34,780 nt of DNA. Origin: a virus. Both the position numbers and the translations under genes were made by a program. Positions within the stretch are counted from its first letter, which is position 1, and the number at the start of each line of letters is the position of its first letter. The stretch lies in IMG/VR virus record IMGVR_UViG_3300042401_000822, positions 1-34,780 of that record; one strand, written 5' to 3'. Below the pieces are notes generated by a model. The model searched no databases. It was not told where the DNA came from and saw only the letters and a program-made list of their open reading frames with translations. Shown here piece after piece: positions 1 to 34,780 of the stretch.

Positions 1-644
1 TCAATTTTACTATCATCTTCTGAAATTGCACTTGGGCCATCGAATTCCGATTTATCATAATTTCGATAACCTTCCACATTACGAATCTTAAGTTTAAAGT
101 TCGCGCCTTCCCAGAAATCAAAAGGATTAATAGGTTTCTCATCTTCAAATTGTGGTTCGGCGATGTCTTTAATTTTATCAAAGATCTTCTTACCAAATTT
201 GTAAAGAAATACCTTACCTTCATTCTCAGGATGTGCTGGATCTTTAACTACAAGAACATTTGTAATATAAGATAGTTTGCGTTTTTGCTTACGAGCAATT
301 TCCTTATTTGCTTCTGTCCCCGAATTCCAAAGTTCAGTGTTATGTTCTGAAATTGGATCAGCCTTACCCAAAGTGGTCAAAGAATTTTCAATATACCATT
401 TGCCGGTCGGTCCTTGGAATCCATGATTCCAAATACGAACCCAGGGTAGTTCTTCACCTTTTGGCGGGGATAGGAACCGAATAACAGCGTAGCCATTGCC
501 AGCTTTGTCTACCTCTGGTTGCCAGAAGCGTTCGTCTGCACCACGTGATTCGGTTTGAGGATTTGCGATTTTTTCGACTTCCTTCATTAGGGTATCGAAG
601 CCACCTCGACTTTTGCGTAAGTCGGATAAAGATTTAAATGCCAT
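1..644 (-). CDS. 32: gp32-like single-stranded DNA-binding protein (partial, C-terminus beyond left edge)
   Basis: T4 gp32 coats ssDNA during replication, recombination and repair and recruits gp59 and other partners. The visible 214 residues start MAFKSLSDLRKSRGGFDTL, after a strong AAAGGAAG ribosome site. They contain blocks also found in T4 gp32: NVLVVKDPAHPENEGKVF, YKFGKKIFDKI and FWEGANFKLK (OB-fold core). The segment that in T4 carries the zinc ligands reads SEHNTELWNSG here and has no cysteine, so the zinc site appears absent. The acidic C-terminal tail lies outside the window. Downstream position relative to gp59 and gp33 reproduces the T4 33-59-32 order. A consensus sigma-70 promoter at 774-802 probably drives it. 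Confidence 0.95.
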   Translation of the reverse strand, partial: MAFKSLSDLRKSRGGFDTLMKEVEKIANPQTESRGADERFWQPEVDKAGNGYAVIRFLSPPKGEELPWVRIWNHGFQGPTGKWYIENSLTTLGKADPISEHNTELWNSGTEANKEIARKQKRKLSYITNVLVVKDPAHPENEGKVFLYKFGKKIFDKIKDIAEPQFEDEKPINPFDFWEGANFKLKIRNVEGYRNYDKSEFDGPSAISEDDSKI

Positions 645-680
645 TGTACTTCCTTTCGTATTAACGGTGTATGTTTTGTA

Positions 681-875
681 TTAGCGACGTTTAGTTTTTG
701 CATCTATCACATAAGCATAATCTAATTCGTCATCGTCCTCGTAATCATTTTGCATTACTTTAGCCGATGCTATATTATATATAAGTTTTCTGTGCTTGTC
801 AAGGACATTTTTGTCCTTAATTTTTTTAATTTTTTTCTCTCGGTCGAAATCATTGTTTCGTTTTTTACTTGCCAT
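681..875 (-). CDS. Small charged hypothetical protein (64 aa)
   Basis: Not recognised. It starts MASKKRNNDFDREKKIKKIK: a very lysine-rich N-terminal half is followed by an acidic YEDDDELDY patch and a basic end. No membrane segment. A GGAGAG ribosome site precedes the ATG. It sits between the 80-residue protein and gp32, and its coding sequence contains the gp32 promoter, so part of its conservation could be regulatory. Confidence 0.6.
   Translation of the reverse strand: MASKKRNNDFDREKKIKKIKDKNVLDKHRKLIYNIASAKVMQNDYEDDDELDYAYVIDAKTKRR
774..802 (-). promoter_or_regulatory. Sigma-70 consensus promoter for gp32
   Basis: On the minus strand a TTGACA (797-802) is separated by exactly 17 bp from TATAAT (774-779), a 12/12 consensus match. 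It lies inside the 64-residue gene at 681-875 and would start a transcript about 120 bp upstream of gp32, giving gp32 its own early expression. Inferred from sequence only. Confidence 0.8.
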
Positions 876-896
876 CTTAAAAATACTCTCCTAGTA

Positions 897-1139
897 TTAG
901 TAATTAGAATCCTCGTCCCCATCATTACCTGTTGAGGATACTACAATATAAGGCCAAGATGCAACCCTCTTTGTAATTTCAGATTGATTGTATGCCATTT
1001 TCATTAGATACCTTTGAGTATCTTTTAATGATTCGATACAAGTAGTAAGTAGTTCTTTTGTTAAATTAAGTTCTATTTCCAAATCTTGTATTTTTTTGGA
1101 TCTAAGATTAAGTTCCAACTCGTTCTCTGAATATTGCAT
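897..1139 (-). CDS. Small coiled-coil-like hypothetical protein (80 aa)
   Basis: Not recognised. Residues 1-50 are rich in Glu, Leu, Lys and Asn with heptad-like spacing (MQYSENELELNLRSKKIQDL onward), suggesting a coiled coil. The C-terminus is acidic (NDGDEDSN). Its start overlaps the end of gp59 by 32 nt, which suggests translational coupling in the gp33-gp59-gp32 cluster. Function unknown. Confidence 0.55.
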   Translation of the reverse strand: MQYSENELELNLRSKKIQDLEIELNLTKELLTTCIESLKDTQRYLMKMAYNQSEITKRVASWPYIVVSSTGNDGDEDSNY

Positions 1140-1707
1140 GATATCGGTCTTTATCTATTCGTAAAAATGGTTTATATTTTTTGACTAATCTTGATACATC
1201 TGGCCAAAGAATGTCCGCAGAAAGCTTATCGTCGAAGGTTTCGATATATGGAAACACTTTATCTAAAATAACTAAAGTTTCAATAGATATGGATTTTCTC
1301 AGATATGCTTTCAATATATATGGATGTTGTGCTTTTGTAATCATAAAAGCATCTTCAATTTTATTCCCACCTACTTCTAATTCATGTATAATTGCATCAA
1401 GTTCTTTGGTAAAATTATAGGTTAGGCTCTCCATCTTACCTTTCCATTCTACGTATGTTTTTCCTGCTTCAGAATCAAACATACCGCCCCAACGATCACC
1501 TGATACAAAATTTGAAACTAAGAAATTTGCAACTTCTTCATCTGTATAAGTTTTGGAAATTTTTCTAATAGAGAAAAGATCTTTTCTTTTTGCGAACGCC
1601 TGTCTGCTAGCTTTAACTTTTCCATTTCTCTTAGTTATGTCATAATTATCTGTAGTGAAGTGCAACTTCAATGCTATATACATTTTATATACTGCGAATT
1701 CATCCAT
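1108..1707 (-). CDS. 59: gp59-like loader of the replicative helicase
   Basis: T4 gp59 binds fork DNA and gp32 and loads the gp41 helicase. The 199-residue product (T4: 217) shows the gp59 pattern of an N-terminal VYKMYIALKLHFT block, YDITKRNGKV, FAKRKDLFSIRKIS, a central NFLVSNFVSGDRW and a helical C-terminal half (SIETLVILDKVFPYI). A longer frame could begin at a TTG two codons upstream; the ATG at 1707 is preferred. gp33 ends at 1710, so the genes are nearly contiguous. Adjacency to gp33 and gp32 supports the call strongly. Confidence 0.88.
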   Translation of the reverse strand: MDEFAVYKMYIALKLHFTTDNYDITKRNGKVKASRQAFAKRKDLFSIRKISKTYTDEEVANFLVSNFVSGDRWGGMFDSEAGKTYVEWKGKMESLTYNFTKELDAIIHELEVGGNKIEDAFMITKAQHPYILKAYLRKSISIETLVILDKVFPYIETFDDKLSADILWPDVSRLVKKYKPFLRIDKDRYHAIFRERVGT

Positions 1708-1709
1708 AA

Positions 1710-1976
1710 TCAAAGTGGTAATTTCCCTCTACGTTTTAAATAATTCTGTTCCTCTGCTTCATTTTGTACTTTATCTTTAAGCGACTGATTTATCAATTTT
1801 GATATAGATTCAATTTCAATATCTACTTCTTCGCAGTATTGTATAATCGCATCCATATATCCAATTTTTTCTCTAATTACACGCTCTTCAATATGCAGGG
1901 AAAATTCATTAGGTGATCTAAATTTTTTGGTTATAATTAAACTATCTGTTAAAATGTATTCTATTTCGTTATCCAT
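1710..1976 (-). CDS. 33: gp33-like late-transcription co-activator
   Basis: In T4, gp33 bridges RNA polymerase and the gp45 sliding clamp to activate late promoters with gp55. This 88-residue protein is small, acidic and helical. Its C-terminal part (DAIIQYCEEVDIEIESIS, then EAEEQNYLKRRGKLPL) matches the pattern of gp33 proteins of T4-like marine phages as I know them. It is shorter than T4 gp33 (112 aa). The ATG sits inside the end of the bilin reductase gene (8-nt overlap), so it is coupled to the pigment genes. A separate promoter at 2137-2165 can also express it. Confidence 0.8.
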   Translation of the reverse strand: MDNEIEYILTDSLIITKKFRSPNEFSLHIEERVIREKIGYMDAIIQYCEEVDIEIESISKLINQSLKDKVQNEAEEQNYLKRRGKLPL

Positions 1977-2646
1977 GTGTTTCCGGGAATAATACTTCGT
2001 CCATAAAATTTGTAAAAACTTGTTTGTCTACTCCAAAATTTACCATCATTGCTGGGGTATGAGGATTCAACTTTTGATTTTTGCAATATCGATTTTGCAT
2101 AGATATAAAATCTGCATCTTTTACACTATTACCTATATTATAAAGGTAATAATCCAAGTTGTCAATAAAAGTATTTACTAGTTGATCATATTCTTCTTGA
2201 GTATGAATATTACCTGCAGCTAACATTTTTGGACTAAAAATCTTCTGTGCCCATTCCGGAAGTTCTCTTGGCTTACTCCATTGTACTCCACTCATTCTAT
2301 TTTGATACCACTCATACAAATCTGATTTTCCTACTTTAGAAAAATCATGAAATGCACCTGTTATTTTATTCTGGCCGCACACTATATCAAATCCAAAGAT
2401 TGGATCTGGAGAATCATAATGGGGAAAAATACACATATGCATGACCCACATTTTTTTAGTTGCAGTAGCGTCTACTATCTCAATATGGGCTCGTCTAAAT
2501 TTATCAGATGTCCAAATATAATTCTTCCATGAAAAATTATCAACATGTATTTCATATTCTGGTTTAAGTGTTTCTGCGGAATATTGTTTAAATTTATCAA
2601 TAACTAATTGTGATAATAAATTTACTTGCGGCCAAATTTCAATCAT
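1969..2646 (-). CDS. pcyX: Ferredoxin-dependent bilin reductase, PcyA/PcyX type
   Basis: Ferredoxin-dependent bilin reductases reduce biliverdin IXalpha to phycobilins. This 225-residue protein has the PcyA-type core: FRRAHIEI, then VMHMCIFP, then PIFGFDIV. These place Glu56, His70 and Asp87 at the positions of the PcyA catalytic Glu, His and Asp. The C-terminal block resembles the usual family ending (Asn-Pro-His-Thr, then FTNFMDEVLFPE). The ATG at 2646 is chosen over an in-frame start at 2679 because AAGGA lies 6 nt upstream and the overlap with hemO is ATGATTGA. A homologue class named PcyX is known from uncultured non-cyanophage viruses and makes phycoerythrobilin. Whether this enzyme does 4-electron (PcyX/PebS) or PcyA chemistry cannot be read from sequence alone. 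Confidence 0.88.
   Translation of the reverse strand: MIEIWPQVNLLSQLVIDKFKQYSAETLKPEYEIHVDNFSWKNYIWTSDKFRRAHIEIVDATATKKMWVMHMCIFPHYDSPDPIFGFDIVCGQNKITGAFHDFSKVGKSDLYEWYQNRMSGVQWSKPRELPEWAQKIFSPKMLAAGNIHTQEEYDQLVNTFIDNLDYYLYNIGNSVKDADFISMQNRYCKNQKLNPHTPAMMVNFGVDKQVFTNFMDEVLFPETHG
2137..2165 (-). promoter_or_regulatory. Sigma-70 consensus promoter inside pcyX, facing gp33/gp59
   Basis: TTGACA (2160-2165), 17-bp spacer, TATAAT (2137-2142) on the minus strand, a 12/12 match within the pcyX coding sequence. It would give gp33, gp59 and downstream genes a transcript without the bilin genes. Confidence 0.75.
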
Positions 2647-3172
2647 TAAAGTCCTTAAGCATAGCAATATTAAAGTCAAATGCTAAATTTGCTTCACTTG
2701 CTAATGAAATATCTAATTTACTTCTCATCTTAGCTGCAAGCCCAGGAATATCATCAAACTTAAACATATTATTAGGACCAGGGAGCAACTTAGCTAATGC
2801 CTGTCCTCCAAATAAATCTCCCATATGACGAACATAAATGTGAGCAAGTAATTTATCTTTATCTAACTTAATAGACTCAATATATTCTAAATATTGAGCG
2901 GTAGAATTTTTCATCAAAAATATTTGCATATTAGTATTTGCCAATTCAGCAAAATCCAATTCTATAGCTTTTGCTCGTTTAATATCCTCTATTCCTTCGA
3001 AGATACCTAACCCATCTGCCAAATATTCTAAGCGCAAATATATTAATCTAAGTTGATATAGATAATCTGTATATTTTTTAACATCTACCGTTTTACTAAA
3101 AATGGATTTAATAAATGGTTGTGTCTCAGCTTCTTTATGTTTTTCTAAAGTTAATTCTTTTAATGTAGACAT
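2639..3172 (-). CDS. hemO: Heme oxygenase (biliverdin-forming)
   Basis: Heme oxygenase opens heme to biliverdin IXalpha, CO and Fe2+, supplying the substrate of the adjacent bilin reductase. At 177 residues it is a compact all-helical member, shorter than cyanobacterial HO1 (about 240). The proximal helix carries His12 in LTLEKHKEAE. The distal helix reads YVRHMGDLFGGQ, with Asp119 and the flexible GxxGGQ element that packs over heme. The C-terminus retains the usual EANLAFDFN segment. It begins in a TAATG overlap with the 2OG oxygenase and ends in an 8-nt overlap with pcyX, so the three are one translational unit. No signal peptide, so it is cytoplasmic. Confidence 0.93.
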   Translation of the reverse strand: MSTLKELTLEKHKEAETQPFIKSIFSKTVDVKKYTDYLYQLRLIYLRLEYLADGLGIFEGIEDIKRAKAIELDFAELANTNMQIFLMKNSTAQYLEYIESIKLDKDKLLAHIYVRHMGDLFGGQALAKLLPGPNNMFKFDDIPGLAAKMRSKLDISLASEANLAFDFNIAMLKDFND

Positions 3173-3780
3173 TAGTTACCTTTTCTTGGGTTTGCCGGAT
3201 ATCCAATGTATGGTCTGTGATCATATTTGTAATCCCGATACTTACCTTTTCTATCGACGTAGTGTAGGAATGCTTGTGTTTGTCTAGTACCGGTATAGGG
3301 AGTTCTCCAATGATTAAGTACATCCCCCTTATAAACAATTAAGTCACCTGGTTCCAAGTATATTGCTTTGTGTTCGCCGGTTAAAGTCTCAAACCAAATT
3401 TCCCATGGTTCTGGATCATTTGAAATGCAGATAGTAGTGGAATATTCGCAACTTGGCCTATCCTTATGTATTGCCATTTCAGCGCCAGTATAGTATATCC
3501 TAGCATAAGTATATGTAGGATTAAGCAATTTACCTGTAACTGTTTCTAAAAGGGGTTTAAGTTGAAGAGATAAAGATTCAAAACAAAGAGCAGAATAATG
3601 AGAATATGAATTCATAATTTGCTCGTCATTGAAAAGAAATTTATTCTCCTCAGTCTGTTGCTTATTATTTTGCATATACTGAAGAGTTTTTACTAGTTCA
3701 AATTCTGTATCTAAATGCACTAGTAAATCTTTTGAAATTGCTCCGCGAACAATTTCATATAAATTTGTCTCAAATTTCAT
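3172..3780 (-). CDS. 2OG-Fe(II) oxygenase upstream of hemO
   Basis: A 202-residue protein of the 2-oxoglutarate/Fe(II) dioxygenase superfamily. The iron triad is visible as His105-x-Asp107 (EMAIHKDRPSCEYS) and His157 (DVLNHWRTPY), followed by Arg166 as a likely 2-oxoglutarate ligand (TGTRQTQAFLHYVD). Such enzymes are common in T4-like marine phages but their substrates are unknown. The start is set at ATG 3780, which has AAGGA 6 nt upstream; the frame extends further only through a TTG. Its end overlaps the hemO start by one base, so it is the first gene of the bilin cassette and may act on a related substrate, though that is inference. Confidence 0.82.
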   Translation of the reverse strand: MKFETNLYEIVRGAISKDLLVHLDTEFELVKTLQYMQNNKQQTEENKFLFNDEQIMNSYSHYSALCFESLSLQLKPLLETVTGKLLNPTYTYARIYYTGAEMAIHKDRPSCEYSTTICISNDPEPWEIWFETLTGEHKAIYLEPGDLIVYKGDVLNHWRTPYTGTRQTQAFLHYVDRKGKYRDYKYDHRPYIGYPANPRKGN

Positions 3781-3803
3781 ATATTTCCTTGATAAAATCA
3801 TAT

Positions 3804-3832
3804 CCGGTTGATTGGATGATAAGGACAACCGG
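3804..3832. repeat. Inverted repeat between tmRNA and 2OG oxygenase
   Basis: CCGGTTG (3804-3810) and CAACCGG (3826-3832) form a perfect 7-bp inverted repeat with a 15-nt loop, directly after the tmRNA coding piece. It could be a processing or termination signal, or shield the oxygenase leader. There is no clear U-run after it on the minus strand. Confidence 0.45.
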
Positions 3833-4107
3833 AAAAACCTCAGCGAGTAGCTTACGCTACCATGCGATACGAGTTATCGTTTGCATTTACTATTTTGCTT
3901 GATTTACGGTCATCGCCTACCGAATTGTCTGTATCGTTACTTATTGCCCAATCGAAACCTGGTCATCCCCATCAAAAGCATATTAGTTCTCAGTGACCGA
4001 TGCCGTTAAATAACACCGATGTATCTACTATGCTTTTGGTGGAGATGGAGGGAATCGAACCCTCGTCTTGAACACCTTTCAGTCAACTTCTTCCCTTTCG
4101 GGGTTTA
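3833..4107 (-). ncRNA. ssrA: Circularly permuted (two-piece) tmRNA gene
   Basis: tmRNA rescues stalled ribosomes by trans-translation. On the minus strand the acceptor piece comes first (about 4107-4037). It has a T-arm GAGGG/CCCTC (4064-4048) with TTCGATT loop, acceptor strand CATCTCC (4047-4041), discriminator A and an encoded CCA (4039-4037). After a 66-nt intervening segment comes the coding piece (3970 to about 3833), starting GGGGATGACC with the conserved GGTTTCGA. GGGGATG pairs with CATCTCC over 7 bp (one G-U). TTGGGCA in the coding piece pairs with TGTTCAA before the T-arm (helix 2). GGTTT (3839-3835) pairs with AAACC (4106-4102). The tag frame ends in a GTAGC-GTAA-GCTAC hairpin with the stop in the loop. 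Exact mature ends are not determined. Confidence 0.93.
3852..3884 (-). other. tmRNA proteolysis-tag reading frame
   Basis: Starting at GCA (3884-3882) after AGTAAAT, the frame reads ANDNSYRMVA then TAA (3854-3852). The ANDN start matches tags of alphaproteobacterial tmRNAs and other proteobacteria. The end MVA is hydrophobic and resembles the usual VAA/LAA degron but lacks the final double Ala. The resume codon is assigned from the conserved context, not measured. Confidence 0.85.
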
Positions 4108-4218
4108 CAATAATTCTTTTACTTCATCCCAAAGTAACCACATTGCTAAATTAATAGTACATATTAGTGTAGTTCCTAGAATGAAACCGACCAAAAAATC
4201 TCCTGTTTGGTCGCACAT
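4105..4218 (-). CDS. Small membrane peptide (37 aa)
   Basis: Begins MCDQTGDFLVGFILGTTLIC. One hydrophobic segment spans roughly residues 8-29, followed by a Trp-rich charged end (WLLWDEVKELL). Its ATG follows directly after the stop of the 52-residue gene. Its last codons run to the start of the tmRNA acceptor piece. No family recognised; small size keeps confidence moderate. Confidence 0.45.
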   Translation of the reverse strand: MCDQTGDFLVGFILGTTLICTINLAMWLLWDEVKELL

Positions 4219-4377
4219 TTATTCTGTTTCACGTAACACACATCTAGCAATAATATCATTTCTGTTTTTTACTATAGCAGTTGCTGCTTCCCAACATTCT
4301 TCAAATCTAGGATATGATTTCCACTCTTGTTCTACATCTTGAGATAGTAGTACTACAAATAAAACATAAACAGACAT
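4219..4377 (-). CDS. Small hypothetical protein with hydrophobic N-terminus (52 aa)
   Basis: Starts MSVYVLFVVLLSQDVEQEW: residues 1-12 are hydrophobic, like a short signal anchor, and the rest is polar with two cysteines. A GGAG ribosome site lies 6 nt before the ATG. It forms a two-gene unit with the 37-residue peptide that follows. No function can be assigned. Confidence 0.5.
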   Translation of the reverse strand: MSVYVLFVVLLSQDVEQEWKSYPRFEECWEAATAIVKNRNDIIARCVLRETE

Positions 4378-4396
4378 ATTAGTCTCCGCTATTTAT

Positions 4397-5056
4397 TTAG
4401 ATATTAAATTCTTTCCTATATATATCTCTCAAATCTTTAAACCCGTTGATCCACGTGTTTCGTTTTTCTTTAAAAACTAGAATACCGTGATCGTCGGTTG
4501 AAATTATAATTACTAATTGAGAAACCGGATTACCGGTCATCTCCTCATATGCTACCGCATAAGCAGAACATTGCATAAAGTAATCGTGAATATCGTCGCG
4601 TGTTTTATTCCGCTTAGATGTTTTAAAATCTATTACCGATAACTTTCCTTCATATTCACCTATGCAATCTACGGTCCCTGCAATTTGTAAATGATGAGAA
4701 AATAGAGATTTTTCCATAACATGGATATTGTCTATCTTATGTAGGTAGGGTTTAATCTCTGTCCAATTTTGAGTATCGAACACACTAGGAGCAACATCTT
4801 GATTATACAGATATTGCTCACATAATGTATGTATTCGAGTACCTCGTTTACTGGCAGTGGTGCTAATCTTATTAGCTGCATCATTACCTACACGAGCCCG
4901 CCATGCTTTAATTATATCTCGTTTTAATAATCCGGTAACTGTAGTAACAGACGGGTACTTTTCTCCAGTAGGAGTTTCATATGTTCTAACTCCATCTTCT
5001 CGAGTTACCCGATTTAATTTAGGCAATTCCCCTATATCAACGTGAGTAAAAATCAT
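4397..5056 (-). CDS. PD-(D/E)XK (RecB/Cas4-like) exonuclease
   Basis: A 219-residue predicted nuclease. The core is GTVDCIGEYEGKLSVIDFKTSK, giving Asp130 and the Asp143-x-Lys145 pair of the PD-(D/E)XK site. Glu115 lies upstream and a QxxxY motif follows (QCSAYAVAY, Gln162 and Tyr166). His76 in RIHTLCE matches the N-terminal helix of RecB-like domains. Probable role is processing DNA ends in recombination or host DNA degradation. The start overlaps the MazG-like gene in an ATGA arrangement. Confidence 0.78.
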   Translation of the reverse strand: MIFTHVDIGELPKLNRVTREDGVRTYETPTGEKYPSVTTVTGLLKRDIIKAWRARVGNDAANKISTTASKRGTRIHTLCEQYLYNQDVAPSVFDTQNWTEIKPYLHKIDNIHVMEKSLFSHHLQIAGTVDCIGEYEGKLSVIDFKTSKRNKTRDDIHDYFMQCSAYAVAYEEMTGNPVSQLVIIISTDDHGILVFKEKRNTWINGFKDLRDIYRKEFNI

Positions 5057-5406
5057 ACAAATCTAGTTAAATTTGGCGGAGTCCAGTTTGCAGGTTTTAA
5101 AATTTTACCATCGTCTCTTCGCAAAACCATACCTGTATTAGAATCAATTTTGGAGAGGTTGCTTCGTGCAACCTCTTCCCATGCACCTTTAATGTCAAAT
5201 TTCTTCATATGGCAATAACCGAGGATAACCCAGATCATATCCATGCACGCATCTAGTTGCTCTACATTGTCATTCTCTTTATAAGCTACTAAGAATTCAT
5301 TAAATTCTTCTTCAATTAATTTTGCGTATAAACTAACATTTTCATCTGTCGATTCTGTTTGTTGACAGGCTAGTAGAAACATTTTAACATCTAACTGCAT
5401 TGACAT
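5053..5406 (-). CDS. MazG-like NTP pyrophosphohydrolase domain protein
   Basis: All-alpha NTP pyrophosphohydrolases cleave nucleoside triphosphates to monophosphates. The 117-residue product has the metal-binding pattern LIEEEFNEFLVAY (ExxE) followed by a helix with Asp residues (EQLDACMDMIWVILGY). The ending RSNLSKIDSNTG then ILKPANWTPPNL is familiar from phage members. ATG at 5406 is chosen with GAGG upstream; a GTG lies two codons earlier. It is first in a transcript from the promoter at 5427-5455. The substrate is unknown. Confidence 0.72.
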   Translation of the reverse strand: MSMQLDVKMFLLACQQTESTDENVSLYAKLIEEEFNEFLVAYKENDNVEQLDACMDMIWVILGYCHMKKFDIKGAWEEVARSNLSKIDSNTGMVLRRDDGKILKPANWTPPNLTRFV

Positions 5407-5426
5407 GATCACCTCACTAAAAATAT

Positions 5427-5455
5427 ATTATAACATTCTAAGATACAAAAGTCTA
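5427..5455 (-). promoter_or_regulatory. Sigma-70-like promoter for MazG-like and nuclease genes
   Basis: TAGACT (5450-5455), 17-bp spacer, perfect TATAAT (5427-5432) on the minus strand, in the intergenic gap after the endolysin gene. The -35 matches four of six consensus bases. It is well placed, about 20 bp upstream of the MazG-like start. Confidence 0.7.
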
Positions 5456-5462
5456 TACAAAT

Positions 5463-6314
5463 TTACCCTAAAATCTTCTTTAAGGTTGCCGGACCTGCAA
5501 TACCATCTGCTGTAAGACCATTTGATGTTTGCCAGGCCTTTAATGCTTTTTCGGTTCCGGGTCCAAACGATCCATCGGCGGCGAGCCCAAGTTTTTCCTG
5601 AACCTTTTTCACCACTTCGCCTTTACTACCAACCTTAATAGTTTCAAGAACAAGTTCTGTCACAGCTTTACCCACATCTGCCACGGTGCTTCCGCCGAAT
5701 ACATCTAATGCATGTTCCCAATGTTTTTTACGATCTTCTAAACCAATCGTACCACCATTGATTCGTTTAGTCATTAGTAGTAAATCTTTTTTATCTGCAA
5801 TTTCATTTAGACCATTCTTTTTCCAAAACCAAGCTGCAGACTCAATTGCTCCTGCTAGTGTTTCTAAATACGTAATAGTCTCATCAATAGATTTACCAAT
5901 TGCGGTAGAAAAGGCTTTGTAGTTATCATGTCCCGTTAATTGAATTGCTCCGCGACCTCTGTACTTATACCCGTCACCTGATGCTTCCGGTCCATTTCCC
6001 ATTCGCCCGCCGTAAATTTTATTTGCAATTTTCTCGGGTTGTTTTTCATACTTAGCAGCAGTTGCATCATCTGGAAAATATTTAGAAAATGTTGCCCGCA
6101 ACCCCTTGGCGCCATAATTTAAATTTTCTTTAAGTACCGTAAATTCATTTGATTCATGTCCACATTGTGCGAGGAATCCTGCTACTCGTTCCTTTGTGGT
6201 AATATCATATTTAGGTAAAACAGTCTCTAACGCTTTAAATAAGTCGTTTGGATTCTTATTGTTCGGTACACATTTTTTTAATTTGTCCGCCGTAAAGTCA
6301 AAGCTAAATGCCAT
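5463..6314 (-). CDS. Endolysin: GH19 chitinase-like muramidase with peptidoglycan-binding domain
   Basis: Lyses the host wall at the end of infection. Residues 1-205 form a GH19 (chitinase class I / lysozyme-like) domain with the catalytic glutamate in CGHESNEF (Glu54) and the family signature YRGRGAIQLTGHDNY. Residues about 212-283 are a PG_binding_1 repeat (VGSKGEVVKKVQEKLGL, then DGSFGPGTEKALKAWQ and ADGIAGPATLKKIL). There is no signal peptide, so export depends on a holin; the candidate holin lies far away at 24326-24598. Length (283 aa) suits a two-domain endolysin, unlike T4 gpe lysozyme. Confidence 0.9.
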   Translation of the reverse strand: MAFSFDFTADKLKKCVPNNKNPNDLFKALETVLPKYDITTKERVAGFLAQCGHESNEFTVLKENLNYGAKGLRATFSKYFPDDATAAKYEKQPEKIANKIYGGRMGNGPEASGDGYKYRGRGAIQLTGHDNYKAFSTAIGKSIDETITYLETLAGAIESAAWFWKKNGLNEIADKKDLLLMTKRINGGTIGLEDRKKHWEHALDVFGGSTVADVGKAVTELVLETIKVGSKGEVVKKVQEKLGLAADGSFGPGTEKALKAWQTSNGLTADGIAGPATLKKILG

Positions 6315-6324
6315 TCAATTCTCC

Positions 6325-6876
6325 TTATACTTCAGTATATTGTTTATTAGTTGTAAACCAAATAGGCAATGTATATCTTGTTCCTACTACGGTGCTAACA
6401 CCGTGTTTATGTTTAAGGCCAGATGGATACAATGCTAATTTTCCCTTCATTGGTTTTATGAATAGAGGTCCGTGTTCTGGGAAGAAAGTTTCTCCCCCCA
6501 TAAAATCATCATTTAGGTAAAGTACTCCTGAGTAATTTCGCCATCCGCAATAATTTGGATTGCCCTCTAGGTCACTATTATCTGCATGGACAACCATGCC
6601 TGAACCACTTTCCCATAATACCAATGCAGTGTAATCGGGGTATAAGTATTCCTCTTGAAATAAACGCCTAGCTTCACTTGTAGCATTATATTTAAATGTA
6701 CTTACTATTCGTTTAATATCATAATTTTGAATATTACTATAGTCAATTGCCTTACCATTGAAGAGAGATTGTCCGTTAGTGCTCATTTTTGGAGTACTTG
6801 CAAACCATCTTACGATGTTATCGCATTCGTCTTCAGTTAAAAAATTCTCAATTTCATATATTTGATTCATACTCAT
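6325..6876 (-). CDS. 2OG-Fe(II) oxygenase, prolyl-4-hydroxylase type
   Basis: 183 residues covering the P4H-type dioxygenase core. Iron ligands His97-x-Asp99 (MVVHADN) and His158 (LKHKHGV), with Arg167 (VVGTRYTLPIWF) for 2-oxoglutarate. The strand LYLNDDFMGGETFFPEHG is typical of the P4H family. GGAG lies 5 nt before the ATG. It is not closely similar to the oxygenase near hemO, so the phage carries two distinct enzymes. Target protein or metabolite unknown. Confidence 0.85.
   Translation of the reverse strand: MSMNQIYEIENFLTEDECDNIVRWFASTPKMSTNGQSLFNGKAIDYSNIQNYDIKRIVSTFKYNATSEARRLFQEEYLYPDYTALVLWESGSGMVVHADNSDLEGNPNYCGWRNYSGVLYLNDDFMGGETFFPEHGPLFIKPMKGKLALYPSGLKHKHGVSTVVGTRYTLPIWFTTNKQYTEV
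6718..6746 (-). promoter_or_regulatory. Sigma-70-like promoter within the P4H-type gene
   Basis: TTGACT (6741-6746), 17-bp spacer, TATGAT (6718-6723) on the minus strand. It matches five of six consensus bases at each box and points toward the endolysin gene. The site is internal to a coding sequence, so confidence is moderate. Confidence 0.5.
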
Positions 6877-6889
6877 ACCTTCTCCTATT

Positions 6890-7648
6890 TTATGCCGCTT
6901 CGTAAGTACTTTCGTATTGAAGCCTTGCCAATATATATTCCTTTACTATCGCTGATCTTACAATGTCATCAACACCAAATTCAAAAGTTTTGAAGCTAGG
7001 CATCATATCTGCGATTCGCATAAACTTCTTCAATCCCGACATATCGGTTTTCTTATACAAATCTGTTTGTCTAAAATCTCCACAGAATATAATTTTTGAT
7101 TTTTCTCCTACTCTAGTGATAATCGAATTAAGTTCCATGTCAGTCATATTTTGGCATTCATCTACAATAATGACTGAGTTATCTAATGTAATACCTCGAA
7201 CATATGATGTAATTAAAAATTGTATTGCCTTTTGTTCTGTTAATCTTTGATATGCATCTGCACGATTAAATAAATCTGAGCATATCTCCACATAGGGCTC
7301 TGTGTATACTTCAGTTTTTTCCTTCTCGTCTCCAGGTAAATGTCCAATGTCTCTGCTTGGCACGGCAGATCTTACTATTACTACCTTTTCATAACTGTTA
7401 TTAGATTTATCTAAAACTTCTTCTATTGCATGATAAAGCGCAATATAGGTTTTACCTGTACCGGCGATACCGTGTAATAACATAATCTTAGATTTATCGT
7501 AGGCTTCAAAAAATCCTTTCTGATTTTCAGTTAGTGGTTCTATTACCTTAAGGTCATCTATTCGTATTTTAAGTTTAGTATTATTTGCAATAGTCAGTTG
7601 AGGTTTCTGAATAGATTGAGTTTGAATATTGCTTTTTGTTTTTGCCAT
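6890..7648 (-). CDS. phoH: PhoH-like P-loop ATPase
   Basis: PhoH-family ATPases are widespread in marine phages; their role is unclear (RNA metabolism or phosphate stress have been proposed). The 252-residue protein has Walker A GIAGTGKT (residues 60-67) and Walker B VIIVDECQN (Asp163, Glu164). It also has the PhoH blocks VRSAVPSRDIGHLPGD, EPYVEICSDLF and IFCGDFRQTD. There is no KH or PIN domain; the N-terminal 30 residues are low-complexity. No Pho box precedes it; the upstream terminator-like hairpin separates it from the zinc-ribbon gene. Confidence 0.93.
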   Translation of the reverse strand: MAKTKSNIQTQSIQKPQLTIANNTKLKIRIDDLKVIEPLTENQKGFFEAYDKSKIMLLHGIAGTGKTYIALYHAIEEVLDKSNNSYEKVVIVRSAVPSRDIGHLPGDEKEKTEVYTEPYVEICSDLFNRADAYQRLTEQKAIQFLITSYVRGITLDNSVIIVDECQNMTDMELNSIITRVGEKSKIIFCGDFRQTDLYKKTDMSGLKKFMRIADMMPSFKTFEFGVDDIVRSAIVKEYILARLQYESTYEAA

Positions 7649-7674
7649 GAATGCCCTCGTAAAATGGAACGAAA

Positions 7675-7699
7675 GGAGGACAGCTAGATTCTGTCCTCC
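7675..7699 (-). terminator. Terminator-like hairpin after the zinc-ribbon gene
   Basis: GGAGGACAG (7675-7683) and CTGTCCTCC (7691-7699) form a perfect 9-bp stem with a 7-nt loop, followed on the minus strand by TTTCGTT. The U-run is short, so termination may be partial. It would end transcripts from the porin/zinc-ribbon side before phoH. Confidence 0.6.
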
Positions 7700-7728
7700 A
7701 AACCGATTAAAACAAGAATTGCCATAAT

Positions 7729-7989
7729 TTAATTTCTACTCAATTTATCTTTAAGATTAGCTTTTCTACCATTAGCAGAGTTAATTTTTGATAGTACTTC
7801 TCGAAACCCATTATCAACAGTTCTTATACCTAGCCGCACGGGATCTCCCAAAGCAGCCATGCCTGCGTGATGTGTTTTGTAATTGTTTGAATCGCATGAC
7901 GGGCAAACTTGCGATTCCCTTTCGGATATCTTACACATGACGTTAAACACGGTGTCGCACTCAGAACATCTAAAATCGTAAAATGGCAT
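7729..7989 (-). CDS. FmdB-type zinc-ribbon protein
   Basis: An 86-residue protein starting MPFYDFRCSECDTVFNVMC. Two CxxC pairs (Cys8/Cys11 and Cys29/Cys32) form an N-terminal zinc ribbon of the FmdB family, whose members are small putative regulators. The C-terminal half is polar and basic (GRKANLKDKLSRN). It follows the porin gene with a gap of about 100 bp and may be part of the same transcript. Its function in phages is not known. Confidence 0.75.
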   Translation of the reverse strand: MPFYDFRCSECDTVFNVMCKISERESQVCPSCDSNNYKTHHAGMAALGDPVRLGIRTVDNGFREVLSKINSANGRKANLKDKLSRN

Positions 7990-8095
7990 TTATCAACTCC
8001 CTATACATTATATATTACCTATGAAACCTTAAAGAACAAACAATGTCTGGTTACGAGTTCCAGAAGCACTCTATCGTGTGCTCGATTTTAACACT

Positions 8096-9499
8096 TTAGA
8101 AACTAATTTGACTTCTTAGCATAATTGCTTTTTCGCCGTTTACTCTACTACCTGTTGCGCCAACTGGGGAGTTAAATTTGGTATCTACATAATTAAGCAT
8201 GAATCGAACATTGTCATTTAAGAACCAAGTAATACCATATGTCATTGCTGTAGCCTGGTTAGCTTTGCCTGATACTACCGCAATTTTTTCAGCATCAAAT
8301 TCACTGGATCTAATACCCACTTGCCATGCCCCAGGACCGCCGCTGGTAAATGCGTTGTTTGGTTTAATCCAACCAAATGTGCCATCTTTGTAAGCATGAC
8401 TTTCGCCGGTTAAATTGTATACCAACTGAACATAGTTACCTTTTACTTCTTGATTGGATCCTGTAGCCGGGTCATATTTGTAATTAAATTGCTCTCCCTG
8501 TACTTTTAATCCTTTCCAAGCAAACGCTGCCTCAATACCTTGGCGTGTTCTTGCAGTGTCGCCGCTTAGAGCTGGCCCTGTGAACCAAGCACTTTGTTGA
8601 CGAGCTTCAGTACGCCCACTTGAAGGAGTTACTCCAGTTTTTACATCGCCGGTACTGTATGCTGCACCTAAATGAGCCACAAAGTCTTTGTTCTGAATTA
8701 ACTCAGCAAAGTTTGTAGTTATACGTCCAATAAAATCTACACCATCTACGGTGGCAGTTTTATTAGCACGTCCACGGCTTGCAGCTAATGCATAAGTTAT
8801 ACCTGCTCTAGGGACACCATGTAACATGATACCCGTTTCTTTAGCCGGAATAAACTCACCCTCTGTTTGTCCAATTAAACTGCGTTCCATAAAGTCAATG
8901 TTGTTAGAGCTGGTCAATTGCTCAAGACTGAAAGGCATTTTGAACGTACCAAACTGAAGTTGCATAGCAGGATTTGCTGCATAATTCACCCAGAATTCAT
9001 CTATTGTGGATGTGGTAGAACTTGCACCAACATCATTTCCAAAGTTTGCTAGTAATTGATATTTGAAGTCTTTAGCAATCTGTCCCCTAACTCCAAAGCG
9101 ACCTCGTCTGACTTCTAGCGCATCTTGATACGAGTCTGCGGTTTGGCCTGCACCGTAGGCTGGACTATAACTTCTATAATCCATGTGAATTCTACCTGTG
9201 AATTGTGCAGTGGTATTTCCGTCTTTGGATTTGATTCCAAGTCCGTTTTCCATTACAGCACCATCACTGGCTTTACTTAGTCTGTAGTTGTTGTTGTCTC
9301 GCAAGTCCTTGTCCACACGAGAAGAATTAAACTGTACATTTTCTGCCTTGTCTTCGTGCGCGGTAACTTTTCTATAATGTTCTTCCTTGGTTAATATTCC
9401 TTTTTGCAAAAGAATATCCAAGGTATCTGTGTAATCATCTGCCATTGCAGGTGACGCAAAGCATAGTGCTAAGAGAGATATAATAGTAATTTTTTTCAT
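8096..9499 (-). CDS. Outer-membrane porin, OprO/OprP (phosphate-selective) type
   Basis: A 467-residue precursor. The signal peptide MKKITIISLLALCFASPAMA is followed by a helical segment, then a long beta-barrel region with family features: FTGRIHMDYRSY, LEVRRGRFGVRGQIAKDFKYQLLANFG and FGTFKMPFSLEQLTSS. It ends in SQISF, an aromatic C-terminal residue as recognised by the BAM machinery. The start at 9499 has AAGGA 6 nt upstream; the frame runs six codons further. It lies 8 bp after pstS and so shares the Pho-box promoter. It probably admits phosphate to the periplasm, or changes the cell surface. Selectivity cannot be judged from sequence. Confidence 0.87.
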   Translation of the reverse strand: MKKITIISLLALCFASPAMADDYTDTLDILLQKGILTKEEHYRKVTAHEDKAENVQFNSSRVDKDLRDNNNYRLSKASDGAVMENGLGIKSKDGNTTAQFTGRIHMDYRSYSPAYGAGQTADSYQDALEVRRGRFGVRGQIAKDFKYQLLANFGNDVGASSTTSTIDEFWVNYAANPAMQLQFGTFKMPFSLEQLTSSNNIDFMERSLIGQTEGEFIPAKETGIMLHGVPRAGITYALAASRGRANKTATVDGVDFIGRITTNFAELIQNKDFVAHLGAAYSTGDVKTGVTPSSGRTEARQQSAWFTGPALSGDTARTRQGIEAAFAWKGLKVQGEQFNYKYDPATGSNQEVKGNYVQLVYNLTGESHAYKDGTFGWIKPNNAFTSGGPGAWQVGIRSSEFDAEKIAVVSGKANQATAMTYGITWFLNDNVRFMLNYVDTKFNSPVGATGSRVNGEKAIMLRSQISF

Positions 9500-9507
9500 A
9501 ATAATCC

Positions 9508-10533
9508 TTATTTCCAAATTGCCTGACCGCTAGGATCTTTAAGTTCTTTTTTCCAATTGTCCTGCACTAGTTTAATCACTGAAACTGGCATATGCACATA
9601 CTCTAATTCTTCACTCATCTTGGAACCGTTTCTATAGCTCCAGTCAAAGAATTTTAGTATTGCACGACCCGTTAATAGATCGGCCTGTTGCTTGTGCATT
9701 ATGATAAAGCTGGCACCTGTTGCTGGCCATGAATCTTTACCAATCTGATTCGTTAACAACAAATACATTCCTGGGGCATTGTTCCAATCTGCATTGGCAG
9801 CTGCCGCTTTAAATGCATCGTCGCTCGGCTGAACAAAGTTTCCATCGCGGTTCTTTAGTTGAGCATGAGCAATTTTGTTCTTTTTAGCATACGCATATTC
9901 TACATAACCAAATGAACCTTTGATTCTTTGTACCTGCGCTGCAACACCTTCGTTACCTTTGCCGCCAATACCCACCGGCCACTTGACTGCTGTAGCAGCA
10001 CCAACTACTTTACCAAACTCTGCGTTAGTTTTGCTTAGATAATCACACCAAATAAATGTTGTACCTGATCCATCAGCGCGATGTACCACTGTTATTGCCT
10101 GTGCAGGTAAAGTAATGCCAGGATTTAAACTGGTAATGGCCTGATCGTTCCACTTGGTAATTTTACCCAAATGGATATTGGCAATGACATCACTTGTAAG
10201 TTTCAATTGCCCCGGAGCAATACCATCTAGGTTTACTACTGGAACTACACCGCCAATAATGGCTGGGAATTGCATTAGACCTTCTTTTTCTAGATCCTCC
10301 GGTTTCAATGGCATGTCAGACGCACCAAAGTCAACGGTTTTGGCTTTGATTTGCTTGATGCCGCCGCCGGAGCCGATTGACTGATAATTGAGGCCGATGC
10401 CAGTAGCTGCCTTGTAAGCTTCTGCCCACTTTGAGTAAATAGGGTACGGAAATGTAGCCCCCGCTCCTGTTAAATCTGCTGCCGATACCAATGTAGAAAC
10501 TGCTAATAACAATACTGCTAATAATTTTTTCAT
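9508..10533 (-). CDS. pstS: PstS, periplasmic phosphate-binding protein
   Basis: PstS binds inorganic phosphate in the periplasm and hands it to the host PstCAB transporter. The 341-residue precursor has a signal peptide (MKKLLAVLLLAVSTLVSA) and the phosphate-binding loops GAGATFPYPIYSKW, SIGSGGGIKQI, DFGASDMPL and HRADGSGTT. Length matches bacterial PstS, and it resembles the proteobacterial form. No pstA, pstB or pstC is present, so it must plug into host proteins. A four-unit Pho box lies 40-80 bp upstream, and the porin gene follows directly. Ribosome site AGGAG precedes the ATG. Confidence 0.96.
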   Translation of the reverse strand: MKKLLAVLLLAVSTLVSAADLTGAGATFPYPIYSKWAEAYKAATGIGLNYQSIGSGGGIKQIKAKTVDFGASDMPLKPEDLEKEGLMQFPAIIGGVVPVVNLDGIAPGQLKLTSDVIANIHLGKITKWNDQAITSLNPGITLPAQAITVVHRADGSGTTFIWCDYLSKTNAEFGKVVGAATAVKWPVGIGGKGNEGVAAQVQRIKGSFGYVEYAYAKKNKIAHAQLKNRDGNFVQPSDDAFKAAAANADWNNAPGMYLLLTNQIGKDSWPATGASFIIMHKQQADLLTGRAILKFFDWSYRNGSKMSEELEYVHMPVSVIKLVQDNWKKELKDPSGQAIWK

Positions 10534-10572
10534 TTAATCTCCTATTGTCAACATGACGCTAATATCTATAAG

Positions 10573-10612
10573 GCAACAAAACTGAAACAATTCTGAAACA
10601 AAACTGTAACAA
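10573..10612 (-). promoter_or_regulatory. Pho box (four tandem 11-bp units) upstream of pstS
   Basis: In the direction of pstS the units are TTGTTAC, TTGTTTC, TTGTTTC and TTGTTGC, separated by AGTT, AGAA and AGTT. Starts are exactly 11 bp apart (10612, 10601, 10590, 10579 on the minus strand). A 7-bp unit plus a 4-bp AT-rich spacer is the PhoB architecture (consensus CTGTCAT). A TATAGA/TATTAG -10-like sequence follows. The array fills the gap between the decarboxylase stop and pstS. It implies activation by host PhoB under phosphate limitation. Confidence 0.85.
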
Positions 10613-11611
10613 TTAGCCTAACGAATCCAAAATATTTTCTAAGGAGTCAGTGAATCCGTATTTAGGTGTCCAACCTAACGCATTACCTATGGCATTAATA
10701 CTAGGTACCCGATTCGATACATCTTGATATCCTGCACCATAAAAATCTCCACTTGATTTCACTTTAATATCTACTGTATCTACAATGCCTCGATTTTTTA
10801 ATCTATCAATTAATAACACAGCAACATCTCGTACCGACAAATTATTCCACGGATTTCCAATATTAAATATTTTACCGTTTGATGCTGGTTCATTTAACAG
10901 GATTTCTTTTAATGCATCAACCCCATCTCGAACATCTGTGAAGCAACGTTTCTGATGACCACCGTCGACAAGGGTAACCATATTACGCTGAATCGCATCA
11001 CCCATCAATTGAGTAATTAATCTAGATGATCCTTCCGACGTAGATTCCAACGAGTCCAAATAAGGACCTACCCAGTTGAAAGGGCGGAATAATGTGAATC
11101 TGAATGGGTCACGCTGATTCATTGCAAAAATTACTCGATCCAACAATTGTTTAGAACAAGCGTAAATCCAGCGAGAATATTTAATTGGACCATATACCAA
11201 ATCAGTTTGTTCCTCATCAAAAGGTGCCTCGCCTTTTCCGTATACTTCAGACGTAGATGGGAAGATGACTCGTTTACCTAATTTGTGAGCAAGTTTAATT
11301 ACTCTAAGATTTTCCTCAAAGTCTAACTCAAAAACCTTTAAGGGTTGTTCCACATAAAGTTTAGGTGTTGCGATAGCTACCAACGGCATAATGATATCGG
11401 CCTCAAGTATTAGACTATCTACCAATTCTTTATCTTTAATAATATCAGTTTGGTGAAAAGTAAATCTACTATCTTTCGGTAGCATGTTTGTTCTGGCAGT
11501 ATTAAAATCTACGCCATCAATTTTCCATTTATCGAATCTACTATCAGATAAAATAGAATTTGTTAGATGATATCCGATGAATCCATCCGATCCTAATATT
11601 AAAAGTCGCAT
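10613..11611 (-). CDS. NAD-dependent UDP-glucuronate decarboxylase-like epimerase/dehydratase (ArnA C-terminal domain type)
   Basis: A 332-residue extended SDR enzyme. The Rossmann motif is GSDGFIG. Stretches typical of the ArnA dehydrogenase domain follow: DIIMPLVAIATPKLYVEQP, FELDFEENLRVIK, FPSTSEVYG, RWIYACSKQLLDRV, FTLFRPFNWVGP, HQKRCFTDV and GYQDVSNRVPS. These include the catalytic Ser/Tyr/Lys and the Arg implicated in decarboxylation. ArnA uses UDP-glucuronate in lipid A modification, but the formyltransferase domain is absent here. First of a surface-sugar group with the next three genes, or last in transcription order since reading runs downward. Confidence 0.82.
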   Translation of the reverse strand: MRLLILGSDGFIGYHLTNSILSDSRFDKWKIDGVDFNTARTNMLPKDSRFTFHQTDIIKDKELVDSLILEADIIMPLVAIATPKLYVEQPLKVFELDFEENLRVIKLAHKLGKRVIFPSTSEVYGKGEAPFDEEQTDLVYGPIKYSRWIYACSKQLLDRVIFAMNQRDPFRFTLFRPFNWVGPYLDSLESTSEGSSRLITQLMGDAIQRNMVTLVDGGHQKRCFTDVRDGVDALKEILLNEPASNGKIFNIGNPWNNLSVRDVAVLLIDRLKNRGIVDTVDIKVKSSGDFYGAGYQDVSNRVPSINAIGNALGWTPKYGFTDSLENILDSLG

Positions 11612-12346
11612 TTACAGCCTTTCCAATTTTAAATTATCAATATTTTTTATAATATCTTTCAATTGCTTACTTAGACAATCTTCTTCTTTGTATTCTAGAT
11701 TGCCGACAATATCTAAATTTTTCTTTTTAATCAATATGTTATTAGTCTTGCCCAAATTGATATAGATATCTTCGTGTCCGCACTCCACATGTATTCGAAG
11801 TAATCGCAACATACTTCGTTTTACAGTAAAGGAGCTAATTGTATCTATAGTATGATTTCCCTCTTCCGACGTATAATATTCATTATATGCACCTTTAATG
11901 AAATTGTCAATAGATATAATATGAGGTACCCACTCTGAAATATCATCTTTATCTATTTGCCAACTGTAATGTATCTTACGAATATCAGTAAATTCTTTTA
12001 AATTTTCTAATACGGAAGAATACCTATATTGACTCATTATAAATGTAGGTATACCTTTGCACAATTCTTTAGCATTAGTTTTTTCCAATGCGTCAGAAAA
12101 CCCTTTTTCGATAAAAATCGCAGCAGGATTTAAATCAAGACAATGCTGCAGATCAGTAAGATGATCCGCAGTTGCCGATGCAATTATTACAAATAAATTT
12201 TGATATTGTTCTTTGGGTAGACTGTCCCGGGTAAATGTAGAAAATGAAGTATTGCTTCCTACATTAATTGTTTCTATACCTAACCTCTGTAATGAAAATT
12301 TTATAAGAGTAGCCCACTTACCAGTACCATAAATTACTGCATGCAA
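11612..12346 (-). CDS. Gfo/Idh/MocA-like NAD(P)-binding protein (divergent)
   Basis: A 244-residue protein starting with a Rossmann-like strand and turn (HAVIYGTGKWATLI). It has a conserved-looking FIEKGFSDA segment that recalls the EKP loop of Gfo/Idh/MocA sugar oxidoreductases. The C-terminal half is divergent. The start is TTG at 12346 with GGAG 7 nt upstream; no in-frame ATG fits. The gene overlaps the methyltransferase end by 13 nt and abuts the decarboxylase. Likely role in nucleotide-sugar synthesis; family placement is tentative. Confidence 0.55.
   Translation of the reverse strand: MHAVIYGTGKWATLIKFSLQRLGIETINVGSNTSFSTFTRDSLPKEQYQNLFVIIASATADHLTDLQHCLDLNPAAIFIEKGFSDALEKTNAKELCKGIPTFIMSQYRYSSVLENLKEFTDIRKIHYSWQIDKDDISEWVPHIISIDNFIKGAYNEYYTSEEGNHTIDTISSFTVKRSMLRLLRIHVECGHEDIYINLGKTNNILIKKKNLDIVGNLEYKEEDCLSKQLKDIIKNIDNLKLERL
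11882..11910 (-). promoter_or_regulatory. Sigma-70 consensus promoter inside the Gfo/Idh-like gene
   Basis: TTGACA (11905-11910), 17-bp spacer, TATAAT (11882-11887) on the minus strand, 12/12 consensus. It would transcribe the decarboxylase and possibly read into the Pho-box region. Internal to a coding sequence. Confidence 0.65.
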
Positions 12347-13476
12347 ATTATTTCTCCAAGGTGCCCACGTTCTACCAATTTACGCTTAATATCATCATAA
12401 ACATTCCATGCAGTAATTACAACCAATTCATTTTTATCTAAATGGTCCGGCATGGTAATCATAATACTTGTACCGGGGAAATAGCAACCTTGTTTTAATT
12501 CATTGTCATCTACGACACCTACAAGATTGTCATTAACTAAATTTAGAGTATATAGCGCTGTTACTGCTTTAGCTGCAGCCCCATACGCATAAAATTTACG
12601 ATTGTTAATTAATGCCTGCATTTTTTCTTGTCTAGCATGAATGCTATCTACAACATTTTCCATTGCGGTATTACTTAATGGTTTAAATGTTGTAATGGAT
12701 TTACCAATCTTTTTTCTGGCAATTATTCTAAAACTAACACCATGTGTATTAATTTTTTCTACCGACTCTACCACAAGACCAACCGAAGCTGCTAGTACTG
12801 AAAAGGAATGAGGGGTATAATAATCAATATGTTCATGATACACATTATCTAAATATTTGCCAGTTGTTATACCTTCTTGGTCTCCGCATTCAACAACAAG
12901 AATTCCGTCATCTTTCAATGCATATGAAATACCTTTAATAACATCTTTCATATCTGGAATATGTGCCAATACATTATTAGCACATATGATATCAAAATAA
13001 CTATACCATTCGTTATTGTCTACAAGTTTAGTTCCAAAGTAATCTTGATAAACCGGAATTTTTTTCTCATCGTGATCTTGTTTAAGAAACCCAGATGGTT
13101 CTACTCCGAAAACAATCCAATCCTTATTCTTAAATTGTTGTAGTAAGTATGCGTCGTTACTACCAATTTCTAGGACAGCTCCTGGAGTAGCATACATGCT
13201 ATTAATAGTTGCGGCATAATCCTCAAAATGTTTTCTGAATGAGGATGACACCCCGGAACGATATCTATATTCGGCAAACACACTGTCTGGATCCGGAGCA
13301 CTTGCTAATTGCATATGCCCGCAACTAGTGCAGTAGTTTAAATCTAAGGGAAATTTTTCGTAGTTAGGCGCATAGAATAGCGCATTTGCTACAGGAGACT
13401 CTCCTAGCGTTAACCAGGATTGTAATTCGGTATCTCCGCAGCATCTACATTCATTATACGTTTTCATATTTTTCAT
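12334..13476 (-). CDS. SAM-dependent sugar C-methyltransferase (NovU/TylCIII type)
   Basis: A 380-residue enzyme with three parts. The N-terminal zinc-binding region has CRCCGD and CTSCGH. The central SAM-binding domain has VLEIGSNDAYLLQQF, then ANNVLAHIPD. The C-terminal domain starts near FYAYGAAAKAVTALY. The motif VYHEHIDYYT is characteristic of deoxysugar C-methyltransferases. It would methylate a nucleotide-linked keto-sugar made with the adjacent cupin epimerase. The start overlaps the cupin gene by 23 nt; a second ATG three codons on is possible. Probably modifies a host or virion surface glycan. Confidence 0.82.
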   Translation of the reverse strand: MKNMKTYNECRCCGDTELQSWLTLGESPVANALFYAPNYEKFPLDLNYCTSCGHMQLASAPDPDSVFAEYRYRSGVSSSFRKHFEDYAATINSMYATPGAVLEIGSNDAYLLQQFKNKDWIVFGVEPSGFLKQDHDEKKIPVYQDYFGTKLVDNNEWYSYFDIICANNVLAHIPDMKDVIKGISYALKDDGILVVECGDQEGITTGKYLDNVYHEHIDYYTPHSFSVLAASVGLVVESVEKINTHGVSFRIIARKKIGKSITTFKPLSNTAMENVVDSIHARQEKMQALINNRKFYAYGAAAKAVTALYTLNLVNDNLVGVVDDNELKQGCYFPGTSIMITMPDHLDKNELVVITAWNVYDDIKRKLVERGHLGEIICMQ

Positions 13477-13846
13477 GCAATGGGTGAATTTTCACAATAT
13501 CCTCATCATAGGTATTCGCATCTCGCTTATGCTCAGATACGACAACCATAATTGAATCATCGGTAAATACCATTTCATGATCAATCAAAGGGCCAGTTTT
13601 AAATAAATCTCCTGGGCCAAATTGTTCTTTGTGAATTTTTGTTTCACCGTGATTGCGCCAAAAATAATCAATTGTACCTGTTACTAAATAACAAGTATGT
13701 GTATCTGTCTTATGATAATGATTGGCACGTAGAGCGCCTTTCTTTGACCAAATCATTTGTACGTTCGCGAAGTCATGTACTAAAGGAAGAATTTTACCTC
13801 GGGTGTCAGTGAAACCTTCTTCTAGTTGTAATTTATGTGTAGTCAT
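13454..13846 (-). CDS. Cupin-fold sugar epimerase-like protein
   Basis: A 130-residue single cupin. The metal-binding motif region is RANHYHKTDTHTCYLVTG, and the second motif is GPGDLFKTGPLIDHEM. Fold and size fit dTDP-4-keto-sugar 3,5-epimerases or isomerases (RmlC/FdtA/WxcM-like). AAGGG precedes the ATG. First gene of the sugar cassette, overlapping the methyltransferase. The exact reaction cannot be assigned. Confidence 0.68.
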   Translation of the reverse strand: MTTHKLQLEEGFTDTRGKILPLVHDFANVQMIWSKKGALRANHYHKTDTHTCYLVTGTIDYFWRNHGETKIHKEQFGPGDLFKTGPLIDHEMVFTDDSIMVVVSEHKRDANTYDEDIVKIHPLHEKYENV

Positions 13847-13855
13847 AATTCCCTT

Positions 13856-14404
13856 TCAATTAAATGCATACCAATTTGGCACGGTTCGTTTTTTCCATGA
13901 TGCTAAGTGTTGCTTGTCACCTACATAATAATTTTTATATGATATAATACTATCATTTGCGACCTTATATTTATCAGGCATTGCAGGAGTAGGTTCTGTA
14001 AATTTAGGATGCTCTGCAATTCCTGATGGTACAAATCTTAACTCCTCTAACAATCCTTCTCGTTCTACTTTATGAACCTTTTCATATCTATATGTATATT
14101 CTTTACATAACGAAGTTAATAATTTCCATAGCCATGTATAATTATCTCTAGATTGTCTTACCCAAACTGCGGAAGGATGATTAATATGAGTAGCAATATA
14201 CAAAATGGAATCACGCTTGTCGGAAAGAATATACCGTTTAGCTTTACGCCCAGACTGACTAAAACCGTCAGTTAGAATCCCATCAAGAACGCGATGAGCA
14301 GTAGAAAGTAGTTGGGCATATTCTAAAATCATTTTTACGCAATGTTTATCATTGTGCATTTCTGCACACTCTTTTACATCATTATCTAAGTAAAAAATAT
14401 TCAT
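13856..14404 (-). CDS. Conserved phage protein of unknown function (182 aa)
   Basis: Starts MNIFYLDNDVKECAEMHNDK, then HCVKMILEYAQLLSTAHRV, and continues THINHPSAVWVRQSRDNYTWL. This His/Asp/Trp-rich pattern recurs in large phages, and I recognise it as a widespread protein without assigned function. Some homologues are labelled as pyrimidine-dimer glycosylase-like, which I cannot confirm here. ATGA overlap with the 90-residue gene upstream. Confidence 0.6.
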   Translation of the reverse strand: MNIFYLDNDVKECAEMHNDKHCVKMILEYAQLLSTAHRVLDGILTDGFSQSGRKAKRYILSDKRDSILYIATHINHPSAVWVRQSRDNYTWLWKLLTSLCKEYTYRYEKVHKVEREGLLEELRFVPSGIAEHPKFTEPTPAMPDKYKVANDSIISYKNYYVGDKQHLASWKKRTVPNWYAFN

Positions 14405-14673
14405 ACTGGCTCAATAGATTTCATAATTTTAATAATAATTTGTTTTGTTTTTGCCGAGTATAAGTTGGATCCTTTTGCCTCGGTTAGAGCATGTATTACA
14501 TCAAAAGGATCGTACTTATCTAAATTGCTATTCGTTATTCTTTCTTCAAAATACCCAAATGTATTCATAGCAGAAATGGTAATGAACACTTCCTCTTCTG
14601 TGTAGAGTGGAATTTTATAACCATTTAGAAGTTTGGTATATTTGTCGGGAAATGTATAAATTCTTGCGGTCAT
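14401..14673 (-). CDS. Hypothetical protein (90 aa)
   Basis: Not recognised. Mixed alpha/beta composition (EEEVFITISAMNTFGYFEER) with a basic C-terminal helix (KTKQIIIKIMKSIEPV). It ends in an ATGA overlap with the following gene. An AATAAATA box at 14700-14707, one mismatch from the T4 late-promoter TATAAATA, lies about 27 bp upstream of the start. Confidence 0.55.
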   Translation of the reverse strand: MTARIYTFPDKYTKLLNGYKIPLYTEEEVFITISAMNTFGYFEERITNSNLDKYDPFDVIHALTEAKGSNLYSAKTKQIIIKIMKSIEPV

Positions 14674-14705
14674 ACCTTAAGAGATTAATGTTCTCGAGGT
14701 ATTTA

Positions 14706-14870
14706 TTAATTTTCATTGGTCACAACTTCAACAGAAGATCTTTGTTTATAAAAATTAAAAAGTTTAACATAATGTGCAAAACGAATCGGTTCTTGCTCAG
14801 GATTCGGTAAATCTTTTCCATAATATTCGCACAACTCATTATATTTTAGTAGTATTTCCTCATCGGTCAT
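14706..14870 (-). CDS. Small hypothetical protein (54 aa)
   Basis: Begins MTDEEILLKYNELCEYYGKD, acidic and Tyr-rich, no membrane segment. Its start overlaps the end of the HAD nucleotidase by 11 nt, typical of coupled phage genes. No family recognised. Confidence 0.55.
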   Translation of the reverse strand: MTDEEILLKYNELCEYYGKDLPNPEQEPIRFAHYVKLFNFYKQRSSVEVVTNEN

Positions 14871-15345
14871 TTAACCAGTCCTCCACATAATCAATTGTAA
14901 CTTTAACATCTTTATGTAGTATTGCAGCTCCACCGTATTTTTTAAAATTATCAATGATGTCAGGTGTGTCATCTATAAGAATAGAACTGGCTTCTGCATA
15001 ATTTCTTTTATATCTTTTTCCCGGTACAAATATTGCAGGAAAAGATATATCATGATATCTTAACCATTTCATTTTTTGTTGAACAATTACATTATGATCG
15101 GCGAATCCTCCAGTAGATCCTAGAATTGCAATTTGTACATTTTTTAGAGATTCTAAATAAATTAACAAATCCGTTGATCCTGGGAATAGATCTAGTGTCT
15201 CAAAATTATCATCGTCAACAAAGTAACGCCATCTTTCGGAAAATTTAACATCTCGATCTTCTCCAGGTTCTGCACCAAACAGTGCGCGATATCGTTTTTC
15301 AAAATTAGCTAAGACTCCATCCATATCTACAAAAAGTTTTTTCAT
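14860..15345 (-). CDS. HAD-family 5'(3')-deoxyribonucleotidase-like phosphatase
   Basis: A 161-residue HAD protein. Motif I is FVDMDGVLANF (nucleophile Asp7, Asp9). Motif II is likely at AILGSTGG, and motif III/IV is ILIDDTPDIIDNF with a preceding Lys-rich loop. Size and motif I match the NT5C family, which dephosphorylates dNMPs and affects nucleotide pools. It overlaps ligase gp30 in ATGA form, so both likely act in DNA metabolism. Confidence 0.75.
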   Translation of the reverse strand: MKKLFVDMDGVLANFEKRYRALFGAEPGEDRDVKFSERWRYFVDDDNFETLDLFPGSTDLLIYLESLKNVQIAILGSTGGFADHNVIVQQKMKWLRYHDISFPAIFVPGKRYKRNYAEASSILIDDTPDIIDNFKKYGGAAILHKDVKVTIDYVEDWLNDR

Positions 15346-16667
15346 TTAATTTTGTTTGCCATATCTGCAATGTCTTTATCTTCACGCAGTTCAATAAACA
15401 CTGGAAGAAACAATGATTCGGTATTACCGCTTCGTTCTTTGATACGGGCATTATATTTTACTGTTATTACTTTACCAATTACTTGTTTAGTGTATGCATC
15501 TCGTTGCTCATCCGAATATCCCGAACCTACGTTTACCCGGATAACACCATCTTCGGATTCACAAACTAATGCACCTAACCGACCTTTATTTTTGCCGGTA
15601 CCCTCTTCCCAATCAATTACTCGCAATTCGCATTCAAGTTCACCTTTGAATTTAATTTGTTCCTTTGATCGTTTATCTTCCCAAATACCCGTTTTGCTTT
15701 TAAGGATAGTACCTTCCTGTCCCTGTGCAAGAAAAGTTTCAAAAATTGTTTTAGCACTCGATAGTTCAGTTACTTCTTTTGTCCAGACCATATCAACATA
15801 TTGTCCGAATTGAGAATTTGAATGTTTCATATCTGACATAGCATTTGATAATTTTGCCATACGAATATTATATGGTTCAATATCAATACCTAGCTTAAAT
15901 GAGTCATATGAAATAGAGTCCCATAAAGTGGCTCGTACTTGCAATGCCTCTGTCTCTGACATTGTGCCCTTAATAGCCTTAGAAAGGATACCATTACCTG
16001 TTTGTCTGTTGACCGGCTTTCCTGCAAAGTCTGCAATTAGTAATTCGCCGTCAAACACCATATCCTGTTTATAATGCTCTGCCATTTTAATAAATGGAAT
16101 CGCAAAAGTTTTATTTGGGATAATAATTTCCCGACCGTTTCTAGATCTAAACTCTACAGTTTGCCCTCGTACAATTGCGTTGAAGCGCATGCCGTCGAGT
16201 TTAAGTTGTACGTATGCTGGAAAGGAGATTTTATCGACGAGCTTTTGGTCGTATCCAGAAGCCAGCATAACTGGGTACGTTGAGATAAGCTTTGGCCAAA
16301 TTTTATTTGCGGTCGCTTCTGATACTCCGCAGCGGAGGTCTTTTGCAATAATACGCTCAATGATTTTTGCATCTTTTTCAGTTAAGGATTCTAAAATGTT
16401 TGTAAGATGTTTAATACCCGCATGACCCGTAACCAACCTTTTGTTTAGAGCATCTAGTTGATCCAGCGCTTCATCCAAAGTAATCGAATTATTGCTAATT
16501 GTATATTCCGGAATTTTTCTGATATAGAATTGTTGAAAAGGATCTAGTGCAAGATAAAATACACGTTGCAACGTGCCGTTACTTTTATTTTTAATAAGTA
16601 TTGCTTCTTTCGCTAGACGTGAATTATCTGACGCAAGTTGCTCAAAAATACTATAAATGAAACTCAT
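15342..16667 (-). CDS. 30: ATP-dependent DNA ligase, T4 gp30-like
   Basis: Seals nicks during replication and repair. The 441-residue protein (T4: 487) has the adenylation motif VQLKLDGMRFN with the nucleophile Lys156. Motif III-type FRSRNGRE, motif IV-type FDGELL, motif V QEGTILKSK and IKFK follow. An OB-fold part contains NVGSGYSDEQRDAY. Its own promoter with near-consensus boxes lies just upstream (16695-16723). AAGGAG precedes the ATG. Confidence 0.95.
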   Translation of the reverse strand: MSFIYSIFEQLASDNSRLAKEAILIKNKSNGTLQRVFYLALDPFQQFYIRKIPEYTISNNSITLDEALDQLDALNKRLVTGHAGIKHLTNILESLTEKDAKIIERIIAKDLRCGVSEATANKIWPKLISTYPVMLASGYDQKLVDKISFPAYVQLKLDGMRFNAIVRGQTVEFRSRNGREIIIPNKTFAIPFIKMAEHYKQDMVFDGELLIADFAGKPVNRQTGNGILSKAIKGTMSETEALQVRATLWDSISYDSFKLGIDIEPYNIRMAKLSNAMSDMKHSNSQFGQYVDMVWTKEVTELSSAKTIFETFLAQGQEGTILKSKTGIWEDKRSKEQIKFKGELECELRVIDWEEGTGKNKGRLGALVCESEDGVIRVNVGSGYSDEQRDAYTKQVIGKVITVKYNARIKERSGNTESLFLPVFIELREDKDIADMANKIK

Positions 16668-16694
16668 TTTTTCTCCTTTATCCTTTATTCTCTA

Positions 16695-16723
16695 ATTATA
16701 ACATCTTTGGATTTGGAAGTCAA
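16695..16723 (-). promoter_or_regulatory. Sigma-70 promoter for DNA ligase
   Basis: TTGACT (16718-16723), 17-bp spacer, TATAAT (16695-16700), an 11/12 match. The spacer end AAAGATG is the same as in the promoter at 18402-18430, suggesting a shared promoter family. Confidence 0.8.
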
Positions 16724-16920
16724 GCAATTTTTACCAGAAATGGATCATATCTAGATGTTATTGAAAAAACAACCTTATACTTAGGAGCCTCTGCAATCAA
16801 TTTATCTTTAATGTTATCAATTGATTGTAAATTTGAATATACTCCTACTATAGTTTTACGCTTAACACGATTAATCTTATCCAAATATTTTACTTCAAGA
16901 ATATATTGGTTTGGGATCAT
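16720..16920 (-). CDS. Hypothetical protein (66 aa)
   Basis: Not recognised. Begins MIPNQYILEVKYLDKINRVK; basic, mostly beta-strand-like. ATGA overlap with the DsbA-like gene upstream, and its stop overlaps the -35 box of the ligase promoter. Confidence 0.55.
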   Translation of the reverse strand: MIPNQYILEVKYLDKINRVKRKTIVGVYSNLQSIDNIKDKLIAEAPKYKVVFSITSRYDPFLVKIA

Positions 16921-17195
16921 GTAATTTTCTTATCCATTGTTGTCGTCTGCGTAATAGTTTCATATAAAGTTTCGAACTCTTCGTGTTCTTCTAATTCTTG
17001 TTTAAAGTTTTGCCGATGATATACTTTTGCCATGCGCCTAAATGTTTTCTTCGAAAGATTTTGTTCTTCACAAATGTCCTCGATTGCTTGTTTGATTAGA
17101 TCTCGCTCTGCATCCATACGAGTCATAGAATTGCTAATTTCTTTCATGCAATCAAAAATTGCCTTACGGTCATTTGGATTTGATGGTACTGTCAT
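16917..17195 (-). CDS. dsbA: DsbA-like dsDNA-binding protein (late transcription)
   Basis: T4 DsbA is an 89-residue dsDNA-binding protein implicated in late transcription. This 92-residue product is helical with the pattern DLIKQAIEDICEEQNLSKKT, then FRRMAKVYHRQNF and EEFETLYETI, which matches that family in marine T4-like phages as I know it. In T4 dsbA lies between rnh and 33; here rnh is nearby but 33 is distant. Assignment rests on pattern and size. Confidence 0.6.
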   Translation of the reverse strand: MTVPSNPNDRKAIFDCMKEISNSMTRMDAERDLIKQAIEDICEEQNLSKKTFRRMAKVYHRQNFKQELEEHEEFETLYETITQTTTMDKKIT

Positions 17196-17223
17196 AATGT
17201 TCCTTTAATAAAATAATATAATA

Positions 17224-17994
17224 TTACAAACGTCGTTCAATATCTTCTTCAATACAATCTTCACCATATTGAATCTCTACAATTTTAAGAGGGACTACAC
17301 TCTCGTTACATAATTGATGCCAGTCGGTTGTCGCAATATGCAAACTATCAAACTTATTATATACCCCTAATAGCTCTGCGTCTGTAGTCTTTTCGTCCAA
17401 AGTATATACAGTTGCTGTACCTTCTGCAATGAACCAATGCTCTGCTCTTTTTGCATGCTTCTGCATACTTAAACATTTGCCCGGCAATACTGTAAGTTCC
17501 TTTACTTTCACTTCATTGGTGTAATTTTGCAAAATGCGATAATACCCCCATGGACGTTCAGTTTTCGGGGACTTCCATTCCTCTAAAATCCAAGAACTAG
17601 AATTTTGTTTATTATCCCCACCTATGCCGAAAGCAAATTCTAAATTAGAATCATCAAACGCAATCTCCGGAATATTATTATATGTCCTATCTCCGCCGTT
17701 TGCGAAAATAATTTTTTCGACTGGAAAAAAATTCCTAACCTTTTTAATTGCATCTTTTGCTGTACCGTCCGCATCATCAAACGCAATAGTCCAATCAACA
17801 AATTTTAAATTATCAAGAATTGCCTGTCTCTCATTAAAAGGCATAAATGCTTTGCCTTTTTTGCGAACAAGCCAATTATCAGAATTTAGGCCTACAATCA
17901 AAGTACTGCCCATACTTGCAGCAGTTTTTAAATATGCAATATGGCCACTATGAACAGGATCAAAGCCGCCGGTTACTAAAACAACTGTTTTCAT
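17224..17994 (-). CDS. Fusion of cytidylyltransferase and cupin (mannose-6-phosphate isomerase type II-like) domains
   Basis: A 256-residue two-domain protein. Residues 1-135 are a nucleotidyltransferase of the glycerol-3-phosphate cytidylyltransferase/HldE type, with TGGFDPVHSGH (HxGH-like) and GLNSDNW. Residues about 145-240 are a cupin like the mannose-6-phosphate isomerase domain of ManC, with ERPWGYYRIL, then LPGKCLSMQKHAKRAEHW. Together they suggest sugar-phosphate activation for a glycan. TAATG overlap with the upstream gene. Downstream lies the DsbA-like gene. Substrates unknown; the fusion itself is directly visible. Confidence 0.78.
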   Translation of the reverse strand: MKTVVLVTGGFDPVHSGHIAYLKTAASMGSTLIVGLNSDNWLVRKKGKAFMPFNERQAILDNLKFVDWTIAFDDADGTAKDAIKKVRNFFPVEKIIFANGGDRTYNNIPEIAFDDSNLEFAFGIGGDNKQNSSSWILEEWKSPKTERPWGYYRILQNYTNEVKVKELTVLPGKCLSMQKHAKRAEHWFIAEGTATVYTLDEKTTDAELLGVYNKFDSLHIATTDWHQLCNESVVPLKIVEIQYGEDCIEEDIERRL

Positions 17995-18374
17995 TATCGC
18001 CTCATACTAGAAATGTCTTTTGCTTCTTGGTCTGTAAAAATGGGAACCGCATTAGACTTATGCATTGTTCCGATACCTAAAATTTTATCGCCAGTATACT
18101 TCATAGGCGCACGTATTGTGACAGCACCTACATGACCCGTATCTAGACTTTTAATGTGTTTTGTACTACGATCTTCAGGTACAGCTAACTGATAGGAGAG
18201 CTGCTTAAATGGCTTTTTAGCTTTGACAGGAGCCGCACCATGTGAGGCTAAAATTTGATTCCAACTAGATTCGAGATCCCGAGCTTTTTTTGCTTGCTCG
18301 GAATTTCGATATTTTTGCTTGCCTTTTTTCTTGCCCGTAGAAGATAACCAAGGCCCAACCAAATGCATAGACAT
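17994..18374 (-). CDS. Conserved phage protein of unknown function (126 aa)
   Basis: Begins MSMHLVGPWLSSTGKKKGKQ, very basic in its first half, with a GTMHKSNAVPIF segment near the end. The pattern (small basic protein with KYTGDKILGIGTMHKSN) is familiar from T4-like aquatic phages, without known function. It is transcribed from the consensus promoter at 18402-18430. Confidence 0.65.
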   Translation of the reverse strand: MSMHLVGPWLSSTGKKKGKQKYRNSEQAKKARDLESSWNQILASHGAAPVKAKKPFKQLSYQLAVPEDRSTKHIKSLDTGHVGAVTIRAPMKYTGDKILGIGTMHKSNAVPIFTDQEAKDISSMRR

Positions 18375-18401
18375 AACATTTCCATTATCAAGTAAAATTA
18401 T

Positions 18402-18430
18402 ATTATAACATCTTTTTCAATATTTGTCAA
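18402..18430 (-). promoter_or_regulatory. Sigma-70 consensus promoter
   Basis: TTGACA (18425-18430), 17-bp spacer, TATAAT (18402-18407), 12/12. It overlaps the stop of the predicted frameshift tail (18417-18419) and drives the 126-residue protein and the cytidylyltransferase-cupin fusion. Confidence 0.85.
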
Positions 18431-18572
18431 ATGCTCTGTATTGCTTTATGTTAAAATCTCTTGCATCATATTGGGGATCTGGAGGCATCGTTCCTACGTC
18501 TGACCATTTTTCAGTTGGTTCCGGTATAGGTTCTTCTTTGAACCAGGTCAGGAAGCGTTCAAAGAAACCTTC
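18417..18572 (-). CDS. -1 frame extension of the DUF6433 protein (51 codons, no start codon)
   Basis: In the -1 frame after the slippery site, 51 sense codons run to TGA at 18417-18419. They begin EGFFERFLTWFKEEPIPEP and continue with KWSDVGTMPPDPQYDARDF. The composition looks protein-like. The frame is closed upstream by a TAA and has no ATG, GTG or TTG before a late internal ATG. The simplest reading is a C-terminal extension reached by -1 frameshifting in the DUF6433 gene. A sequencing indel or true decay are alternatives. Confidence 0.6.
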   Translation of the reverse strand, partial: EGFFERFLTWFKEEPIPEPTEKWSDVGTMPPDPQYDARDFNIKQYRAFDKY

Positions 18573-19051
18573 TTTTTTGACGGAGCAGCCTTTACCTTAA
18601 TAACTGGTTCTGCTACAGCTTCTCGTACAGGTAAAAGCTCAGGATATGCTTCTCTAACCAAATCTTCAGTAATTGATTTGTATTTAGTTTGTAGCTTTTT
18701 ATCTTTTGCTAAACAAACTGCTTCAGCCTCTGACCAATGGATGCCTTCCAATAGTTGAATAAATAGTTGTTCTTTTCGTTGTTTAGAAAGATTGACATCG
18801 CGATTTAGCCAAATATAAAAGCGACGAAATTCTGAAAACAAATTTGTCTCAGAATATCCTGCCGGAATTGATGTATCTTTCTTAAATGGCGGTTCGCCTT
18901 CGGGCAAATCCATTTTAATCATAGGATCAAAATTGATTCGAAGAATTCCTCTCACAACCATTGCATCATATGCTCGCAACACTTTAATTTTTGTTTCTCG
19001 TGTAACTGATTTTTCTACTTCTTCAAACACCTGGGGTACGGTTGTTTTCAT
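18548..19051 (-). CDS. DUF6433-type conserved T4-like phage protein
   Basis: A 167-residue protein of the DUF6433 type, common in T4-like phages and of unknown function. Visible family blocks are LRAYDAMVVRGILRINFDP, LPEGEPPFKK, LFSEFRRFYIWL, KQRKEQLFIQLLEGIHW and AVCLAKDKKLQTKYKSIT with VREAYPELLP. The last 25 residues are low-complexity (Ala, Lys, Val). It starts immediately after the RNase H stop. Near the end it carries an A-AAA-AAG heptamer, from which a -1 shift would add 51 residues. Confidence 0.78.
   Translation of the reverse strand: MKTTVPQVFEEVEKSVTRETKIKVLRAYDAMVVRGILRINFDPMIKMDLPEGEPPFKKDTSIPAGYSETNLFSEFRRFYIWLNRDVNLSKQRKEQLFIQLLEGIHWSEAEAVCLAKDKKLQTKYKSITEDLVREAYPELLPVREAVAEPVIKVKAAPSKKKVSLNAS
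18572..18578 (-). other. Slippery heptamer A-AAA-AAG (putative -1 frameshift site)
   Basis: The DUF6433 frame reads TCA AAA AAG, giving the classic A-AAA-AAG heptamer in phase. A Shine-Dalgarno-like AAAGG lies about 11-15 nt upstream, as in dnaX-type stimulators. A weak GAAG/CTTC stem can form just downstream. No frameshift product has been shown. Confidence 0.6.
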
Positions 19052-19933
19052 TTAAAATTCCTCGATTAATTCCATCATGTTTTTCATTTTGTTTTGAATG
19101 AAAAAATTTAATAGTTTGCTTTTATCTTTATTCGGCTGACCAACATAACTATTTATAATGTTTTCTTTTACCGGTGCTGGGATGTGCTCAAAACTAACTA
19201 ACATCTTATTGCGTTCATAATTCTTTGCAAATTCTATATCCTGCGGCATTTGATCTTTATCTTTATACCAAATATCCATTTTCTTTTGCATAATAGACTT
19301 TTGTCTAGTACCGGTTACAATACTATCATCTGCAGACAGTACATTAGGAATACCGTCACCCTTATCACCTTTTATGATATGCTCAAAAATATATTGTTCA
19401 GGGCTTATATCCGGTTTAATAAATTTCTTTTGAATTGGAGAATATTGATGAATGTTTTTCCATTTTTGTAATTGAATAAAATCGTGATCACCTGAAAGAA
19501 TCAAAAATGGTTTTGGTTCTCTGAATAATAAAGTCTCCATGTCATTTGATTGTGACCACTCTGCAAGTACCGCAATGACATCATCCGCTTCCGCCCCGTC
19601 AATGTCAATAACTTTATATGGAAAATATGTATGCAGTTCTTCCCGAATCATAGTTAACGCTTCGAAAATTAATTTCCAATCTAGACCAGATTCTTCTCTA
19701 GCTTTTTTTCTGCCGGCTTTATAATATTGGAACTCTTGTCTACGCCAATAGTTTCGATTGTCGCAGGCGATAACCATTTCACCATATTTTGCTCCGAACT
19801 TTTGATTATATCCTCTGATCGAATTTAAAATCATATGTCGAAGTAACGGTACATCAATGTCAATATCTTTTCGACCACCTACTTCCGCCATCAAATTAGA
19901 AATGGCGGTTTGATTAAAATCTATAACTATCAT
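19052..19933 (-). CDS. rnh: RNase H, T4 type (5'-3' exonuclease/flap nuclease)
   Basis: T4 RNase H removes RNA primers and adjacent DNA from lagging-strand fragments. The 293-residue protein (T4: 305) has the FEN/PIN acidic residues: MIVIDFNQ at the N-terminus, VIACDNRNYWRRQEFQYYK, IDGAEADDVIAVLA and ILSGDHDFIQLQ. The helix-hairpin-helix region has IKGDKGDGIPNVL. Ligase gp30 is a few genes downstream, its functional partner in Okazaki fragment maturation. Confidence 0.93.
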   Translation of the reverse strand: MIVIDFNQTAISNLMAEVGGRKDIDIDVPLLRHMILNSIRGYNQKFGAKYGEMVIACDNRNYWRRQEFQYYKAGRKKAREESGLDWKLIFEALTMIREELHTYFPYKVIDIDGAEADDVIAVLAEWSQSNDMETLLFREPKPFLILSGDHDFIQLQKWKNIHQYSPIQKKFIKPDISPEQYIFEHIIKGDKGDGIPNVLSADDSIVTGTRQKSIMQKKMDIWYKDKDQMPQDIEFAKNYERNKMLVSFEHIPAPVKENIINSYVGQPNKDKSKLLNFFIQNKMKNMMELIEEF

Positions 19934-19944
19934 AATATAATTTC

Positions 19945-20874
19945 CTAAACGGTAAAATCGGTATCCTTAACTGCAATTTCATTTCCAAACGAATCGTAAT
20001 ATACTTCACCCGATCTCTGTTTATCTAAATCTGATACATATGGTGTTAATGTATTTCTAACATCTGGATTTAGTGTTAGATTAAAAACTTGATTACCGCA
20101 TCCGGACAATAAATTAAACACGATCTGTGTTATCTGCGAAGTAACCGCATTTCGTATAGCTGCTCTATTGATTAGATTTGAAAATGTAAAATTAAAATTT
20201 GTAACTTCTGCCTGAAACGATGCCAATGCTGTTTGATATGATGTATACCCTACTGCATTCTCAATTTTTAATTTAAGTGCAGCGATAAGATCTCCATTCT
20301 TAAGAGAATCTATTAAATTTTGCAAATCAATATCTGGCACATCTTGATTTGGTGCGCAGCCTGAACCTAGTAGATCCTGTAAAGAACATCCTCCTGCAGT
20401 AGATGCTCCCGATTGTGGGCCTATGCCGGATAATCTATCAGTATAATCTTTATATTTTGTGAATGAACTTATGCCTTCAGTTAATGCAGTTTTCTCCTCA
20501 AGCAAAGAAATTCTTTCTTCAGTACCTAATCCGATAAATCCTAATCTAGCATCAACCGCATCTAATCTTGTTTGCATTACACTTGTCGTGCCCGATAGTG
20601 CGGTACCCAAAGGATTAATATATAATTGATTACCCAATCTTTCCAATATATCGGAATAATCATTTACGGCTCGTTGTGCATCATTAATTGTATTTGTAAC
20701 CTTATCAATTAAATCTTTTACCTCAGTCAATCCAGTGGGAAGCAAACCGGATCGTGCACTTATCATAGGCATACCCTGGCTCAGCTGAGAATATACTTGC
20801 TGAAGTGGGTTGCCACCTATTTGGGATAAAACAATTTTAATTAATTGACAATAGGTTAACTTTAAAACTGACAT
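19945..20874 (-). CDS. Probable virion-associated protein of unknown function (309 aa)
   Basis: Not recognised. Residues about 50-130 have coiled-coil character (LIDKVTNTINDAQRAVNDY, then ISLLEEKTAL). A Gly/Ser/Cys-rich middle (GGCSLQDLLGSGCAPN) and a NPDVRNTLTPYV segment follow, and the end is rich in Asp and Val. GAGG precedes the ATG, which directly follows the previous stop. The low-charge, Asn/Thr/Ser-rich composition resembles phage structural proteins, but that is only an impression. Confidence 0.55.
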   Translation of the reverse strand: MSVLKLTYCQLIKIVLSQIGGNPLQQVYSQLSQGMPMISARSGLLPTGLTEVKDLIDKVTNTINDAQRAVNDYSDILERLGNQLYINPLGTALSGTTSVMQTRLDAVDARLGFIGLGTEERISLLEEKTALTEGISSFTKYKDYTDRLSGIGPQSGASTAGGCSLQDLLGSGCAPNQDVPDIDLQNLIDSLKNGDLIAALKLKIENAVGYTSYQTALASFQAEVTNFNFTFSNLINRAAIRNAVTSQITQIVFNLLSGCGNQVFNLTLNPDVRNTLTPYVSDLDKQRSGEVYYDSFGNEIAVKDTDFTV

Positions 20875-20877
20875 CTA

Positions 20878-22014
20878 TTACCTCACCACTTTTAGAATTA
20901 TTGTTTCTATATTTATCCTACCATTTACTTCTTGTTCTTTGGATTTAATACTATCAATAAATGTTCTAAGTTTTACTTTGCCCGATGCCAATAAGTCTTT
21001 AAGTTGTTCGTCGGGTTTACGCAATGTTTTTTGCTTAGATTTTTCCGGAGTCCAATTTTGTAATGTGGATCCTTTTACTGTCATACCTTTTGTAGATTCG
21101 GAAGTATATACTGCAAGCTTTCTTGTTTTAGTATTAAACAACCATACTTGAGCTGCACCAATAATATCAATAGGACGTTCTGATTCAAGTTTAAGTTCTT
21201 CATCCTTCATTTTATATTTTACCGATTTAACTTGTATTGCTGGAGGTTTTTCTCTAACTGCTTGAACTTTGCGATTGGCTTTTTTAAATTGACCATACTT
21301 ATCGCAATCTTCAATGAAAGTTTCAAACAGCTTAACTATGTTTTTTAATTTTCTCTTATTGATATTGGAATAGCCTTCAATCAATTGAGAATCCTCGCCG
21401 TCAGCTACAGATGAATATTCCGATAACTTAGATTCCGCCCATACTTTAACATCTGGTACGTAAGGCGCAGGGATTTGCTTACCCTTTAAATCTGCATAAA
21501 GTGAGAAGTCTTTATCGTCAAAAATATATTCATCGATTGACCCTTCCAAATCACCGATATATTCTTTTGCTTTTAATTTAGTAGCTTCTTGAATATTGAT
21601 ACTGGGTACAATCGATTGTTTTGTTACTTCCGGTTGAATCTTTTTTTCTTCAGTAAACTTACTTAGCAATTGTGTAATATTATCTTCAAGCCGTTTAGTA
21701 TGATCGTTGGATACACTACCACCTCGAATGATAATACGAGCAATCCATCCTAAGGTGGTAGTGATACTACCCTCATCTACTTTTTGAAATAGCTTATAGT
21801 CTTTATTTCTAAACTTCTTAACATAGTCCAAATAATACTTATAAGCATCACTACGTTTCTTTTCTGCACTGTACCAATTAAATACTACTTGAATTTCTTC
21901 CTTATACGATGCAGACTCCCCTTCCAATTTACCATACGCGGGCTCTGCTCCGGTAAGCATACTGGCAGCAGCTTTTGATGCAATAGTATTAGTAGTATTT
22001 TTTCTGGTAGCCAT
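20878..22014 (-). CDS. Conserved hypothetical protein (378 aa)
   Basis: Not assigned. The N-terminal part contains VVFNWYSAEKKRSDAYKYYL and a TTLGWIARIIIRG segment. A Lys/Glu-rich linker is followed by a C-terminal domain (AAQVWLFNTKTRKLAVYTSE) that ends with LRTFIDSIKSKEQEVNGR. Proteins with this layout occur in aquatic T4-like phages without a known role. It abuts WYL_2 upstream and the 309-residue protein downstream, so they share a transcript. Confidence 0.6.
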   Translation of the reverse strand: MATRKNTTNTIASKAAASMLTGAEPAYGKLEGESASYKEEIQVVFNWYSAEKKRSDAYKYYLDYVKKFRNKDYKLFQKVDEGSITTTLGWIARIIIRGGSVSNDHTKRLEDNITQLLSKFTEEKKIQPEVTKQSIVPSINIQEATKLKAKEYIGDLEGSIDEYIFDDKDFSLYADLKGKQIPAPYVPDVKVWAESKLSEYSSVADGEDSQLIEGYSNINKRKLKNIVKLFETFIEDCDKYGQFKKANRKVQAVREKPPAIQVKSVKYKMKDEELKLESERPIDIIGAAQVWLFNTKTRKLAVYTSESTKGMTVKGSTLQNWTPEKSKQKTLRKPDEQLKDLLASGKVKLRTFIDSIKSKEQEVNGRINIETIILKVVR

Positions 22015-22335
22015 TTACATTCCTATAGAAAATTTAATATCGGTAATTGCGTCGAATCTAAAAGAGCGCCATTCTTTCTTTTCTAAATCGAATACAGACA
22101 ACACCGACTCGTTTTCTTTGCGAATTCGGGATGTCTTCTTTTCATAAGTAGGAATTTTGTTTTCGATTAGAGTACATTTCATTTCCCTAATAGTATCATC
22201 TTTCTTCTTAAAAGTCAAGTTAACTATAGAAAGAGTTAACACATTCTTAATCCATTCACGGAATAGTTGTTGTTCCTTTTCTTCTGCTTTAGCATACCAT
22301 TCGTACGGGTGCTCAAATGTCGATTTCGAATTCAT
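22015..22335 (-). CDS. WYL_2 / Sm-like SH3 beta-barrel protein
   Basis: A 106-residue protein matching the phage WYL_2 (DUF2693-like) pattern. REWIKNVLTLSIVNLTFKKK is followed by REMKCTLIENKIP, then ESVLSVFDLEKKEWRSFRFD. The SH3-like barrel suggests nucleic-acid or ligand binding; no function is established. Its start overlaps the glycosyltransferase-like gene by 23 nt, and it has its own consensus promoter at 22382-22410. Confidence 0.78.
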   Translation of the reverse strand: MNSKSTFEHPYEWYAKAEEKEQQLFREWIKNVLTLSIVNLTFKKKDDTIREMKCTLIENKIPTYEKKTSRIRKENESVLSVFDLEKKEWRSFRFDAITDIKFSIGM

Positions 22336-23413
22336 TTTTAACTGCCTCCAAGATTGTCTCTACACGATTGTCTACATGATTATTATAACAGGAAACTTCG
22401 TGTCTGTCAAGCACTCCTTTGGGTCCTCGACTATCAAACAAATCATTTGCTCGTTTGGTTATTTCTTGTGGATTTTGAATATCATAATAATCGTAAAATA
22501 ATACATGATCCCACAAATCTATAATATTTTTATGATATTTTACTGATCTAGGGATAATGGGAATACCGCCAGTAATTAATGCATCATATATTCTAATAGG
22601 GGCATCATTTAATACAGGCACAATCCAATGAGATTTATGCGAACACCATTCTGTAAATCTTTCTAGAATATCCCGTCCGTGGTAAGAGCCATCTACAAGT
22701 TTAACACTTGTTAAATGTTGATTTAATATTTTTAAATTCTTTTGCCTTAGAGGAAATTGCGGATATTCTATATGTGTACCCAATGGCGCATCTGATCTTT
22801 TGGTTTTTACAATAATGTTTTTATTTTCTTTCAGAAAATCCTTAGACCATTGAATTGTACCTGAGGAAACAGGGCCGGCCATCACATTATTATATCTGGA
22901 TAATATTTCTAAATTATCGCTATGGGTTGGTACGTAAAGATCGCAACATGCTGCAAGTACACCAGATAATGCAAACCAATGATGATTGTCAAAATCCCAA
23001 ATTACAAATATTGACGTTGGTGAATTTAAATATAGTGCAATAAATTTATCTAACGTATTATCAACCATAACATTATTATTACTTAAAATAATAATGGAGT
23101 TTTCAAAACTATCTGGCGCCGTTTGCATATTGAAAAAATTAATTTTTGAATTAATTGGTTTATGCGTCACTGCATGAAAAATATGATCAGTAATATAAAT
23201 CTGTTTACTGTAGTTTGCTTTAATTGTTTCTTTTAATTGGCGATTACGAATATTTTTAGTAACAATCATATTGTAAATATCATCATTTTGCGAGATTGCG
23301 CTAGATGATGCGATATGTTGAGCAATTTGATTGGCTGCTGCATTCGCTCTACCTATTAGTTCGGGCAAAGCGGGCATAGAAGTATTCGCCGGCATATTAT
23401 AAAATACCGACAT
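22313..23413 (-). CDS. Putative exostosin-like glycosyltransferase
   Basis: A 366-residue protein. The C-terminal block WIVPVLNDAPIRIYDALITG then GIPIIP resembles the nucleotide-sugar site of exostosin/GT47-like transferases (R-x-Y-E/D-A-L-x-x-G-x-I-P-V). The N-terminal 100 residues do not show a known fold. Neighbouring phosphomannomutase-like, Nudix and cytidylyltransferase-cupin genes support a glycan role. TAATG overlap with the upstream 57-residue gene. Without a family search this stays tentative. Confidence 0.5.
   Translation of the reverse strand: MSVFYNMPANTSMPALPELIGRANAAANQIAQHIASSSAISQNDDIYNMIVTKNIRNRQLKETIKANYSKQIYITDHIFHAVTHKPINSKINFFNMQTAPDSFENSIIILSNNNVMVDNTLDKFIALYLNSPTSIFVIWDFDNHHWFALSGVLAACCDLYVPTHSDNLEILSRYNNVMAGPVSSGTIQWSKDFLKENKNIIVKTKRSDAPLGTHIEYPQFPLRQKNLKILNQHLTSVKLVDGSYHGRDILERFTEWCSHKSHWIVPVLNDAPIRIYDALITGGIPIIPRSVKYHKNIIDLWDHVLFYDYYDIQNPQEITKRANDLFDSRGPKGVLDRHEVSCYNNHVDNRVETILEAVKNEFEIDI
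22382..22410 (-). promoter_or_regulatory. Sigma-70 consensus promoter for WYL_2
   Basis: TTGACA (22405-22410), 17-bp spacer, TATAAT (22382-22387), 12/12, inside the 3' end of the glycosyltransferase-like gene and about 50 bp upstream of the WYL_2 start. Confidence 0.8.
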
Positions 23414-23586
23414 TATCGTCCTCGCCCAGCTTTTCTCACAATAGCTTTATTGATAGTGTTCACATGCTTAGGTCTTGCAGCAACAAGCATCTGTTCAAGA
23501 TCTACCATTGTTTTAGAATGTAGTTTAGGTTTACCTGTTTTAGTTTTGTTTGGATCTCTTGCGGCAGTACCTTTTTTTGTAGACAT
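23413..23586 (-). CDS. Small basic protein (57 aa)
   Basis: Begins MSTKKGTAARDPNKTKTGKP; very rich in Lys and Arg throughout and ends RKAGRGR, so possibly nucleic-acid binding. Its TAA overlaps the ATG of the glycosyltransferase-like gene. A consensus promoter lies about 80 bp upstream at 23663-23691. Not recognised. Confidence 0.6.
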   Translation of the reverse strand: MSTKKGTAARDPNKTKTGKPKLHSKTMVDLEQMLVAARPKHVNTINKAIVRKAGRGR

Positions 23587-23596
23587 TAATTTCTCC

Positions 23597-24313
23597 TCAG
23601 TTTAATATACCAACACTTTCCATAAATTTTAAATTACGTTGAGTGTCTTCCCAATTTTTAATATTATAAATGCTTCCCAATTTTTTGTCAATTATGACTT
23701 TGCCTAACGGCCAATCGTTACCTACGACATCCATCCTATCACCAAAGAAATGGATATCCGTATCTGTAATATATTTTAGGACCTGTGACTTATCGCAACC
23801 CTTTTCAAAAATATCAATACCAGTTTCTCCGCCTACGACTGCTTGCACATTATCCCACGTGCTATTAATATATTTGCAAATACTTGCTCGCTCTTGATGC
23901 TGTAAATCCCAATGGTAGTAATGATCTCGTTGTGCACCAATTGCGCCCCTACCCACAACAGAAAAATTTAGCATACCTATTCGGTTTTCTAAATGATTCC
24001 CATATCTAAATGTATACTTAGAATTTGATAATACCTCTTCGAGGTATTCTTTTAGATCACTAGGGCAAGACCAGGCAGACTGGTAAATTAATTTGCCTTG
24101 TTTATATATCGCATTGCCGGAACAATTGAAGGAGTACTCAACACTATGTACTATATCTTCGCCTAATTGTTCTAATGTTTTTTGAAGATCAGATCCGGTG
24201 ACTAGCGCCACCGGATTCTGTTTAATGAAGTTTAAAAACCATAGTTTAAATTCATGATCCATTTTGCCTCTGCTTGGTGTCAGAGTACCATCCACATCAA
24301 ATATAAAATACAT
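23597..24313 (-). CDS. Phosphomannomutase-like HAD (subfamily IIB) phosphatase
   Basis: A 238-residue HAD protein close in pattern to eukaryotic-type phosphomannomutases. Motif I is FDVDGTLTPSRG. The cap region has NFSVVGRGA and ERASICKYI, then GGETGIDIFEKGCDKSQVL, and motif IV is IHFFGDRMDVVGND. True PMMs interconvert mannose-6- and mannose-1-phosphate, feeding GDP-mannose. Mutase versus phosphatase activity cannot be told from sequence. It fits with the isomerase-like cupin (17224-17994) and the GDP-mannose-hydrolase-like Nudix (26057-26536). Confidence 0.75.
   Translation of the reverse strand: MYFIFDVDGTLTPSRGKMDHEFKLWFLNFIKQNPVALVTGSDLQKTLEQLGEDIVHSVEYSFNCSGNAIYKQGKLIYQSAWSCPSDLKEYLEEVLSNSKYTFRYGNHLENRIGMLNFSVVGRGAIGAQRDHYYHWDLQHQERASICKYINSTWDNVQAVVGGETGIDIFEKGCDKSQVLKYITDTDIHFFGDRMDVVGNDWPLGKVIIDKKLGSIYNIKNWEDTQRNLKFMESVGILN
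23663..23691 (-). promoter_or_regulatory. Sigma-70 consensus promoter inside the PMM-like gene
   Basis: TTGACA (23686-23691), 17-bp spacer, TATAAT (23663-23668), 12/12. It would transcribe the 57-residue basic protein and the glycosyltransferase-like gene. Confidence 0.75.
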
Positions 24314-24325
24314 AATTATTTGTTA

Positions 24326-24598
24326 TTAATCTTTATCTGACGATTCTTCTTTCTTATCTTTATTCAGAGCAGAAATACCTAGAACCGCACCCATTGCCAT
24401 ATGAAAAAATCCACCACCCTGCAGTGTTAATGGTGCCCATTGTCTAAAGGCATCATTTGCCGCTTCGTTTTCCCAAAATTGTATCGCACTCCATAAAACG
24501 GGTGCACCCATAAAATCAAATAAGCAAATTAACATATAGGTAACACCCATCCAAGCTTTCCAGTTATTCTCCATAAATTCTTTATCAAATTTAACCAT
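24326..24598 (-). CDS. Holin (GTA_holin_3TM-like)
   Basis: A 90-residue membrane protein. The pattern WKAWMGVTYMLICLFDFMGA then PVLWSAIQFW, QWAPLTLQGGGFFHMAMGAV and LGISAL, with a charged C-terminal tail (KDKKEESSDKD), matches the 3TM phage/GTA holin family. It would make the membrane lesion that releases the GH19 endolysin. The lysis genes are about 18 kb apart. A strong AAGGAGG ribosome site precedes the ATG. Confidence 0.8.
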   Translation of the reverse strand: MVKFDKEFMENNWKAWMGVTYMLICLFDFMGAPVLWSAIQFWENEAANDAFRQWAPLTLQGGGFFHMAMGAVLGISALNKDKKEESSDKD

Positions 24599-24618
24599 AC
24601 TACCTCCTTGTTGTTATT

Positions 24619-24647
24619 ATTATAGTTATAACAAAGAGCATGCTCAA
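24619..24647 (-). promoter_or_regulatory. Possible sigma-70 promoter for the holin
   Basis: TTGAGC (24642-24647), 17-bp spacer, TATAAT (24619-24624) in the 56-bp gap upstream of the holin. The -35 matches four of six bases and overlaps a 10-bp palindrome GAGCATGCTC. Confidence 0.45.
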
Positions 24648-24654
24648 AATTTTA

Positions 24655-25599
24655 TTAATTTATACTTATCCAAACAGTTCCGTTATATACCATTAACTTA
24701 TTGGTTGATGTATCAAAAAACATTGCGCCAGGTATAAAATTATTCACTGAAGTAAATGCTGTGTTTGCGTTAGCTTGATTCGCATAAGTTGGCATTGATA
24801 TCGTTTTAATATTAGTATCGGATGATTCTAGTAAAGCGATCGCAGTCGCATTAGATCCAACAACAATATTTGCATTTGCGCCGACACTATTATTTGCATT
24901 AATTGTAATATTTGGAGATGAACTATATCCACCAGTACCGGCATTTACAAGAATAATACGATCAATATAACCATACCCTAAATTAGCACCAAACACAGCA
25001 TTTTGTCCAACATTGCCGTCTAAACGATTGACTATAATATTTGGAGCTTGGAGATAACCATTTCCATTATCTAGAATAGTAAAGCCTGCAACCAAATTAG
25101 CAACAATGATTGGTGCAATGTTTGCATGTCTACCTCCAGAAACTAACGTTCCTCCAGACACGGTAACATTTGCACGACCGTAATTATTACCTAAACCAAA
25201 ATCCCCGTAAATTTCTTTTAATTTATAGTGTATAACTAAATTAGCAATAGCGCCGGTTGAACTTTGATTTTCTATTACTACATTCGATAATGCCGAGTAG
25301 TTATTCCCCGAGGTTAGTACAGAAATCGATCCTAATTTATTAAATGTACCAAAAAAGTTAGGTATTACATTTCCAGTAGCTGTAGCAGTGAATTGATCGA
25401 TGTTCAACAATCCGGTAATCGCAGATGTTTTATCGGCATTAGATAGTATTGAAGTAACGCCGTTAGGAATAGATATAAGTAGATCTACATTAGATCTACT
25501 TTCGGTATTAGCAATTCCTCCTAAATTTTTAGCAGTAGTTATCCCCATCTGCGATAGGGTTTTTACTAAAGATCGTTTTTGTTTTAATTTTGTTGCCAT
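24655..25599 (-). CDS. Tail-fibre-like repetitive protein (314 aa)
   Basis: Residues about 90-250 repeat a motif of the type hxxxGxGYxxxPNhxh: VLTSGNNYSALSNVVI, ILDNGNGYLQAPNIIV and LVNAGTGGYSSSPNITI. This is an Asn/Gly-rich pattern suited to a beta-structured fibre. The N-terminal 30 residues are basic, and the C-terminus PGAMFFDTSTNKLMVYNGTV is a phage fibre/tail ending often seen in T4-like aquatic phages. Likely virion surface or fibre component; the receptor role is inferred. It is followed by the holin gene. Confidence 0.62.
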   Translation of the reverse strand: MATKLKQKRSLVKTLSQMGITTAKNLGGIANTESRSNVDLLISIPNGVTSILSNADKTSAITGLLNIDQFTATATGNVIPNFFGTFNKLGSISVLTSGNNYSALSNVVIENQSSTGAIANLVIHYKLKEIYGDFGLGNNYGRANVTVSGGTLVSGGRHANIAPIIVANLVAGFTILDNGNGYLQAPNIIVNRLDGNVGQNAVFGANLGYGYIDRIILVNAGTGGYSSSPNITINANNSVGANANIVVGSNATAIALLESSDTNIKTISMPTYANQANANTAFTSVNNFIPGAMFFDTSTNKLMVYNGTVWISIN

Positions 25600-25608
25600 T
25601 TATTTGCC

Positions 25609-25980
25609 TTATTTTTTTATAGCAGGCTTTTTGGGTTGTCCTGTATTCGGAGCCGGCTTTTTACCAGATTGCTTATTCGCATTTGTATTAGCTTTTGGCT
25701 TATAATACTTTTTTCTTGGTTTTTCTTGCGTAGTTGGTTGTTTTACTGATTCTGCAGGGGCAGAAGGTGCAATTTTAGCATCTACTGTGTCAACTACAAT
25801 TGGTTTTTCTTCAACTACCGGTTGCGGTGGTTCTACATACGTAGAAACTGGTTCTCCCGTATACTTATTTGTGGCAGAATCCAACGGATGTGTCTTTTCG
25901 TCATCGGGTGTTTTCAGAAAAGTATAACTAATAAATACCGCAATTCCTAAAGCGATAATAGCAATGATGATAAGTTCCAT
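25609..25980 (-). CDS. Membrane-anchored Pro/Lys-rich hypothetical protein (123 aa)
   Basis: A single N-terminal membrane segment (residues 2-22, ELIIIAIIALGIAVFISYTF) precedes a long, disordered tail rich in Pro, Lys, Val and Thr (VEPPQPVVEEKPIVV, then KPRKKYYKPKANTNANKQSG). The layout could suit a spanin-like or scaffold protein, but no family is recognised. A T4 late-type promoter (26036-26043) lies about 55 bp upstream, and it sits next to the fibre-like and holin genes. Confidence 0.55.
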   Translation of the reverse strand: MELIIIAIIALGIAVFISYTFLKTPDDEKTHPLDSATNKYTGEPVSTYVEPPQPVVEEKPIVVDTVDAKIAPSAPAESVKQPTTQEKPRKKYYKPKANTNANKQSGKKPAPNTGQPKKPAIKK

Positions 25981-26035
25981 ATTTTCTCCAATTTCAGTTT
26001 GTAATTTCGCAATTCATTATGATTAGCGACTACAT

Positions 26036-26043
26036 TATTTATA
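26036..26043 (-). promoter_or_regulatory. T4-type late promoter box
   Basis: TATAAATA on the minus strand, an exact match to the T4 late -10 consensus recognised by gp55 with gp33 and gp45. It lies in the gap before the Pro/Lys-rich membrane protein, fibre-like and holin genes, which are expected to be late. Confidence 0.65.
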
Positions 26044-26056
26044 TTCTCAAATACTT

Positions 26057-26536
26057 TTAATTTTTTACGAATTCGTTGGCAGATTCCATGTACCAATATG
26101 GTTTCGGGTAATCATCATAGGTTTTTATGGTAAATCTAGTCGGCATATGGGCGTGCAGACGAAATTTTGAAGATGTTTTGTCTAATTGAATAGATTCGTA
26201 TTGTGTTTTTGTTAGGTATCCTAACCAACAAATAGATAATGTGCTATAAGGACCATATCCAAAAGAATTAGTTTCATATGTATCTTCATAATATCCGATT
26301 GGCTTTATCGGAGCAGAAAAATCAATACCAATTTCTTCAAATATTTTTCGACGAGCGGCTTGTTCTGCCCCCTCGCCTTTATGTATCCTACCACCAATAG
26401 GCCAGTAAATGCCTTTACATGGTTCTTCCTTTCTCTTAATAAGCAAGTACTTATGATCGTATCTTAAAAGTACATCTACGCATAGATTTACAGAGTTTTC
26501 GAGTATTTGCTTATACAGAGAATCTTCAATATACAT
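26057..26536 (-). CDS. Nudix hydrolase, GDP-mannose hydrolase-like
   Basis: A 159-residue protein with Nudix box GGRIHKGEGAEQAARR then KIFEEIGI (G-x5-E-x7-R-x3-EE-x-G; the usual Glu after Arg is Lys). The preceding YLLIKRKEEPCKGIYWPIGG resembles GDP-mannose mannosyl hydrolases. Likely cleaves a nucleotide sugar or other X-linked diphosphate. Its start overlaps the 63-residue gene in a TAATG arrangement. Substrate not certain. Confidence 0.75.
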   Translation of the reverse strand: MYIEDSLYKQILENSVNLCVDVLLRYDHKYLLIKRKEEPCKGIYWPIGGRIHKGEGAEQAARRKIFEEIGIDFSAPIKPIGYYEDTYETNSFGYGPYSTLSICWLGYLTKTQYESIQLDKTSSKFRLHAHMPTRFTIKTYDDYPKPYWYMESANEFVKN

Positions 26537-26727
26537 TATTCGCCGCCATAGTATTCAATTAGTTTGGACATATATTTTATTAGCTTTTTGTGCATACGTA
26601 TATCTTCCTCATGCATCCATAGTCCACCCGCATAGTCTTCTAATTGCATTCTTAGATTGCTTCTGGCATTAATAAGATTTGCCATTGTAATTTCATCTGC
26701 TACTTCATTCGAAATAGTTATTGGCAT
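26536..26727 (-). CDS. Hypothetical protein (63 aa)
   Basis: Begins MPITISNEVADEITMANLIN; helical, with a Met/His-rich middle (GGLWMHEEDIRMHKKLIKYM). It follows the first MNERI-family gene with a one-base overlap; that gene's GGAG lies 7 nt before this ATG. Not recognised. Confidence 0.55.
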   Translation of the reverse strand: MPITISNEVADEITMANLINARSNLRMQLEDYAGGLWMHEEDIRMHKKLIKYMSKLIEYYGGE

Positions 26728-26978
26728 TAGTCTACTCCAAAGTGTTTTTTAATTTGCAGCACCAATTGATCTGACGGAAGATTTATTAAAAATCCCGGTG
26801 TTATATTTTGCGATTTATATATGGCGGTAATACATTCTTGTATGATCAACTCGGCGAACTTTGTATCATACGATTCTGAATACACTTTCAATGCTTGTTC
26901 TCGGTCTGTGATTTTAATCATAGCATCAAGAGAATGTTGTTTAGCCTGTTCAGCAAGTTCTCCAATTCGTTCGTTCAT
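26727..26978 (-). CDS. MNERI-family small protein, copy 1 (83 aa)
   Basis: Member of a local paralogue family with three conserved blocks: N-terminal MNERIGELAEQA, central KFAELIIQECI and C-terminal IKKHFGVD. The segment between blocks varies in length and sequence. No known domain; predicted helical and cytoplasmic. ATGA overlap with the micropeptide upstream. Its last codons (TTTGGAGTAGAC) carry the ribosome site for the following gene. Confidence 0.65.
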   Translation of the reverse strand: MNERIGELAEQAKQHSLDAMIKITDREQALKVYSESYDTKFAELIIQECITAIYKSQNITPGFLINLPSDQLVLQIKKHFGVD

Positions 26979-27070
26979 TCACTTCTCCCATACAAGTATC
27001 CAAGAAAAAAGCACCAAGCAGCCAATGCTATTACAAATAACGTCATTCCTAGATCGTAGTTATTCATCAT
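26975..27070 (-). CDS. Membrane micropeptide (31 aa)
   Basis: MMNNYDLGMTLFVIALAAWC onward: one hydrophobic segment (about residues 8-25) and a short charged end. Start overlaps the previous stop (TGATG) and end overlaps the next start (ATGA), so it sits cleanly in the operon. Not recognised. Confidence 0.5.
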   Translation of the reverse strand: MMNNYDLGMTLFVIALAAWCFFLGYLYGRSE

Positions 27071-27444
27071 CACTCCGGTTCAAACATAATATGTTCCATC
27101 TCATGTAGCAAACGTCCTGCCTCATTGTAATCATGGTCATAAATGGCTTTTTCTATACGTCTGAAGTGAGGTCTAAACTCACCAAATACACCTTCAATCA
27201 CCTGACGCTTGGTTCGCATTATAGCATTCTCAAGCGCATCCTCATAATCATAATCAGAAACTACTGCCTGCGACCCTATCTTACATCCAATACGATATAC
27301 CTTACCAATATCTGTAGGAGTTGTAACTTGTTGTATTTCTTCTTTGGCTGAAAATATATCTTGGAACAGAGGTGATAACTTATGTGGAATATATTTGCGC
27401 TCACCTGTGTCTGTGGCTATAATTGCTTTACTTAATTGGCTCAT
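27070..27444 (-). CDS. Hypothetical protein (124 aa)
   Basis: Begins MSQLSKAIIATDTGERKYIP. Mixed fold, with DYDYEDALENAIMRTKRQVI and a helical, His/Arg-rich end (FRPHFRRIEKAIYDHD). No motif recognised. It lies between two membrane micropeptides. Confidence 0.6.
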   Translation of the reverse strand: MSQLSKAIIATDTGERKYIPHKLSPLFQDIFSAKEEIQQVTTPTDIGKVYRIGCKIGSQAVVSDYDYEDALENAIMRTKRQVIEGVFGEFRPHFRRIEKAIYDHDYNEAGRLLHEMEHIMFEPE

Positions 27445-27447
27445 TCT

Positions 27448-27558
27448 TCAACTCCACAAGTATTTTATCATTGAGGCTATAGCCAGCAAATAGGTTAGAC
27501 CTTTGCCAATTGCAAATATACCTACCCACCACATTTCCATTTTATATTCTGGCATCAT
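27448..27558 (-). CDS. Membrane micropeptide (36 aa)
   Basis: MMPEYKMEMWWVGIFAIGKG onward, with one hydrophobic segment (about residues 9-33). Its ATG overlaps the stop of MNERI copy 2, whose GGAG codon lies 7 nt upstream as ribosome site. Not recognised. Confidence 0.5.
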   Translation of the reverse strand: MMPEYKMEMWWVGIFAIGKGLTYLLAIASMIKYLWS

Positions 27559-27788
27559 TCAACTCCAAAATGTTCAGCAATAAATTGTTTAACAGTAATT
27601 GCACCCGATGCTTCAACATCACAATCATGAGTCACAAAACTCATCTCTGTGACTTCACACATACGCATACATTCAGCGACAATCAATTCCGCAAACTTTT
27701 TACACTCTGGCATATCCCAATGACCTATACCAAAACTATCTGGAAGATAACCTGCCTCGAGAGCAAGTTGTTTGAGTCGTTCGTTCAT
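27555..27788 (-). CDS. MNERI-family small protein, copy 2 (77 aa)
   Basis: Conserved blocks MNERLKQLALEAGY, KKFAELIVAECMRMC and IAEHFGVE, with a DSFGIGHWDMPE variable segment between. The final codons TTTGGAGTTGAA precede the overlapping ATGATG of the next gene. Same family as copy 1. Confidence 0.65.
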   Translation of the reverse strand: MNERLKQLALEAGYLPDSFGIGHWDMPECKKFAELIVAECMRMCEVTEMSFVTHDCDVEASGAITVKQFIAEHFGVE

Positions 27789-27955
27789 TCTTTTACCTCA
27801 ATCAAAGTACCTAAAGAAATCAACACATCAGCAAACATTGATAATGCCTCTTCAATCTCATCATCTGTTAAAAAGTCTTTCAATGACGATCCTTTCTGCA
27901 TCTCTAATACCGCATTGACTACCTTCTCTTGCAGATCTACATATTTTTTATTCAC
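27785..27955 (-). CDS. Small helical protein, GTG start (56 aa)
   Basis: Read from GTG at 27955: NKKYVDLQEKVVNAVLEMQ, then DFLTDDEIEEALSMFADVLI. Acidic and helical. It overlaps the end of the 186-residue gene by 8 nt and the next MNERI copy by 4 nt. No ATG is available near the start, so the GTG is inferred. Confidence 0.5.
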   Translation of the reverse strand: MNKKYVDLQEKVVNAVLEMQKGSSLKDFLTDDEIEEALSMFADVLISLGTLIEVKE

Positions 27956-28508
27956 TAGTCCCTCCTACCACCTTATCGGGTGGGAGTTCATATAGCCATA
28001 CTTCTGGCTTAGCCCTGTAATTAGGTTCTCTATCCTCTAACATGGCAAGCATGAATTCCATTCCATTATACATCCCATGCATATAAGGATCATAGTTCCA
28101 GTTACCATTATTTCCCTGAATCTTTACCAGCTCACGCATACGTTCTAATTTGATGTTATAATCAGGTAGTGGGGGAGCGGTGTAAAGCGGAACCTTATCC
28201 ATCTTGACCACTGTCGGCGTTTCCCATTTAGTAAGTTTTGCCCATTCAAGTTTGCGATCTTGTACGTTGATGTACGCCACCGGCTCCGGTTCAGGCTGCG
28301 CTTCTGCGTCCATGAGACGAATGCCTTGACTGGTTACTAATTGAGTTAACTCTTCAATACGTTTTGCCATGCGCTGCTGTTCCTCAACCATTACAGCCAT
28401 TGCGTCCCAGTCAGGATTGAATTCCAATTCAGACTGCGCCAATGATTGATTTTTTGATAGCGGCCCCTCATACGCAGGCATACCATTACACGTTTCTTTT
28501 TTGTTCAT
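27948..28508 (-). CDS. Hypothetical protein (186 aa) with phage PVAY-type segment
   Basis: The N-terminal third has a coiled-coil-like region (VEEQQRMAKRIEELTQLVTS). The middle EPVAYINVQDRKLEW and KVPLYTAPPLP resembles a segment common in phage accessory proteins (PVAW...VPLYT). The end is YDPYMHGMYNGMEFMLAMLE. Function unknown. It overlaps the preceding 47-residue gene in ATGA form. Confidence 0.6.
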   Translation of the reverse strand: MNKKETCNGMPAYEGPLSKNQSLAQSELEFNPDWDAMAVMVEEQQRMAKRIEELTQLVTSQGIRLMDAEAQPEPEPVAYINVQDRKLEWAKLTKWETPTVVKMDKVPLYTAPPLPDYNIKLERMRELVKIQGNNGNWNYDPYMHGMYNGMEFMLAMLEDREPNYRAKPEVWLYELPPDKVVGGTSE

Positions 28509-28648
28509 GCTTTGTATACTCCTTTAGGTAGATCTGGACGATATTCCCACATCCAGAAGTCACTCATTGGCATGTACTTGGAAGGAAAGTACCACACCTT
28601 CCTGTATCCAATGAACTGCATGCACTTATGCCAATACCATGTAATCAT
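28505..28648 (-). CDS. Small Trp/Tyr-rich protein (47 aa)
   Basis: MITWYWHKCMQFIGYRKVWY, then FPSKYMPMSDFWMWEYRPDL. Strikingly aromatic and basic with no clear membrane span. Linked to its neighbours by 4-nt overlaps at both ends. Not recognised. Confidence 0.5.
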   Translation of the reverse strand: MITWYWHKCMQFIGYRKVWYFPSKYMPMSDFWMWEYRPDLPKGVYKA

Positions 28649-28857
28649 TCTTTTCCTTTCAACATATATTCGGCATGATCACCATTGATTGGATTACCCT
28701 TCAATACTAGATGATCATGCATCGCCATCATTGCATTAGCGAACCAGCCTAACATAGTTTCATCTGATACATTACAATCAGGATTCAATTCTCTAAAGAA
28801 CTTGGCCCATGCCATTGCATCAGGATTAGTATGAATACTCATATCATAGTCACTCAT
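28645..28857 (-). CDS. Hypothetical protein (70 aa)
   Basis: Begins MSDYDMSIHTNPDAMAWAKF; acidic, with ETMLGWFANAMMAMHDHLVL predicted helical. Composition suits a small soluble protein. 4-nt overlaps on both sides. Not recognised. Confidence 0.55.
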   Translation of the reverse strand: MSDYDMSIHTNPDAMAWAKFFRELNPDCNVSDETMLGWFANAMMAMHDHLVLKGNPINGDHAEYMLKGKE

Positions 28858-29174
28858 TCTTCAACCCCAAAATGTTGTAATAGACCATTAGCACAATCAC
28901 TGACAGCATCGTTATATGTTAGTTCATTTGTATCAGCAACCTCTTTGTCAAGTACTTGTCCTTTACAATGTTCATAACATTCACGCACAATCAACTCGGC
29001 GAACTTTTTGCAAAAGTCAGCGTCAATGTGTTTGTCGCCTGGTATAGTTTTACCGGCTTCTATCATTAGTTCTTGAATTCGTTCGTTCATTCTTTGTCCT
29101 TTATGGATGACAGTGGCAGAATCGTGAATAGCATCAATTAGTATCTTATGTTCGTCTTGTGTAAGTTCATTCAT
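28854..29174 (-). CDS. MNERI-family protein, copy 3, with N-terminal extension (106 aa)
   Basis: From the ATG at 29174 the product has 28 extra residues (MNELTQDEHKILIDAIHDSA onward) before a second MNERIQELMIEAGKT start at 29090, which has its own AAAGGA site. The remaining blocks are KKFAELIVRECYE and LLQHFGVEE. Both starts are usable; the longer one is in ATGA-type overlap with copy 4. The tail here codes GGGG where other copies have GGAG. Confidence 0.6.
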   Translation of the reverse strand: MNELTQDEHKILIDAIHDSATVIHKGQRMNERIQELMIEAGKTIPGDKHIDADFCKKFAELIVRECYEHCKGQVLDKEVADTNELTYNDAVSDCANGLLQHFGVEE

Positions 29175-29389
29175 TTTTCAACTCCAAAATGGTTTTTAAT
29201 CTCGTTAATAATATGGTTGACATCATTAGGTGAAGCCCAATCAAATGCTGCACGATCCTGAGCAATGCCAATACATTCCTTGACAATCAACCCGGCAAAT
29301 CGTTCAATAAATTGTTCTTGCGAATCCCACGTTTCACTAGAATCTTCTCTAGCCGCTTTGATCCAAACTTCTCTAATTCGTTCATTCAT
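29171..29389 (-). CDS. MNERI-family small protein, copy 4 (72 aa)
   Basis: Blocks MNERIREVWIKAARED, ERFAGLIVKECIGIA and IKNHFGVEK. The end codes GGAG 7 nt before the ATG of copy 3's long form. Its own ATG overlaps the stop of the membrane peptide upstream. Confidence 0.65.
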   Translation of the reverse strand: MNERIREVWIKAAREDSSETWDSQEQFIERFAGLIVKECIGIAQDRAAFDWASPNDVNHIINEIKNHFGVEK

Positions 29390-29562
29390 TTTCCATCCGC
29401 CAAATAAACAGCGATTCGAATACCCGACACGATACCTAACATAGCCACTAGAATAGGAATTACCACATACGGTATGGTCACTACTCCTGCACTGATCAGG
29501 AGAGTCAAAAACACACCGGCCATCTTTACAGTAAGAGGCAAACTTTTAAATTTATTCCACAT
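29386..29562 (-). CDS. Two-span membrane peptide (58 aa)
   Basis: MWNKFKSLPLTVKMAGVFLT, then hydrophobic LLISAGVVTIPYVVIPILVA and IVSGIRIAVYL: two membrane spans with a basic N-terminus. The ATG directly follows the GGAG-containing tail of MNERI copy 5. Function unknown; small size alone suggests neither holin nor toxin. Confidence 0.5.
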   Translation of the reverse strand: MWNKFKSLPLTVKMAGVFLTLLISAGVVTIPYVVIPILVAMLGIVSGIRIAVYLADGK

Positions 29563-29768
29563 TATTCTACTCCGAAATGTTCTAAAATATCATCACCAGG
29601 CAAATGCGATTCAGCAGGATCAACACCAGCATTGGCGATATTGGCACATTCTTTCACAATCAACTCGGCGAACTTTTCTAATTGTTGGCCATAGATACTG
29701 TCAAAACCCGGTTTCCAATTACTATCCAATCCGGCACCATCACAGCATTTTCTAATTCGTTCGTTCAT
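29562..29768 (-). CDS. MNERI-family small protein, copy 5 (68 aa)
   Basis: Blocks MNERIRKCCDGAGL, EKFAELIVKECANIA and ILEHFGVE. The variable middle is short. The tail codes GGAG 7 nt upstream of the membrane peptide start. Confidence 0.65.
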   Translation of the reverse strand: MNERIRKCCDGAGLDSNWKPGFDSIYGQQLEKFAELIVKECANIANAGVDPAESHLPGDDILEHFGVE

Positions 29769-30022
29769 TCTTTAACTCCGAAATGTCGTGCTATTGCTAT
29801 TCCTACCCAAGCAGCACCCAATGCTTGTTGATTCTCACCATCTTTATCACACTCATCACGAATACTATCCGCTAGTGCCAAACATTCTTGACCAATCAAC
29901 TGGGCGAACTTTTGTTCAAACACGGCAGTTGACCATTCTGTGGGGTCTTGAGAGTTTTTGATTGTTTCAATAGCATACTGTCTAGCCTGTTCAGCAAGTT
30001 CTCGAATTCGTTCGTTCATCAT
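29765..30022 (-). CDS. MNERI-family small protein, copy 6 (85 aa)
   Basis: Starts MMNERIRELAEQARQYAIET; central EQKFAQLIGQECLALA (Gln replaces Glu and Val/Lys vary) and end IARHFGVKE. Slightly more divergent in the central block. Its tail codes GGAG 7 nt before copy 5, so two family members stand directly in tandem. Confidence 0.65.
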   Translation of the reverse strand: MMNERIRELAEQARQYAIETIKNSQDPTEWSTAVFEQKFAQLIGQECLALADSIRDECDKDGENQQALGAAWVGIAIARHFGVKE

Positions 30023-30219
30023 TCAACTCCATATTCCGCATAAAGTTTACCCATCTCTGCACGAACTCGTTCTGCCATAGGACGATACTTGACTGGATGG
30101 ATAGGATGATACTCCCAGGACATGCCAGCCCATATCTTGCTACTATCCAACAATCGGTCTAAATCAGCCAGTAATTGGAATCTAGGATCCTGCCACATCG
30201 CCTCAACTTTTTCGTTCAT
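30019..30219 (-). CDS. Hypothetical protein with family-like ends (66 aa)
   Basis: Starts MNEKVEAMWQDPRFQLLADL and ends KLYAEYGVE. The central FAELIVKEC block is missing, but the end still codes TATGGAGTTGAA before ATGATG of copy 6. It may be a diverged family member or an unrelated protein with the same tail. Not recognised otherwise. Confidence 0.5.
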   Translation of the reverse strand: MNEKVEAMWQDPRFQLLADLDRLLDSSKIWAGMSWEYHPIHPVKYRPMAERVRAEMGKLYAEYGVE

Positions 30220-30389
30220 AATGATACCTCACTAATTATTTCGCCATCAAGTACAAGTTGGATAGTATGATGTTCAGTATAGCATGAACCACTATTCATG
30301 CCACCATTGTGTATTGAATCTGTTCTAACGTCAAGAGACAAGTTATCCTTGATATATTGGCGAATCATCTCTTGCATTTCTTCGTTCAT
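30216..30389 (-). CDS. Hypothetical protein (57 aa)
   Basis: Starting at ATG 30389: MNEEMQEMIRQYIKDNLSLD, then a beta-type half (HHTIQLVLDGEIISEVSL). An earlier frame start exists, but the ATGA overlap with the Trp-rich gene upstream and a TGGAG site favour 30389. Only the first residues resemble the MNERI family. Confidence 0.5.
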   Translation of the reverse strand: MNEEMQEMIRQYIKDNLSLDVRTDSIHNGGMNSGSCYTEHHTIQLVLDGEIISEVSL

Positions 30390-30550
30390 GGTCGATACTC
30401 CAGTTTTATACACTTCCAGCCGTTACGTTTAGCCCACCATATATTGTAGATTGCTTTGATTATACTTGGTCCAGCATAAATTTGCAACCACTTAAAGTCA
30501 CCATCTACAGGACCATCCCATACATTTACCTCATATTTCCATCCCATCAT
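30386..30550 (-). CDS. Small aromatic protein (54 aa)
   Basis: MMGWKYEVNVWDGPVDGDFK, then WLQIYAGPSIIKAIYNIWWA and KCIKLEYRP. The pattern WKYEV-x-VW then Y-x-GPS-x-x-KAI and LEYRP resembles small proteins I recall from other phages, without function. Overlaps neighbours by 4 nt at both ends. Confidence 0.55.
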   Translation of the reverse strand: MMGWKYEVNVWDGPVDGDFKWLQIYAGPSIIKAIYNIWWAKRNGWKCIKLEYRP

Positions 30551-30765
30551 TGCACCTTAAATGCTTTCTTGTATATGTTTAATTCTTTAGTTGGTACCCA
30601 CTCTTCCATTTCAGACTCAGCAGTTTTGGATAATCTCAAAAATGAATACTTAGTAAAATCGAAGGTATCGGTGTTTCTCACAACACGAATAAGAATATCA
30701 ATAGGGTCGTTATCTTCATCTGTGCGTGGTCCTCTGACCAATACAAAATCAGTAGTGGGTTTCAT
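30547..30765 (-). CDS. Hypothetical protein (72 aa)
   Basis: Begins MKPTTDFVLVRGPRTDEDND and has beta-type strands (PIDILIRVVRNTDTF). No motif recognised. It follows MNERI copy 7, whose GGAG lies 7 nt before this ATG. Confidence 0.5.
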   Translation of the reverse strand: MKPTTDFVLVRGPRTDEDNDPIDILIRVVRNTDTFDFTKYSFLRLSKTAESEMEEWVPTKELNIYKKAFKVQ

Positions 30766-31034
30766 TCATCAACTCCGAAATGTTCTTTCAAATCTTCGGC
30801 CAAGTCTTGTAGCAACCTAGCGTGAATATCATAGATATCTTCCCACTTGGCTGAATGCCCAGGAACCAAATCATAGGTTGTAATCTTGTCAATACATTCT
30901 TTCACAATCAACTCGGCGAATCGTTCTCTAAGAACTTTCTGAAAATCAATAGGGGTTTTCGTAACAGCAATTGCTTTTTCGTGAGTTTCACCCCACGCTT
31001 GATCGTGTAATTTTTTAATTAGTTCTTCGTTCAT
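30762..31034 (-). CDS. MNERI-family small protein, copy 7 (90 aa)
   Basis: Starts MNEELIKKLHDQAWGET (degenerate first block), with RERFAELIVKECIDKI and DLKEHFGVDE intact. One of the longest copies. ATGA overlap with the GTG-start membrane peptide upstream. Confidence 0.65.
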   Translation of the reverse strand: MNEELIKKLHDQAWGETHEKAIAVTKTPIDFQKVLRERFAELIVKECIDKITTYDLVPGHSAKWEDIYDIHARLLQDLAEDLKEHFGVDE

Positions 31035-31129
31035 AGTCCAAACCTTCCTAAAATATTAGCCAACCACAACAGGCCTAACCCAAGACCGATGGTGCTGACA
31101 ATTAGTATTGAGATTTCAGTTCGATTCAC
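31031..31129 (-). CDS. Membrane micropeptide, GTG start (32 aa)
   Basis: Read from GTG at 31129: NRTEISILIVSTIGLGLGLL then WLANILGRFGL, a single hydrophobic span. The GTG overlaps the stop of copy 8 (GTGA), and a GGAA from that gene's tail lies 7 nt upstream. Its stop overlaps the ATG of copy 7. Confidence 0.5.
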   Translation of the reverse strand: MNRTEISILIVSTIGLGLGLLWLANILGRFGL

Positions 31130-31335
31130 GATTCGATTCCAAAATGTTCTTTAATCATATCATATGCCTGTCCACGACTAATCATATCACGGAGCATAGG
31201 ACTCAATGCTACGCCACATTCCCGCACAATCAACTCGGCGAACTGCTCAATGGCCGCACGTTGCACAGGACCGGTCTCAAAGAAATTTTGAACACGCTCA
31301 TTACAACTAGCCAGCTCCCTAATTCTTTCATTCAT
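31126..31335 (-). CDS. MNERI-family small protein, copy 8 (69 aa)
   Basis: Blocks MNERIRELASCNERV, EQFAELIVRECGVAL and IKEHFGIES. Ile replaces Val in the last block, and the tail codes GGAATC rather than GGAGTT. It follows the 86-residue gene by one base. Confidence 0.65.
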   Translation of the reverse strand: MNERIRELASCNERVQNFFETGPVQRAAIEQFAELIVRECGVALSPMLRDMISRGQAYDMIKEHFGIES

Positions 31336-31336
31336 A

Positions 31337-31597
31337 TTATCTCTTCCTTGACATTATCATAGCAGTCTGTTCAGCAGTCATCTCTACCATCTCATCTATG
31401 AGTACATTCTGATATGTCTGGCCTATTATTCTATCTGATGCATGTGATGATATAAACTTATACTGAGTATCCCCCAATTCAATAGTCAGCTGAGCATTAC
31501 ATGCCCTGACTAATACACTCTCGTTCTGTTGTATCATATCACGAAAACGTCTCTCTGCAGAATCATAGTTATGACATACAATTAGAACACGGTTCAT
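31337..31597 (-). CDS. Hypothetical protein with Walker-B-like motif (86 aa)
   Basis: Begins MNRVLIVCHNYDSAERRFRD and ends QTYQNVLIDEMVEMTAEQTA then MIMSRKR. The strand NVLIDE looks like a Walker B segment and ISSHASDRIIG precedes it, but there is no Walker A. It could be a trimmed ATPase fragment or an unrelated fold. Overlaps the fused MNERI gene by 4 nt. Confidence 0.5.
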   Translation of the reverse strand: MNRVLIVCHNYDSAERRFRDMIQQNESVLVRACNAQLTIELGDTQYKFISSHASDRIIGQTYQNVLIDEMVEMTAEQTAMIMSRKR

Positions 31598-32118
31598 TCA
31601 ATCCTACCCAAGATCGCAATCTGAATCTTATACAGCTGCTTCAAGTGCTCAGCAGCAGATACCCTCAATACGTCAGGCCGGATCTCACCAAGGTACTTGA
31701 CTGTCTTATCAATTGCTTCCTGAACATCTCTATGACAGACTGTATGCGGCTTCTTTCGTTCTTCAGCAATCTTTTCTGGAGTAGAGTACTCTTGCTTATT
31801 AATTAAGTTATTAAGAAAGCTCACTTCCGTCTCCAGATCTAGCCTCAATGCTAATTCAGAGTTATAGAGAGCTTTATAGTTAATGGTTGGCATGGATTCA
31901 ACTCCGAAGTGTTCTTTAATCTGAGTTACTACATCTTTAAGAGTAGCATCCTGAACATCTTTGTAAGGTCCTATTAACGGCAATGATTCGCAGGTTCGAA
32001 TACACTCTTGAACAATCAGCTCAGCGAACTTGTCAAACTTCTCCTCAATCCCTAACCGTTCCATTTCAGGCATGTGGAATCCAGCATCATTTAATAGGTG
32101 TAGTATTTGTCTGTTCAA
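31594..32118 (-). CDS. MNERI-family copy 9 fused to a second small protein (174 aa)
   Basis: Residues 1-75 are a family copy (NRQILHLLNDAGFHMPEM, KFDKFAELIVQECIRTC, IKEHFGVES). At the point where other copies stop, TCC ATG CCA continues in frame into about 100 further residues (MPTINYKALYNSELALRLDL, then AEERKKPHTVCHRDVQEAID). The internal ATG still has GGAG upstream, so the second part may also be made separately. The start is TTG at 32118 with AAGGA upstream, which keeps the MN-R block. Overlaps the membrane protein upstream by 32 nt. Confidence 0.6.
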   Translation of the reverse strand: MNRQILHLLNDAGFHMPEMERLGIEEKFDKFAELIVQECIRTCESLPLIGPYKDVQDATLKDVVTQIKEHFGVESMPTINYKALYNSELALRLDLETEVSFLNNLINKQEYSTPEKIAEERKKPHTVCHRDVQEAIDKTVKYLGEIRPDVLRVSAAEHLKQLYKIQIAILGRIE

Positions 32119-32347
32119 TTTTCAAATCCTTATAAATTTCTTGATACTTTGCTTGCCTTTCGTAGTATTCTACGCGGATATTATACATAGTTTTTAGCGC
32201 AAATCCAATACCAATAATACATACACCTATGCCAATATATTCCAGCGGAACTAAATTGATCAGAACAGCACCGCCGATACCACCTGCGATTGAGATTCCA
32301 ATAAATTTAATCACATCAAGTAGTGCTTGTTTCTTCATTGTATTCAT
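32087..32347 (-). CDS. Two-span membrane protein (86 aa)
   Basis: From ATG 32347 (GGAG 5 nt upstream): MNTMKKQALLDVIKFIGISI, with hydrophobic GGIGGAVLINLVPLEYIGIG and IIGIGFALKTMYNI forming two spans. A charged C-terminus follows. An upstream frame start five codons earlier is less likely. Function unknown. Confidence 0.55.
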   Translation of the reverse strand: MNTMKKQALLDVIKFIGISIAGGIGGAVLINLVPLEYIGIGVCIIGIGFALKTMYNIRVEYYERQAKYQEIYKDLKIEQTNTTPIK

Positions 32348-32358
32348 ATAAACTCCAA

Positions 32359-32535
32359 TCATTTAAATTCTTTAGTATCAACAATAATAACTATTCCAAG
32401 CGTAATCAGTAGAGCAGCATATGAGTATTGACCATTGTACAGATCCGCCAGACCAATCATTACATCTATAAGACCGATAGTATATCCAATTGCAGTGCGA
32501 TTACGTTTGAAACGAGTCAACAGTTTGTCCATCAT
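32359..32535 (-). CDS. Membrane peptide (58 aa)
   Basis: MMDKLLTRFKRNRTAIGYTI onward: a basic N-terminus and two hydrophobic stretches (IGYTIGLIDVMIGLADL and AALLITLGIVIIV). ATGA overlap with the next membrane gene. A GGAG site precedes the double ATG. Not recognised. Confidence 0.5.
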   Translation of the reverse strand: MMDKLLTRFKRNRTAIGYTIGLIDVMIGLADLYNGQYSYAALLITLGIVIIVDTKEFK

Positions 32536-32598
32536 ATCTCCATATAAAAATTAAACACGGCACGGCCGATTTCTCTAATCCCTACGCCTACGCCAAGT

Positions 32599-32805
32599 CT
32601 ACGCCGCGGCGCCCGGCAGCTCAATTTTAACTCCAGTATAATTGCGATTCACAGCCCACACTCTGGCCTTATCAATGAGTTTCTGTTCAGTATCCCCATA
32701 GAAGGAATAGAGTACTTTATTACGATATAACACGTCAACTATACGATTACAACCGGACGTGCCCCAGGGCGTGTATGCTAATAGAGTGGCGGTTTTATTT
32801 TTCAT
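32599..32805 (-). CDS. Hypothetical protein (68 aa)
   Basis: Begins MKNKTATLLAYTPWGTSGCN; mixed fold with YSFYGDTEQKLIDKARVWAV. First gene after the consensus promoter at 32839-32867, about 30 bp downstream of its -10 box, so probably expressed immediately after infection. No family recognised. Confidence 0.55.
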   Translation of the reverse strand: MKNKTATLLAYTPWGTSGCNRIVDVLYRNKVLYSFYGDTEQKLIDKARVWAVNRNYTGVKIELPGAAA

Positions 32806-32838
32806 AGTATTCTCTAAGGCTGTTTATAGTATACGGCT

Positions 32839-32867
32839 ATTATATTATAACAAGATGACTCTGTCAA
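32839..32867 (-). promoter_or_regulatory. Sigma-70 consensus promoter for the accessory array
   Basis: TTGACA (32862-32867), 17-bp spacer, TATAAT (32839-32844), 12/12, with a second TATAAT-like register 5 bp upstream. It is intergenic and heads the long run of overlapping small genes from 32805 downward. Confidence 0.85.
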
Positions 32868-32898
32868 GCACTCATATAACCGATTCGCAAACACCGAT

Positions 32899-32979
32899 CT
32901 ACTCGATTCGTAAGTGTAGTAGGATTGATACTATCAGGGCAATTAAACCAATAAGGCTGAGTCGTTGTATTAGTGTCAT
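32899..32979 (-). CDS. Possible membrane micropeptide (26 aa)
   Basis: MTLIQRLSLIGLIALIVSIL onward, one hydrophobic span. The frame stays open upstream to 33288, but that part is low-complexity Ser/Pro/Arg translation of repeats. No clear ribosome site. Weakly supported. Confidence 0.3.
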   Translation of the reverse strand: MTLIQRLSLIGLIALIVSILLHLRIE

Positions 32980-32980
32980 T

Positions 32981-33260
32981 TTGGGGGCTCGGTTAGAAAC
33001 GGTGGGTTCGGTTAGAAACGGGGTTTGAGGGCGGTTTTGCCTGGGAAATTTTTCTGGAGAATTTTCTGACGAGTAGAAGTGGGAGACTCGGTGAGGTTCG
33101 GTTGAGGACTCGGAGAGATACGAAGTAGAACGATTGAGATACGAAGTAGAATGGTTAGGGGGATAGATAGATTCGGAATTCAATGATATATGGATTAGGA
33201 GCTCTATACCCTTACTAGAGTCCAGACCCGCTGACTGACAATTATAGGGGGGTCTGTTCA
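32981..33260. repeat. Repeat-rich stretch without a convincing gene
   Basis: The plus strand is purine-rich with several short direct repeats: TCGGTTAGAAACGG at 32989-33002 and 33008-33021 (19-bp period), GGTTCGGTT variants near 33095-33103, and a 21-bp tandem repeat at 33115-33156. The strand asymmetry and repeats differ from the surrounding AT-rich genes. It could be a replication origin or regulatory hub, but nothing decides this. Confidence 0.5.
33115..33156. repeat. 21-bp tandem direct repeat (two units)
   Basis: GAGATACGAAGTAGAA occurs at 33115-33130 and 33136-33151, followed by CGATT and TGGTT, so the two 21-bp units differ at only two positions. Lies in the non-coding stretch upstream of the accessory array promoter. 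Confidence 0.8.
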
Positions 33261-33274
33261 AAAGCTCTAGGGCT

Positions 33275-33418
33275 CTAAAGGCGACCATGGCGCTCTATAG
33301 CTTCGCTAGACCCACACCCATCGTCGTCGTGCCATTCTGGTCGATCAAACTCCTTGGGCTGTACTAGCGTATAGAGTCCTATTAGAATAGCGATGAGTAT
33401 GAGGTATTTAGCGATCAT
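33275..33418 (-). CDS. Membrane micropeptide (47 aa)
   Basis: MIAKYLILIAILIGLYTLVQ, then a soluble acidic/basic tail (FDRPEWHDDDGCGSSEAIER). One N-terminal hydrophobic segment acts as anchor. No clear ribosome site. Unknown function. Confidence 0.42.
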   Translation of the reverse strand: MIAKYLILIAILIGLYTLVQPKEFDRPEWHDDDGCGSSEAIERHGRL

Positions 33419-33430
33419 GCCGTGTTGTGC

Positions 33431-33544
33431 TTAATATATCATGCCTACGTAGAACATAATGCTCAGTGCTATAAGACACATGATGCCTGATGCTACTACG
33501 ATGTTGTCTGGGTCTGATTTAATTAGCGTCATTGTTGCTTTCAT
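33431..33544 (-). CDS. Membrane micropeptide (37 aa)
   Basis: MKATMTLIKSDPDNIVVASG then IMCLIALSIMFYVGMIY, a C-terminal hydrophobic span. Its ATG comes immediately after the stop of the 42-residue gene, suggesting coupling. Not recognised. Confidence 0.42.
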   Translation of the reverse strand: MKATMTLIKSDPDNIVVASGIMCLIALSIMFYVGMIY

Positions 33545-33673
33545 TTAGTTTGCTGTTAGTCGCTTAGGCTCTGGGCGTGAGGGGATCTGCTGTGTTTGGC
33601 CTGATGCTGCAAATGCTTTGATTGCTTCTGCGATTTGTTCTGGTGTCATTTTGGTCTCGTTTTTGTTTTTCAT
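33545..33673 (-). CDS. Small soluble peptide (42 aa)
   Basis: MKNKNETKMTPEQIAEAIKA, then FAASGQTQQIPSRPEPKRL. A short helix followed by a Pro/Arg-rich tail. Ends directly at the next ATG. Upstream (33684-33728) is a possible 14-codon frame, MVTEEQITIPISQK, with GAGGAG before it, too short to judge. Confidence 0.42.
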   Translation of the reverse strand: MKNKNETKMTPEQIAEAIKAFAASGQTQQIPSRPEPKRLTAN

Positions 33674-33721
33674 AGTCTTATATTTATTTCTGGGAGATTG
33701 GGATTGTGATCTGTTCTTCTG

Positions 33722-33796
33722 TTACCATGCTAGCTCCTCTGCGGTTGGAATATAAACGTACTCGTCTTCGTTAATATCAAAAATCCAATAACCCAT
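33722..33796 (-). CDS. Possible micropeptide (24 aa)
   Basis: MGYWIFDINEDEYVYIPTAE then ELAW. Its ATG overlaps the stop of the gene at 33796-34062 (TAATG), the same coupling as elsewhere in the operon, and its codons carry the GAGGAG site of a 14-codon frame after it. Support comes only from this arrangement. Confidence 0.3.
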   Translation of the reverse strand: MGYWIFDINEDEYVYIPTAEELAW

Positions 33797-34062
33797 TATG
33801 CCGTCTCTCTTGCTTTCATCATCTCGCTAAGGACATACTTTGCTACATTCAACTGCTTACGAATATACTCGTCGGTGCTAGGAGCAGGGATTGTAGGATT
33901 CTTCATTGCAATCATTTCCTGGCAATCACTAAGAATTCCCATTACTACCATTTCCATGTGGGGTCTGGAAAGCTGAGCCGTAATCGATTCCAGGTATTCC
34001 TCACGGATCACTTCTTTGGACATACCGTACATCTCGATTTCTCGCATTCTTTCGTTGCTCAT
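33796..34062 (-). CDS. Small helical protein with MSNERMREI start (88 aa)
   Basis: From ATG 34062 with AAGGAAG upstream: MSNERMREIEMYGMSKEVIR, then HMEMVVMGILSDCQEMIAM and KQLNVAKYVLSEMMKARET. The first residues echo the MNERI family, but the FAELIVKEC and HFGVE blocks are absent. The open frame extends upstream through the promoter at 34096-34124; transcription from there supports the shorter start. Confidence 0.6.
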   Translation of the reverse strand: MSNERMREIEMYGMSKEVIREEYLESITAQLSRPHMEMVVMGILSDCQEMIAMKNPTIPAPSTDEYIRKQLNVAKYVLSEMMKARETA

Positions 34063-34095
34063 CTTTTCTTCCTTTTCCTTATTGTCCATATCGTT

Positions 34096-34124
34096 ATTAT
34101 AGCACATTTTGTCCGAAAAGTCAA
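34096..34124 (-). promoter_or_regulatory. Sigma-70 promoter
   Basis: TTGACT (34119-34124), 17-bp spacer, TATAAT (34096-34101), 11/12. It lies about 35 bp upstream of the 88-residue gene start and heads the micropeptide genes downstream. Confidence 0.8.
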
Positions 34125-34177
34125 GCATTCTTTTTATAAATCTGAGCCCGGTTTCTTGATCGAGCATTGTTACTTTG

Positions 34178-34336
34178 CTAATTATATCCTCGTTCGACGT
34201 GTTCTTCTTCCAGCGCTTTTACCACATCGCGAATGTAGTCTACGGGGTACTTCATCCGCAACGCAATCTCCTCTACTGAAGCACCCTCGGCCAACATCAA
34301 TTCTATCGCTTCGTACTGTCGTTTTACTTGTGCCAT
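34178..34336 (-). CDS. Small helix-turn-helix-like protein (52 aa)
   Basis: MAQVKRQYEAIELMLAEGAS, then VEEIALRMKYPVDYIRDVVK. The pattern of a helix, EGASVEEIALRM and a second helix resembles a resolvase/sigma-70-region-4-like HTH, so DNA binding is possible. It starts just after the AAA+ gene stop. Regulator role is inference. Confidence 0.55.
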   Translation of the reverse strand: MAQVKRQYEAIELMLAEGASVEEIALRMKYPVDYIRDVVKALEEEHVERGYN

Positions 34337-34337
34337 A

Positions 34338-34780
34338 TTACGCTCCCTGTGTCAGAACATACTTTGCCAACTGCTTCCAATCACCACCTTCTGCAGCGAT
34401 CTTGGTAGTTGCTATCAGCGTACGAAGACTCAAATTCGATACATGGTCTTGATTCGCTTTGATGAATGCAATTGCATCGCGCTTTACCGTGATACTAAAG
34501 TCTTCTAAAAATTCTCTAGACTCAACTAGAACTTCCATGCGCTCTACTTTTTGCTCTTGTGTCATGCTGAGGTCTACGCAAAAAGCTCTAGACTTAACTG
34601 CTTGGTCGATACGATCTAGATCCATGTTGCTGATAAAAATGATACTGCCTGTAAACTTAAATGACCTTGGGAGGTCTGGATCACGTATGTCTGCATTCCA
34701 GTTAATGTAGCGCTCGCCGTATGAGTCTAATGCACCCTTAAGCAAATTCAGCGCTACTGGGTCTTTGAGCACACTGTCGC
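34338..34780 (-). CDS. AAA+ ATPase, C-terminal part (continues beyond right edge)
   Basis: At least 146 residues, open at the window edge. The visible part has a sensor-1 strand GSIIFISNMDLDRIDQA, then an arginine-finger-type KSRAFCVDLSMT, and a helical lid domain (SLRTLIATTKIAAEGGDW). Walker A and B must lie outside the window. Similar AAA proteins occur in many phages without assigned function; it does not look like the gp44 clamp loader. Followed by the HTH-like gene. Confidence 0.7.
   Translation of the reverse strand, partial: DSVLKDPVALNLLKGALDSYGERYINWNADIRDPDLPRSFKFTGSIIFISNMDLDRIDQAVKSRAFCVDLSMTQEQKVERMEVLVESREFLEDFSITVKRDAIAFIKANQDHVSNLSLRTLIATTKIAAEGGDWKQLAKYVLTQGA

Follow-up and report, generated by a model that had tools for sequence, protein, structure and literature searches.

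What does a two-piece tmRNA gene do in a phage, and to which tmRNA lineage does it belong, when the tag that it encodes ends in -RMVA? The question is raised by a minus-strand locus in a stretch of viral DNA of 34,780 nucleotides (IMG/VR record IMGVR_UViG_3300042401_000822; hereafter, the window), which is a fragment of a T4-like phage from freshwater. Phage two-piece tmRNAs are already known, and the uncommon point here is the tag ending, -RMVA and not the usual -LAA. Two-piece tmRNAs of aquatic phages have been published for the Methylophilales phage Melnitz together with a survey of phage genomes, in which two-piece genes made up 53 of the 133 distinct structures of phage tmRNA and 50 of those 53 came from marine or aquatic phages (PMC9004378), while phages contribute 79 of the 97,179 entries in a tmRNA database (PMC11915505). 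Like the window phage, Melnitz is an aquatic T4-like myophage whose tmRNA gene is permuted (PMC9004378). However, the Melnitz tmRNA is of alphaproteobacterial lineage and is accompanied by a glutamine riboswitch, whereas the window gene fits the betaproteobacterial model and has the tag end -RMVA; a search of the window for riboswitch families in Rfam found none. Among phage isolates, the best DNA match is the group of Stenotrophomonas phages Moby, Mendera and IME-SM1, isolates of about 160 kb that likewise have a tmRNA, named SsrA in the annotation of some of them, although the alignment extends over just 7-23 % of the query. Set beside these three, the related locus L072 has a permuted tmRNA with the tag end -RIAA, located among tRNA genes. 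To the two-piece tmRNAs known from aquatic phages, the window gene contributes a branch of betaproteobacterial type, one that has lasted within its phage group.

The identity of the gene is given by two kinds of search. ARAGORN called a minus-strand permuted (two-piece) tmRNA gene with the tag ANDNSYRMVA at 3761-4129, and Rfam returned RF04321 (tmRNA_permuted) at 3852-4099 with 124.7 bits (gathering threshold 47, E value 3.3e-24, model positions 1-213 of 213) as well as RF01850 (beta_tmRNA) at 3790-4141 with 103.2 bits (gathering threshold 84), scores that are far above chance. A reading made from the sequence only, before any search, had proposed a phage-encoded permuted two-piece tmRNA and a covariance search as the check, and these matches bear it out. 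Its range, 3833-4107, marked the right locus, without naming the strand, but stopped short of the 3' hairpin at one end and of the acceptor piece's opening bases at the other. As it had also said, the acceptor piece precedes the coding piece, and CCA is encoded. A spacer lies between the two pieces, and the tag frame is intact from its resume codon to its stop codon. The gene sits between a candidate 37-amino-acid ORF, which ends at 4105 and encodes a membrane-like stretch, and a gene with its ATG at 3780 (Table 1).

Table 1. Coordinates in the window of the tmRNA gene, its parts and the adjoining genes.
Feature	Position	Strand	Basis or detail
Permuted tmRNA gene, minimal extent	3803..4111	-	conserved helices; ARAGORN, RF04321, RF01850
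Acceptor piece	4037..4111	-	helix coordinates
Bridge strand ATTGT, acceptor piece	4111-4107	-	
Species-specific insert with CCCCGAAAGGG hairpin, acceptor piece	hairpin 4103-4093	-	
Helix-2 strand TGTTCAA, acceptor piece	4074-4068	-	
T-arm, acceptor piece	4064-4048	-	
Acceptor strand CATCTCC; ACCA	4047-4041; 4040-4037	-	
Intervening spacer, 66 nt	3971..4036	-	ends pair (AAAGCATA/TATGCTTT)
Coding piece	3803..3970	-	helix coordinates
Acceptor strand GGGGATG	3970-3964	-	
Helix-2 strand TTGGGCA	3951-3945	-	
Bridge strand ACAAT	3928-3924	-	
Hairpin in coding piece	3922-3907	-	
Tag reading frame ANDNSYRMVA and stop	3852..3884	-	resume codon GCA, stop TAA
Hairpin GGTAGC/GCTACT across tag end and stop codon	3846..3861	-	fold of one sequence
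3' hairpin of coding piece	3833-3803	-	
Gene downstream of tmRNA, ATG at 3780	3172..3780	-	PHROG 2954, labelled ferrochelatase; no Pfam match
37-aa ORF, candidate	4105..4218	-	stop codon (TTGTAA) overlaps conserved 5' strand of acceptor piece
PD-(D/E)XK exonuclease gene, upstream of tmRNA	4397..5056	-	

The two pieces are held together by helices that are conserved well beyond the window. A G-U wobble at the third pair of the acceptor stem is the alanine signal, and the stem that had been proposed for the window, GGGGATG/CATCTCC, is paired at 7/7 positions with a G3-U70 wobble. When the helices were compared across 26 genes (22 viral and four bacterial), full 7/7 pairing with G3-U was present in 26/26, despite about seven different stem sequences, among them GGGCCTG/CAGGTCC, GGGCCAG/CTGGTCC, GGGGGTG/CACCTCC and GGGCTTG/CAAGTCC; these acceptor counts come from direct strand-to-strand matching, since in part of the MAFFT alignment the acceptor strand was shifted out of register. 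The proposed helix 2, TTGGGCA/TGTTCAA, likewise joins the pieces, with 181/181 cells paired and changes on both sides, and a bridge of ATTGT with ACAAT is paired in 126/130 cells, again with changes on both sides. Compensatory changes are found in the acceptor, T-arm and bridging helices of the 26 genes. The closing pairing GGTTT/AAACC of the sequence-only reading was rejected because its AAACC side falls within an insert seen only in this species; the conserved bridge is the ATTGT/ACAAT helix instead. The spacer, whose fold has an energy of -15.9 kcal/mol (z -2.3), would be removed from the transcript, as in permuted tmRNAs. The hairpin across the tag end and stop codon is a candidate element drawn from a fold of one sequence and from inspection by eye, since the alignment breaks there (poor per-column score); at the homologous position, phages with -LAA tags appear to have AGCAGC/GCTGCT.

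The lineage of the gene differs from what had first been supposed. The permuted order had been taken as a hint of an alphaproteobacterial host, to be checked with RF01849, but RF01850 was the sole survivor of clan competition in the window, and likewise at L040, L053, L062, L192 and L198. Among the bacterial genes compared, the closest tmRNAs, found by BLAST with the phage gene as the query, are of the betaproteobacterial type (L291 and L293, with summed blastn scores of 135 and 130 bits), whereas the few alphaproteobacterial-looking tmRNAs compared reached 23 bits at most. An alphaproteobacterial origin is accordingly rejected and, judged by these model and BLAST scores, the tmRNA lineage is betaproteobacterial. 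Direct searches of many genomes with RF01850 scored few candidates per genome and probably missed most true genes. The strong RF01850 scores of the nearest bacterial genes suggest that these come from the Burkholderiales in the broad sense; their tags are ANDENFALAA or ANDESYALAA, the latter in both L292 and L293. With the betaproteobacterial permuted tmRNAs described by RF01850, the phage gene shares the gene order, the helices and the AND- start of the tag. However, it differs from them in its tag end, -RMVA where theirs is -ALAA, in a spacer of 66 nt against about 30 nt, and in a 14-nt insert near the 5' end.

Retention was assessed among 34 relatives that had been fetched by their exonuclease gene and so were not picked for having a tmRNA. 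A permuted tmRNA accompanies the exonuclease gene in 30/34, always on the same strand and mostly 180-1200 bases downstream; of the four relatives without a nearby tmRNA, two end soon after the exonuclease and a third (L058) has its tmRNA elsewhere. Judged by this placement, the tmRNA gene is an established part of this group of T4-like aquatic phages. A sigma-70 scan, of a kind that may not suit this phage, gave no promoter-like site near the tmRNA. SmpB was not found in seven phage records, a weak absence given that some of the records are fragmentary, and host SmpB would then be needed.

Conservation can also be read within the species, which consists of two types that are 93.5 % identical across 2.8 kb, type A being the window and L037-L039 and type B being L040-L045 and L070. 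The type A contigs are identical across the 2.8 kb and most type B contigs look alike, so that conservation within the species amounts to two observations, not ten. Most of the acceptor piece and of the coding piece has the same sequence in both types, and the difference is concentrated in a block that opens at the T-arm and runs up to where GGTTTCGA begins (approximately 3961-4065 in the window and 6993-7100 in L040). Within this block, the acceptor stem, a T-arm pair, the spacer and the spacer stem have changed, while every pair and the G3-U wobble are kept and the tag is unchanged. The simplest reading would be recombination with another phage tmRNA at two flanking conserved motifs, and a block swap that retains every pair is a further sign of function. 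The two close strains thereby provide a natural mutant pair in which the pairing rules can be seen at work.

Considered together, the full-length Rfam matches, the compensatory changes in the helices, the 30/34 retention and the intact tag frame, of which the distant phage L198 keeps 9/10 residues with changes at synonymous positions although its mature tmRNA is only 62 % identical, argue that the locus is probably a functional phage-borne two-piece tmRNA of betaproteobacterial type, engaged in ordinary trans-translation during infection. The transcript would probably form part of the minus-strand gene string, from which host tRNA-processing enzymes would cut the acceptor and coding pieces, leaving them paired. 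Host alanyl-tRNA synthetase could then charge the tmRNA by way of the G3-U70 signal that is seen in its stem and, together with host SmpB, the charged RNA would enter ribosomes stalled on broken mRNAs, a situation that should be frequent as a T4-like phage degrades the nucleic acid of its host. ANDNSYRMVA would be added to the unfinished protein and the ribosome freed, the -MVA end most likely still serving as a C-terminal signal for degradation of the tagged protein. On balance the phage would gain by keeping free ribosomes in steady supply and by recycling amino acids.

The part of this account that most invites an alternative is the tag. The usual LAA-like ending is a common but not a defining feature of tmRNA tags, and it is absent here. 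A tag could be recognised in 79 distinct permuted tmRNAs of viruses, and its ending is -AA in 70, -VA in seven and -NA in two, shares that are rough and lean towards -VA because the search pattern and a scan for -VA shaped the sample; since 9/79 viral tags thus end other than in -AA, the -MVA ending does not exclude membership among the two-piece tmRNAs. An unlikely alternative is that rescue works but that the RMVA tag is tuned to give tagged proteins another fate than the host tag does (slower or faster degradation, or removal by a different protease), which might protect proteins of the phage or evade host adaptor proteins, to name two examples. Put in terms of a lineage, and as doubtful, T4-like phages would mark rescued proteins with a -RMVA or -ALVA tag of their own, selected to differ from the host -LAA and changing the protease or the rate. 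Consistent with such tuning, -VA occurs in those 7/79 viral tags versus 0/22 of the bacterial permuted tmRNAs compared (22/22 end in -AA), and the pattern AND--Y-[LMV]VA following TAANTGC was not found in genome_contigs, which holds about 85,000 species genomes. However, few bacterial tags were sampled and the genome scan covered a single tag shape, and the suggestion of the sequence-only reading that the tag differs from those of common hosts is upheld only to that extent. The same pattern in viral_contigs gave 11 stretches, nine of them from this species and two from distant T4-like phages, with the tags ANDESYRMVA (L198) and ANDESYALVA (L192). A second scan in search of a host with the tag, for starts in ANDNSY, gave 33 stretches that, judging by organism (not each was checked), are mostly not permuted tmRNAs. 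Recurrence of RMVA in so distant a phage as L198 also favours a tuned tag. Against it, most related phages retain -LAA, -IAA or -MAA, and GFP in Escherichia coli is less stable with an -LAA or -LVA tag than with AAV or ASV (PMC9097571). As -LVA is grouped there with -LAA as a strong degron, the -MVA end probably still acts as a C-terminal degradation signal, in keeping with ordinary trans-translation.

However the tag is used, its history can be sketched. A route from ALAA through ALVA to RMVA is plausible from the tags at hand, and comparison of TACGCATTGGTAGC with TATCGCATGGTAGC shows one T inserted and one T lost, so two frameshifts that compensate for each other could account for the step to R-M. 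L198 is farther from the window than are L047, L048 and L053, the tags of which end in -LAA, which implies that RMVA moved between phages or arose twice. Among the papers searched, none mentions ANDNSYRMVA, ANDESYRMVA or ANDESYALVA. The -VA tags offer a simple way of asking if what becomes of tagged proteins is changed by phages.

Two further explanations were weighed. It is very unlikely that the product is a decoy RNA, one that would weaken trans-translation in the host by tying up SmpB, EF-Tu or alanyl-tRNA synthetase, in the manner of the tag-less RNA of phage DS6A, a tmRNA-like RNA that inhibits endogenous tmRNA in E. coli (PMC11915505); the DS6A RNA is without a tag frame, whereas here the frame, the resume codon context and the stop codon are intact and kept in relatives. 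That the gene is an unused passenger captured from a host is extremely unlikely, for although phages carry host-derived genes freely and integration often takes place at tmRNA genes (PMC11915505), the wide syntenic retention, the compensatory changes in three helices and a tag intact over large divergence all speak against it.

Several observations lie to the side of these questions. The draft genome of Rhodobacteraceae bacterium Water_Bin34 (G002; L237 and L243), by its name a metagenome bin, has eight RF04321 matches on different contigs and is perhaps a mixed bin or one that contains phage contigs. Just downstream of the tmRNA region in the window, genes for a heme oxygenase (PF01126) and a ferredoxin-dependent bilin reductase (PF05996) adjoin one another at 1969-3172 on the minus strand. 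The pair resembles the hemO-pcyA/X pair known in aquatic phages, including the freshwater phage CB_2 (PMC11480375), and it is kept in L047, L048 and L053. Also on the minus strand, at 8096-10533, a gene for a phosphate-selective porin O/P (PF07396) stands beside one for a phosphate-binding-like PBP protein (PF12849), and these two are apparently auxiliary genes for phosphate uptake.
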